Positions 1-42,961 of a stretch of 42,961 nucleotides of DNA are shown here, piece after piece (the first letter of the stretch is position 1; every line of letters starts with the position of its first letter). Both the position numbers and the translations under genes were made by a program. Below the pieces are notes generated by a model. It was not told the origin of the DNA. It made no database searches and saw nothing but the letters and a program-made list of their open reading frames with translations. Source of the DNA: Caryophanales bacterium (GTDB lineage Bacteria > Bacillota_I > Bacilli_A > RF39 > UBA660); NCBI GenBank assembly GCA_016288795.1, contig JAEELI010000022.1, positions 1-42,961 on the forward strand, given 5' to 3'.

Positions 1-232
<232 letters not shown>

Positions 233-277
233 TTTAATTTATTTTAAATTATTTGATGAAAGCATTATCTTGTTTTT

Positions 278-294
278 AAAGGACAAAATCCTTT
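278..294 (+). other. Hairpin in the 23S-5S spacer
   Basis: AAAGGA (278-283) pairs with TCCTTT (289-294) around a 5-base loop, directly before the 5S acceptor strand. It may be part of an rRNA processing site. That role is inferred from position only. Confidence 0.35.
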
Positions 295-398
295 ATTGGT
301 GACGATAGCTTAGTGGATACACCTCTTCCCATACCGAACAGAGAAGTTAAGCACTAATACGCCGACGATAGTGAATGCGAAAATAGGTAGTTGCCAAT
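295..398 (+). rRNA. rrf: 5S ribosomal RNA (short form)
   Basis: It has the diagnostic core TTCCCATACCGAACA and GAAGTTAAGC, and closing strands ATTGG (295-299) and CCAAT (394-398). The molecule is only about 104 nt, against 115-120 nt in most Firmicutes. Relative to Bacillus, the shortening is in the helix IV-V half (after GCCGACGATAGTG). Mollicutes are known for such short 5S rRNAs, so this supports an affiliation near them. Ends are placed by pairing and could shift by one or two bases. Confidence 0.92.
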
Positions 399-410
399 AT
401 TTTTTTTTGC
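394..410 (+). terminator. Probable rRNA operon terminator
   Basis: A run of nine T (400-408) directly follows the 5S closing stem, so the stem plus U-tract can act as an intrinsic terminator. No separate strong hairpin is present. A weak ATTTAC/GTAAAT hairpin lies just downstream (415-434). Confidence 0.4.
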
Positions 411-496
411 AATAATTTACGTTTTTTTGTAAATAATATATATAGATTATTGATTTGCCAAATAATATTAGCTATTCTTTAATTAAGGTGATAAGC

Positions 497-691
497 GTGA
501 ACGAAGAAATAGAATATCAAGAAGATTTTGTTAGGACTACTCAAGATCCTAAATATGTTTTTCAACAAGCATGTGAGGCACATCCTCGTGAAGATGGCTG
601 GAGAGTTGGAACACCCATTATTGAAAATTTAGGAGACGGGAATTATAAAATAACTATTCCCCTTATGAAAATACGCGTTAGAAGTAAGTAA
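497..691 (+). CDS. Small conserved-looking hypothetical protein (64 aa)
   Basis: Function not recognised. I chose GTG 497 as start because AAGGTGAT (485-492) sits six bases upstream as a ribosome binding site; an upstream in-frame TTG at 455 has none. The product is a soluble, charged 64-residue protein (starts NEEIEYQEDFVRTT, ends KITIPLMKIRVRSK) with no signal peptide or membrane segment. The end looks like two beta strands. It is alone between the rRNA operon and the t6A operon. A promoter was not found with confidence. Confidence 0.6.
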   Translation: MNEEIEYQEDFVRTTQDPKYVFQQACEAHPREDGWRVGTPIIENLGDGNYKITIPLMKIRVRSK

Positions 692-719
692 TTAGTTGTA
701 AAATATGTAGAAAATCGCT

Positions 720-728
720 TGTTATACT
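720..728 (+). promoter_or_regulatory. Extended -10 promoter for the tsaE operon
   Basis: TG-T-TATACT fits the extended -10 form TGNTATAAT. No -35 at standard spacing is evident, which extended -10 promoters can do without. Transcription would start near 735, about 30 bases before tsaE. Confidence 0.55.
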
Positions 729-766
729 ACATGTTTTTATTTATAATGAAATAGGTGATATAAATT

Positions 767-1219
767 ATGGATTTTAAGTATATTTCCAAAGACATCGACG
801 ATACTTTAACTATTGCTGAGAATATTGAAAGTGAAAAGTTTCCAAATATGGTCATTTGTCTTGATGGAGAATTGGGTAGTGGAAAAACCGTATTTGTAAA
901 AGGTTTTGCTAAGGCATTAGGAATTGAAGAAAATATTACTAGTCCAACATTTAATATTATAAAAGAATATCCTAATGGTGAACTTCCTTTGTATCATATG
1001 GATGTTTATCGTTTAGATGAATTAGAAGAGGATATTGGTATTAAAGATTATTATAAAAAAGGTGGCGTTACTATTATTGAATGGGCCGAGATGATTAAAG
1101 ATGAGCTACCTGAAGAAAGATTAGAAATAGTATTTAAAATAGTTGATGAAAATACAAGAGTTCTTTTATTTAAGCCATATGGAAAAGTATATGAAGAACT
1201 ATGCGAATCTGTTTTATAG
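767..1219 (+). CDS. tsaE: tRNA t6A biosynthesis ATPase TsaE
   Basis: TsaE is the ATPase that works with TsaB and TsaD to put threonylcarbamoyl on A37 of ANN-decoding tRNAs. The Walker A motif GELGSGKT is at residues 34-41, followed by the family signatures ITSPTFNIIKEY and LYHMDVYRL, and later IIEWAEM. Its 150 residues are normal for the family. ATG 767 is preceded by AGGTGAT (753-759). It is the first gene of a compact operon: tsaB follows after 7 bases. TsaE, TsaB and TsaD genes clustered with rimI is a common bacterial arrangement, which strengthens all four calls. Confidence 0.95.
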   Translation: MDFKYISKDIDDTLTIAENIESEKFPNMVICLDGELGSGKTVFVKGFAKALGIEENITSPTFNIIKEYPNGELPLYHMDVYRLDELEEDIGIKDYYKKGGVTIIEWAEMIKDELPEERLEIVFKIVDENTRVLLFKPYGKVYEELCESVL

Positions 1220-1226
1220 GTGAAAG

Positions 1227-1778
1227 ATGAATTTGTTTTTGGATACTCATTTTAACGACATAATAGTTATTTTGTTTGATGAGAATAATAAAATAGTCAA
1301 AAAGGAGATTATTCAAAATAAAAAACAAAATAGCACATATATTATGCCAACCATTGAAAAAGTCCTAGAAGGAAAAATGCCCGAGTCAGTTATTGTTGTA
1401 AATGGTCCAGGTTCTTTTACCGGTGTTCGACTTGGAGTAACTATAGCTAAAACATTTGGATGGACTTTAAATATTCCAGTTAGAGTTGTTTCTTCTTTAG
1501 AATGCTTAGCTGTAAGCATTAATGCTAAAGACAAAATAGTTTCTTTTAGTGATAACAATGGTTATTATGTTGGCTATTTTGATGAGAATAATAAAATAAT
1601 AAAGGAATATGAATATTTAAATAATTCAGAATACCAAAATTTATTAAATACAGAAAAAGTTTATGCGGATATAGATATTGACTATGAAAAGATTATTTCT
1701 TTTGCTATGGGAAAAAACACAATCAATCCTCATAAAGTAAATCCAATTTATATTAAAAAAATAGAAGTTGAAAAATGA
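1227..1778 (+). CDS. tsaB: tRNA t6A biosynthesis protein TsaB
   Basis: TsaB is the inactive ASKHA-fold partner and scaffold of TsaD in the t6A complex. The hallmark NGPGSFTGVRLG lies at residues 59-70, followed by AKTFGWTLNIPV. The N-terminus (MNLFLDTH) carries the phosphate-1-like strand of the fold. At 183 residues it is shorter than the usual 220-240; the C-terminal half is reduced, which is also seen in other small genomes and still leaves the TsaD-dimer surface. AGGTGA precedes ATG 1227. The stop overlaps the rimI start by four bases (ATGA), so translation is probably coupled. Confidence 0.92.
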   Translation: MNLFLDTHFNDIIVILFDENNKIVKKEIIQNKKQNSTYIMPTIEKVLEGKMPESVIVVNGPGSFTGVRLGVTIAKTFGWTLNIPVRVVSSLECLAVSINAKDKIVSFSDNNGYYVGYFDENNKIIKEYEYLNNSEYQNLLNTEKVYADIDIDYEKIISFAMGKNTINPHKVNPIYIKKIEVEK

Positions 1779-2194
1779 TAAGATTAGCTAGAATAAGTGA
1801 TATTGAAAACATTAATATTTTGGGTTCTTTAGTAAATGAGAACTTTGAAAGAACATATAATATTAAAGAATATTTAAATAACAACAATTATATAATTCTT
1901 GTTTCTGAAAATGACAAAATAGATGGATTACTAATAGTTTATAAAAATATAGACTACTATGAATTAGAAATAATAGTTGTTGATGACCAAAAAAGAAAAA
2001 AGGGGATTGCTAGTTTATTGCTAGAGATTTTTATTAATTCATATTTAGCTAAAAATGATAAAGTTATATTAGAAGTTGCTCAAGATAATGAAGCAGCGAT
2101 TAATCTATACAAAAAATTTAATTTTACTATAGAAGGAAAAAGAAAGAATTATTATCAAAACGTAGACGCTTATATGATGAAGTTGGTGATTTAA
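1775..2194 (+). CDS. rimI: GNAT acetyltransferase, RimI-like (ribosomal protein S18-alanine N-acetyltransferase)
   Basis: This 139-residue protein has the GNAT fold. The acetyl-CoA-binding motif A is seen as VVDDQKRKKGIASLLL (the KRKKGIA part is the pyrophosphate loop), followed by LEVAQDNEAAINLYKKFNF, the typical motif B ending. It lies between tsaB and tsaD, exactly where rimI sits in many Firmicutes; RimI acetylates the N-terminal Ala of S18. The substrate assignment comes from position and family, not from specific residues. It overlaps tsaB by 4 bases and tsaD by 1. Confidence 0.88.
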   Translation: MIRLARISDIENINILGSLVNENFERTYNIKEYLNNNNYIILVSENDKIDGLLIVYKNIDYYELEIIVVDDQKRKKGIASLLLEIFINSYLAKNDKVILEVAQDNEAAINLYKKFNFTIEGKRKNYYQNVDAYMMKLVI

Positions 2195-3198
2195 TGAAAG
2201 ATGTTTTTATATTAAGTATTGAAACTTCATGTGATGAAACTAGTATAGCTATTGTTAAAAATGGTTCAAAGGTTGTAGCCCTTACCATTTTAACTCAAAT
2301 GGATACACATGCTGAGTTTGGAGGAGTAGTTCCAGAAATAGCATCTAGAATGCATACAGAGAATATAACAATGGTTTTAGAAGAAACACTAAAGAAAGCA
2401 AACATGAAAGTTTCTGATTGTGATGCCATAGCGGTAACATACGCCCCTGGATTACTTGGATCATTACTAGTGGGAGTAGAGTTTGCTAAGGTTTTATCTT
2501 ATGTATATAAAAAACCTTTAATTAAAGTTAATCACTTAATAGGCCACATATATGCTAATAAAATAGATAATAATATGCATTTCCCTTCATTAGCGCTTAT
2601 TATAAGTGGAGGTCACACTGAGTTAATTAAAATGAATGATGATTATGATTTTGAAATGCTTGGTGAAACTCAAGATGACGCAATAGGGGAAGCTTTTGAT
2701 AAAGTGGCTAGAGTCATTGGTTTAAAGTATCCTGGAGGTCCTAATATTGAGAAATTAGCCTTAGAAGGAAATCCTACATATAAACTTCCAGTGCCACTAA
2801 GCGATGATTCTTATAATTTTAGTTATAGTGGTTTAAAAAGCGGTGTTTTAAACTTAGTTAATAATGAAAAAATGCGTGGAAATGAGATAAATAAAGCAGA
2901 TTTAGCGGCATCTTTTCAAAAAAATGCAGTAGATGAATTAACAAGAAAGTTAGATTTAGCTTTATCTAAAACTAACATTAAAAATGTTATTATAGCTGGA
3001 GGGGTTTCTGCAAATAAATATTTAAGAAAAGAAATAAATAGTATTTGTGAAAAGCATGGTGCAAAACTTGATTTGCCTGAATTTATTTATTGCACAGATA
3101 ACGCTGCAATGATTGGAGCAGCAGCATATCCATTGTATTTAAAGAAGAATTTTGCTAGTTTGGATTTAAATGCATCTTCTTCAGCGAATATTTGTTGA
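2194..3198 (+). CDS. tsaD: tRNA threonylcarbamoyladenosine synthase TsaD
   Basis: TsaD transfers threonylcarbamoyl from its AMP adduct to tRNA A37. Motifs in order are SIETSCDETSIAI (N-terminus), FGGVVPEIASRMHTENI, the metal-binding H114-LIG-H118, LIISGGHTEL, KYPGGPNIEKLA, YNFSYSGLKSGV and IAGGVSANKYLR. At 334 residues it is full length. The start overlaps the rimI stop by one base. The stop codon is inside a perfect inverted repeat (3194-3217). TGA as a real stop here, with TGG for Trp elsewhere, argues for the standard code. Confidence 0.97.
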   Translation: MKDVFILSIETSCDETSIAIVKNGSKVVALTILTQMDTHAEFGGVVPEIASRMHTENITMVLEETLKKANMKVSDCDAIAVTYAPGLLGSLLVGVEFAKVLSYVYKKPLIKVNHLIGHIYANKIDNNMHFPSLALIISGGHTELIKMNDDYDFEMLGETQDDAIGEAFDKVARVIGLKYPGGPNIEKLALEGNPTYKLPVPLSDDSYNFSYSGLKSGVLNLVNNEKMRGNEINKADLAASFQKNAVDELTRKLDLALSKTNIKNVIIAGGVSANKYLRKEINSICEKHGAKLDLPEFIYCTDNAAMIGAAAYPLYLKKNFASLDLNASSSANIC

Positions 3199-3217
3199 TA
3201 ACTTCAAAGTTATCAAC
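3194..3217. repeat. Perfect inverted repeat over the tsaD stop codon
   Basis: GTTGATAACTT (3194-3204) and AAGTTATCAAC (3207-3217) can form a hairpin. No U-tract follows, so it is not a classical intrinsic terminator. It may protect the 3' end of the tsaD message or terminate weakly just before the tmRNA promoter. Confidence 0.6.
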
Positions 3218-3219
3218 AT

Positions 3220-3248
3220 TAGACAAAAACCTCTAAATATGGTATAAT
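3220..3248 (+). promoter_or_regulatory. Promoter of tmRNA gene
   Basis: A -35 TAGACA (3220-3225) is followed by a 17-base spacer and -10 TATAAT (3243-3248), extended by TGG. The tmRNA 5' end at 3259 is about 11 bases after the -10 hexamer, as expected for a start site or short leader. Confidence 0.8.
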
Positions 3249-3258
3249 GTTCATGTCT

Positions 3259-3610
3259 GGGGTAGTTTGGTTTCGACATATAAACACTAGAGATGATTGC
3301 AAGTGGTAGGCATACCTAAAATGCACAAAAAAATAAATAACGAAACTAATTATAGTTTTGCTCCAACATACGCTTAAGATAGCGTAGGAGTATCTTATAA
3401 ACACTATTCTTATAGAGTGTTATAAGGTTCATTTTATATAAGATATATTATTATCTTTGATTAATGGATAATAATGAATATTTAATTAATCTAGTTATAT
3501 AGAAAGTGTGTTGGATCTGGCTATATAATAAAACAAATTCCAACTAAACTTGTAGATATCATTTAATAGGTTATATTGGACACGAGTTCAATTCTCGTCT
3601 ACTCCACCAG
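3259..3610 (+). ncRNA. ssrA: Transfer-messenger RNA (tmRNA)
   Basis: It rescues stalled ribosomes and tags the nascent peptide for proteolysis. The 5' GGGGTAG (3259-3265) pairs with CTACTCC (3600-3606); the 5' domain has TTTGGTTTCGAC and the 3' end has the T-arm-like GAGTTCAATTCTC and an encoded CCA (3608-3610). The tag reading frame ends at TAA 3375-3377 and encodes a peptide ending N-E-T-N-Y-S-F-A-P-T-Y-A. The resume codon cannot be fixed by eye: AAC 3339 or GAA 3342 are likely, and the frame stays open further upstream. Length is 352 nt, normal for one-piece tmRNA. Confidence 0.95.
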
Positions 3611-3620
3611 GAGTCAATTA

Positions 3621-3652
3621 ATCAATCATTAGTGATTGATTTTTTTATTTTT
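3621..3652 (+). terminator. Intrinsic terminator of tmRNA
   Basis: AATCAATCA (3621-3629) pairs with TGATTGATT (3634-3642), with loop TTAG and a following T-rich run. Confidence 0.9.
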
Positions 3653-3685
3653 GAATAATAAATAATACTCTTTATTATATCCTTA

Positions 3686-3694
3686 TGCTATAAT
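3686..3694 (+). promoter_or_regulatory. Extended -10 promoter of the GH13 gene
   Basis: TG-C-TATAAT is a perfect extended -10. The -35 region at 17 bases (TACTCT) is poor. The predicted start near 3701 gives a leader of about 22 bases. Confidence 0.65.
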
Positions 3695-3722
3695 ATTTAT
3701 AAAATAGTAGTAGGAGACAATA

Positions 3723-5564
3723 ATGATTAAACAAGAAGTAAAAGTAGAAGCTTTAGAAAAGAATGATGATGGGGTTTTATATTCATTTAGTGTTAAATTA
3801 CCTATGTCTTTAGGATGGATAAGTAATGTTAAATTAATAGTTGGAGGACATAATTATTATTGCGAGCATGCCTTGGATTATGTTAATAATGATGGAAAAG
3901 AAGCTAGATTCGAAAAGAGAGTTTTTTTGCCAACTAAAGCCATTTATCATTATTATTTTTCATGCCATATTAATAATCAACAAGTATTATTGAAGAAAAA
4001 AGATGTAACTTCTAAAACCAGTATTATGGATGAAGAAAAATGGAAATTAAGTGTTAATTTTGAAACGCCTAAGTGGGCTCAAGGTAAGATAATTTATCAT
4101 ATATTTGTAGATAGATTTAATAAGGGTGAAGGAACTGAATTAAAAGAGATGCCCAATAGGAATATTCATAAGTCGTGGAATGAAGATGTGTCTGTTGGTC
4201 CAAATGAACAAGGATTGTGGAATGTAGATTATTATGGTGGTAATTTAAAAGGAATAATTGAAAAACTAGATTATATAAAATCATTAGGAACATCAATTAT
4301 TTATTTAAGTCCTATATGCCTTAGTCAATCTAATCACCGTTATGATACAGGTGATTATGAAGTAGTAGATCCATACATAGGGTCTAACGAAGATTTAAAA
4401 GAACTATGTTCTAAAGCTCATGCTATGGGAATGAATATTATTCTAGATGCTGTATTTAATCACACTGGAAATGATAGTAAATACTTCAATGAATATGGAA
4501 CTTACAAAAATCTTGGAGCTTATCAAAGTATGGATTCTCATTACTCAGATTTTTACCGCAAAAATAATCACCAATTTGATTATTGGTGGGGAATGAAAAA
4601 TTTACCTGTTTGTGATGGTTCTTCAAAGAAATGGCAAGAATATATCTATGGTCAAGACGGAATCATTGATAAATGGTTTAGATTAGGCATTGATGGTTTA
4701 AGATTAGATGTTGCAGATGAATTATCTGATGAATTCATTGAAGGAATAAGAACTGCAGTTCATCGCAATAAAAAAGATGGATTTATTTTAGGAGAAGTAT
4801 GGAAAAATCCTATGTATATGAATCGAGGCTATTTATCATCAGGTAAAGGAATGGATTCAGTAATGGACTATTTACTTGTTGATGCTTTAATTAGATATTA
4901 TAAATATGGAGATTTTTATAACTTAGGATATACATTAAATCAAATTAATAGTCAATATCCCAAGGATACAATTAATTCTTTAATGAATTTCACATCTACT
5001 CATGATATTTCCAGAGCCATTAATATATTTGGAAGTCAAGAATTTAATATGTATGGAGAATGGGCATGGAATTTAAGTAATAATGATAGAGAATGGCAAA
5101 GGAATTATAAACTAAGTCCTGAAGAGTATCGCAAAGGATTAGAAGTATATAAATCATATTTATTTGCATTAACATTTTTACCTGGAAACCTATCTATATT
5201 TTATGGTGATGAAGTAGGTTTAGAGGGAATGGGTAATTTAGCCAATAGAAGGCCATTCCCATGGGATAATATTAACTATGATTTATTAAAATATTTTCAA
5301 TATATTGGTAAAATAAGAAACACTAATCAATTTTTAGAAAATGCTGATTTAAATATAGTTGATATTACAGCGTGTAATTTTATGTTTGAAAGAGAAAGTG
5401 AGGAAGAATCCTCTTTAATACTTGTTAATAGAACGAATATTGATTTGCCTATTCACTTACCAAAAGGGTATGAGAAATCTGCGATTACCCATTCTTTAAA
5501 TAATTCTAATAAAACTGAATTATCTAGTTATGGTGGCTTGGTTTTAAAAAAAGAAAAGAAATAA
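3723..5564 (+). CDS. Glycoside hydrolase family 13 (neopullulanase/cyclomaltodextrinase-like)
   Basis: The likely role is hydrolysis of alpha-1,4 (and perhaps alpha-1,6) bonds in maltodextrins, cyclodextrins or pullulan. Residues 1-110 form a beta-rich N-terminal domain as in the CBM34 group. The (beta/alpha)8 barrel starts near WAQGKIIYHIFVDRF. The four conserved regions are present: DAVFNHTG from residue 242, GLRLDVADE with nucleophile D329, LGEVW with acid/base E358, and TSTHD with D428. Length (613) and the N-terminal domain fit the neopullulanase group. There is no signal peptide, so it acts in the cytoplasm on imported oligosaccharides. AGGAG precedes ATG 3723. No sugar transporter is nearby. 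The exact specificity is unknown. Confidence 0.92.
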   Translation: MIKQEVKVEALEKNDDGVLYSFSVKLPMSLGWISNVKLIVGGHNYYCEHALDYVNNDGKEARFEKRVFLPTKAIYHYYFSCHINNQQVLLKKKDVTSKTSIMDEEKWKLSVNFETPKWAQGKIIYHIFVDRFNKGEGTELKEMPNRNIHKSWNEDVSVGPNEQGLWNVDYYGGNLKGIIEKLDYIKSLGTSIIYLSPICLSQSNHRYDTGDYEVVDPYIGSNEDLKELCSKAHAMGMNIILDAVFNHTGNDSKYFNEYGTYKNLGAYQSMDSHYSDFYRKNNHQFDYWWGMKNLPVCDGSSKKWQEYIYGQDGIIDKWFRLGIDGLRLDVADELSDEFIEGIRTAVHRNKKDGFILGEVWKNPMYMNRGYLSSGKGMDSVMDYLLVDALIRYYKYGDFYNLGYTLNQINSQYPKDTINSLMNFTSTHDISRAINIFGSQEFNMYGEWAWNLSNNDREWQRNYKLSPEEYRKGLEVYKSYLFALTFLPGNLSIFYGDEVGLEGMGNLANRRPFPWDNINYDLLKYFQYIGKIRNTNQFLENADLNIVDITACNFMFERESEEESSLILVNRTNIDLPIHLPKGYEKSAITHSLNNSNKTELSSYGGLVLKKEKK

Positions 5565-5571
5565 ATAACTT

Positions 5572-5591
5572 TTCATAGTATTTACTATGAA
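5572..5591. repeat. 20-base inverted repeat containing a start codon
   Basis: TTCATAGTA (5572-5580), TT, TACTATGAA (5583-5591) is perfect. The ATG of the next gene (5587) is in the right arm. No U-tract follows. It could sequester the start codon in a hairpin or mark the 3' end of the GH13 message. Confidence 0.55.
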
Positions 5592-5970
5592 TAACAATGA
5601 GATAAAAAATCGTATTGCTCAAATAAATGTTGAAGATTTTATTTGGCTAATATATATAGTTATAATAATAATGAGCTTTTATTCTAATCATTTAGAAAAA
5701 AAGTTCTTTCTTTTTGATGATAAAATTAGTAAAGAAAAGTATAGAAAAATATTGGTAATTATTTTTTCTATTTTAATTGTAGTTTATGTCTATTTTTTAC
5801 AAGATTCATTTGTATCTTTAGTTAATTTAAAAAAGAATGCTTCTGATAAAGAAAGAAACCTAACTATTTTATCTTTTATAGCGTCTTTACTAATAGCCAT
5901 AAGTGGATGTATATTCTTATATATTGCTTTAGTAGATGACAATTTAAATGTCGAATTGGCTTTTAATTAG
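5587..5970 (+). CDS. Small integral membrane protein of unknown function
   Basis: No family recognised. The 127 residues contain three hydrophobic segments: around 19-38 (FIWLIYIVIIIMSFY), 54-71 (ILVIIFSILIVVYVYF) and 97-116 (FIASLLIAISGCIFLYI). A basic and acidic stretch (residues 38-54) lies between the first two. The start ATG 5587 has no visible ribosome binding site and lies in an inverted repeat with the end of the GH13 leader; translation may depend on read-through from the GH13 gene 22 bases upstream. The reading frame is well filled and uses codons like its neighbours. Confidence 0.65.
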   Translation: MNNNEIKNRIAQINVEDFIWLIYIVIIIMSFYSNHLEKKFFLFDDKISKEKYRKILVIIFSILIVVYVYFLQDSFVSLVNLKKNASDKERNLTILSFIASLLIAISGCIFLYIALVDDNLNVELAFN

Positions 5971-5989
5971 AAAAATATTGAAGTATAAT
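5961..5989 (+). promoter_or_regulatory. Possible promoter for the GltD-like gene
   Basis: TATAAT (5984-5989) has a weak -35 TTTTAA (5961-5966) at 17 bases. The leader would be about 20 bases and holds the strong AGGAGG (6005-6010). Confidence 0.45.
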
Positions 5990-6015
5990 TAGTGTAGGAC
6001 ACCTAGGAGGTTCTT

Positions 6016-7242
6016 ATGGAGTTTGATAGAAAGATTAAAACTATTTTAAATTGTGAATTATGTAAAAAGAAGCCATGCTTGCGTGGATGTCCTTTGAATA
6101 ATAACATTTTAAAAGTCATTAAATTGTCCAAGGAAGAAAAGTTCGAAGATGCGTATAAAGTTTTAAGTGAAACTAGCACCTTATCTTCAATATGTGGAAG
6201 AATATGCCCTCATTCTAAACAATGTGAAGGAGCATGTGTTAAAAAGAATAGCAAAAAGAAAGTTAAAATTGGTTCAATTGAAGCATACATTGGTGATTTG
6301 GCGATAAATAATGATTGGAAATTAAGAGTTCCTAAAGAAACAAAATATAATGTTGCAGTGGTTGGTTCTGGGCCAGCTGGATTAACTTGTGCTGCATTTC
6401 TAAGAAAGAATGGTATTGGCGTTACACTTTATGAAAAACATGATTACTTAGGTGGATTATTAACTCACGGAATTCCTAATTTTCGTTTGCCAAAAGATAT
6501 AGTTTCTAAAGTTACTGAAAGAATTATTAATATGGGAATTGAAGTTCATTATAATGAGGAACTTGGAAGGAATTTAAAATTAAGTGAATTACTAGATAAT
6601 TATGATGCCATATTCATTGGTATAGGAGCAAATAAATCTAATAGAATGCATATTAAAGGTGAAAAACTTGATGGGGTTTATGGTGCGAATGAATTACTTG
6701 AAGAAAAAATGGATGTAGATTTCAATGATAAAGTAGTAGTTATTAATGGCGGTGGAGATGTTGCAATGGACGTTGCTAGAACTATTAAAAGAAAAGGCGC
6801 TAAAGAAGTAAAAGTGTTATATCGTCGTTCTGAAGATAATATAACTGCTGATATAAAAGAAGTAAAGAAAGCTAAAAGTGAAGGCATTGATATTGTCTGT
6901 GAAACAAATATTATTGAAATAGTTGGAAATAAAAAAGTTAAAGAAATAAAAACTACTAAAGTAGATAAAGAACTTAAAAATATAAAAGAAACTGAAGAAA
7001 AAATACCTTGTGATATCGTTATTTTAGCTATTGGTTCTCATCCTGATCGAGTTGTAAAAAAGTTTGAATTAGCATTAAATGATAAAGGTAAAATATTAAT
7101 TGATAAAGATGGAATAACAAGTAATAAAAAAATATTCTCTGGTGGAGATGTAGCAGGAACTAAAAGCACAGTTGCCTGGGCAGCTAGAGCTGGTAGAAAT
7201 GCTGCTTATTCTATCATAGATTACCTAAATCAAATGAATTGA
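6016..7242 (+). CDS. GltD/NfnB-like NADPH-dependent Fe-S flavoprotein
   Basis: It belongs to the glutamate synthase small-subunit family, which moves electrons between NAD(P)H and an Fe-S or flavin partner. The N-terminal Fe-S region has C13-x2-C16-x4-C21-x3-C25 and then CGRICPHSKQCEGACV. The FAD motif GSGPAG is at 117-122 and the NADPH motif GGGD from 245; the C-terminus carries FSGGDVAG. At 408 residues it is a little shorter than GltD (about 450-490). No large GltB subunit is present, so it is likelier an orphan NfnB/SudA-like reductase than glutamate synthase. It is followed by thioredoxin reductase, with a possible separate promoter. A redox role is sure; the partner is unknown. Confidence 0.85.
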   Translation: MEFDRKIKTILNCELCKKKPCLRGCPLNNNILKVIKLSKEEKFEDAYKVLSETSTLSSICGRICPHSKQCEGACVKKNSKKKVKIGSIEAYIGDLAINNDWKLRVPKETKYNVAVVGSGPAGLTCAAFLRKNGIGVTLYEKHDYLGGLLTHGIPNFRLPKDIVSKVTERIINMGIEVHYNEELGRNLKLSELLDNYDAIFIGIGANKSNRMHIKGEKLDGVYGANELLEEKMDVDFNDKVVVINGGGDVAMDVARTIKRKGAKEVKVLYRRSEDNITADIKEVKKAKSEGIDIVCETNIIEIVGNKKVKEIKTTKVDKELKNIKETEEKIPCDIVILAIGSHPDRVVKKFELALNDKGKILIDKDGITSNKKIFSGGDVAGTKSTVAWAARAGRNAAYSIIDYLNQMN

Positions 7243-7267
7243 ATTATTATATTATATATGTTACTCT
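7239..7267 (+). promoter_or_regulatory. Possible promoter for trxB
   Basis: TTGAAT (7239-7244), a 17-base spacer and TACTCT (7262-7267) preceded by TGT. The -10 is poor but the -35, spacing and TG fit. It overlaps the stop codon of the upstream gene. Confidence 0.35.
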
Positions 7268-7293
7268 TTTATTAAGAAAGCAAGGTGAAGTAT

Positions 7294-8217
7294 ATGTATG
7301 ACATAATTGTTATTGGTGCTGGAACTGCTGGTTTAACGGCTTCTATATATGGAAGAAGAGCTAATAAAAATGTATTAGTTTTAGAAGCGTTAAGCTACGG
7401 AGGCCAAATAATTAATACTTTAAGTATAGAAAATTATCCTGTAGAAGAAAATATATCAGGAATGGAGTTCGCTACTAGAATATATAATCAAGCCAAAAAT
7501 TTGGGGGCAGAAATAAAATTTGAAAAAGTAGTTGAATTAAAAAAAGAAAATAACGTTTTTATTGTTAAAACTACCAAAAATAGTTATGAGGCAAAAACAG
7601 TAGTTATTGCCACGGGTAATAAGAGTAGAAAACTAAATATAGATAAAGAAGATAGTTTGTTAGGAAAGGGAATATCTTACTGTGGAACCTGTGATGGAGC
7701 ATTTTTCAAAGGTAAAGATGTAGCAGTTTTGGGAAATGGAAACACAGCGGTAGAGGATGCATTATACTTAGCTGGATTAGCTAATAAAGTATATTTAGTT
7801 AGTAGAAATTCTGCTTTAAATGCTGAAGAAGTCGAGGTTGAAGAGTTAAAGAAAAAAAGTAATGTAGAAATTATTTTTAATAGTTCAGTTTCTAAGATTA
7901 TTGGTGAAGAAAAACTTGAAGGAATAGAAATTGTTAATAAAGAAAATGATAGTAAAACTTTAAATATCGATGGATTATTTATAGCTATAGGAAGAATTCC
8001 TGATAATGGTATATTTGCTTCCCTAGCTGATTTAGATGAAAGTGGATATATTATTGCTGGAGAAGATTGCAAAACAAAAACTCCAGGATTGTTTGTTGCG
8101 GGAGATACAAGAACTAAAGAAGTTAGACAACTTGTAACTGCAACTAGTGATGGTGCTATAGTTATTAGTGAAATAATTAAATATTTAAATAGAGATGGGA
8201 GTGATAAGAATGTTTAA
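7294..8217 (+). CDS. trxB: Thioredoxin reductase
   Basis: It reduces thioredoxin with NADPH through FAD and a redox dithiol. The FAD motif IGAGTAG is at residues 7-13, the redox-active C130-G-T-C133 lies in SYCGTCDGAFF (most homologues have CATC or CAVC), the NADPH motif is LGNGNTAVEDAL near 146, and the C-terminal signature is VAGDTRTKEVRQ. I moved the start to ATG 7294 because AAGGTG (7282-7287) is its ribosome binding site; a GTG at 7285 is inside that site. The result is 307 residues, normal for bacterial TrxB. The stop overlaps the next gene. Its likely substrate, a thioredoxin, is not in the window except for the membrane-anchored protein at 34083. Confidence 0.94.
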   Translation: MYDIIVIGAGTAGLTASIYGRRANKNVLVLEALSYGGQIINTLSIENYPVEENISGMEFATRIYNQAKNLGAEIKFEKVVELKKENNVFIVKTTKNSYEAKTVVIATGNKSRKLNIDKEDSLLGKGISYCGTCDGAFFKGKDVAVLGNGNTAVEDALYLAGLANKVYLVSRNSALNAEEVEVEELKKKSNVEIIFNSSVSKIIGEEKLEGIEIVNKENDSKTLNIDGLFIAIGRIPDNGIFASLADLDESGYIIAGEDCKTKTPGLFVAGDTRTKEVRQLVTATSDGAIVISEIIKYLNRDGSDKNV

Positions 8218-8968
8218 TTTAAAAGGAAGAGTTGCAGTAGTTACTGGAGCAAGTTCAGGGCTAGGAAGACAAATGTCTAGAGCTTTTGCAGCTCAAGGAG
8301 CAGACCTAGTTTTATTAGCAAGAAGAATAGAAAGATTAGAAGAATTAAAAAGTGAATTAGAAAAAGAAGGAGTAAAAGTATTAGCAGTTAAATGTGATGT
8401 AACTAATACAGAAGATATTGATAATGCAGCTAAATTAGCTGAAGAAACATTTGGCAAAGTAGATATTTTGGTTAATTGTGCAGGATCATCTAAAGATGCT
8501 GGAGTTTTAGAAATGACTGATGACGAATGGGATTTCACTATTGCAACAGATCAAACATCAGTATTTAAAATGACTAGAGCCTTCGGAAACATTATGAAAA
8601 AGAATAATTATGGTCGTATTATTAATATTGCTTCTATGTATGGATTAGTAGGTAATACGGCAATGGGAACTATAGCATACCATTCTTCTAAAGGTGGAGT
8701 AGTTAATTTTACTAGAGCAGTTGCTGCAGAACTAGCTAAATACAATATTACATGTAATGCTATATGCCCAGGATATTTTGAAACAGAATTAACAAAAGCC
8801 GTTTTAGATACAGAAGATTTTCAAGCATACATGAAGGGAACTGTTCCTATGCAAAGATATGGAAGAGAAGGCGAATTAAATGCAGGAGCTATTTTCTTAG
8901 CATCTGATGAGGCTTCCTATGTAACTGGTGTAATATTACCTATTGATGGTGGATATACTTGTGTCTAA
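8210..8968 (+). CDS. SDR family oxidoreductase (FabG/gluconate 5-dehydrogenase-like)
   Basis: This is a classical short-chain dehydrogenase: TGASSGLG at 12-19, NCAG in place of the usual NNAG, and catalytic S142, Y157 and K161 (YHSSK). The C-terminal part (ICPGYFETELT, then PIDGGY) resembles gluconate 5-dehydrogenases as much as FabG, so the substrate is open: 3-oxoacyl-ACP or a sugar acid. The start ATG 8210 is chosen because GGGAGTGAT lies just upstream; an ATG at 8195 has none. It overlaps trxB by 8 bases, so the two are translated together. A strong terminator follows. Confidence 0.85.
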   Translation: MFNLKGRVAVVTGASSGLGRQMSRAFAAQGADLVLLARRIERLEELKSELEKEGVKVLAVKCDVTNTEDIDNAAKLAEETFGKVDILVNCAGSSKDAGVLEMTDDEWDFTIATDQTSVFKMTRAFGNIMKKNNYGRIINIASMYGLVGNTAMGTIAYHSSKGGVVNFTRAVAAELAKYNITCNAICPGYFETELTKAVLDTEDFQAYMKGTVPMQRYGREGELNAGAIFLASDEASYVTGVILPIDGGYTCV

Positions 8969-8973
8969 AAAAT

Positions 8974-8997
8974 GAATGGAGTCATCCATTCTTTTTT
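8974..8997 (+). terminator. Intrinsic terminator after the SDR gene
   Basis: GAATGGA (8974-8980), loop GTCA, TCCATTC (8985-8991), then six T. Confidence 0.9.
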
Positions 8998-8998
8998 A

Positions 8999-9027
8999 TT
9001 GAAGATAAAAACATGAAATGATATAAT
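8999..9027 (+). promoter_or_regulatory. Promoter of the 628/190-residue orphan operon
   Basis: TTGAAG (8999-9004), a 17-base spacer and TATAAT (9022-9027) with extended TG-A. Confidence 0.7.
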
Positions 9028-9063
9028 TAAAAAGAAAATAGGATAGAATGTGGAGGTTATATT

Positions 9064-10950
9064 ATGAATGATATTATTAATTATTTAATTAACACAATTA
9101 ATAATTTTGACCATGATATTCAAGTTAACTCTGCTACTATCAAGAGAATTGAAGATAAATTACAAATGTTGGATGCCATTGCTAATAATCCTGATGTTTT
9201 GAGTTCCTCAGAATATGAAGAATTATTGGATGAATGTGTATCTGAAAGAATAAGAACATCTAATGATTATTTAAACATGAAAAAATTAGTAGGAAATTAT
9301 TCTGCTTATAGAAATGAATCACAAATAGTTTTATATCACAAATATGTAAAAACTATTGCTTCTTTAATAAAAACAGAATCATTAAAGAAAGTTGAGTCAT
9401 TAAAGGAAATGGTTCAAGAATTAAATATTCAAAGAAAAGAATACCAAGAGGTATATGAACTTATTTCTAATTATAATGAAGATACTTATTTAGATAATAG
9501 TGACTTAAGAAAAATAAATGAATTAGTTAGTAATCTAAATGTTTCCCAAGAAATAATTGATTTTTACTTTATGGTTGCTCAAAATAATGCAAAAATAGTA
9601 AATAGATCATTTAATATCCAAGAGGCTTCCATAGAAGATATTCCTGATGTTGATTTATCACCAGAAGGGTTATCTAAAGAAGATGAACAAATAATTGAAC
9701 CAGAAGTTAAAGAAGAGATTCCAGCTCCGGAGCCAGAAAAACATATTATAGATACACTTTTAAAAAAATGTAGTCCATATATAACAAATAATAAAAAACT
9801 TCCTGTGGAGTTTAAAAAGCATTTTTCTAATATAAAAGAAGTTTTAACAAAATATCCTCAAGATGACCTTGAAGAAATGTGGAACTTTTTAGTTGATGGC
9901 GTTGAGATTAAAGATTTAATAGTTAAAGATAATCCTGAAGAAATAAAGGTTGTTACTGCTCTTGCTATAATAAATGCTATGGATAATAACCAAGATTATC
10001 AAAAGATAATCAGTGATTTTAATAGTGTCTATAAAATCACTATTAAGGAAAAAGAATTGCAAAGACTAAATAGTATATTAGATAGCTTAGAAATAGATAT
10101 AGATGAAGAAGAAAAAGAAAAAATAGTAAACTTTGCTAAGGCTTATAGTAGTTTAGATGAAAATATGCAAAAAGAGAGTCTTAAGACTCAATTTCAAAAT
10201 GAAATTAGTTTTGAAGAATATAAAATAAAAAGAGATTATATAAAATTAAAAGAATATTTAAAAACGATTGGAGAAACTAAAAAAACTACACTTGAATTAT
10301 ATGGCAAAATTCAAGTGTTAATTGAAGATTTAAGAGATAGAGTTAATAATTATAGTGATCGAAAAGAAGTAGAAACCGTTAGTGAAACAAATATTAAAGA
10401 CGCTAAGAATTATTTAATATTTATTAGTCCAGAAACTTTTGAAGGACAAATAGCGGATTATAAACAAAATGATTTCTCTTATAGTGCTTTAGTAAATAAA
10501 TTAAGTTTATTAATAGAATCTCCAACAGTAAAAATTAATAATAGTATGTTTTCTCATAATATTCATCTAGAAAAAGGAAAACCTAATCCATATGGAATTA
10601 GAGCTACTAGAGGTTCCAGTTTAAGAATAGGATTTAAAATATTAAATAATGTTAAAATAGATGGCCAATTGGTTATTATGATATTTGGTATAAGTCCAGG
10701 TAAAGTTAATGAAAATGCTAAAAGAGATGGACTTCTAGAGAATATTAGGATATATAATAAAAATATTCAAGAGATAGAAAATATTCAAAAATTATTCGAG
10801 AATGCTAAAAGTTTTGATGAACTAGATACTAGAGCTAAAGTATTAATAGATAAAGGAATATTAACTTATAGAAAGTTTGAAAATTCTTCTATGCAAGAAA
10901 AAGCTTCTGTCATGAATGATGGTAATCCAGGTCTTGGAGGTAGAGTATGA
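9064..10950 (+). CDS. Large helical protein of unknown function (628 aa)
   Basis: No family recognised. It has no signal peptide or membrane segment. Residues 1-190 are helical with coiled-coil character, 200-225 form an acidic, Pro-containing linker (PEVKEEIPAPEPE), and 226-450 are again helical and very charged. Residues about 455-560 look different: two short helices, then beta strands GIRATRGSSLRIGFKIL and QLVIMIFGISPGK. That order resembles RelE/HigB-type ribonuclease folds, but this is only a pattern impression. GGAGG precedes ATG 9064. The stop overlaps the next gene by four bases (ATGA), so the two products probably work together. Confidence 0.8.
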   Translation: MNDIINYLINTINNFDHDIQVNSATIKRIEDKLQMLDAIANNPDVLSSSEYEELLDECVSERIRTSNDYLNMKKLVGNYSAYRNESQIVLYHKYVKTIASLIKTESLKKVESLKEMVQELNIQRKEYQEVYELISNYNEDTYLDNSDLRKINELVSNLNVSQEIIDFYFMVAQNNAKIVNRSFNIQEASIEDIPDVDLSPEGLSKEDEQIIEPEVKEEIPAPEPEKHIIDTLLKKCSPYITNNKKLPVEFKKHFSNIKEVLTKYPQDDLEEMWNFLVDGVEIKDLIVKDNPEEIKVVTALAIINAMDNNQDYQKIISDFNSVYKITIKEKELQRLNSILDSLEIDIDEEEKEKIVNFAKAYSSLDENMQKESLKTQFQNEISFEEYKIKRDYIKLKEYLKTIGETKKTTLELYGKIQVLIEDLRDRVNNYSDRKEVETVSETNIKDAKNYLIFISPETFEGQIADYKQNDFSYSALVNKLSLLIESPTVKINNSMFSHNIHLEKGKPNPYGIRATRGSSLRIGFKILNNVKIDGQLVIMIFGISPGKVNENAKRDGLLENIRIYNKNIQEIENIQKLFENAKSFDELDTRAKVLIDKGILTYRKFENSSMQEKASVMNDGNPGLGGRV

Positions 10951-11519
10951 TAGATAGTTTAATATATAAATTAAAAAGAATGAATGAAGAATTATATCAA
11001 GAATTAATTACATTAAAACAAGGCCAAGAAAATAATACTGCTATTCATACTATTATGGATAAAATACTAGACCATGAGCAATTGTCATTTGAAGAAATAA
11101 AAATACTAGGAAGAATTGATTCTGAAGCATTAGGTTTAACTGATGAAGAAACTTATAGATTGCATTTCATTGAGTTAATAACTAATTTAGATATAAGATT
11201 AGATGAAAATCAAATTGCTCTATGTAAAAAGATAAAAGAGGCAATTGAACAATTGCCCACGGTTAATAATTCTATTGATTCATTAGATAATAGAATGAAA
11301 AGAAATAAAAGCATAGTAAAAACTCTTTCATCTCAAGAAATATTTGATGATTTTGAAAGTCTTAAAGAAGTATTAGTAGAATTAAAATTAGAAATGGATG
11401 AAATTCTTAAGCTTATACAAGAAATAATATTTAAGAATAATAGAATAGTTGTTGAACAAAGTAATGATTATAATAATATATATTATGAAGATGACTTAGA
11501 AAAGAGAAGTAGTTTTTAA
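10947..11519 (+). CDS. Helical partner protein of unknown function (190 aa)
   Basis: No family recognised. It is wholly charged and helical (for example ELYQELITLKQGQ and LDENQIALCKKIKEAIEQL) with a likely coiled coil at 115-165. No membrane segment. ATG 10947 overlaps the stop of the 628-residue gene by four bases and uses GGAGG inside that gene as ribosome binding site, so coupled translation is likely. The end is shared with a convergent hairpin. Confidence 0.75.
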   Translation: MIDSLIYKLKRMNEELYQELITLKQGQENNTAIHTIMDKILDHEQLSFEEIKILGRIDSEALGLTDEETYRLHFIELITNLDIRLDENQIALCKKIKEAIEQLPTVNNSIDSLDNRMKRNKSIVKTLSSQEIFDDFESLKEVLVELKLEMDEILKLIQEIIFKNNRIVVEQSNDYNNIYYEDDLEKRSSF

Positions 11520-11530
11520 CTACTTCTCTT
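11502..11530. terminator. Shared hairpin between convergent genes
   Basis: A 13-base perfect stem, AAGAGAAGTAGTT (11502-11514) and AACTACTTCTCTT (11518-11530), has a 3-base loop and holds both stop codons. The U-tracts on either side are weak, but the position between convergent operons fits a bidirectional terminator. Confidence 0.7.
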
Positions 11531-11957
11531 TATATACACATATATAATATTTTTTATATTTCTTTACTCTAAAATTATGGTTATTAATTGTATCAACATT
11601 TTTTAAACCATAAGATAAGCCCATACCCAAGTATTTAACATAACTTTCTTTTTTAACCCATAATTTAGTCCAATCATGTTCATTTTTTATTGCTTTTATT
11701 TCCTCTTCATTCGCTATTTTATTTAACAATTTCTTTTTATAAGTTAAATGTTCTATATCTACACCAATCTCTTGATCTGATATAGCTATGACAGTATATT
11801 CTTTAGAATGACTTATATTAAAATAAATAGGATTCCCTTTTATATATGGTTTTCCATATTCATTATAACAAATATCATTTTTTATATGATATTTGTTTAA
11901 TATGCTTTCTAAGAATGATTTAGAATCTTTAGTTTTTTTAATAAACAATTTATACAT
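11520..11957 (-). CDS. Sfp-type 4'-phosphopantetheinyl transferase
   Basis: It attaches the phosphopantetheine arm of CoA to the Ser of a carrier protein. It has NISHS (residues 48-51), the Mg-binding GVDIE with D67 and E69, and W100-x2-K103-E104-S105 with K109 before the GMGL motif. At 145 residues it is short for the Sfp group (about 220): the N-terminal half is reduced. It starts 8 bases inside the end of the carrier protein gene, which marks that carrier as its substrate. It is distinct from the trimeric AcpS (no such enzyme seen in this window). Confidence 0.88.
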   Translation of the reverse strand: MYKLFIKKTKDSKSFLESILNKYHIKNDICYNEYGKPYIKGNPIYFNISHSKEYTVIAISDQEIGVDIEHLTYKKKLLNKIANEEEIKAIKNEHDWTKLWVKKESYVKYLGMGLSYGLKNVDTINNHNFRVKKYKKYYICVYKEK

Positions 11958-12174
11958 TTTTTTCTAAATAATTAACAATATCTTGAACTGTTTGAAAATT
12001 CTTTATATCTTGATCTAATATTTTTATATTATATTTTTCTTCAAACGCTACTACTAAATCAACTAAATCTAAAGATTCTAAATCCAAGTCTTTAACTAAA
12101 TTAGTTTTATTAGTTATATCCTTTGTTTCTATTTCTAAAGTGCTTCCTATTAAATTAATAACTTCCTCTTGCAT
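11950..12174 (-). CDS. Acyl carrier protein
   Basis: A 74-residue carrier with the attachment site D-L-E-S34-L-D (the usual DSL has Glu in place of Asp before Ser). The four-helix ACP pattern and acidity are typical. It lies between an AMP-forming ligase and a phosphopantetheinyl transferase with overlaps of 1 and 8 bases, so it is probably a dedicated carrier for this pathway and not the general fatty-acid ACP. The start is ATG with AGGAGGAAT upstream in the ligase gene's end. Confidence 0.92.
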   Translation of the reverse strand: MQEEVINLIGSTLEIETKDITNKTNLVKDLDLESLDLVDLVVAFEEKYNIKILDQDIKNFQTVQDIVNYLEKNV

Positions 12175-13751
12175 TATTCCTCCCCAATTGCTTTAGTTCT
12201 AATAATCTTACCATTATTATTCTTTGGCAATTCTTTGTCTTCTAATAAAACCATAGTTATTTGTTTGTTTTTTGGTTTATTAATATTGTAGTCATACATT
12301 AATTTATCAAAATAGTCTTGATCTTTCAAGTATTCTTCTTCAGGAAAAATCTTTGCTATTATTTTATTATCTTTCTCATAAACAATTACTTCTCTAACAC
12401 CATCATCTTTAAGTAATTCCGTTTCTATTTCTTCAGGACTAATGTTTTCACCATTATTTAAAATAATTATATTTTTTTTTCTTCCAGTAATATATATAAA
12501 TCCATCTTTATCAATATAACCTAAATCACCAGTTTTAAAATAGTCATTTATAAATACAGCTTTAGTACTTTTTTTATCATTATAGTATCCTTTCATTACA
12601 GAAGGACCTTTAATACATATTTCTTTATCTATTATTTTAACTTCTAATCCCCTTATGGGAACGCCAACACTATTAGAACGTTTATAAAAGTTTCTATTAA
12701 CTGATACAACTGGAGAGCATTCTGTTATACCATAACCATTTAATATTTCAATACCTATACTATGAAACCAATCTATATATGTTTGATTTAAATATGCTCC
12801 CCCACAAATAATATATTTTAATTCTCCCCCAAATTCTTTTAATATGCTTTTAAATAATTTTTTGCGCATATCTATACCAATACTTAACATAAAATTACTC
12901 AATTTAATATTATTTCTTAATAATACTTCTTTGTTCTTTTTTCTAGCATTTTTCCATATTTGTTTATAAAAGTTTTCTACAAATAGGGGAACAACAAAAA
13001 TTGTTTCTGGTGCTATTTCTTTTAAATCTCTCATGACATATCTTAGACTATTATTAATAAATACTTCTTTTCCATAGTTAAAAGGCTTTAGAACACTTGT
13101 TATTAGTCCAAAGGTATGATTGAAGGGTAACAAAGAAACAATTCTCCCAGAGGGCTTAAAAAGGCTACAAGCACCATATATATTACTCATAATATTCTTT
13201 TGAGATAATAAAACACCTTTATTAAATCCTGTAGTTCCAGATGTCCAAAAAATAGCAGCATCTTTATCGTTATCTATTTTATATTTATTATTCTTTTTTG
13301 AATATAATTTCATGTAAGAGGATATATCCTCTAAGGGATAACTTTTTATTTTTAATTTATTAATACCTTCATTATAAGTTCTAGAGTAGTATATAGCTTT
13401 AGTTCCACTTAATTTTATCTGTTTAGTTAATAATTCATTATCTATATCTTTATCATAAGGAACACAAACATTACCGCTTAAAATAATACTAAAAAAAGTA
13501 ATAATCCAGTTATATGAATTTTCACCAATTAAACCAATATGCTTATTATTATACATATTATAAAAATAGTTACTTAATGCAAAAACATCTTCATAAACAT
13601 CTTTATATGTTTTTTTTACTAGTTCATCACCATTAAAAAAAGAAAAAGCAACTTTATTAGGAATATTATTATAATTTTCCAAAATCATTTCTTGTAAATT
13701 TTGATAATATATATGATTATAATAAGGATAATTTTTATTTGCTGTTTTCAT
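12174..13751 (-). CDS. AMP-forming acyl ligase (acyl-ACP synthetase-like)
   Basis: It activates a carboxylate as acyl-AMP and transfers it to a thiol, here most likely the adjacent ACP. Core motifs with residues counted from ATG 13751: WTSGTTGFNKG (169-179), NGYGITECSP (338-347), KTGDLG (406-411), GRKKNIIILNNGENISPEE (423-441) and the catalytic Lys515 in NNNGKIIR. The GRKKN-ENISPEE motif is like long-chain fatty-acid ligases rather than DltA. 525 residues. GGGAG (13760-13764) and then ATG 13751 fit a normal start; in-frame GTG 13760 and TTG 13766 lie further upstream. It is the first gene of a tight three-gene operon. Confidence 0.9.
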   Translation of the reverse strand: MKTANKNYPYYNHIYYQNLQEMILENYNNIPNKVAFSFFNGDELVKKTYKDVYEDVFALSNYFYNMYNNKHIGLIGENSYNWIITFFSIILSGNVCVPYDKDIDNELLTKQIKLSGTKAIYYSRTYNEGINKLKIKSYPLEDISSYMKLYSKKNNKYKIDNDKDAAIFWTSGTTGFNKGVLLSQKNIMSNIYGACSLFKPSGRIVSLLPFNHTFGLITSVLKPFNYGKEVFINNSLRYVMRDLKEIAPETIFVVPLFVENFYKQIWKNARKKNKEVLLRNNIKLSNFMLSIGIDMRKKLFKSILKEFGGELKYIICGGAYLNQTYIDWFHSIGIEILNGYGITECSPVVSVNRNFYKRSNSVGVPIRGLEVKIIDKEICIKGPSVMKGYYNDKKSTKAVFINDYFKTGDLGYIDKDGFIYITGRKKNIIILNNGENISPEEIETELLKDDGVREVIVYEKDNKIIAKIFPEEEYLKDQDYFDKLMYDYNINKPKNKQITMVLLEDKELPKNNNGKIIRTKAIGEE

Positions 13752-13766
13752 ATGTCTCACTCCCAA

Positions 13767-13775
13767 ATTATATCA
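13767..13775 (-). promoter_or_regulatory. Extended -10 promoter of the acyl-ligase operon
   Basis: On the minus strand this reads TG-A-TATAAT. The start site should be about 13760, giving a leader of only about 9 bases before ATG 13751, or a leaderless GTG start at 13760. Confidence 0.6.
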
Positions 13776-13803
13776 AATAATCATATATTTTAAAACAAAT
13801 ATA

Positions 13804-13812
13804 TGATAGAAT
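13804..13812 (+). promoter_or_regulatory. Extended -10 promoter of the GT8 operon
   Basis: TG-A-TAGAAT, divergent from the acyl-ligase promoter about 30 bases away. AGAGGTGA and ATG 13840 follow. Confidence 0.5.
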
Positions 13813-13839
13813 ATGATTACACAGTCTAGAGGTGACGCT

Positions 13840-14661
13840 ATGAATATACTTTATTGTGGAGATAAAAATATAATTGATGGATTAGTTATATCAATTTTAT
13901 CTTTATTAAAGAGGACAAAAGAATCATTACATATATATGTTTTAACTATGAAGTATTCTAATGAAGAAAAAGAATTTGATATGATGCCTCAAAGATATAT
14001 CGATTTTTTAGATAAACTTGTTAAAAAGAATAATAAGAATAATTTTGTTAAATTGATAGATGTAACTAAGCAAGTTAAAACTTGCCCGCCAACTGCGAAT
14101 ATTGGCACAAGATTTACTCCATATTGTATGTTAAGACTATATGCTGATTTAATAGATTTGCCATCTAAAATATTATATTTAGATAATGATGTGGTGGCTT
14201 TAAAAGATCCAAAGGAATTTTATGAAATTGATAATAAAGATTATGAATTAGTAGGAGTTTTAGACTACTATGGAAGCCACATTTATAAAAATAATATATT
14301 TAAAAGAGATTATATTAATTCTGGGGTTTTACTTTTAAACTTAGATTTAATAAAGGAAACAGAATTATTTCGTTTGGCTAGAGAAAAATGTCGTGATGAA
14401 AAAATGCTTTTGCCTGATCAACATGCCTTAAATAAACTGTGTAAATTCAAATTAAAAGTTAATAGAAAATATAATGAGCAAAAGAAAATAACTGATAAAA
14501 CCGTGTTTAGACATTTTACAACTACCTTTAAATTTTTTCCTAAGGTTAGAACCCAAACTATTAAACCGTGGAATATTAAAGACTTACATGATATACTTAA
14601 AACACACCAAATAGATGATATCTTGGAAGAATATCAAGATATTATGAGGAGGATAAAATGA
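13840..14661 (+). CDS. GT8 family glycosyltransferase (first of two)
   Basis: It is a retaining, metal-dependent GT-A enzyme that transfers a hexose from a UDP-sugar. The metal site is D115-N-D117 in ILYLDNDVVALKDP; INSGVLLLNL and DQHALNKL follow, both family signatures, and a late His before the C-terminus (RHFTTTFKFFPKVR) is the usual third ligand region. ATG 13840 follows AGAGGTGA (13828-13835). 273 residues. It has no membrane segment, so it acts in the cytoplasm or at the inner face. It overlaps the second GT8 gene by 4 bases; the two likely add successive sugars to a lipid or surface polymer. Confidence 0.9.
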   Translation: MNILYCGDKNIIDGLVISILSLLKRTKESLHIYVLTMKYSNEEKEFDMMPQRYIDFLDKLVKKNNKNNFVKLIDVTKQVKTCPPTANIGTRFTPYCMLRLYADLIDLPSKILYLDNDVVALKDPKEFYEIDNKDYELVGVLDYYGSHIYKNNIFKRDYINSGVLLLNLDLIKETELFRLAREKCRDEKMLLPDQHALNKLCKFKLKVNRKYNEQKKITDKTVFRHFTTTFKFFPKVRTQTIKPWNIKDLHDILKTHQIDDILEEYQDIMRRIK

Positions 14662-15620
14662 ATAACATAAGCATTTTTTACACTATAAATGAAAATTATG
14701 CCCCATATTTATCTGTATCGATTATGTCTTTAATAGATTATGCTAATTCAACGAATAATTATAATATTCATATTATTCATGAAGATTTAACTAAAGAGAC
14801 TATTGATAAATTAAAAGAATTGGAAAAGGGAAATGTTAAATTAGAGTTTATTAATATGATAGATACTATTAAACCATATAAAGATGAATTAAATAAAATG
14901 ATTACAAAAACTCATTTTCCTATAACAGTTTATTATCGTATATTTTTACCTAATATGTTTAAAGAACATGATAAAGGTATATATATTGATGCTGATACTA
15001 CTTTAAACGCTGATATAGCTGAATTATATGAAATGGATTTAGATAACCATTTATTTGCAGGATGTGTTGATAAATCAGTTTTTGATATGCCTTTTGTTGA
15101 CTACTATGAACAATATGTTGGTATATCTAGATATGAATATATTAATTCTGGAGTCTTATTAATGAATATGAAAAGGCTTAGGGAAGTGGATTTTGCCAAA
15201 AAGTTCTTAAGTATATTAAAAAAATATGATTTTGAAGTAGTGGCACCAGATCAAGATTATATTAATCGTTTGGCTAAAGGAAACATTCTTCATATAGATG
15301 AAGTTTGGAATGCTATGCCAGTTTTAAATAAGAAAGAGTTATCTAATCCTAAGTTAATTCATTATAATTTGATGCTAAAACCTTGGCATTATAAAAACAT
15401 ACCCTATGAAAATTATTTTTGGAAGTATGCCAAAAAATCTCCTTTTATAAAAGATATAGAGAATACATTAAATAGTTTTGATGATGAAAAAAAGAAAAAT
15501 GATCAAGCAACTATTGAAAATATGATTGAACAAGCAAGGAGATTAAACGATTCAGATAAAACTATGAAATATATTTTTGAAAATAAAGAAAGAAGAAATA
15601 TAAATGATAGTTGGTGGTAG
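14658..15620 (+). CDS. GT8 family glycosyltransferase (second of two)
   Basis: Same family as the preceding gene but clearly divergent. The metal site D111-A-D113 lies in GIYIDADTTLNADIAELY; YINSGVLLMNMK, PDQDYINRL and HYNLMLKPWHY follow. The last has the conserved H and K/W that close the active site in LgtC-like enzymes. A helical tail (residues 270-320, charged) is extra. 320 residues. The ATG overlaps the upstream gene by four bases (ATGA). Acceptor and donor cannot be told from sequence. Confidence 0.9.
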   Translation: MNNISIFYTINENYAPYLSVSIMSLIDYANSTNNYNIHIIHEDLTKETIDKLKELEKGNVKLEFINMIDTIKPYKDELNKMITKTHFPITVYYRIFLPNMFKEHDKGIYIDADTTLNADIAELYEMDLDNHLFAGCVDKSVFDMPFVDYYEQYVGISRYEYINSGVLLMNMKRLREVDFAKKFLSILKKYDFEVVAPDQDYINRLAKGNILHIDEVWNAMPVLNKKELSNPKLIHYNLMLKPWHYKNIPYENYFWKYAKKSPFIKDIENTLNSFDDEKKKNDQATIENMIEQARRLNDSDKTMKYIFENKERRNINDSWW

Positions 15621-16458
15621 CAAAAAAGAAGTTATTAAGAATATTCAAAAGAACATTTTAGATAATGAATTAAATAAAAAAGTTGAAATAAATGATGCTG
15701 TATTGACTCCTGAGGAGTCCGAAAAGATTCTTAAGAACTTCTATAAAAATAGAAAGAATAAAGTTAGATTTTGGTTTCGAAATAAAAGGTGCTATGCATA
15801 TTTAAGATATATAGATTTAAAAATACATAAGTATATTGAAATAGAAGGACTAGAGAATCTTAAAGATATCAAAGATGGTGCTATTATTACTAATAATCAT
15901 TTTAATCCTTTAGATAGTATGATTGTTAGAAAATTAATTAGAAAAAGATATCATAAAAACATGTATATTGTTAGCCAAGAAACTAATTTATTATTACCAG
16001 GCTTTCTAAAATATCTAGTTAATAACTTAAATATAATTCCTTTAAGTAAAAGCACAAATTATATGATAGAAACATTTAAACCTAACCTAAAAAAAGTATT
16101 AGATAAAAAGAATTATGTATTGATATATCCAGAAGAAGAAATGTGGTTTAATTATAGAAAACCAAGGCCATGCAAAAGGGGAGCTTACCATTTTGCTTCA
16201 GAAATGAATGTTCCAATTATTTCTTGTTTTACGGAAATGGTTGATTTAAATACTCCGGATAATGATGAATTTAATCAAGTGAAATATATTATACATGTTT
16301 TAAAACCAATATATCCTGATTCCCAAAAATCGGTTAGATCTAGTAGCATAGAAATGGCTGAAAAAGATTATAAGCAAAAAGTAGAAGCTTATGAAAAGAT
16401 ATATAATAAAAAACTAGATTATTCTTTTAGCTATGATGATATAGCAGGATGGAGATAG
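15604..16458 (+). CDS. PlsC-like 1-acylglycerol-phosphate acyltransferase
   Basis: This is the acyltransferase fold that uses acyl-ACP or acyl-CoA. The catalytic motif is H99-x4-D104 (NNHFNPLDS), with the later YPEEEMWFNYRKPRP block that binds phosphate and PIISCFTEM. A 90-residue charged helical N-terminus precedes the domain. There is no membrane segment, unlike most PlsC proteins. The gene overlaps the second GT8 by 17 bases. With the acyl ligase and ACP next door, it may acylate a glycolipid made by the two GT8 enzymes; that is an inference from context. Confidence 0.85.
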   Translation: MIVGGSKKEVIKNIQKNILDNELNKKVEINDAVLTPEESEKILKNFYKNRKNKVRFWFRNKRCYAYLRYIDLKIHKYIEIEGLENLKDIKDGAIITNNHFNPLDSMIVRKLIRKRYHKNMYIVSQETNLLLPGFLKYLVNNLNIIPLSKSTNYMIETFKPNLKKVLDKKNYVLIYPEEEMWFNYRKPRPCKRGAYHFASEMNVPIISCFTEMVDLNTPDNDEFNQVKYIIHVLKPIYPDSQKSVRSSSIEMAEKDYKQKVEAYEKIYNKKLDYSFSYDDIAGWR

Positions 16459-16465
16459 GCAATTT

Positions 16466-16486
16466 AAAGACTCCTAAGGGGTCTTT
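16466..16486 (+). terminator. Hairpin after the acyltransferase gene
   Basis: AAAGACTCC (16466-16474) pairs with GGGGTCTTT (16478-16486) with one G-T pair. There is no U-tract, and the right arm overlaps a -35 box, so termination may be partial. Confidence 0.45.
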
Positions 16487-16512
16487 ACATGTGCGTTCCA
16501 ATTCTATATAAT
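16484..16512 (+). promoter_or_regulatory. Promoter of the surface protein pair
   Basis: TTTACA (16484-16489), a 17-base spacer and TATAAT (16507-16512). The -10 lies in a second inverted repeat, ATTCTAT (16501-16507) and ATAGAAT (16517-16523). A hairpin or a protein bound there could control the promoter. Confidence 0.7.
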
Positions 16513-16531
16513 TAACATAGAATGGGAGTAA

Positions 16532-16546
16532 ATGAGTAATTATTAA
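16532..16546 (+). other. Four-codon upstream reading frame
   Basis: ATG-AGT-AAT-TAT-TAA lies behind GGGAG (16524-16528). Its stop overlaps the start of the next gene (TAATG). The surface gene has no ribosome binding site at normal distance (GGGAG is 17 bases away), so re-initiation after this tiny frame could drive it. Speculative. Confidence 0.3.
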
Positions 16547-18165
16547 TGAAAAGGGATAAAGTAAAACTTAATGTATTAATGATTATAGTGGTTCTATTAA
16601 TAATAGGACTTCCTTTTACATTGGCTTTTTTTACTGTCCAAACTAACAGTAGTTTTAGTTCATTTTTAATTCAAAGTAGTATAGAAGAATTTCGACCAGA
16701 TATAAAAATTAATATAAACGGAACAGTAAATGAAGCCGCGAATTATACAAGAAATATAAGTTGTTCAACAGGAGCAACTCCATATTGGAATAGAAAATGG
16801 GATAGTTTAGTATTTAGTAATGTAGCAGATGAAGAAGAGGTATGCGGATTAACATATACTCAAGATACAAGTAATCATGATAGTGCATTATTATCAACAG
16901 TGGTTCAAAACAACGCTATTGATGAAAGTTTTATACTTCAGGATTTTACGATTGTTGCTGATGTAACAAATTCTTTAGTAAATCCAACTCAATTTCATTA
17001 TTCTAGTGCCACCGCTACGTCCGGTACTTCATTGTTAGTATGGAGTTTAAATGCAAACAATGAATATGAATCGGATCCAAGTTTAATGACTTATAATGGA
17101 GGTAGATATTATCATATATATGCCGGAGTTCCAGAATCCGGAAACTATCGAATATGTTATACGATATCATCCGGCTCAAGTTCGGTGAATAACGGATTAT
17201 ATATAGCAATAAACGGAACTACCAAATATAGTATTTTATCTTCAACATCTGAGGAAAAATCGGGATGTTATGATTTTTACTCATTAACAACAAGTGACTA
17301 TATTAATATATCTGTAAGAAAATATAATGCGTCAGCAGTAGTTCCAGTGATGAAATTTAGAATAGAGAGAGCCAATAATAATACTGCATATAACCCAGGA
17401 TATAGATATGAAGGTACAAATCCAGATAATTACATATGGTTTAATAATGAAATGTGGAGAATAATAGGATTAGTTCCAACATGCACAAGTGCTAATTGTG
17501 CAACAAGCCAAAACTTAGTAAAAATAATCAGAAATGATTCAATTGGTGGAATAGTTTTTGATGATGTGACTTATGGTGCCGGAACAGGTTTTTGGGGCAA
17601 TAATTCTTTATATACACTGTTAAATAATTATTATTGGGGAAAGCAAGATGGAACATTTACGAATAATTGCTATGCATATTCTAACTCAGCTAGGGGTAAG
17701 TGTGATTATGGAGATATTGGATTACAAAGTAATGATTACTACGGAAGTATGGTGGAAAATGTATATTGGAATATTGGATCAGCCTCGAGCAACCAAAATG
17801 TCCAATATGCATATGCAAGTGAAATACAGACCCAAACAGTTCAGGGGCATATAGGTGTGATGAACGTAAGCGATTATGGATACGCAAGTAGTAATCAAAC
17901 TGTGATTCTACAAAATTATGATTTTACATCAGTAACATTAGCAAATTGGTTATATAAATACAGCTTTGAATGGACAATGACGAATAAAGATAATAAGGAC
18001 CAGGCAGTACAAGCTATTAGTGAATCTGGTTCTATTCTTGTTAATTCATCAAGTAACAACATTAATTTTGGATACCAAGTTCGACCAGTAGTATATCTAT
18101 CTCCAAATGTGTATGTAGTTAGTGGAACAGGGACAGAAGCAGATCCATATATGGTAGCTAAATAG
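16546..18165 (+). CDS. Anchored surface protein A (tandem paralogue 1)
   Basis: An N-terminal hydrophobic segment (about residues 9-29, VLMIIVVLLIIGLPFTLAF) is a signal peptide or anchor, so the rest is outside. Residues 33-135 are specific to this copy. From NPTQFHYS onward it parallels the next gene: a beta-rich middle domain (EYESDPSLMTYNGGRYYH, ISVRKYNASAVVPVMKF), a second domain (YRYEGTNPDNYIWFNNEMWR, YYWGKQDGT, YYGSMVENVYWN), and an end VRPVVYLSPNVYVVSGTGTE. Cysteines often come in close pairs. The C-terminal domain resembles repeat surface proteins common in uncultured gut Firmicutes. The start ATG 16546 is not preceded by a standard ribosome binding site. Function unknown; adhesion or a shell is possible. 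Confidence 0.85.
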   Translation: MKRDKVKLNVLMIIVVLLIIGLPFTLAFFTVQTNSSFSSFLIQSSIEEFRPDIKININGTVNEAANYTRNISCSTGATPYWNRKWDSLVFSNVADEEEVCGLTYTQDTSNHDSALLSTVVQNNAIDESFILQDFTIVADVTNSLVNPTQFHYSSATATSGTSLLVWSLNANNEYESDPSLMTYNGGRYYHIYAGVPESGNYRICYTISSGSSSVNNGLYIAINGTTKYSILSSTSEEKSGCYDFYSLTTSDYINISVRKYNASAVVPVMKFRIERANNNTAYNPGYRYEGTNPDNYIWFNNEMWRIIGLVPTCTSANCATSQNLVKIIRNDSIGGIVFDDVTYGAGTGFWGNNSLYTLLNNYYWGKQDGTFTNNCYAYSNSARGKCDYGDIGLQSNDYYGSMVENVYWNIGSASSNQNVQYAYASEIQTQTVQGHIGVMNVSDYGYASSNQTVILQNYDFTSVTLANWLYKYSFEWTMTNKDNKDQAVQAISESGSILVNSSSNNINFGYQVRPVVYLSPNVYVVSGTGTEADPYMVAK

Positions 18166-18188
18166 TATAAAAAGAAAGGAGGAACTCA

Positions 18189-19814
18189 ATGAAAAAGAAT
18201 TATATATTATTAATTGTAATAGGAATAATATTAACAACATCTTTGTTAATAGTTTTAGTGAGTAAAAATAACCCAAAGAAATTTATGCAAGATGGGGTTA
18301 TGTTTGCAGTTAAAGTAGATGGAGTTCCTCAAGATCACTTTCCAAATGATGGAAATAAATATTATGTAGATATAGAATGTGAAAATGCCCGAGGACAATG
18401 GAAGAGAATGCCTGATTCAAGTGGAAATAACGAAGACTTTAGGATATCAATAGACAACATAACTGGAAAAGTAGAATGTAGTGTTGACTTTCAAACAATT
18501 GATTTAAATAATAATAATGAAGAGTATTTACTTAATAACATAGTAGAAGAAAAAGCAATTAAAGAAGAGTTTAGTATTCCGAATTATTCATCGGTAACAA
18601 ATATAACCACTAGTTTAATAAATCCAACTCAATTTCATTATTCAAACTCGACTGGGATAAGTGGAACGCCATTATCAGTATGGAGTTTAAATGAAGATGA
18701 TGAATATGAATCTGATCCGAGTTTAATGACTTATAATGGAGGCAGATATTATCATTTATACGCCCAAATCCCAGAAGAAGGAAATTATCAAGTGTGTTAT
18801 ACGATTGAACCTGTATCAACTAGTTCTTATAATGGGCTATATATTGCTATAAATAATACTCAAAAAGCGTATTCCTATGCGACTACATCTTTAATTGCGT
18901 CAAGATGTTTTGAATTAGGGCAACTGTCCACAAGTGATTATATTAATATTTCTGCAAGAAAATATAATGCATCAGCAACTGTTCCAGTTATGAAATTTAG
19001 ATTAGAAAAATCAAATGAAAATGTTAATTACGATGCAGGATATAGATATGAAGGAACAAACCCAAATAACTATATATGGTTTAATAATGAGAAATGGAGA
19101 ATAATAGGACTAATTCCAACATGCACATCTTCTGGATGTGCCACATCACAAAATTTAATAAAAATAATAAGAAAAGATTCAATAGGAAGTTTTGCATATG
19201 ATGCAAAAGCGTCAAACTATACTGGAGAATGGGGAAATAATACTCTCTACACATTATTGAATGCATATTATTGGGGAAAACAGGACGGAACAAATACAGC
19301 ATATTGTTATAGGCGGTTAAATACTGTAAAGGGAAAGTGTGACTATACTGTAATCGGATTATCTGAAAGTGATTTCTATGGAAGTATGGTAGAGAATGTT
19401 TACTGGAATACTGGCGCTTCCGTATATAATGCAACAGCAAATCAATCATATGCAAACGAAACACAAAGGCAAACACTCCAGGGAAGAGTGGGTATAATGA
19501 ATGCAAGTGATTACGGATATGGCTACTATAGCACCAATCGTAGTGTTAGTTTAAGCACAATTCAATCACTTTTATTAAATCAAGAGAATTGGTTATACTC
19601 TTCTAGCTATCAATGGACGTGTACTCAATATTCTGCTCCCGAAAGCGTTTTTAATGTATCTTATACTGGCGGAATAGATGGAACTACAAACTCACAGGCT
19701 TCTTTAAGTAATCTAGTTCGTCCCGTAGTTTACCTATCTCCAAATGTATATGTAGTTGGTGGCAACGGAACTGAAGCAACACCTTATCAAATAGCTAAAT
19801 ATACTAGTTCATAA
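18189..19814 (+). CDS. Anchored surface protein B (tandem paralogue 2)
   Basis: 541 residues, almost the length of the preceding gene and plainly homologous from about residue 130 on: SVWSLNEDDEYESDPSLMTY, ARKYNASATVPVMKF, YRYEGTNPNNYIWFNNEKWR, YYWGKQDGT, YGSMVENVYWN and VRPVVYLSPNVYVVGGNGTE. The N-terminal hydrophobic segment (residues 5-24) differs in sequence from copy A, as does the 25-130 region. AAAGGAGG precedes ATG 18189 at good spacing, so it should be translated more strongly than copy A. It lies 23 bases after copy A without its own promoter, hence an operon. A bidirectional terminator follows. Confidence 0.87.
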   Translation: MKKNYILLIVIGIILTTSLLIVLVSKNNPKKFMQDGVMFAVKVDGVPQDHFPNDGNKYYVDIECENARGQWKRMPDSSGNNEDFRISIDNITGKVECSVDFQTIDLNNNNEEYLLNNIVEEKAIKEEFSIPNYSSVTNITTSLINPTQFHYSNSTGISGTPLSVWSLNEDDEYESDPSLMTYNGGRYYHLYAQIPEEGNYQVCYTIEPVSTSSYNGLYIAINNTQKAYSYATTSLIASRCFELGQLSTSDYINISARKYNASATVPVMKFRLEKSNENVNYDAGYRYEGTNPNNYIWFNNEKWRIIGLIPTCTSSGCATSQNLIKIIRKDSIGSFAYDAKASNYTGEWGNNTLYTLLNAYYWGKQDGTNTAYCYRRLNTVKGKCDYTVIGLSESDFYGSMVENVYWNTGASVYNATANQSYANETQRQTLQGRVGIMNASDYGYGYYSTNRSVSLSTIQSLLLNQENWLYSSSYQWTCTQYSAPESVFNVSYTGGIDGTTNSQASLSNLVRPVVYLSPNVYVVGGNGTEATPYQIAKYTSS

Positions 19815-19821
19815 AAAAAAG

Positions 19822-19846
19822 ATAGTTCGTTAAGAACTATTTTTTT
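19822..19846. terminator. Bidirectional intrinsic terminator
   Basis: ATAGTTC (19822-19828), loop GTTAA and GAACTAT (19834-19840) are followed by seven T on the plus strand and preceded by eight A (T on the minus strand). It serves both convergent genes; the minus gene's stop lies inside. Confidence 0.9.
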
Positions 19847-20589
19847 ATATACTTTATATATTCATAATTACTTGATTTTGCTCTATTAGTCATAGTTTCA
19901 TGGACTATATCATGTAAATAATTAATGTTTTCTTTTCTAGTTAAATTATCTTTTATATTAAATGGTCCATCTACAAATATAGTAATCTTAGGTCTTTTTA
20001 AATATTTTCTTTTTTGATATGTAGTTGTAGCTACAAAAACTGGGGCACTATAGTCTACTGGAAAATGAAACGCTGATTTATTAAAAGGTCTTATGAATGT
20101 TGAATATGGCCATAAATGTGCCTCTGGGTAAATAACTATGCATTTATTTTTATTGATATAGTGACTAATGGCATCCTTTAATTCCTTTAATTTAGTTATA
20201 CCATTAGGTATAGGTAATGCTCCTGCTAGAGGCAATATCTTTCCTATGACTGGAATGCCTAAGTTAGCTGGACTACATATAATATATGGATGTTTAGGAA
20301 TAGTTAGTAATACTGGATTAAATACATCCCCAAATTCTAAAGTATGATTACTATATAAATAATAGTTTTTCTCTTTTTTTAATATCTTTTTATTAACTAT
20401 CTTAATTCTTAAATATAATTTTGAATATATAAAAGCTACAATAATAAAGATAAAATGAAAAAAATGAGATAATAATTTATAAAAAATATTATTATGAATA
20501 TATTTATAATTATCTTTTATAACATAATCTTGATTCTTATTCTTAATAATGTCTTCTTCATAAGAAGAATAGTAAATGGTTTTTTTCAT
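19837..20589 (-). CDS. Membrane-bound lysophospholipid acyltransferase-like protein
   Basis: A PlsC-like protein with one membrane segment (residues 40-58, LLSHFFHFIFIIVAFIYS). The motif SNHTLEFGD has H82 and D88, that is H-x5-D instead of the usual H-x4-D. The later YPEAHLWPYSTFIRPFNKSAF block is as expected, with PVDYSAPVFVATTT after it. It may be a subfamily whose catalytic loop is one residue longer; activity is likely but not certain. 250 residues. It is on its own transcription unit, near the other lipid genes but convergent to the surface proteins. Confidence 0.82.
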   Translation of the reverse strand: MKKTIYYSSYEEDIIKNKNQDYVIKDNYKYIHNNIFYKLLSHFFHFIFIIVAFIYSKLYLRIKIVNKKILKKEKNYYLYSNHTLEFGDVFNPVLLTIPKHPYIICSPANLGIPVIGKILPLAGALPIPNGITKLKELKDAISHYINKNKCIVIYPEAHLWPYSTFIRPFNKSAFHFPVDYSAPVFVATTTYQKRKYLKRPKITIFVDGPFNIKDNLTRKENINYLHDIVHETMTNRAKSSNYEYIKYIKK

Positions 20590-20606
20590 TTAACATCACA
20601 ATTAAA

Positions 20607-20615
20607 ATTATAACA
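20607..20615 (-). promoter_or_regulatory. Extended -10 promoter of the second acyltransferase
   Basis: Minus-strand TG-T-TATAAT, about 18 bases before the start codon. No good -35. Confidence 0.6.
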
Positions 20616-20665
20616 TAATTTGCTAAAATGAAAAAAACATTATAAAATATAACTAGGTGGTACAA

Positions 20666-21106
20666 ATGGGTGAAGTTTATAACCAAATAAAAAGATTTAG
20701 ACAAAAATATCCTGGCGGGGTTGCTTGGAGAGTTAAGAAGCATGCAGCAATAGTTGAGGACTATATTAATTTCGATGAAAAAATATTGTACTCTTTTGTT
20801 GCTCAAAAAAATGAAAACTTTAGAGAAATATTTCATACTTTTGCTGTCGTTCTAACAGACAAGAGAATTCTTTTAGGATGTAAAAGACTTCTATGGGGTA
20901 GTTTTTTCTACACTATAACTCCTGATTTGTATAATGATATGCAAGTATATAAGGGCTTGATTTGGGGTAAAATTACAATAGATACAGTTAAGGAGGTTGT
21001 AGTTCTAACCAACTTGCCAAAAAAAGCATTAGATGAAATTGAAACAACAATATCTAATTTTATGATGGAAGCAAAGAAACAATATGCGAAAACTGAAAAA
21101 GAATAA
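20666..21106 (+). CDS. PH-domain-like protein of unknown function (146 aa)
   Basis: Residues 15-135 look like the bacterial PH-like domains: strands ILYSFVAQKN, TFAVVLTDKRILLGC (a strong signature in this group) and WGKITIDTVKEVVV, and a closing helix KALDEIETTISNFM. There is no membrane segment in this copy. ATG 20666 follows TAGGTGG; an upstream GTG at 20657 is inside that site. It overlaps the next gene by 23 bases. The role is unknown; PH-like domains bind lipids or proteins at membranes. Confidence 0.75.
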   Translation: MGEVYNQIKRFRQKYPGGVAWRVKKHAAIVEDYINFDEKILYSFVAQKNENFREIFHTFAVVLTDKRILLGCKRLLWGSFFYTITPDLYNDMQVYKGLIWGKITIDTVKEVVVLTNLPKKALDEIETTISNFMMEAKKQYAKTEKE

Positions 21107-22127
21107 TTTAAAATTATTAATATTTATTACATTTTTAATTATTTCTTTTTTAATTTTTTTATTCATAATTAATAAACCACATGAGTATAAAAAAGATTAT
21201 AAAGTTAATAAATATGGAATAGTTGAAGAATATAAAAATAATTTATATTACTTTTATGTGTCTTACCATAATGTGACTTTTCCATTTATTATTAGAAATA
21301 ACTATATCAATAAGAGATCTTTAATAAGTGATGTTAATATATATAAAAATGGTGAAGAGTATTGTTTAGTTCCAACTAGTTCATATATCATTTTTTATCC
21401 TCTATGCTATGATTCTAAAGAAATAATAGCTTATAATTTATCCTCGGTAGATAATCTATATAATTATGAAAAAACTAAAGATATTAATAAAAAATATGAA
21501 AATATTACTATTCATAATTATTTAGATAAAGATTATCTACTATACAATTATAAAGGCTTTTACTATGTTAATTCTGTTAAAAACAAAAAGATAGATTTAT
21601 TTAAAAAAGATGTTTATAAACTAGAATTGGTTTATCAAAATAATAATCTTTTAATAGTGCCTGATTATAACTCTCAACATTATTTTAACAAATTATTTGT
21701 TATTGATATAAAGAAAGGTTCATATAAAGAATTGGCCTTAGAGACTGGTGTCTCATACAATAGTTATTTTGTAGATGATAATAAAAAATTATATTTAGTA
21801 GATCAAAAAGAGAAGAATAGATTTATTATTAACCTAAGGAAAAACCTAGCAGAATTAACAAACTATGATGCTAGTAAAGATATTAATAATTCTAATGTAT
21901 ATGATTACAAAATAATTAATAATAATTTATATTTACTAGTGGATAAATATAAAATTAAAATATCTAATAAAGATATATCTAATATAGTAAAAATAGATAA
22001 AGATTCAGTATACTATTTAGTTAAAGATAGTTTGTATGTTTATAACAATGTAGTTTCAGAGAAACTACTAATGACAAATTTTGAATGGAATTTTAATAAT
22101 ACAAATGTGATATTCATTTCTGAATAA
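21084..22127 (+). CDS. Membrane-anchored extracellular protein of unknown function (347 aa)
   Basis: A strong single hydrophobic segment (residues 9-29) after a positive N-terminus (MRKLKKNNLK) points to a type II anchor with a large outside domain. That domain is rich in Tyr, Asn and Lys with repeating beta-strand pairs (for example YLVDQKEKNRFIINLRKN), which suggests a beta-propeller-like or sandwich fold. No family recognised. Its start lies inside the end of the PH-like gene, with AAAGAAA as weak ribosome binding site, so coupled translation is likely. The gene ends in a long terminator hairpin. Confidence 0.75.
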   Translation: MRKLKKNNLKLLIFITFLIISFLIFLFIINKPHEYKKDYKVNKYGIVEEYKNNLYYFYVSYHNVTFPFIIRNNYINKRSLISDVNIYKNGEEYCLVPTSSYIIFYPLCYDSKEIIAYNLSSVDNLYNYEKTKDINKKYENITIHNYLDKDYLLYNYKGFYYVNSVKNKKIDLFKKDVYKLELVYQNNNLLIVPDYNSQHYFNKLFVIDIKKGSYKELALETGVSYNSYFVDDNKKLYLVDQKEKNRFIINLRKNLAELTNYDASKDINNSNVYDYKIINNNLYLLVDKYKIKISNKDISNIVKIDKDSVYYLVKDSLYVYNNVVSEKLLMTNFEWNFNNTNVIFISE

Positions 22128-22145
22128 CACATTTGTATTTTTTTC
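22098..22145 (+). terminator. Long intrinsic terminator
   Basis: AATACAAATGTG (22098-22109) pairs with CACATTTGTATT (22128-22139); an inner stem TATTCA/TGAATA holds the stop codon. Six or more T follow. The left arm is coding. Confidence 0.9.
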
Positions 22146-22171
22146 ATACCTTATATTAGAGGTGGAATAAA

Positions 22172-22495
22172 GTGTTAGATAGTTATAATAAAAATGCTGA
22201 TTACTTTAATTATTATGTGGTTTTAAAAGGAGATAGTTTATATAAAATAGCTAAGAGTTATAATATTAATCCTGAGCTGTTAGCAGCGCTTAATGGTCTG
22301 AATTTAGAAGATTACATATATCCAAATCAAGAATTATTGATACCTAAAAGTGGTTATGCATATTACATAACAAGTGAGGGAGATACTTTAGATGAAATAA
22401 TTAAAATATTTAACTCTAATTATGAAAAATTCTTGCAAGAAAACCCAACAATATATTTAATGGCGGGTCAACTTTTAGTAAACAAGAAAAAATAA
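22172..22495 (+). CDS. Double LysM-domain protein without signal peptide
   Basis: Two LysM repeats fill the protein: YYVVLKGDSLYKIAKSYNIN to YPNQELLIP (about residues 13-58) and YYITSEGDTLDEIIKIFN to LMAGQLLV (about 61-104). LysM binds N-acetylglucosamine chains such as peptidoglycan. There is no signal peptide or membrane segment, which is odd for a wall-binding protein; it may leave the cell by another path or bind inside. GTG 22172 is the start, with AGAGGTGG before it. 107 residues. Its neighbours are envelope proteins. Confidence 0.85.
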   Translation: MLDSYNKNADYFNYYVVLKGDSLYKIAKSYNINPELLAALNGLNLEDYIYPNQELLIPKSGYAYYITSEGDTLDEIIKIFNSNYEKFLQENPTIYLMAGQLLVNKKK

Positions 22496-22507
22496 TCTAT
22501 AGCTAAT

Positions 22508-22535
22508 AGACATTTTTTGGGTTTCTTGATATTAT
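22508..22535 (+). promoter_or_regulatory. Possible promoter of the 528-residue membrane protein
   Basis: TAGACA (22508-22513), a 16-base spacer and TATTAT (22530-22535) with TG-A before it. AGGAG (22542-22546) and ATG 22555 follow. Confidence 0.4.
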
Positions 22536-22554
22536 TATACTAGGAGAATAGTAT

Positions 22555-24141
22555 ATGATATTAAAGAAACCCTATGCTTTTTTAATAAAATATTTTAGAA
22601 TCATTAATATTATTTTAGCTGTTTTAGCTGGCTATGTAGCTAGAAGAACATATGGAGTAATAACTTTTTTTAATGACTATGTAGTTAATAATTATACTGG
22701 AAATATTTATAAAGGTTTTTCTACAGAATATATTTCGCCAATATTTTATTTAGCTATAGTAGTTTTACTAGTGGGTATTATTGGTATTACTTTATTATTT
22801 ATATATAAAAAGAAACCTACAAAAGCATATATTGCTAGTATTGGTTATTATATAATTTTAATTATATTTTTAAATATTGTAAGTGGAGCTTTAATTTCTT
22901 TAGAGAAAACTGTTATGACAGCCGAAGCTGCCCGTATCTATAGGGATTTGTCTTTGTTATCAGTCTTGCCTCAAATATACTTTATTCTCTTATTCTTATT
23001 TAGAGGATTAGGCTTTAATATTAAGAAATTTAACTTTGATAAAGATATTAAAGAACTTGAAGTCGCTGAAGGCGACAATGACGAAGTCGAAGTTACTTTT
23101 AAAAATGACGGAGTTAAATTAAGAAGATTAATTAGAAGATTTGGAAGAGAGTTTGTATATTATTTAAAAGAAAATCTACTTATGGCTGCTATTTTTGGAG
23201 CTATCCTTTTATGTGTTGCATTATACTTTGCTTCTAAATCAGCTCCTAAAAATTATGATAAAACATATAAACAAGGAGTCCTATTTAATAATGGAGAAAT
23301 GTCTTATCGCTTTGAAGATTCAATTGTTACTAATCTAGACTATCGAGGAAACAAATTTTCAGATGATGAGTATTACTTAGTGGCTAGGGTTTATATAGAA
23401 AACAACTCAATGGATACTGTGAACTTAGATTCAAGGTTATTCCGTTTAATATATAAAAGAGAAGGCATTTATCCATCCACAGACAAAGCGGCAAACTTTA
23501 GTGATTATGGTGATAGTTGCTTTGACAAGACAGTTTTAAAAGATTCTTCTAGATCATGTTTATTAGTATATAGATTAACTAAAAAGCAAATAAAAAAGAA
23601 TTATAAAATTAAAATTCAAAACGGAACTGCTTATTCTCAAAATGTTCGAGTAGCCAAATACAATTATGTTAATATCACTCCAGCCATAATTGAAAATATT
23701 ATTACTCAAAAGGAAGTTAAAGCAGGAGAAGAATTATCTTTTGAAACAAGTAGTATTGGTAATGTTAAAATAAAACTATCTAATCCATTAGTTACAACTA
23801 AATATGTTTATGATTATGAATTCTGTAATGATAGAAAAGTATGTAATAAATATAAGAATGTAATTAATATAGACTATACTTTAAATAATAAAGTTTTAAT
23901 GATTTTTGATTATGAATTTTCTTCAGAAAGTAAGTGGTCCTTAGAGAAAATATTTGAATTATTCTCTAAATTCAGATATAAGAATGATAATGAATATGAA
24001 TATATTACAGTTAAAAATGTAACTCCAAAGGGATTAAAAAATAAAATTGTTTTAGAAACGAGTAGCAAAATAAAAGATTCTGATGGTTATGATTTGTTAT
24101 TTGTTATCAGAAATAAAGAATATATTATAAATATAAAGTGA
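22555..24141 (+). CDS. Polytopic membrane protein with extracellular domain (528 aa)
   Basis: No family recognised. The N-terminal 225 residues hold about five membrane segments (near 13-30, 60-83, 92-115, 132-150 and 207-226) with an acidic and basic cytoplasmic loop (165-200). The remaining 300 residues, after the last segment, form an outside beta-rich domain with YLVARVYIENNSMDTVNLDS, the style of a DUF4352-like sandwich, and two Cys pairs (CFDKTVLKDSSRSC; CNDRKVCN). The gene stands before the ATPase at 24467 but is separated from it by a terminator and a minus-strand ORF. The role is unknown: a sensor or part of an envelope machine. Confidence 0.8.
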   Translation: MILKKPYAFLIKYFRIINIILAVLAGYVARRTYGVITFFNDYVVNNYTGNIYKGFSTEYISPIFYLAIVVLLVGIIGITLLFIYKKKPTKAYIASIGYYIILIIFLNIVSGALISLEKTVMTAEAARIYRDLSLLSVLPQIYFILLFLFRGLGFNIKKFNFDKDIKELEVAEGDNDEVEVTFKNDGVKLRRLIRRFGREFVYYLKENLLMAAIFGAILLCVALYFASKSAPKNYDKTYKQGVLFNNGEMSYRFEDSIVTNLDYRGNKFSDDEYYLVARVYIENNSMDTVNLDSRLFRLIYKREGIYPSTDKAANFSDYGDSCFDKTVLKDSSRSCLLVYRLTKKQIKKNYKIKIQNGTAYSQNVRVAKYNYVNITPAIIENIITQKEVKAGEELSFETSSIGNVKIKLSNPLVTTKYVYDYEFCNDRKVCNKYKNVINIDYTLNNKVLMIFDYEFSSESKWSLEKIFELFSKFRYKNDNEYEYITVKNVTPKGLKNKIVLETSSKIKDSDGYDLLFVIRNKEYIINIK

Positions 24142-24175
24142 TTTAATTGATATTATCAATTAAATCTTTTATTTT
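24140..24175. terminator. Terminator with 12-base perfect stem
   Basis: GATTTAATTGAT (24140-24151), loop ATT, ATCAATTAAATC (24155-24166), then TTTTATTTT. It ends the plus-strand gene, and its stem also encodes the C-terminus of the minus-strand ORF. Confidence 0.9.
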
Positions 24176-24349
24176 GCCATTCTTAACTAAATATTTATAA
24201 TACAGTTTTATATATTTATAATAGGCCGATTTCCTTTTGTTAAGATAATTCAATTTTATTATTTTAGTTATTCTAGATAGCCTATTATATTTTATTTCTA
24301 ATGGCTTAATTACTTTAGTATAATAATCATATTCATTCATAATATTCAC
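24143..24349 (-). CDS. Small basic protein, possibly from a leaderless message (68 aa or 65 aa)
   Basis: The Lys- and Tyr-rich protein (MNIMNEYDYYTKVIKPLEIK start, then LNYLNKRKSAYYKYIKLYY) is not recognised. No ribosome binding site precedes the GTG at 24349 or the in-frame ATG at 24340. A minus-strand extended -10 (24356-24364) puts the predicted transcription start right at GTG 24349, so a leaderless start is plausible. The whole start region lies in a 22-base palindrome. The gene could also be chance: it is in low-complexity A/T sequence between two convergent features. I keep it as a weak candidate. Confidence 0.4.
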   Translation of the reverse strand: MNIMNEYDYYTKVIKPLEIKYNRLSRITKIIKLNYLNKRKSAYYKYIKLYYKYLVKNGKIKDLIDNIN

Positions 24350-24360
24350 GTGAATATTAT
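24339..24360. repeat. 22-base perfect palindrome with CACGTG core
   Basis: Every base from 24339 to 24360 pairs symmetrically around CACGTG (24347-24352). It overlaps the -10 and start of the small minus-strand ORF and stands about 75 bases upstream of the ATPase promoter, so it is a candidate operator or a cruciform site. No U-tract follows, so it is not a terminator. Confidence 0.7.
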
Positions 24361-24364
24361 ATCA
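24356..24364 (-). promoter_or_regulatory. Minus-strand extended -10 in the palindrome
   Basis: Reads TG-A-TATAAT on the minus strand; its right half is in the palindrome, so a protein bound to the palindrome would block it. Confidence 0.5.
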
Positions 24365-24411
24365 CAAAGAGGACATGCTAGTTACCTAAGAAATGATTTT
24401 TTAATTTTGTG

Positions 24412-24440
24412 TTTAAAAATGCATTTCTTTATGTTATACT
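24412..24440 (+). promoter_or_regulatory. Promoter of the HerA-like ATPase
   Basis: TTTAAA (24412-24417), a 17-base spacer and TATACT (24435-24440) with TG-T. Leader about 20 bases. Confidence 0.6.
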
Positions 24441-24466
24441 TAAATATATAAAGTAGGGTGATTCTA

Positions 24467-26305
24467 GTGTTAGGTAAAATATTATATATAAGTGATAATA
24501 TAGCTTTAATAGAATACAAAGGAACTCAAGAAGCCAATGGTGATATTTTGAACTATCACTTAATTTTTGAAACTCCAAATCAAAAAATATTAGGAGAAAT
24601 AGTAGAAATCAAAGATGATAAAGTAGAAGTTAAGTTCCTTGGTGAATTTGTAAATGGAAAGTTTTTAAATGGTTTACTTAGGAAGGCTAGTTTAAATTGT
24701 AAGATTAGAGCAATTAATGGTGAAGAATTAAGAGAAATAATTGGTGTTGAATCTAAAGATAGCATTGTTCTAGGTAAAAGTGCTGTTTATAAAGATTTTA
24801 ATGTATGCCCTAATATAAATGAATTATTTGCTAACCATATGTGTATATTTGGTAATAGTGGTTCTGGTAAATCTTGTGGAACAGCTAGAATTGTTCAAAA
24901 TATATTAGAAAATAAAAATGCCTTAACAACTAATGCAAACTTAATATTCTTTGATTCATTCGGTGAATATAAAAATGCATTTAAAGATATTAGTTCAATA
25001 AATAGTAATTATTGTTATAAATTCTTATCTTCAGAAAAGAAAGATGAAGATGATGAATATATTCAAATACCAATTAATCTATTAACTGTAGATGATTTTG
25101 GTGTTCTATTGCAAGCAGAAAAGCACTCACAATTAACAATTATCTCTAGAGCTATGCAATATGCTAGAATATTCTCTTTAGATACTCTAGAATCTATTAA
25201 ATATAAAAATAACATTATAGCTAAAGCAATATTAACTGTTTTATACAGCAATAATACTGCTAAAGAGAAGAAAGATGAAATATTTACTATTATAGATACT
25301 TGTCATACAAGAGAATTTAACTTTGATTCTGAAATACCAGGTTTAGGATATACAAGAAGCTTTAGTGAATGTTTTCAATTAGATTCTCGTGGTAGATTTG
25401 GAGAAGAAGTTTTAATAACTGAATATGTATTAAAATTTATTGATTCTGCCAATGACGAATTTGAAATTCCTGAAAATGCAATATATACTTTAAAAGACTT
25501 AGAAAAAGCTTTAGAGTTTACTTTAATTAGTGATGGATTTAATCAAAACAAGTTAATGCATGATGATGCTCAAATAATTAAAGTTAGATTAAACAATTTA
25601 CTACATAGCGAAATAGCAAAACTTTTTGTTGGTAATGAATACATTACTTCAGCAGAATTTGTAAATAGATTAATAACTAAGAAAGATAAAAAAGCTCAAA
25701 TAATAAATGTAAGTCTTGAAGGATTAGATGATACTTATGCTAAAGCATTGGTTAAAGTATTTGCTCATATCCTATTTGAATTTGCTAAAGGAAATTCAAA
25801 TAGAGCAACTATTCCATTCCATCTATTCTTAGAAGAAGCCCATAGATATGTTCAAAATGATAACGATGTATTCTTACTTGGTTATAACATATTTGATCGT
25901 ATCGCTAAGGAAGGGCGTAAATACGGAGTTCTACTAGGAGTTATTAGTCAAAGACCTGTTGATATGTCTGATACAGTTATTGCCCAATGTTCTAATTTCT
26001 TAATATTTAAAATGACTCACCCTAAAGATATTGGTTACATTGAAGAAATGCTTCCAAATATTAGTCAAGATGTTATAGAAAAGATGAAAGTTCTTCAACC
26101 AGGAACTTGTGTGGCGTTTGGTTCAGCATTTAAAATACCTATGATTTGTAAATTAGATATGCCAAATCCAAGACCATACTCAGCAAGTTGTGATGTTTCT
26201 AAGTTCTGGGAATCAGATAGTAATATTTATGACAATATTCAAGAAGTTAAAGAAGAAGATCACAATCCAGTAAAGATTGTTGATGGTAATTTTGTTACAA
26301 ATTAA
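24467..26305 (+). CDS. HerA/DUF87-like hexameric ATPase
   Basis: It belongs to the HerA-FtsK group of ring-shaped motor ATPases. The N-terminal 110 residues are a HAS-barrel-like beta domain. Walker A is GNSGSGKS at 129-136, Walker B LFLEEAHRYV with E456-E457, followed by EGRKYGVLLGVISQRP with the arginine of sensor/finger type near 496 and a C-terminal ending MTHPKDIGYIEEMLPN. 612 residues. GTG 24467 is chosen because AGGGTGAT (24455-24462) precedes it. In archaea HerA acts with the nuclease NurA in end resection, and bacterial relatives work with defence effectors. No NurA, SIR2 or other nuclease is seen beside it, so its job here is unknown. Confidence 0.9.
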   Translation: MLGKILYISDNIALIEYKGTQEANGDILNYHLIFETPNQKILGEIVEIKDDKVEVKFLGEFVNGKFLNGLLRKASLNCKIRAINGEELREIIGVESKDSIVLGKSAVYKDFNVCPNINELFANHMCIFGNSGSGKSCGTARIVQNILENKNALTTNANLIFFDSFGEYKNAFKDISSINSNYCYKFLSSEKKDEDDEYIQIPINLLTVDDFGVLLQAEKHSQLTIISRAMQYARIFSLDTLESIKYKNNIIAKAILTVLYSNNTAKEKKDEIFTIIDTCHTREFNFDSEIPGLGYTRSFSECFQLDSRGRFGEEVLITEYVLKFIDSANDEFEIPENAIYTLKDLEKALEFTLISDGFNQNKLMHDDAQIIKVRLNNLLHSEIAKLFVGNEYITSAEFVNRLITKKDKKAQIINVSLEGLDDTYAKALVKVFAHILFEFAKGNSNRATIPFHLFLEEAHRYVQNDNDVFLLGYNIFDRIAKEGRKYGVLLGVISQRPVDMSDTVIAQCSNFLIFKMTHPKDIGYIEEMLPNISQDVIEKMKVLQPGTCVAFGSAFKIPMICKLDMPNPRPYSASCDVSKFWESDSNIYDNIQEVKEEDHNPVKIVDGNFVTN

Positions 26306-26331
26306 AGAATAAAGAAATTTATTCTTTTTTT
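26304..26331 (+). terminator. Intrinsic terminator after the ATPase
   Basis: AAAGAATAAA (26304-26313), loop GAAA, TTTATTCTTT (26318-26327), then T. Confidence 0.92.
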
Positions 26332-26346
26332 ATTTAATATAAAATG

Positions 26347-26355
26347 TGGTATAAT
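26347..26355 (+). promoter_or_regulatory. Extended -10 promoter of the HA-repeat gene
   Basis: TG-G-TATAAT. The in-frame ATG at 26344 is inside this element and cannot be the start; AGGAGG (26367-26372) and ATG 26383 follow. Confidence 0.75.
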
Positions 26356-26382
26356 TTAAATATATTAGGAGGTTTTATTAAT

Positions 26383-27384
26383 ATGAATAATAATGAAGGA
26401 GCGTCAAAAAGAACATTAAGGTGGGATGAATACTATAATTTAGCTAAAGCTTATTATGAACACCATGGGAATTTAGAGGTTAAATCTTCTTTTATGACTG
26501 AAAACGGATACGACTATTCACCATCAGGATATCAATTAGGCGCTTGGATTAGAATGCAACGTCAATCACGAAATGGTGTTAAGAGCACAAATATAAGCAA
26601 TGAAAAAATAGATTTATTGAATGCAATTGGAATGCGTTGGGAAAATTTAAATCCTATGGATAAATGGATGAGAAAGTTTGAATTAGCAAAAAAATATTAT
26701 GAACATCATGGTGAATTAGAAGTCCCTAAAATGTTTGCAACTAAAAATGGGTATGATTATGATGCAGAAGGTGAAAGACTTGATACTTGGATTTCTTTTC
26801 AAAAAAGAGCATATAAAGAAGGAACATTAACTGAAGAGCAGAAAGAACTTTTAGATAGCATTGGAATGCGTTGGGAAAATATAGACTCAATGATTCAGTG
26901 GCAAAAGCAATACGAAAAGGCTAAAGCCTTTTATGAAGAAATGGGCCATTTAAATGTTTATAGTTATGCATCTGAGGAGAAAGATGCTAAGTATATGCCT
27001 TTAGCCCAATGGTTGAATCAACAAAAAAAGATTTATAGAGGAGAAATAAATGGCCAAGAATTAAATCCTGCTCAAATTAAATTACTAGAAGACATTGGCA
27101 TTAATTGGGGTGAAAAAAAGTATCGTTGGATTACTTTATATAGACTAGCCTTAATATATAACTTTAATTATGGCAATTTAGATGTTCCAATAGACTTTAA
27201 AACAAAAAATGGTATTGATTATGATGAGGGAGGATTTGCTTTAGGAGAGTGGCTAATTGATCAACAAAAGGCTTACGAAGAAGGAAAACTTTCAGAAGAA
27301 AAAGCTAAAGATTTGATGGATATTGGGGCTATAAAATTCAATTCAAATTCTATATTAGAAGATTCAATGACTCATGGCAAATAA
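26383..27384 (+). CDS. Protein made only of four helicase-associated (HA) repeats
   Basis: The HA domain (about 65-75 residues) usually sits at the end of large superfamily 2 helicases and probably binds nucleic acid. Here four copies make up the whole 333-residue protein, with no helicase: about residues 12-82 (YYEHHGNLEV, LGAWIRMQRQ, IGMRWE), 86-160 (YYEHHGELEV, LDTWISFQKR, IGMRWE), 165-235 (FYEEMGHLNV, LAQWLNQQKK, IGINWG) and 240-310 (YNFNYGNLDV, LGEWLIDQQK). Repeats 1 and 2 are closest to each other. Start ATG 26383 follows AGGAGG. It has its own promoter and terminator. Confidence 0.9.
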   Translation: MNNNEGASKRTLRWDEYYNLAKAYYEHHGNLEVKSSFMTENGYDYSPSGYQLGAWIRMQRQSRNGVKSTNISNEKIDLLNAIGMRWENLNPMDKWMRKFELAKKYYEHHGELEVPKMFATKNGYDYDAEGERLDTWISFQKRAYKEGTLTEEQKELLDSIGMRWENIDSMIQWQKQYEKAKAFYEEMGHLNVYSYASEEKDAKYMPLAQWLNQQKKIYRGEINGQELNPAQIKLLEDIGINWGEKKYRWITLYRLALIYNFNYGNLDVPIDFKTKNGIDYDEGGFALGEWLIDQQKAYEEGKLSEEKAKDLMDIGAIKFNSNSILEDSMTHGK

Positions 27385-27412
27385 AAACTGAACTTAATTG
27401 TTCAGTTTTTTT
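27384..27412 (+). terminator. Intrinsic terminator after the HA-repeat gene
   Basis: AAAACTGAAC (27384-27393), loop TTAATT, GTTCAGTTTT (27400-27409), then T. Confidence 0.92.
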
Positions 27413-27416
27413 CATT

Positions 27417-27491
27417 TGGAGGAGCCGGCCGGATTTGAACCGGCGATCAGGGTGTTGCAGACCCACGCCTTAGCCACTTGGCTACGGCTCC
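27417..27491 (-). tRNA. tRNA-Cys (anticodon GCA), CCA encoded
   Basis: Read on the minus strand, the 5' GGAGCCG pairs with the 3' CGGCTCC. The D-arm AGCCAAGTGGCTAAGGC, the anticodon loop CTGCAAC (anticodon GCA, cysteine) and the T-arm GCCGGTTCAAATCCGGC are clear. The discriminator is U73, as in Cys tRNAs, and CCA is encoded (27417-27419). The anticodon stem has a T-T mismatch at its outer pair. It strongly resembles Bacillus tRNA-Cys. Confidence 0.95.
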
Positions 27492-27501
27492 GTGTAAATA
27501 G

Positions 27502-27530
27502 ATTATAACAAATTATATGAAAGTATTCAA
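27502..27530 (-). promoter_or_regulatory. Promoter of tRNA-Cys
   Basis: On the minus strand: TTGAAT (27530-27525), 17-base spacer, TATAAT (27507-27502) with extended TG-T. Confidence 0.8.
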
Positions 27531-27581
27531 CTAAAAGAACAAATTATCCCTTTTTATTTTATTGATAAACCACTATAACTA

Positions 27582-27590
27582 TGGTATACT
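27582..27590 (+). promoter_or_regulatory. Extended -10 promoter of the anchored protein
   Basis: TG-G-TATACT, followed by AGGGTG (27603-27608) and GTG 27616. In-frame starts further upstream are inside the promoter. Confidence 0.65.
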
Positions 27591-27615
27591 TACAATGAAA
27601 ATAGGGTGTTTAAAA

Positions 27616-28380
27616 GTGGGTAAGAAGGGAACTTCATCTTATAAATTTGATTCTATTCCTAACAATACAGTTAAGGTTAGAGCAAAAAAATATGATGATA
27701 AAGAAGATATGGAAATCAAAGAAATTGCTTATTCTAAGATTACTATTCCTAGAATTCTTTTTTATGTTTTAATTGCTTTATTTTTAATTATGTTATGTTC
27801 AACAACTATTCTTATGAAAAACTATAATCATTTGAAAAATAACAAGGATAGTGAAGTTATTTCTATTGTAAATGATAAGAATAGAGTAACAATTTTTAAT
27901 AATGGATATATTAGTCAAAGTATCGAAGAAGGTTCTTTTACTAAAGGGAACAAAATATTAAAAGTTAATATTAATTCTATAGAATTAACTAGCAATAAAA
28001 ATGCCATTAAAGATGGAGTTATAACATATAATATTAAATACGACATAACTAAAAATGATTATCCAAGAAACGTTATTAATACCAATGATAGTGAGGTCCT
28101 AGTTAGATTCTCTTACTCATATGATGGAACAGAATGGATAGATATTAAAAATGTAATATCTAGCCCAAGTTTCACTATTTCACCTTTAATGGGAGATTAC
28201 TATGATATCTCTGGTGTAGTAGGAACACTTAGTATTGAAAGAAATTATAAATTAGAAACCAAAGCCAAAACATCTAATAAGATTTTTTGGCGTAGTGAAA
28301 CACTGTTTCAAAACGTTTTAAACAGTGTTCCTGGAGATTTTGAAGCCAACTTTAAAATAGAGTATCAAGGAAATGACTAG
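27616..28380 (+). CDS. Membrane-anchored extracellular protein (254 aa)
   Basis: The first 45 residues are charged and cytoplasmic (KKGTSSYKFDSIPNN), then a single membrane segment (about residues 46-68, RILFYVLIALFLIMLCSTTILM), then an outside beta-rich domain ending in LETKAKTSNKIFWRSETLF. No family recognised. The domain with a signal peptidase directly downstream suggests a secretion partner, but the anchor has no clear cleavage site. GTG 27616 follows AGGGTG by 7 bases. A promoter for the next gene lies in the gap, so the two may be separate units. Confidence 0.72.
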   Translation: MGKKGTSSYKFDSIPNNTVKVRAKKYDDKEDMEIKEIAYSKITIPRILFYVLIALFLIMLCSTTILMKNYNHLKNNKDSEVISIVNDKNRVTIFNNGYISQSIEEGSFTKGNKILKVNINSIELTSNKNAIKDGVITYNIKYDITKNDYPRNVINTNDSEVLVRFSYSYDGTEWIDIKNVISSPSFTISPLMGDYYDISGVVGTLSIERNYKLETKAKTSNKIFWRSETLFQNVLNSVPGDFEANFKIEYQGND

Positions 28381-28394
28381 TAACGATTTTCATG

Positions 28395-28423
28395 TTGTTA
28401 ATAAAAAAAATATTAGATATAAT
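28395..28423 (+). promoter_or_regulatory. Promoter of the signal peptidase
   Basis: TTGTTA (28395-28400), 17-base spacer, TATAAT (28418-28423). Confidence 0.7.
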
Positions 28424-28446
28424 AAATTTAGAATAGGGTGATATTT

Positions 28447-29079
28447 ATGGAAGAAAATATCGAAGAAAAGAAGATTAATTGGAAAGGGATATTTAATTAT
28501 TTTTATAACGTAATATCTTGGACAATTTTTACTTTACTATTAATAATAGGTATATTACTTTTATATTACTTCATATCAGTTAGATTATATGCAACAAAAG
28601 GTGATAGATTTGAGCCAAAGTTTTCGGTTTATACTATAGTTAGTCAAAGTATGGAACCAACGATAAGCGTATATGATGTTATCGTAAATGCTAAAGTAGA
28701 TAATATAGATGATGTTCAAATAAATGATGTAATTACATTTATATCTACCTGGGAAATAACAAATGGAATGACAATTACTCATAGAGTTGTTGGCAAAAAA
28801 ATAATGGATGATGGTCAAACGTGTTTAGTAACAAGAGGAGATAATAATACAAATGATGATCAAACATGTGTTAAGAAAAGTGATTTAATAGGAGTTACCA
28901 AAGCAGTAATTCCTGGACTTGGAAAAATACAATTTTTCTTATCTAGCAAAGCTGGCTTATTATTAGTAGTGTTTATTCCTGCATTATATATAGTTATTAA
29001 AGACATACTTAAATTATTCAAATTAGCCAAGGCTAGTGATCAAGAAGAACAAGAGAGTAAAGGTTTAAAGAAAAGATAA
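28447..29079 (+). CDS. Signal peptidase I, ER/SipW type
   Basis: It cleaves signal peptides of exported proteins. The N-terminal membrane segment is about residues 20-44, with a second near the C-terminus (KAGLLLVVFIPALYIV). Catalytic S68 is in SQSMEP; H112 is in THRVV, where the bacterial form would have Lys, and D132 is in TRGDNN. A Ser-His-Asp type site is that of ER/archaeal and SipW peptidases. In Bacillus SipW matures TasA and TapA of the biofilm matrix. ATG 28447 follows AGGGTGAT. 210 residues. No TasA homologue is here, but several anchored surface proteins are in the window. Confidence 0.9.
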   Translation: MEENIEEKKINWKGIFNYFYNVISWTIFTLLLIIGILLLYYFISVRLYATKGDRFEPKFSVYTIVSQSMEPTISVYDVIVNAKVDNIDDVQINDVITFISTWEITNGMTITHRVVGKKIMDDGQTCLVTRGDNNTNDDQTCVKKSDLIGVTKAVIPGLGKIQFFLSSKAGLLLVVFIPALYIVIKDILKLFKLAKASDQEEQESKGLKKR

Positions 29080-29095
29080 CCTTTACTTTTCTTAT
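29056..29095 (+). terminator. Intrinsic terminator overlapping the signal peptidase end
   Basis: AGTAAAGGTT (29056-29065) pairs with AACCTTTACT (29078-29087), then TTTCTTATT. The left arm is coding. Confidence 0.7.
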
Positions 29096-29110
29096 TATTT
29101 AGATTATAAT
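29082..29110 (+). promoter_or_regulatory. Promoter of rubrerythrin
   Basis: TTTACT (29082-29087), 17-base spacer, TATAAT (29105-29110). Confidence 0.65.
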
Positions 29111-29132
29111 TTTTTTGAAAAGGAGTATTAAT

Positions 29133-29672
29133 ATGGAATTAAAAGGTTCAAAAACTGAAGCAAATTTAATGGCTGCTTTTGCTGGTGAAAGTCAAGCAAG
29201 AAATAAATATACTTATTATGCTAGTAAAGCAAAAAAAGATGGTTATGAACAAATTGCAGCAATATTTGAGGAAACTGCAAACAATGAAAAAGAACATGCA
29301 AAACTATGGTTTAAAGAATTACATGGTGGAGAAGTTCCTTCAACTATAGATAATTTAAATGATGCAGCAGATGGCGAAAACTATGAATGGACAGACATGT
29401 ATGAAGAATTTGCTAAAGTTGCTAAAGAAGAAGGATTTGATCGTATAGCTTTCTTATTTGAAAGCGTTGCTAAAATTGAACGTGAACATGAAGAAAGATA
29501 TCGTAAATTAATAAAGAATATTGAAGAGGGTGTAGTATTCTCTTCAGATGATGAAAGAATATGGATATGCCGCAACTGTGGACATGTTGTAATAGGCAAA
29601 AAAGCCCCAGAAGTATGTCCTGTTTGTAAACATCCAAAAAGCTTTTTCGAAAGAAAAGCAGATAATTATTAA
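29133..29672 (+). CDS. Rubrerythrin
   Basis: It reduces hydrogen peroxide in anaerobes. A ferritin-like di-iron domain with [10 protein letters not shown] and [10 protein letters not shown] is followed by a C-terminal rubredoxin domain with C-x2-C (CRNC) and C-x2-C (CPVC) for one iron. 179 residues, normal length. The N-terminus ([20 protein letters not shown]) is typical. ATG 29133 follows AAGGAG. It has its own promoter. It suggests an anaerobic host with oxygen defence and fits the redox proteins at 6-8 kb. Confidence 0.95.
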
Positions 29673-29684
29673 TAGAAACATGTT

Positions 29685-29882
29685 GAATTAATCAAAGTAG
29701 ATTTATCAATACTTATTTAGAGAAAAAATATAATTGGTGAAAATATTTTTAGTAAAAGATAAATTGAATTTCAATTAAGGAGTGTTTATGAGTAATTCAC
29801 TTTAAGAATTAAAGAGTATGATAAATTCATAAATAAAGGTGGTACCGCGGGTTCTCTCGTCCTTTAGTTTATGGATTTTTTT
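29685..29882 (+). promoter_or_regulatory. T-box riboswitch, phenylalanine (UUC specifier)
   Basis: The T-box sequence AAAGGTGGTACCGCG is at 29835-29849. Stem I can be drawn: TTAAT (29688-29692) with ATTAA (29774-29778) below, the 5' side AGTA (29696-29699), ATTTATC (29701-29707) with GATAAAT (29758-29764) above. The specifier loop TGAATTTCA (29765-29773) holds the codon TTC (29770-29772) followed by A. The terminator uses ATTCATAAATAAAGG (29825-29839) against CCTTTAGTTTATGGAT (29861-29876) with a T run. Uncharged tRNA-Phe would relieve termination and turn on pheS-pheT. The leader's 5' end and promoter are not clear. Confidence 0.85.
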
Positions 29883-29901
29883 GTTTAAGAAAGGATATAG
29901 T

Positions 29902-30939
29902 ATGATAGAAAAATTAGATAAAATAAAAAATAGTAGTTTGGATATAATAGCAAAAATAAATAGTATTGAAGAATTACAAGATTTAAGAAAAGATTTAATG
30001 GGCAAAAAAAGCGAATTATCTGAAGTTCTAAAATCTTTAGGTAGTTTAGAAGCTGAAAAGAGAAAAAAAATTGGAATTAAAGCCACTGAAATGAAGAATC
30101 TATTGATAGAAAAATTAGATGAAAGAGAAGGATATCTAATAGATCAAAAAAGTGTTTTAGAAGAGCCTTTAGATGTAACCAGACCAGGAGATAAAGTTAA
30201 TAGTGGTTCTCTACATCCAATAACTCAAATGTGTTATGACTTAAATGATGCCTTTTTATCCCTTGGCTTTGAAGTGTATAGTGAAGATGATATTAGTAGT
30301 GAACAATTTGCTTTCGATAATTTAAACTTTGCAAAAGATCATCCAGCACGTCAATCAATGGATACATTCTGGTTAGATGGAACAGAAGAAAAAAGTGGTT
30401 GTGAAAGATTATGCTTAAGACCACATTTAACTGGTGGATCTGTTCGATATTTATTAGAACATGGAGCACCAGCTAGATTTGTTTATCCAGGAAGAGTGTA
30501 TAGAAATGAAACTACTGATGCAAGACACGAAAGAGCGTTCTTTCAATATGAAGCATTGATTGTTGATAAAAATATATCATTTTCTTCTGGAATGGTTATG
30601 ATTCAAACTATATTAGAAAAAGTGTTTGGAAGAAAGATTAACGTGCGTATGCGTGAAGGATTCTTCCCATTCACAGAACCTGGATATGAAATTGATATGG
30701 AATGCTTAGTTTGTGGCGGAAAAGGCTGTAAAGTATGTAATCATAATGGTTGGATAGAAGTAATGCCTGGTGGTGTTATCCATCCAAATGTTTTAAAAAG
30801 TGCTAATTTAGATCCAGAAGAATGGACTGGTTTCTATATTAATATAGGTTTAGATAGATTAGTAATGATGAGATATGGAGTAGATGATGTTCGATTATTC
30901 CATAGTGCAGATTTAAGATTTTTAAAGGAATTTAAATAG
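29902..30939 (+). CDS. pheS: Phenylalanine-tRNA ligase alpha subunit
   Basis: It is a class II aminoacyl-tRNA synthetase catalytic subunit that makes Phe-tRNA as an alpha2-beta2 enzyme with PheT. An N-terminal coiled coil (residues 1-85) precedes the catalytic domain: DHPARQSMDTFW (motif 1 region), GRVYRNETTDARHERAFFQ (motif 2), FFPFTEPGYEIDMEC, a Cys-rich insert with CLVC and CKVC, and motif 3 GLDRLVMMRYG. The loop has FFQYEA where most homologues have FHQ-EG. ATG 29902 follows AAAGGAT; earlier starts are in the T-box leader. 345 residues. pheT follows after 11 bases. Confidence 0.95.
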   Translation: MIEKLDKIKNSSLDIIAKINSIEELQDLRKDLMGKKSELSEVLKSLGSLEAEKRKKIGIKATEMKNLLIEKLDEREGYLIDQKSVLEEPLDVTRPGDKVNSGSLHPITQMCYDLNDAFLSLGFEVYSEDDISSEQFAFDNLNFAKDHPARQSMDTFWLDGTEEKSGCERLCLRPHLTGGSVRYLLEHGAPARFVYPGRVYRNETTDARHERAFFQYEALIVDKNISFSSGMVMIQTILEKVFGRKINVRMREGFFPFTEPGYEIDMECLVCGGKGCKVCNHNGWIEVMPGGVIHPNVLKSANLDPEEWTGFYINIGLDRLVMMRYGVDDVRLFHSADLRFLKEFK

Positions 30940-30950
30940 GAGGCCAAATA

Positions 30951-33374
30951 ATGAAAGTATCTTTAAAATGGTTAAAAAAATATATAGATTTACCCGAAAA
31001 AATAACTCCTAAGGATATTGCTTATGATTTAACTTTAAGAACAGTTGAAGTTGAATCAGTAGAGAATATTGGTGATAAATTTCACAATATAATTGTTGGT
31101 TCAATTTTAGAAGTAAAAAAACATCCTAATGCAGATTTATTAAAAGTTTGTATTGTAGATATAGGTGAAAAAAAGCCAGTTCAAATTGTTTGTGGGGGAA
31201 TAAATTTATATGAGGGCGAAAAAGTCGTTGTATGTACTCCGGGAGCAGAAGTATACTGGCATGGTGAAGGTGAACTAGTTAAGATAAAAGAAACTAAGAT
31301 GCGTGGAGAAGACTCTTATGGAATGATCTGTGGTGCTTCTGAAGTATTCTTAGATAAATTCTTTCCACCTAAAGATGAAAAAGAAATAGTTGATTTAAAA
31401 GGAATAGATTGTTATCCTGGGCAAAGCATTGCAGAAGCACTATGCTTGGATGATATAGTTTTAGAAATAGATAATAAATCACTAACTAATAGGCCAGATT
31501 TATGGGGGCATTATGGAATAGCTAGAGAATTATCAGCAATATATGATGTTCCATTAAAAGAATTGCCTAAATTAGAAATAGATAGTAAATTACCTAAATA
31601 TCAAGTATCTATAGAGGACAAAGAAAAATGTCGTCGTTACGTAGCAGTAGAGATAGATAATGTTTATGAAAAGCCATCACCTTTATGGATGCAAGCAATG
31701 TTAGTAAATGTAGGTTTAAGACCTATAAATGCAATAGTAGATATTACAAATTATGTGATGATGGCAGTGGGACAACCTACTCATGCATTTGATAGAACTC
31801 ATGTAGAAGGAGAAAAAATCGTAGTTAGAAATGCTTCTAAAGGAGAAAAATTATTACTACTAGATGATAATTATATAGAATTAGATACAGATGATTTAGT
31901 AATTTGTGATACTAAGGAGCCAATGGCTCTAGCGGGAATTAAGGGTGGAAAAAAAGATTCAATACTTCCTGAAACTACCGGAATAGTTTTAGAAGTGGCT
32001 AATTTTAGCGCTGGAACTATCCGTAAAACTGATAAGAAATTTGACGAAAAAACTGATTCAGCTATTAGATATGAAAAAAATATTGATACAGAAAGGGTTA
32101 GTGACGGACTTTCATTATCTTTAGAATTATTTAAAGAACTATTCCCAGAGTCAAAAGTATTAGCTTATAATGATGTATATCCATCAAAAACTGAGAGAAT
32201 AGAAATAGAAGTTTCTCAAGATTTCTTAGATACTAGATTAGGAAAAGTTTTAGATAGTAAAACAGTTATAGGAGTATTAACAAAACTGGGATATGAAGTT
32301 CAATTTAAAAATAATATTTATCATGTAGTGGTTCCTATATGGCGTAGCACTGGTGATGTATCTATAAAAGATGATGTTATGGGAGATGTTGCTCGTCTAT
32401 TAAGTTTTGAAAGCTTTGAGGCAAAGCCATTACCAGTTAGTTTTGAACATGCAGTTGGTCAACCAAAAATATTATTAGAACGAAGAATTAGAGAATACTT
32501 AGCATATAGATGTGGATTTAATGAAATATTTACATATCCTTGGATTGATGAAAAATATATTAAAGCATCTAAAATAGATGCAAGTTCAGCAGTTAGATTG
32601 GCAACTCCACCTGCTCCTGAATTAGCAGTCCTTCGTTTTTCATTAGTTCCCGGTATGTTGGAGTCTATATCTAAGAATCTTAGATACTATGAAGACTTTA
32701 AATTATTCGAAATGACTCAAGTATATGAAAAAGGTGAATATCATGAATCTATTAAAGAAGAAGTTCTACCTGTTCATAAAAAGTTAATAACTGGATGTGT
32801 AGTTAATAAGGACGCTAAAAAATGCTTCTACGAAGCTAAGGGAGTTATTGAAAATATGGCTCGTGTTTGCCATATGGAAGAACTATCATTTGTAAATAAA
32901 GAAAAACCAGCTTGGGCTGATATTAATGGCTATTTAAATATAGAATTAAATGGTGAATTAATAGGAAACCTAGGGTTAATATCAATAAGAGTTATGGATG
33001 AAGCTAAAATAAAAAGAACAAATGCTGTTATATTCGAAATTAACTTTGATAAATTTATTCCATTTGCCTCTAGAACAAATGAGTATAAACCTTTACCATT
33101 GTTCCCATTGGTAGAAAAAGATTTATCTTTAATTGTGGATGATAATGTTCTTTGGGAAGATATTGTTAAAGTTATTAAAGGTAAAGTTCGTGAATTAGAA
33201 TTTATTGAAGAATATCGTGGAAATCAAATACCTGAAGGTAAAAAATCTGTTACTTTGAGATTTAAATTAGGGTATAATGATCGAACAATGAATACAGAAG
33301 AGATAAATAATGAAATGCAAGCAATTATTAATTCATTAAGCAAAAAATGTAACGCAATTATTAGAGATAAATAG
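30951..33374 (+). CDS. pheT: Phenylalanine-tRNA ligase beta subunit
   Basis: The beta subunit gives tRNA binding and editing. The N-terminal EMAP/OB-fold tRNA-binding domain lies around residues 40-150 (PNADLLKVCIVDIG), then NRPDLWGHYGIARELSA and the B3/B4 editing region (GQPTHAFD), B5, the pseudo-catalytic domain, and the C-terminal FDX-ACB anticodon-binding domain from about 720 (PLFPLVEKDLSLIV to SVTLRFKLGY). At 807 residues it is full length. AGGAGG precedes ATG 30951. It shares the T-box control of pheS and ends in a strong terminator. Confidence 0.96.
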   Translation: MKVSLKWLKKYIDLPEKITPKDIAYDLTLRTVEVESVENIGDKFHNIIVGSILEVKKHPNADLLKVCIVDIGEKKPVQIVCGGINLYEGEKVVVCTPGAEVYWHGEGELVKIKETKMRGEDSYGMICGASEVFLDKFFPPKDEKEIVDLKGIDCYPGQSIAEALCLDDIVLEIDNKSLTNRPDLWGHYGIARELSAIYDVPLKELPKLEIDSKLPKYQVSIEDKEKCRRYVAVEIDNVYEKPSPLWMQAMLVNVGLRPINAIVDITNYVMMAVGQPTHAFDRTHVEGEKIVVRNASKGEKLLLLDDNYIELDTDDLVICDTKEPMALAGIKGGKKDSILPETTGIVLEVANFSAGTIRKTDKKFDEKTDSAIRYEKNIDTERVSDGLSLSLELFKELFPESKVLAYNDVYPSKTERIEIEVSQDFLDTRLGKVLDSKTVIGVLTKLGYEVQFKNNIYHVVVPIWRSTGDVSIKDDVMGDVARLLSFESFEAKPLPVSFEHAVGQPKILLERRIREYLAYRCGFNEIFTYPWIDEKYIKASKIDASSAVRLATPPAPELAVLRFSLVPGMLESISKNLRYYEDFKLFEMTQVYEKGEYHESIKEEVLPVHKKLITGCVVNKDAKKCFYEAKGVIENMARVCHMEELSFVNKEKPAWADINGYLNIELNGELIGNLGLISIRVMDEAKIKRTNAVIFEINFDKFIPFASRTNEYKPLPLFPLVEKDLSLIVDDNVLWEDIVKVIKGKVRELEFIEEYRGNQIPEGKKSVTLRFKLGYNDRTMNTEEINNEMQAIINSLSKKCNAIIRDK

Positions 33375-33399
33375 TTTAGATTAGTCTAAACTATTTTTT
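33370..33399 (+). terminator. Intrinsic terminator after pheT
   Basis: AATAGTTTAGA (33370-33380), loop TTAG, TCTAAACTATT (33385-33395), then T. Confidence 0.93.
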
Positions 33400-33405
33400 C
33401 GTAAA

Positions 33406-33434
33406 TTGACAAACATAAAAAAATGCTCTATAAT
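33406..33434 (+). promoter_or_regulatory. Consensus sigma-A-type promoter of the TetR gene
   Basis: TTGACA (33406-33411), 17-base spacer, TATAAT (33429-33434): a perfect consensus in both hexamers and spacing. Confidence 0.92.
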
Positions 33435-33435
33435 A

Positions 33436-33449
33436 GTAACATAAGTTAC
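33436..33449. promoter_or_regulatory. Candidate TetR operator
   Basis: GTAAC (33436-33440), ATAA, GTTAC (33445-33449) is an inverted repeat over the expected start site, followed by another half-like GTTAG. It would let the regulator block its own promoter. Confidence 0.5.
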
Positions 33450-33474
33450 CTAAGTTAGAATGGGGGAGAATCAT

Positions 33475-34023
33475 ATGCCTGCAAGTTGTAATGTAACTAA
33501 AGAAGATATTATTAAAAAAGCGGTAACCATGGTTCACAAAAATGGCTGGGATTCAATTAATGCCAGAGACTTAGCTTCAGCATTAAATATATCTACAAAA
33601 CCACTTTATCGTATTTATAATAATATGGATGAAATTAAAGAAGACTTATATAAAGAAATTTATAAAGAGTATGATGAATTTATTACTAGTAGGGTAGATA
33701 ATAAAAAAGCTTTAATAACATTATGTGTTGCATATGTTGAATTTGCTAAATATTATAAAAATCTATTTATTAGTTTATTCTTATCAAATAATCTAAAATG
33801 GAAAACAGTAGATGATGTCTTAAATGAAAAATGGAACCAAGGAGCAATTATTAATCTAGTTAATAAACAAGGTTATACTTTTGAAAGTGCTAAAGAATTA
33901 TTTATGCATGTATGGTTATATGCTCATGGCTTAGCTACTTTAATATCTACCAATAAAATTAATATAGAAGATAAAGAAATAATAGTCAGAGTTGTTAAAA
34001 TATATAAAACATTAGAGAAATAA
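33475..34023 (+). CDS. TetR/AcrR family transcriptional regulator
   Basis: The N-terminal helix-turn-helix is typical: VTKEDIIKKAVTMVHKNGWD, NARDLASALNISTKPLYRIY. The ligand domain (residues 55-182) is helical and like other TetR proteins that bind small hydrophobic molecules. ATG 33475 follows GGGGGAG (33462-33468); an ATG at 33460 is upstream of that site. 182 residues. The consensus promoter with an inverted repeat at the start site points to autoregulation. It could also control the next gene, 59 bases downstream, though that has its own -10. Confidence 0.9.
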   Translation: MPASCNVTKEDIIKKAVTMVHKNGWDSINARDLASALNISTKPLYRIYNNMDEIKEDLYKEIYKEYDEFITSRVDNKKALITLCVAYVEFAKYYKNLFISLFLSNNLKWKTVDDVLNEKWNQGAIINLVNKQGYTFESAKELFMHVWLYAHGLATLISTNKINIEDKEIIVRVVKIYKTLEK

Positions 34024-34037
34024 AATTAACAAAATAC

Positions 34038-34066
34038 TTTATGTTCTATAATATCAGTGTTATAAT
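34038..34066 (+). promoter_or_regulatory. Promoter of the thioredoxin-like protein gene
   Basis: TTTATG (34038-34043), 17-base spacer, TATAAT (34061-34066) with TG-T. TAGGAGGT and ATG 34083 follow. Confidence 0.65.
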
Positions 34067-34082
34067 GAACTTAGGAGGTAAA

Positions 34083-34793
34083 ATGATGAAGAGAATATTA
34101 GTTAGTTTTTTAATAATGACAATGGCTATTCTTATTCCATTGAATGTAGTTCAAGCTGCTAAGAGTAACAAGAAAACAACTTCAACTAAGGAAACTGCTA
34201 AAGCTGCAGAAGCTAAAGAAACTACAGAGACTGCGGAAACTACAGGAGCAAAAGAAGAGAAAACTAAGAAAGTTACAATTCACCTTTTTTATGCTAGTTG
34301 GTGTCCACATTGCCATGATTTCATTGATTATTTCAGTGACAAATATGCTGAATATGATAAGTATTTTGAAATAAAAGCATATTTAGTTAGTGATACTGAT
34401 TCAAGTGGAAAATCTGTTTCTGTTCCAGAAAATAGCAAAATAATGGAAGCAGTTATAAATCATTTCAAAAAAGACAATGATGGCAAAGAATTAGACGGTG
34501 GAATACCATTAATCATTATTGGTAAATCATTTGTTCAAGCAGGATTTGGAACAGATGGACAACCTATTATTGATAAGGCAATGGAAGAATATAAAAATGA
34601 AAAATATGAAGATGTAGTTCAAAAAATAATAAAAGACAAAAAATTAGACACTTCTAAAGTTGTTTCATTCTCAGAAATCGCTTCACCAGCTAAAACAGAA
34701 GAAAGTGGAACAATGTCTGCCTTAGTTATTATTGGAATATTCGTTGTTTTAATTGGTGGCTTTGCTGGTTTAGTAGTAGCTAGTAAAAAATAA
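34083..34793 (+). CDS. Exported thioredoxin-like protein with C-terminal anchor
   Basis: A signal peptide (residues 1-25, ending VQAA) leads to a Thr/Lys/Ala/Glu-rich linker (26-62), then a thioredoxin-fold domain with the redox motif W73-C74-P-H-C77 and, later, the cis-Pro loop GGIPLIIIGK. A C-terminal membrane segment (about 213-232, SALVIIGIFVVLIGGFAGLV) plus KK keeps it at the outer face. It probably reduces or forms disulfides in exported proteins, many of which here have Cys pairs. ATG 34083 follows TAGGAGGT; ATG 34086 is also possible. 236 residues. Confidence 0.85.
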   Translation: MMKRILVSFLIMTMAILIPLNVVQAAKSNKKTTSTKETAKAAEAKETTETAETTGAKEEKTKKVTIHLFYASWCPHCHDFIDYFSDKYAEYDKYFEIKAYLVSDTDSSGKSVSVPENSKIMEAVINHFKKDNDGKELDGGIPLIIIGKSFVQAGFGTDGQPIIDKAMEEYKNEKYEDVVQKIIKDKKLDTSKVVSFSEIASPAKTEESGTMSALVIIGIFVVLIGGFAGLVVASKK

Positions 34794-34799
34794 TTTTTA

Positions 34800-34823
34800 A
34801 AAGATGATTAATTCATCTTTTTC
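34800..34823 (+). terminator. Intrinsic terminator
   Basis: AAAGATGA (34800-34807), loop TTAAT, TCATCTTT (34813-34820), then TT. Confidence 0.85.
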
Positions 34824-34825
34824 AT

Positions 34826-34853
34826 TTGACAAAAATTAAAAAATATATATAAT
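34826..34853 (+). promoter_or_regulatory. Promoter of the 277-residue unknown gene
   Basis: TTGACA (34826-34831), 16-base spacer, TATAAT (34848-34853). It starts right after the upstream terminator. Confidence 0.85.
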
Positions 34854-34875
34854 AATTGGCACCTAGGGGGAAATT

Positions 34876-35709
34876 ATGGCAAAGACAATGTTGAAGAAAG
34901 ATAATGGAATTGTTCGTCAATTTACAGTAGAAACATTAAGTTCTCCAAAGTCATATATTGATAAAAAAGAGATTAATGGTTCTGAGTTATTAGCGTCACT
35001 AAAACTTGATGATGCTGAACAATGGGAAATATCAGAATGTAATGAAGCACTTAAAACTATAATGAGTAAATTAGTTTTTCAAAAAAAAGATTTATTATCA
35101 CCTGCGGTAGTTAATTTAAGAAATGCTACTTCAAAAAAGGATTTATATACAGCAATTAATCAATTACTAGATCAAGTAATTACAAGCATTCACGATGATG
35201 ATGAAGAATATAGAATTGTGTATAAAACAAATAGAATGAGAGAAATATTAGCTAATAGAAAAGATTTAGTAACATCTATCATGATTAAAAAGTTATTATC
35301 AGGTTACTATCTTAAAAAGTTATCCTATTATGATGTTGATGAATTAAGTGACCTTTTAATGATTAAGTATAGAGCAGATGGAGTAGATAAAGCATATAAA
35401 ACCATTAATGGCGATCAAGAAAAAGCTATTGATGAAGGTATACGCTATTTAGAAGATATTATAATGAGCGAAACAATAGATACTGTATATAATCATAGAC
35501 TAAAGCATTTGTGCTGGGAAAATTGCGCAAATGCCTATGTTAATAAATGTAGTAAAGTAGCTCTTATAGATAAATTACCTATAGATGATTATCCATATAT
35601 AACTGATGGTGTTCAATTTTATAATGGTGATACATTAGAATCATTTATTGTATCTGGATGTAATAATTATAGAAAAACAGTTGAAGTTCCAAAGAAAAGA
35701 CCAAGATAA
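34876..35709 (+). CDS. Cytoplasmic protein of unknown function (277 aa)
   Basis: No family recognised. It has no signal peptide or membrane segment and is mainly helical with many charged residues (RMREILANRKDLVTSIMIKK, KKLSYYDVDELSDLLMIKYR). Near the C-terminus HLCWENCANAYVNKC has three cysteines in 12 residues, which could bind a metal. AGGGGG precedes ATG 34876, and the promoter is near-consensus, so it may be well expressed. Convergent with the next gene. Confidence 0.8.
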   Translation: MAKTMLKKDNGIVRQFTVETLSSPKSYIDKKEINGSELLASLKLDDAEQWEISECNEALKTIMSKLVFQKKDLLSPAVVNLRNATSKKDLYTAINQLLDQVITSIHDDDEEYRIVYKTNRMREILANRKDLVTSIMIKKLLSGYYLKKLSYYDVDELSDLLMIKYRADGVDKAYKTINGDQEKAIDEGIRYLEDIIMSETIDTVYNHRLKHLCWENCANAYVNKCSKVALIDKLPIDDYPYITDGVQFYNGDTLESFIVSGCNNYRKTVEVPKKRPR

Positions 35710-35712
35710 AAA

Positions 35713-35738
35713 AAATCACATTCATATGAATGTGATTT
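35713..35738. terminator. Bidirectional terminator, 26-base perfect palindrome
   Basis: AAATCACATTCAT (35713-35725) and ATGAATGTGATTT (35726-35738). A run of A upstream gives a strong U-tract for the minus-strand gene; the plus side has only TTTAATTT. The minus gene's stop (35737-35739) overlaps it. Confidence 0.85.
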
Positions 35739-36759
35739 AATTTGCAATATTGTATGGATTAGAAATAAATACTCTTTTACCATCACTATTAACTTTATAA
35801 TCCACAACAGTCTCAACTTTATTATTGTAGCTAGAATTAATAGTAATTCTTAATTCATAACCAACAATACCTTGTTCTTCTTTATTAACTATCGCAGATA
35901 TTTTTCTATTTAAAGCAAAAGTGCCTTTTATATTCATTGCATTAATATCTCTTTGAATTCTCTTAGTTTCAACAGCCATTAAGTTATTAATATCTTTTGC
36001 TATGGTATCATCATTATACAATTCCATATTAACAGCACAACCATTTGAAGTAACATCTACCGCTAATAAATAAGTATTAAAATCATACTCATTAGAACCA
36101 TATTTACAAGTAACTGGTTTTGGTTTTGAACTTGCTCCATTCTTTTTATTAATTATTAGTTTAGTTTCAGAAACAGCTTGATTATCGCTAGAATCTTTAG
36201 CAACAATTTTAATTGAATAAGTTCCAGGAGTTTTAAATGCTCCATAATTAATTTTGTTTCCTTCTTGATCTATTCCTTCGCTATAAAATGCTATAGTGCA
36301 TTTTTCATTACTATTATCAATACAAGATGTTACAAAACTATTAGCGTTGTAAGGATCTGTTTCATTAATAGTTACTGTTTTTACTACCAATTCTGGTTTA
36401 GTGGTATCAATAACATTTAATACAGAGTTATAATTTTTTCCATTTACATTAATTAAAACAGAATATTTACCTATTTTCTTAATATCGAAAATCTCAGGAT
36501 ATGTTATTTCGATATCATCTAAATTGACATTTTCAACTTTAGAAAAGAATATATTTTTATCAATTTTAGTATTTACTTCTACTGAGGTTTCTTCGCGAAT
36601 ATTAAGAGTTTTTTCAGGTGTTCTTTTATCTACACCTTGAAAATTGGAAGTAATTATAAAACAAATAATAATACCAATAACACAAACACCAATGATAACG
36701 ATGTTAGTTATTGTTCTTTTAGTATTATAGACTCTATTATAAAAAAACTTATTTGCCAT
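35737..36759 (-). CDS. Membrane-anchored protein with Ig-like repeats
   Basis: The N-terminal anchor is about residues 17-39 (ITNIVIIGVCVIGIIICFIIT). Outside are two Ig-like or bacterial surface repeats in the style of DUF5011: FDIKKIGKYSVLINVNG then DTTKPELVV, and TPGTYSIKIVAKDSSDNQAV. A linker with SSKPKP and a C-terminal domain with helix and strands (TKRIQRDINAMNIKGTF, YELRITINSSYNNKVETVV) follow. Four Cys may pair (CIDNSNEKC and CKYGSN with CAVN). 340 residues. GAGGTCAT precedes the ATG. The role is unknown; a wall or envelope function is likely. Confidence 0.8.
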   Translation of the reverse strand: MANKFFYNRVYNTKRTITNIVIIGVCVIGIIICFIITSNFQGVDKRTPEKTLNIREETSVEVNTKIDKNIFFSKVENVNLDDIEITYPEIFDIKKIGKYSVLINVNGKNYNSVLNVIDTTKPELVVKTVTINETDPYNANSFVTSCIDNSNEKCTIAFYSEGIDQEGNKINYGAFKTPGTYSIKIVAKDSSDNQAVSETKLIINKKNGASSKPKPVTCKYGSNEYDFNTYLLAVDVTSNGCAVNMELYNDDTIAKDINNLMAVETKRIQRDINAMNIKGTFALNRKISAIVNKEEQGIVGYELRITINSSYNNKVETVVDYKVNSDGKRVFISNPYNIAN

Positions 36760-36789
36760 AAATATGACCTCTATCCTTAATCTATTCTA

Positions 36790-36798
36790 ATAATAGCA
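36790..36798 (-). promoter_or_regulatory. Extended -10 promoter of the Ig-like protein gene
   Basis: Minus strand TG-C-TATTAT, about 30 bases before the ATG. Confidence 0.5.
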
Positions 36799-36870
36799 TA
36801 TTAATAGATAAAAATACAATCACTTTGTGTTATTTTGCGTTCACTAAACATATTTTTTACTAGGTTTTTA

Positions 36871-36899
36871 TTGCATAAAAGCGTATTATATGATATTAT
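36871..36899 (+). promoter_or_regulatory. Promoter of rplK-rplA
   Basis: TTGCAT (36871-36876), 17-base spacer, TATTAT (36894-36899) with TG-A. The leader hairpins begin a few bases downstream. Confidence 0.65.
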
Positions 36900-36901
36900 T
36901 T

Positions 36902-36964
36902 AACATGCAATTTATTTGTTGCATGTTTAGTGGGAGGGAATGCGGATTTGCCCTAGACCACTAA
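36902..36964 (+). promoter_or_regulatory. Structured rplK leader with a likely L1-binding site
   Basis: First hairpin: AACATGCAA (36902-36910) with TTGCATGTT (36919-36927). Second: TTAGTGG (36927-36933) with CCACTAA (36958-36964), inner AGGG (36935-36938) with CCCT (36951-36954), and a bulge TAGA on the 3' side. GTGGGAGG and closing CCAC match the L1-binding region of 23S rRNA (GTGGGAGGC to CCAC), and L1 represses the L11 operon by binding a mimic in the leader. So L1 feedback is likely. Confidence 0.65.
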
Positions 36965-36993
36965 CGCGAAAAAATTTTATAGGAGGTGTTTTC

Positions 36994-37587
36994 GTGGCAA
37001 AAGAAGTCGTAAAAAGAATTAAACTTGAAATTCAAGCTGGAAAAGCAACACCAGCACCACCAGTTGGAACAGTTTTAGGACCTGCTGGAATTAATTTACA
37101 AGAGTTCTGTACAAAGTTTAATGATGCAACTCGCGATAAAATGGGAGACGTAATTCCTTGCGAAATATCAGTATATGAAGATAGAACATTCGATTTTGTA
37201 TTAAAGACTCCACCTGCTGGTTTTTTACTTAAAAAAGTAGCTAAAATTAGCAAGGGAAGTGCAAAAGGTGCTAACCAAGTAGTTGCAACAATTACTGAAG
37301 CTGATTTAAGAAGTATTGCCGAAACTAAATTACCAGATTTAAATGCATACACTATTGAAGGCGCAATGAATTCAATTGAAGGAACTGCAAGAAATATGGG
37401 TATTGCTATTGCTGGACGTAATGACAAAGAGTTAGCAGAACAAGCTGCTGAAGCTTTAGAAGAAGAAAAGGAAGCTGCTAAAAGAGAAGCTGAATTAGAA
37501 GCAATGGAAGCTGAAGTTAATACTCAAGATGTTAGTGAAGTTGAAGCAATGAATGAAAAAGAAGAAACAACTGAAGAAACTGAATAA
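36994..37587 (+). CDS. rplK: Ribosomal protein L11 with long acidic C-terminal tail
   Basis: L11 sits at the GTPase-associated centre on 23S rRNA. Motifs: [43 protein letters not shown] and the end [14 protein letters not shown]. The standard protein ends near residue 141; here about 55 more residues follow, made of Ala, Glu and Lys ([15 protein letters not shown], then [10 protein letters not shown] at the end). GTG 36994 follows TAGGAGGTG; the earlier in-frame ATG at 36940 is inside the leader. 197 residues. The tail is not known in Bacillus. Confidence 0.95.
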
Positions 37588-37639
37588 TATATTTTAATTA
37601 ATAAAAAATCCGCTAATTAACCACAGTTAGGAGGAAAAA

Positions 37640-38338
37640 ATGAAAAATCATAGTAAGAAATATGTGGAAGTTGCTAAGAATATTGAAAATGGTAAATTAT
37701 ATTCAAAAGAAGAAGCAACTAAATTAGTAAAAACTACATCTGTAACAAAGTTTGATAGCACTGTAGAAGTTGCTATTAAATTAAATGTAGATACTAAGAA
37801 ATCAGATCAACAATTACGTGGATCATTAGTAATGCCTAATGGAACAGGTAAGAGTAAAAAAGTTTTAGTTATTGCTAAGGGTGAATTTGCTGAAGAAGCT
37901 AAAAAGGCTGGAGCAGATTATGTTGGCGATAAAGATATGATTGATAAAATCAAAAATGAAAATTGGTTTGATTTTGATGTAATAGTAGCTACTCCAGATA
38001 TGATGCCAGAAGTTGGTAAAATAGGTCCTGTTTTAGGCCCTAAAGGTTTAATGCCAAATCCAAAGACTGGAACAGTCACTACTAAAGTAGGAGAAGTTAT
38101 CAAGAATTTAAAAAGTGGTATGGTTACATACAAAACTGATACTTTTGGTAATATTCATACTATTATTGGAAAAGCATCATTTGATGAGAAAAAATTAGAA
38201 GAAAATTTAGAATATGTAGTTAATACTATTAATAAAGCAAAACCACAATCAGTAAAAGGTGTATTTATTGATAGCATTACACTTTCTACAACTATGGGAC
38301 CTGGAATTAAAGTTGACAAAAATAGTTTTGAAATTTAA
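37640..38338 (+). CDS. rplA: Ribosomal protein L1
   Basis: L1 forms the L1 stalk at the E site and, in many bacteria, represses its own operon. Signatures: TKFDSTVEVAIKLNVD, LRGSLVMPNGTGK, VLGPKGLMPNPKTGTVT, then KAKPQSVKGVFI. 232 residues, normal. AGGAGG precedes ATG 37640, 52 bases after rplK. A strong promoter for rplJ lies right after its stop. Confidence 0.97.
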   Translation: MKNHSKKYVEVAKNIENGKLYSKEEATKLVKTTSVTKFDSTVEVAIKLNVDTKKSDQQLRGSLVMPNGTGKSKKVLVIAKGEFAEEAKKAGADYVGDKDMIDKIKNENWFDFDVIVATPDMMPEVGKIGPVLGPKGLMPNPKTGTVTTKVGEVIKNLKSGMVTYKTDTFGNIHTIIGKASFDEKKLEENLEYVVNTINKAKPQSVKGVFIDSITLSTTMGPGIKVDKNSFEI

Positions 38339-38367
38339 TTGACAGATATATAGTTGTAGTATATAAT
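38339..38367 (+). promoter_or_regulatory. Consensus promoter of rplJ-rplL
   Basis: TTGACA (38339-38344), 17-base spacer, TATAAT (38362-38367). Perfect in both hexamers. Confidence 0.93.
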
Positions 38368-38385
38368 ACTTGAAGAAAAGAAAAA

Positions 38386-38476
38386 ACCGAAGACAGTAGG
38401 GAAGTATGACTTTTAAAAATCCTACCGAGGGGAATGATAAAAATTGTTTTTTAGCTTCCCGTTCGGAAGCTTTTCT
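38386..38476 (+). promoter_or_regulatory. L10 leader RNA with attenuator
   Basis: The core ACCGAAGACAGTAGG (38386-38400) pairs GTAGG with CCTAC (38421-38425) of CCTACCGAGG, the signature of the Firmicutes L10 leader. A terminator-like hairpin AGCTTCC (38453-38459) with GGAAGCT (38465-38471) and TTTCTT follows. L10(L12)4 binding to the leader would favour the terminator and stop excess synthesis. Confidence 0.88.
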
Positions 38477-38495
38477 TAATATATAAGGAGGAAAC

Positions 38496-38996
38496 ATGGC
38501 AAGCGAAAAGATTCTTAATGATAAGAAAGTACTAGTTCGTGAAATTATTGATAACATCAAAAATAGTGAATCAGTAATCTTATTTCAATATCAAGGATTA
38601 ACTGTTGCTGAAATGACAGAACTTCGTAATAAGTTGAATGAAGTTAAATCTAATGTTAAGATTTATAAGAATACTTTATTAAAAAGAGCATTAGATGAGC
38701 TAAAAATTAACATGGACGAATTTCTTGAAGGGCCAAATGCAGTTTTATTTGGTGAAACATTGCTTGAACCAATTAAGATTATTGCAGAATATGCTAAAGA
38801 TCATGACAAGTTAAATATTCGTGTTGGAATTATTAGTGGTGATGTTGCAAGCCTAGAAACAATTAAAGAATACGCAAGTATTCCAAGTCGTGAAGGATTA
38901 CTTACAATGTTAGCTAGCGGAATGATTCAATATGTTAGAGATTTATCAATAAGTTTAAATCTTTATGCCGAAAAGTTAGAAGGAAAGGAAGATTAA
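38496..38996 (+). CDS. rplJ: Ribosomal protein L10
   Basis: L10 anchors the L7/L12 stalk to 23S rRNA. Signatures: FQYQGLTVAEMTELRNKL, KIYKNTLLKRAL, then GPNAVLF, and a C-terminal helix SLNLYAEKLEGKE that binds L12 dimers. 166 residues. AGGAGG precedes ATG 38496. rplL follows after one base, with its ribosome binding site inside the end of this gene. Confidence 0.97.
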   Translation: MASEKILNDKKVLVREIIDNIKNSESVILFQYQGLTVAEMTELRNKLNEVKSNVKIYKNTLLKRALDELKINMDEFLEGPNAVLFGETLLEPIKIIAEYAKDHDKLNIRVGIISGDVASLETIKEYASIPSREGLLTMLASGMIQYVRDLSISLNLYAEKLEGKED

Positions 38997-38997
38997 G

Positions 38998-39366
38998 ATG
39001 GCAAAAATAACAAAAGAAGATTTTATTAATTCATTAAAAGAAATGACTATTCTTGAAGTAAAAGAATTAGTTGATGCAATGAAGGAAGAATTTGGTGTTG
39101 ATCCATCTGCAGTAGCAGTAGCAGCAGCTCCTGCACAAGCAGCTGAAGATGAAGGATCAGCTACTAAAACAGTAGTTTTAAAATCTGCTGGCGGAAACAA
39201 AATAGCAGTTATTAAAATTATTAAAGAAATCACTGGCTTAGGATTAGTTGAAGCTAAAGGTTTAGCTGATAATGGTGGAAATATTAAAGAAAATGTTCCT
39301 GCTGATGAAGCTAAAGCTATCGCTGATCAATTAACTGAAGCTGGAGCTGAAGTAGAATTAGCGTAA
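38998..39366 (+). CDS. rplL: Ribosomal protein L7/L12
   Basis: The flexible stalk protein that recruits translation GTPases. An N-terminal dimerisation helix (SLKEMTILEVKELVDAMK), an Ala-rich hinge (AVAVAAAPAQAAEDEG), and a C-terminal domain (KIAVIKIIKEITGLGLVEAK, ending EAGAEVELA). 122 residues, normal. A terminator follows, separating it from the next small gene, and no rpoB comes after. Confidence 0.97.
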   Translation: MAKITKEDFINSLKEMTILEVKELVDAMKEEFGVDPSAVAVAAAPAQAAEDEGSATKTVVLKSAGGNKIAVIKIIKEITGLGLVEAKGLADNGGNIKENVPADEAKAIADQLTEAGAEVELA

Positions 39367-39368
39367 CA

Positions 39369-39395
39369 AAAAAAGCAATTATTGCTTTTTTTTTG
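39369..39395 (+). terminator. Intrinsic terminator after rplL
   Basis: AAAAAGCAA with TTGCTTTTT and a T run; a perfect short hairpin. It overlaps a possible -35 of the next gene. Confidence 0.88.
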
Positions 39396-39410
39396 TGGAT
39401 AATTTATAAT
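39382..39410 (+). promoter_or_regulatory. Possible promoter of the small membrane protein gene
   Basis: TTGCTT (39382-39387), 17-base spacer, TATAAT (39405-39410). AGGGTGGG and ATG 39427 follow. Confidence 0.6.
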
Positions 39411-39426
39411 TATAAAGGGTGGGACT

Positions 39427-39702
39427 ATGAAAAAGATTGTTGGTATAGCGATTCGTATTATTATGATATTATTAGTGCTAGCATGGGTTGGCTTAATTAT
39501 TGTTGAGCACTCTCGTTACTTAAATGATGAGCCTATGTTAGTGGTATTAAAAGAAGAAGTAAAAACTTATGAAGATGGTCATGTATATGTTTATTATGGT
39601 TTAGGTTATAAAGCAATAACATATCGTAGAACTAGTTTATATGGTAAACAATTTGGCCATTTATTTACCAAAGTGAAAGAAGAAGTGCCAAAGAGAAAGT
39701 AA
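39427..39702 (+). CDS. Small membrane protein of unknown function (91 aa)
   Basis: One membrane segment (about residues 5-27, VGIAIRIIMILLVLAWVGLII) and a 60-residue outside part with several Tyr and Lys (YEDGHVYVYYGLGYKAITYR), mostly beta. No family recognised. AGGGTGGG lies before ATG 39427. It lies with the pilin-like gene in the place where rpoB and rpoC usually follow rplL; the gap to that gene is 10 bases, so the two form an operon. Confidence 0.75.
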   Translation: MKKIVGIAIRIIMILLVLAWVGLIIVEHSRYLNDEPMLVVLKEEVKTYEDGHVYVYYGLGYKAITYRRTSLYGKQFGHLFTKVKEEVPKRK

Positions 39703-39712
39703 TGGTGAATGT

Positions 39713-40093
39713 ATGAAATTGGATAATAAAGGTTGGGGCACAACAGAAATGTTTTTATTAAGTGGAGGTCTATTTATTGCCCTTATTGTAGCTATATTCT
39801 TTATTAGCAGGTTATATGGTTCTTTAAACATAGCTGTTAATAACAGTCCATACTTTGATTTGGAAACGAAATTATCTGATGCTGCTAAAAGCTACGTTGT
39901 TGGTAATTTTATAAATATTTCCGAAGAGCATAAATATGGTTATGAATTCTTACGTGGAGCAGGTTATATAGATAGTTTAATTGATCCAAACGGCAATTCT
40001 TGCACCGGTTATGTCGTTGTTAGTCAAGTCGATGCTATTAATCAATATAATGCTTATATTAGCTGTCCAAATTATACTACAAGGAATTATTAA
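39713..40093 (+). CDS. Type IV pilin-like protein
   Basis: The N-terminus resembles a class III prepilin signal: a short basic leader KLDNKG7, cleavage before W8, and E12 at position +5, then a hydrophobic helix (FLLSGGLFIALIVAIFFI). The classic GFTLVE is GWGTTE here, so the motif is divergent. The C-terminal half has two Cys (C91-T-G-Y-V-V-V region and C117) like pseudopilins of Gram-positive bacteria. 126 residues. Only a weak ribosome binding site is seen, so it may be coupled to the gene 10 bases upstream. No prepilin peptidase or assembly ATPase is in the window. Confidence 0.65.
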   Translation: MKLDNKGWGTTEMFLLSGGLFIALIVAIFFISRLYGSLNIAVNNSPYFDLETKLSDAAKSYVVGNFINISEEHKYGYEFLRGAGYIDSLIDPNGNSCTGYVVVSQVDAINQYNAYISCPNYTTRNY

Positions 40094-40100
40094 AAAAATG

Positions 40101-40129
40101 TTGACAAGCATATAATATAATGATATATT
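40101..40129 (+). promoter_or_regulatory. Promoter of the str operon (rpsL-rpsG-fusA)
   Basis: TTGACA (40101-40106), 17-base spacer, TATATT (40124-40129) with TG-A. Confidence 0.85.
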
Positions 40130-40148
40130 AATAACGCATTTTAATTAG

Positions 40149-40173
40149 GTTCTACCTAGGTAGAACTTTATTT
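40149..40173 (+). promoter_or_regulatory. Terminator-like palindrome in the rpsL leader
   Basis: GTTCTACCT (40149-40157) and AGGTAGAAC (40158-40166) form a perfect palindrome followed by TTTATTT. It lies after the promoter and before the gene, so it may be an attenuator or a protein-binding site. About 50 bases separate it from ATG 40223. Confidence 0.55.
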
Positions 40174-40222
40174 AAAAACACATTTGATACACTTGGGTTC
40201 GTGTTCATAGAAAGGAGAACTT

Positions 40223-40633
40223 ATGCCTACAATAAATCAATTAGTTAAGAAAAATCGTCAAAAGAAAACTAAAAAGAGTAAGAGTCCAGTTCTAAATGTT
40301 GGATTTAACACTTTAGAAAGAAAACAAACAGAGACAACAAGCCCTCAAAAAAGAGGAGTATGTACTCGTGTTGGAACAAAGACACCAAAGAAACCAAACT
40401 CAGCATTACGTAAATATGCTCGTGTAAGACTTTCTAACGGAAAGGAAATCGATGCATATATTCCAGGAGAAGGACATAACTTACAAGAACACAGCGTTGT
40501 TTTAGTTCGTGGAGGACGTGTAAAAGATTTAATCGGTGTTCGTTATCATATTGTTCGTGGAACATTAGATACACACGGAGTTGAAAATCGTAAGCAAGGT
40601 CGTAGTAAATACGGAACAAAAAAAGGTAAATAA
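40223..40633 (+). CDS. rpsL: Ribosomal protein S12
   Basis: S12 helps decode at the A site. The N-terminus ([15 protein letters not shown]), [37 protein letters not shown] and the end [11 protein letters not shown] are all typical for Firmicutes. The loop RVKDLPGVRYH is [11 protein letters not shown] here: Ile104 for the nearly invariant Pro (Pro90 in E. coli), a site where changes give streptomycin resistance or dependence. The Lys56/57 pair, the main streptomycin site, is wild type. AAAGGAGA precedes ATG 40223. 136 residues. Confidence 0.97.
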
Positions 40634-40665
40634 TAGAAAATATTAATAGAGAAGGAGGATTATAA

Positions 40666-41133
40666 ATGCGTAAAAAAAGAGCAGTTAAAAGAGATGTATT
40701 ACCAGATCCAATATATAATTCAAAAGTTGTTACAAAGTTAATTAATGCAATTATGTTAGATGGAAAAAAAGGTACAGCTCAAAAGATTTTATATGAAGCT
40801 TTCGAAATGGTAGAAAAACAAACAGGCAAAAAAGCAATGGATGTTTATGAAGAAGCTTTAAAAAATATTAGCCCAGCGTTAGAAGTTAAATCTCGTAGAG
40901 TTGGTGGTTCAAACTACCAAGTTCCTATTGAGGTTACTGATGAAAGAGCACAAACTTTAGCTCTACGTTGGTTAGTTAATTATGCAAAATTAAGAAATGG
41001 AAAGGGAATGGCTATAAATTTAGCAAACGAAATTATTGATGCTGCTAATGGTGTAGGCGGAGCTGTTAAAAAACGCGAAGATACACATAAAATGGCCGAA
41101 GCAAATAAAGCATTTGCTCATTATAGATGGTAG
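40666..41133 (+). CDS. rpsG: Ribosomal protein S7
   Basis: S7 starts the assembly of the 30S head. Signatures: [28 protein letters not shown] and [20 protein letters not shown]. 155 residues, normal. AGGAGG precedes ATG 40666. It is second in the str operon; fusA starts 7 bases after its stop. Confidence 0.97.
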
Positions 41134-41139
41134 TAGACT

Positions 41140-42961
41140 ATGGCTAGAGATGTTACAATTGATAAAATTAGAAATATCGGTATCATGGCTCACATAGATG
41201 CTGGTAAAACTACTTTTACGGAAAGAGTATTATTCCATACAGGAATTACTCATAAAATAGGTGAAACTCACGATGGCGAAAGTCAAATGGACTGGATGGA
41301 TCAAGAAAAAGAAAGAGGTATTACAATAACTAGTGCAGCAACTACTGCACACTGGAAAGGATATCGTCTTAATATCATTGATACCCCAGGACACGTAGAT
41401 TTTACCGTTGAAGTTCAAAGAAGTTTAAAGGTTTTAGATGGTGCTATAGCATTATTAGATGCTCAACCTGGTGTAGAACCTCAAACTGAAACAGTTTGGA
41501 GACAAGCTGATGAATACAAAGTTCCAAGAATGTTCTTTGCAAATAAAATGGATAAATTAGGAGCAGATTTTGAATATACTTTAAAAACTATTCATGATCG
41601 TTTAGCAGTAAACTTTGCTCCAATTCAATGGCCAATCGGTGCTGAAAATGCTTTCAATGGAATTATTGATTTAGTTACTAGAAAAGCATATCAATACGAT
41701 AAAGACCAAAAAGAAGAACCAGTTGAAATTGAAATACCAGCTGATTTAAAGGATATTGTTGAAACAAAAAGATTAGAATTAATTGAAAAAGCTGTTGAAT
41801 TCGATGACTCATTAATGGAAAAATATTTGATGGGAGAAGAATTAACAGTTGAAGAAATAAAAAGCGCAATAAGAAAAGGTGTTCTATCTGCTAAATTTTT
41901 CCCTGTAATGTGTGGAACAGCACACTTTAATATCGGAGTTAAATTAGCATTAGATGCTGTTGTTGATTATTTCCCAGCTCCAACTGACGTTGAAGCAATT
42001 GAATGTTATAATCCAAAAACTGGTGAAGATGTATTTAGAAAACCAAGTGATGATGAACCATTCACAGCTATGGCTTTCAAAATTATGACAGACCCATATG
42101 TTGGACGTTTAGCATTCTTCCGTGTTTATTCAGGAAAGTTAACTAGTGGTTCTTATGTTTTGAATAGCACTAAGGGAACAAAGGAAAGAATTGGTCGTAT
42201 CTTACAAATGCACGCTAATAACCGTAAAGAAATATCTGAAGTATACTGCGGTGAAATCGCTGCTGCTGTAGGGTTAAAAGATACAACAACTGCTGATACA
42301 TTATGTGATGAAAAGAGTCCTGTAGTTATGAAAGGTATGGAATTCCCATTACCTGTTATTGATGAAGCTATTGAACCAAAGAGCAAAGCTGATCAAGATA
42401 AGATGGCTATTGCATTACAAAAATTATCAGAAGAAGACCCAACTTTCAAATATAAAACTGATCATGAAACAGGACAAACTCTTATTTCTGGAATGGGAGA
42501 ACTACACTTAGAAGTTCAAGTTGAAAGAATGAGAAGAGAGTTCAATGTTGACTGTAACGTTGGTCGTCCACAAGTTGCTTATCGTGAAACAATTACTCAA
42601 GTTGCAGATTGTGAAGGTAAATATATTAAACAATCAGGTGGACGTGGACAATATGGACATGTTTGGGTTAAATTTGAACCAAATCCTGAAAAGGGTTATG
42701 AATTTGTAGATGCTATTGTTGGTGGAGTAGTTCCTCGTGAATATATTCCAGTTACTGATAAAGGTTTACAAGAAGCTATGGCTGGTGGTATTTTAGCTGG
42801 ATACCCAATGGTTGATGTTAAAGCTACATTATTTGATGGTTCTTACCATGATGTAGACTCATCAGAAATGGCTTACAAAATTGCTGCTTCATTAGCACTT
42901 AAAGAAGCTAAAAATAAATGTAAACCAATCTTACTAGAACCAATTATGAAAGTTCAAGTAG
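41140..42961 (+). CDS. fusA: Elongation factor G (partial, runs off the window)
   Basis: The translocation GTPase. G1 AHIDAGKTT from residue 17, G3 DTPGHVDF at 81-88, G4 NKMD at 135-138, switch region [14 protein letters not shown], domain II GTPGTKE-type part as [12 protein letters not shown], and domain [16 protein letters not shown]. About 607 of roughly 690 residues are in the window; the end of domain V is missing. No frame breaks. The ribosome binding site before ATG 41140 is weak (GATGGTAG), and the gap to rpsG is 6 bases, so coupled translation is likely. Confidence 0.97.

What the first reader, a model, noticed from the sequence alone, without database searches (positions are those of the whole stretch)
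11520..16458. Divergent island joining dedicated acyl activation (ligase, ACP, Sfp-type transferase) with two GT8 enzymes and an acyltransferase
Seen: three overlapping genes on the minus strand and three on the plus strand from a shared 60-base promoter region. Known: each family is clear. Inference: fatty acid is loaded on the special ACP and passed to a glycosylated lipid or polymer acceptor. A separate carrier with its own Sfp-type transferase outside fatty-acid synthesis or peptide assembly is unusual. It could be an undescribed glycolipid or lipoglycan pathway.
Basis: partly seen in the sequence, partly recalled or inferred. Interest (0 to 1): 0.55.

Follow-up and report, generated by a model that had tools for sequence, protein, structure and literature searches.

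The report
Glycolipid island with own fatty-acid carrier
A compact, repeatedly exchanged set of seven genes in small-genome bacteria seems to load scavenged fatty acids onto a private carrier protein and attach them to a sugar-lipid, a glycolipid pathway that we did not find described.

Summary
The six genes are real and in the stated order. Of 30 related loci in the same family, 25 hold all six genes; of the other five, two are cut by contig ends, two lack the PPT gene, one lacks GT8a. Flanking window genes recur in at most 2 of 22 loci, so the borders are sharp. A seventh gene was missed: a second PlsC-like acyltransferase, AT2 (window 19837-20589, minus), beside AT1 in most relatives. The unit is two modules. 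The core (GT8a, GT8b, AT1, AT2) occurs alone in other families, where GT8b and AT1 are fused in 7 of 16 loci. The supply module (ligase, ACP, PPT) was joined to it; in one distant genome a ligase-ACP fusion follows the core. Three of five island genomes checked have no ketosynthase; none of the five has PlsX. Both acyltransferases lack the phosphate-binding Arg of LPA acyltransferases. Best reading: scavenged fatty acid is loaded on a dedicated ACP and used to acylate a glycolipid made by the GT8 pair. Product, acceptor and ligase specificity are inferred. Specialised acyl-ACP synthetase/ACP pairs are known (AasR/AcpR); this glycosyl-acyl core was not found described.

The parts
11520..11957 (-). 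PPT: Sfp-type 4'-phosphopantetheinyl transferase (145 aa)
   Evidence: PF01648 E=1.7e-11; PDB Sfp 1qr0 E=2.9e-9; D67, E86, W100, K103, E104 invariant in 28 homologues; only PPT found in the genome
11950..12174 (-). ACP: acyl carrier protein (74 aa)
   Evidence: PF00550 E=2.5e-12; S34 invariant in 31 sequences
12174..13751 (-). LIG: AMP-forming acyl ligase (ORF runs to 13766; likely start ATG 13751)
   Evidence: PF00501 E=2.7e-53; TSGTTG, NGYGI.E, TGD and K520 invariant in 29
13752..13839 (.). divergent spacer between the likely start codons
   Evidence: promoter-like sites are not above chance over the region
13840..14661 (+). GT8a: family-8 glycosyltransferase (ORF opens at 13813; likely start ATG 13840)
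   Evidence: PF01501 E=8.6e-17; D124/D126 (DXD) invariant in 36
14658..15620 (+). GT8b: family-8 glycosyltransferase, LgtC-like
   Evidence: PF01501 E=4e-41; PDB 1ss9 and 1g9r (LgtC) E=5.9e-18 and 7.4e-17; D111/D113 invariant in 43; fused to AT1 in 7 loci
15604..16458 (+). AT1: PlsC-like (LPLAT) acyltransferase, NHFNPLD ... YPEEEMW
   Evidence: PF01553 E=2.1e-14; N98, H99, E177 invariant in 46; model matches PlsC 5kym Z 11.7 and PatA 5f2z Z 11.6
16546..19814 (+). NOT part of the unit: two related large ORFs (539 and 541 aa) lying between AT1 and AT2 in this genome
   Evidence: no Pfam or NCBIfam family; found in 1 of 22 relatives' loci
19837..20589 (-). AT2: second PlsC-like acyltransferase, NHTLEFGD ...
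   Evidence: PF01553 E=9e-6; in the locus with AT1 in 24 of 30 loci; H82, D88, E156, H158 invariant in 35

Best explanation
A horizontally exchanged seven-gene island for an acylated glycolipid. The PPT turns the ACP into its holo form; the ligase adenylates a free (probably scavenged) fatty acid and loads it on that ACP; GT8a and GT8b add sugars to a lipid or glycerol acceptor; AT1 and AT2 move acyl groups from the ACP to non-phosphorylated hydroxyls (of the sugar or of a glycosyl-glycerol), with AT1 working directly on the substrate or product of GT8b. Shown: the genes, intact catalytic motifs, linkage, fusions, selection, lack of ketosynthase and PlsX. Inferred: fatty acid as substrate, acyl-ACP as donor, glycolipid as product, order of steps.
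For: Linkage: all six genes in 25 of 30 loci of the family, AT2 in 24 of 30; flanks are not kept. Co-occurrence: in 98 genomes of the family GT8a (E<=1e-20) is in 5, and the same five hold the ligase orthologue (55-100% identity) and AT1; AT1 has one further partial match. Fusions: GT8b-AT1 in one ORF in 7 of 16 loci of other families (Pfam checked on two); ligase and ACP in one 657-aa ORF beside a core in L164. Re-linking: in G066 the ligase, ACP and PPT are as close as expected, but GT8a, GT8b, AT1 and AT2 lie 5.8, 2.1, 3.8 and 4.2 sd below expectation, yet sit next to them. No ketosynthase in 3 of 5 island genomes, the own one included; no PlsX in any of five. The ligase keeps L213, P214, H217, a pattern typical of acyl/aryl rather than amino-acid activators (recalled). 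No Arg at the fourth place of EGTR in any of 46 AT1 or 35 AT2; in PlsC that Arg is placed to bind the LPA phosphate (PMC6688108, passages). Purifying selection: dN 0.01-0.08 against dS 0.2-0.75 in the pairs L091/L092 and L097/L098.
Against: No lipid, enzyme or expression data. Outside the family the core has no ACP supply nearby (15 of 16 loci), so its acyltransferases may use acyl-CoA, and the ACP could be one option only. The ligase's nearest out-of-family homologues sit with a condensation-domain gene, so an aryl or other acid is possible. GT8 enzymes can also act on protein or polysaccharide. The own genome is 93% complete, so absences are provisional. Trees of GT8a and AT2 do not reject a joint clade of the G066 core with the other family cores (p-AU 0.21 and 0.53). 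The AT1 model is of low confidence and that of AT2 failed.
Confidence: 0.6

Rival explanations
1. The island is a fatty-acid salvage route for ordinary phospholipids: ligase-ACP replaces FAS/PlsX supply, AT1 and AT2 act as GPAT/LPAAT; the GT8 genes are passengers.
For: No ketosynthase in the own genome, no PlsX in five island genomes; AT1 model matches PlsC and plant GPAT.
Against: The island is patchy: AT1 in 22 of 385 genomes of the order, island PPT in 19 of 38 genus members, while all need phospholipids. Both ATs lack the EGTR Arg. GT8b-AT1 fusions argue against passengers.
Confidence: 0.15
2. It acylates a surface polysaccharide or glycoprotein rather than a membrane glycolipid.
For: GT8 enzymes build such glycans (NCBIfam and PDB hits to lipopolysaccharide galactosyltransferases); the island is exchanged between genera like surface-antigen loci. 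VexE, an LPLAT, acylates UDP-GlcNAc with acyl-ACP (PMC9597891, abstract).
Against: No polymerase, flippase or exporter in the seven-gene unit, and no further window gene kept beside it.
Confidence: 0.2
3. The ligase-ACP-PPT half makes an unrelated acyl or aryl conjugate and only shares a mobile island with the GT8/AT half.
For: Ligase-ACP homologues outside the family sit with a condensation-domain gene (L187, L188); cores exist without the supply half.
Against: The supply half stands beside a differently descended core in G066, a ligase-ACP fusion stands beside the core in L164, and in 23 of 30 loci all six genes form one same-strand run.
Confidence: 0.12

Closest known systems
AasR/AcpR with serine palmitoyltransferase in Rhodobacteria (PMC9386255, abstract read)
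   Same: specialised acyl-ACP synthetase plus specialised ACP, co-occurring with the lipid enzyme they feed, directing free fatty acids to one lipid class
   Different: feeds serine palmitoyltransferase for sphingolipids; here GT8 and LPLAT enzymes, no such enzyme in the unit, a PPT gene included; other phylum
VexE of the Vi antigen locus (PMC9597891, abstract and part 1 of section 6 read)
   Same: LPLAT-family enzyme that uses acyl-ACP to acylate a sugar; departs from the HX4D/E motif
   Different: acylates UDP-GlcNAc; TPR domain; Gram-negative capsule; its locus has a single acyltransferase candidate; no ligase or PPT partner is named in the parts read
PatA of mycobacteria (PMC4792965, start of abstract and passages read)
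   Same: fold (Z 11.6); acylates a sugar of a glycolipid; catalytic partner is a block-3 Glu, a place that is invariant Glu in AT1 and AT2
   Different: palmitoyl-CoA donor; 11% identity to AT1; no linked ligase or ACP (recalled)
PlsC / LPAAT (TIGR00530)
   Same: PF01553 family and fold (AT1 Z 11.7 to 5kym)
   Different: EGTR replaced by E-E/Q-x-M in AT1 of the islands and by EAHxW in AT2; AT2 has HX5D
Aryl polyene clusters (PMC8253772, search listing only; gene content recalled)
   Same: ligase, carrier, PPT, acyltransferase and glycosyltransferase in one cluster
   Different: need ketosynthases, ketoreductases and dehydratases, none of which is in this unit

Membership tests
GT8 glycosyltransferase | Pfam Glyco_transf_8 above cut-off with a DXD motif | tested here: met
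Sfp-type PPT | PF01648 match with similarity to Sfp rather than AcpS | tested here: met
   one search hits Sfp and human PPT only; the best model is AusB, though far below its cut-off
Acyl-ACP synthetase (AasR-like) | adenylation motifs and catalytic Lys intact | tested here: met
   invariants in 29 sequences
Acyl-ACP synthetase (AasR-like) | acylates its own ACP and not CoA | not testable with these tools
   needs an enzyme assay
LPA acyltransferase PlsC | motif III EGTR with phosphate-binding Arg | tested here: not met
   no R at that place in 46 AT1 and 35 AT2; role of R from PMC6688108 (passages)
LPLAT superfamily | PF01553 match and fold of PlsC/PatA | tested here: met
   AT1: Pfam, fold on a low-confidence model (pLDDT 58.9). 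AT2: Pfam only, its model failed (39.6)
Fatty-acid synthase II | ketoacyl synthase in the genome | tested here: not met
   none in G000, G088, G066; present in G082 and G007 in a separate cluster
Dlt D-alanylation operon | MBOAT (DltB) with ligase and carrier | tested here: not met
   no MBOAT in the unit; Dlt-like operons lie elsewhere in relatives
Aryl polyene cluster | ketosynthase in the cluster | tested here: not met

The most novel reading that the evidence does not exclude
An undescribed class of acylated glycolipid is built by a GT8-LPLAT core that occurs across several families of this class of bacteria; in fatty-acid auxotrophs it has captured a private fatty-acid loading station, and that station's Sfp-type transferase has displaced AcpS as the cell's only carrier-activating enzyme. 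The locus is swapped in pieces between genera, so it may set a variable membrane surface.
Probability: 0.4. Interest if true: 0.65.

Novelty: new variant of a known kind. Interest (0 to 1): 0.5.

Why it matters
It gives a concrete, testable pathway for membrane glycolipids in a large group of small-genome bacteria some of which seem unable to make fatty acids. It also predicts acyltransferases that acylate sugars or glycosyl-glycerol, a GT8-acyltransferase fusion enzyme, and a case in which an island's phosphopantetheinyl transferase has taken over a housekeeping function.

Tried and rejected
Dlt, aryl polyene and FAS readings: rejected by the missing defining genes. A Pta-linked second ACP in all island genomes: rejected; the weak PF00550 hits in L125-L129, L131 and L134 are Dlt-like carriers, so my note 3 was corrected in note 4; among the loci read only the own genome has that ACP together with the island. 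Regulatory sites: promoter-like matches equal the shuffled mean (75 against 75.6); the inverted repeat at 13782-13805 is not seen in the spacers of the four divergent relatives, and 39 of 100 shuffles have at least one match within 3 mismatches. Structure of AT2: model too poor to use, not searched. Core exchange in G066: the distance test is clear, but the AU test rejects a joint clade only for AT1 (p 0.020) and GT8b (0.046), not for GT8a (0.21) or AT2 (0.53). In G082 a PPT at 35% identity lies on another contig (L190). Literature: for clusters of GT8 or glycosyltransferase plus acyltransferase, gave 2, 0, 1 and 0 papers, none describing this core as far as their titles and abstract starts tell; two searches gave nothing usable; PMC7301438 (passages) has no mention of fatty acid. 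The library holds open-licence papers only. Phage search: only general ligase homologues under 60% identity. Rows dropped before counts: L107 and L108 (contig-end fragments of AT1, G072 and G342) from the family loci, leaving 30 besides the window; L180, L181 and L182 (AT1 not recovered by tblastn at 1e-4) from the 19 out-of-family loci, leaving 16.
Full report
WHAT IS THERE. The window is contig C3 of a 979-kb, 93% complete genome. Its six reported genes are real: on the minus strand a phosphopantetheinyl transferase (PPT), an acyl carrier protein (ACP) and an AMP-forming ligase; on the plus strand two GT8 glycosyltransferases and a PF01553 acyltransferase (AT1). Ribosome-binding sites and the starts of homologues put the ligase start at 13751 and the GT8a start at 13840, an 88-base spacer.

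SEVENTH GENE. A second PlsC-like gene, AT2, lies at 19837-20589 on the minus strand (PF01553). In relatives it is usually the next gene after AT1, convergent with it. In the window two related large ORFs without known family (16546-19814) lie between.

CONSERVATION. In 98 genomes of the family, GT8a (E<=1e-20) occurs in 5, AT1 (E<=1e-10) in 6, and the close ligase orthologue (55-100% identity) in the same 5 as GT8a. In 385 genomes of the order AT1 (E<=1e-15) occurs in 22, two of them fragments. I read 30 loci besides the window: L003, L045, L047-L049, L091-L106, L136-L144. All six genes are present, at least in part, in 25 of 30. Of the other five, L099 and L144 are cut by contig ends, L048 and L106 lack the PPT, L102 lacks GT8a. 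AT2 is in 24 of 30; four of the six misses (L103, L105, L139, L143) are at contig ends, L100 and L102 are not. All six lie on one strand in 23 of 30; ligase and core are divergent as in the window in 4 (L048, L102, L104, L106); L045 has a third layout; the remaining two are the cut ones. In a control with 22 of these 30 loci, no other window gene recurs in more than 2, whereas each of the seven recurs in 19 to 22. In the close pairs compared, dN is well below dS for the genes.

TWO MODULES. In a phylum sample of 392 genomes, AT1 relatives (E<=1e-15) occur in 19 genomes of other families of the class besides the own. Of the 19 loci, 16 could be read. GT8b and AT1 are one ORF of 590-607 aa in 7 (L166-L172; Pfam checked for L167 and L168); they are neighbours or in one run in 5; and in 4 (L176-L179) another gene takes the GT8 place, a GT2-type glycosyltransferase by Pfam on L176. 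AT2 is beside them in 10 of 16, GT8a in 6. Ligase-ACP-PPT is missing in 15 of 16. The exception is L164: GT8a, GT8b, AT1, AT2, then a 657-aa protein with an AMP-binding and a PP-binding domain, two more PF01553 genes and a second ligase. So an acyl-ACP supply seems to have joined a GT8/acyltransferase core more than once. In G066 (L045) the supply genes match the other islands as well as expected, but all four core genes are 2.1 to 5.8 standard deviations less similar than expected and group with cores of other families (support 98-100). The AU test rejects the alternative only for AT1 and GT8b. G375 and G326, assigned to different genera, share the PPT and inner core genes at 91-99% DNA identity but ligase, ACP and AT2 at 69-77%: recent piecewise exchange.

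CHEMISTRY. The ligase keeps the adenylation motifs and the catalytic Lys in 29 of 29 sequences; ACP Ser34 is invariant in 31; the DXD residues are invariant in both GT8 sets. AT1 keeps NH and the block-3 Glu in 46 of 46, AT2 in 35 of 35, but no member has the Arg of EGTR, which in PlsC is placed to bind the LPA phosphate (PMC6688108, passages). AT2 has HX5D. In PatA and, by the same paper's alignment, in the lipid A acyltransferases the block-3 acid, not the HX4D Asp, is the catalytic partner (PMC4792965, passages; PMC9597891, section 6 part 1). The AT1 model, of low confidence, matches PlsC and PatA equally well. This points to a non-phosphorylated, sugar-like acceptor, without proving it.

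PHYSIOLOGY. No ketoacyl synthase was found in G000, G088 and G066, though G082 and G007 have one, and no PlsX in any of the five, so free fatty acids are probably scavenged, at least in the first three. The island PPT is the only PPT found in G000. In the genus, 19 of 38 genomes have the island PPT, 9 an AcpS, 10 neither, none both (with positions checked); the chance of no overlap would be 0.0006 if genomes were independent, which they are not. Seven of those nine AcpS genomes were also searched for AT1 and had none. The own genome keeps a second ACP next to a hydrolase, Pta and AckA (L052); in five loci of four relatives' genomes and more (L114-L118) AcpS stands beside that ACP, in the own genome it does not. 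The island PPT may therefore have taken over AcpS's work.

MECHANISM AND STANDING. Fatty acid -> acyl-AMP -> acyl-ACP (ligase; PPT makes the holo carrier) -> acyl groups placed by AT1 and AT2 on a glycolipid whose sugars come from GT8a and GT8b. Shown: genes, motifs, linkage, fusions, selection. Inferred: every substrate and product. The kind of supply is known (AasR/AcpR, PMC9386255, abstract); acyl-ACP-dependent sugar acylation by an LPLAT is known (VexE, abstract). I did not find this combination in print in searches, which cover open-licence papers only. A guess that the lineage is RF39-like is recall and was not tested.

Noticed in passing
L052 (G000:C17) 13853-18039; L114-L118: A second ACP heads a block with an S15/PepX-like hydrolase, Pta and AckA; in relatives without the island an AcpS stands divergent to it, in the own genome not.
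   Followed up: partly
genus of the window, 38 genomes: Island Sfp-type PPT (19) and AcpS (9) never occur together; 10 genomes have no detectable PPT.
   Followed up: partly
L122, L124, L125, L127-L131: Dlt-like operon with an added PLP decarboxylase-like gene between ligase and carrier, then MBOAT and a gene of about 313 aa.
   Followed up: partly
L050 (G007:C1), L051 (G082:C6): Second cluster with ketosynthase-type genes, an own ligase (36%) and other genes; L050 has a FabH-like gene, L051 a UDP-galactopyranose mutase.
   Followed up: no
window 16546-19814: Two related large ORFs with hydrophobic N-termini and no known family sit between AT1 and AT2; a piece similar to the first is in L102.
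   Followed up: no
L187 8395-11523, L188 6718-10256: Ligase-ACP homologues next to a stand-alone condensation-domain protein in two other families.
   Followed up: partly
L093 versus L094: Mosaic island: PPT, GT8a, GT8b and AT1 91-99% identical in DNA, ligase, ACP and AT2 69-77%, between genomes assigned to different genera.
   Followed up: partly
window 13782-13805: Perfect 9-base inverted repeat between the divergent genes; not seen in the spacers of the divergent relatives.
   Followed up: yes
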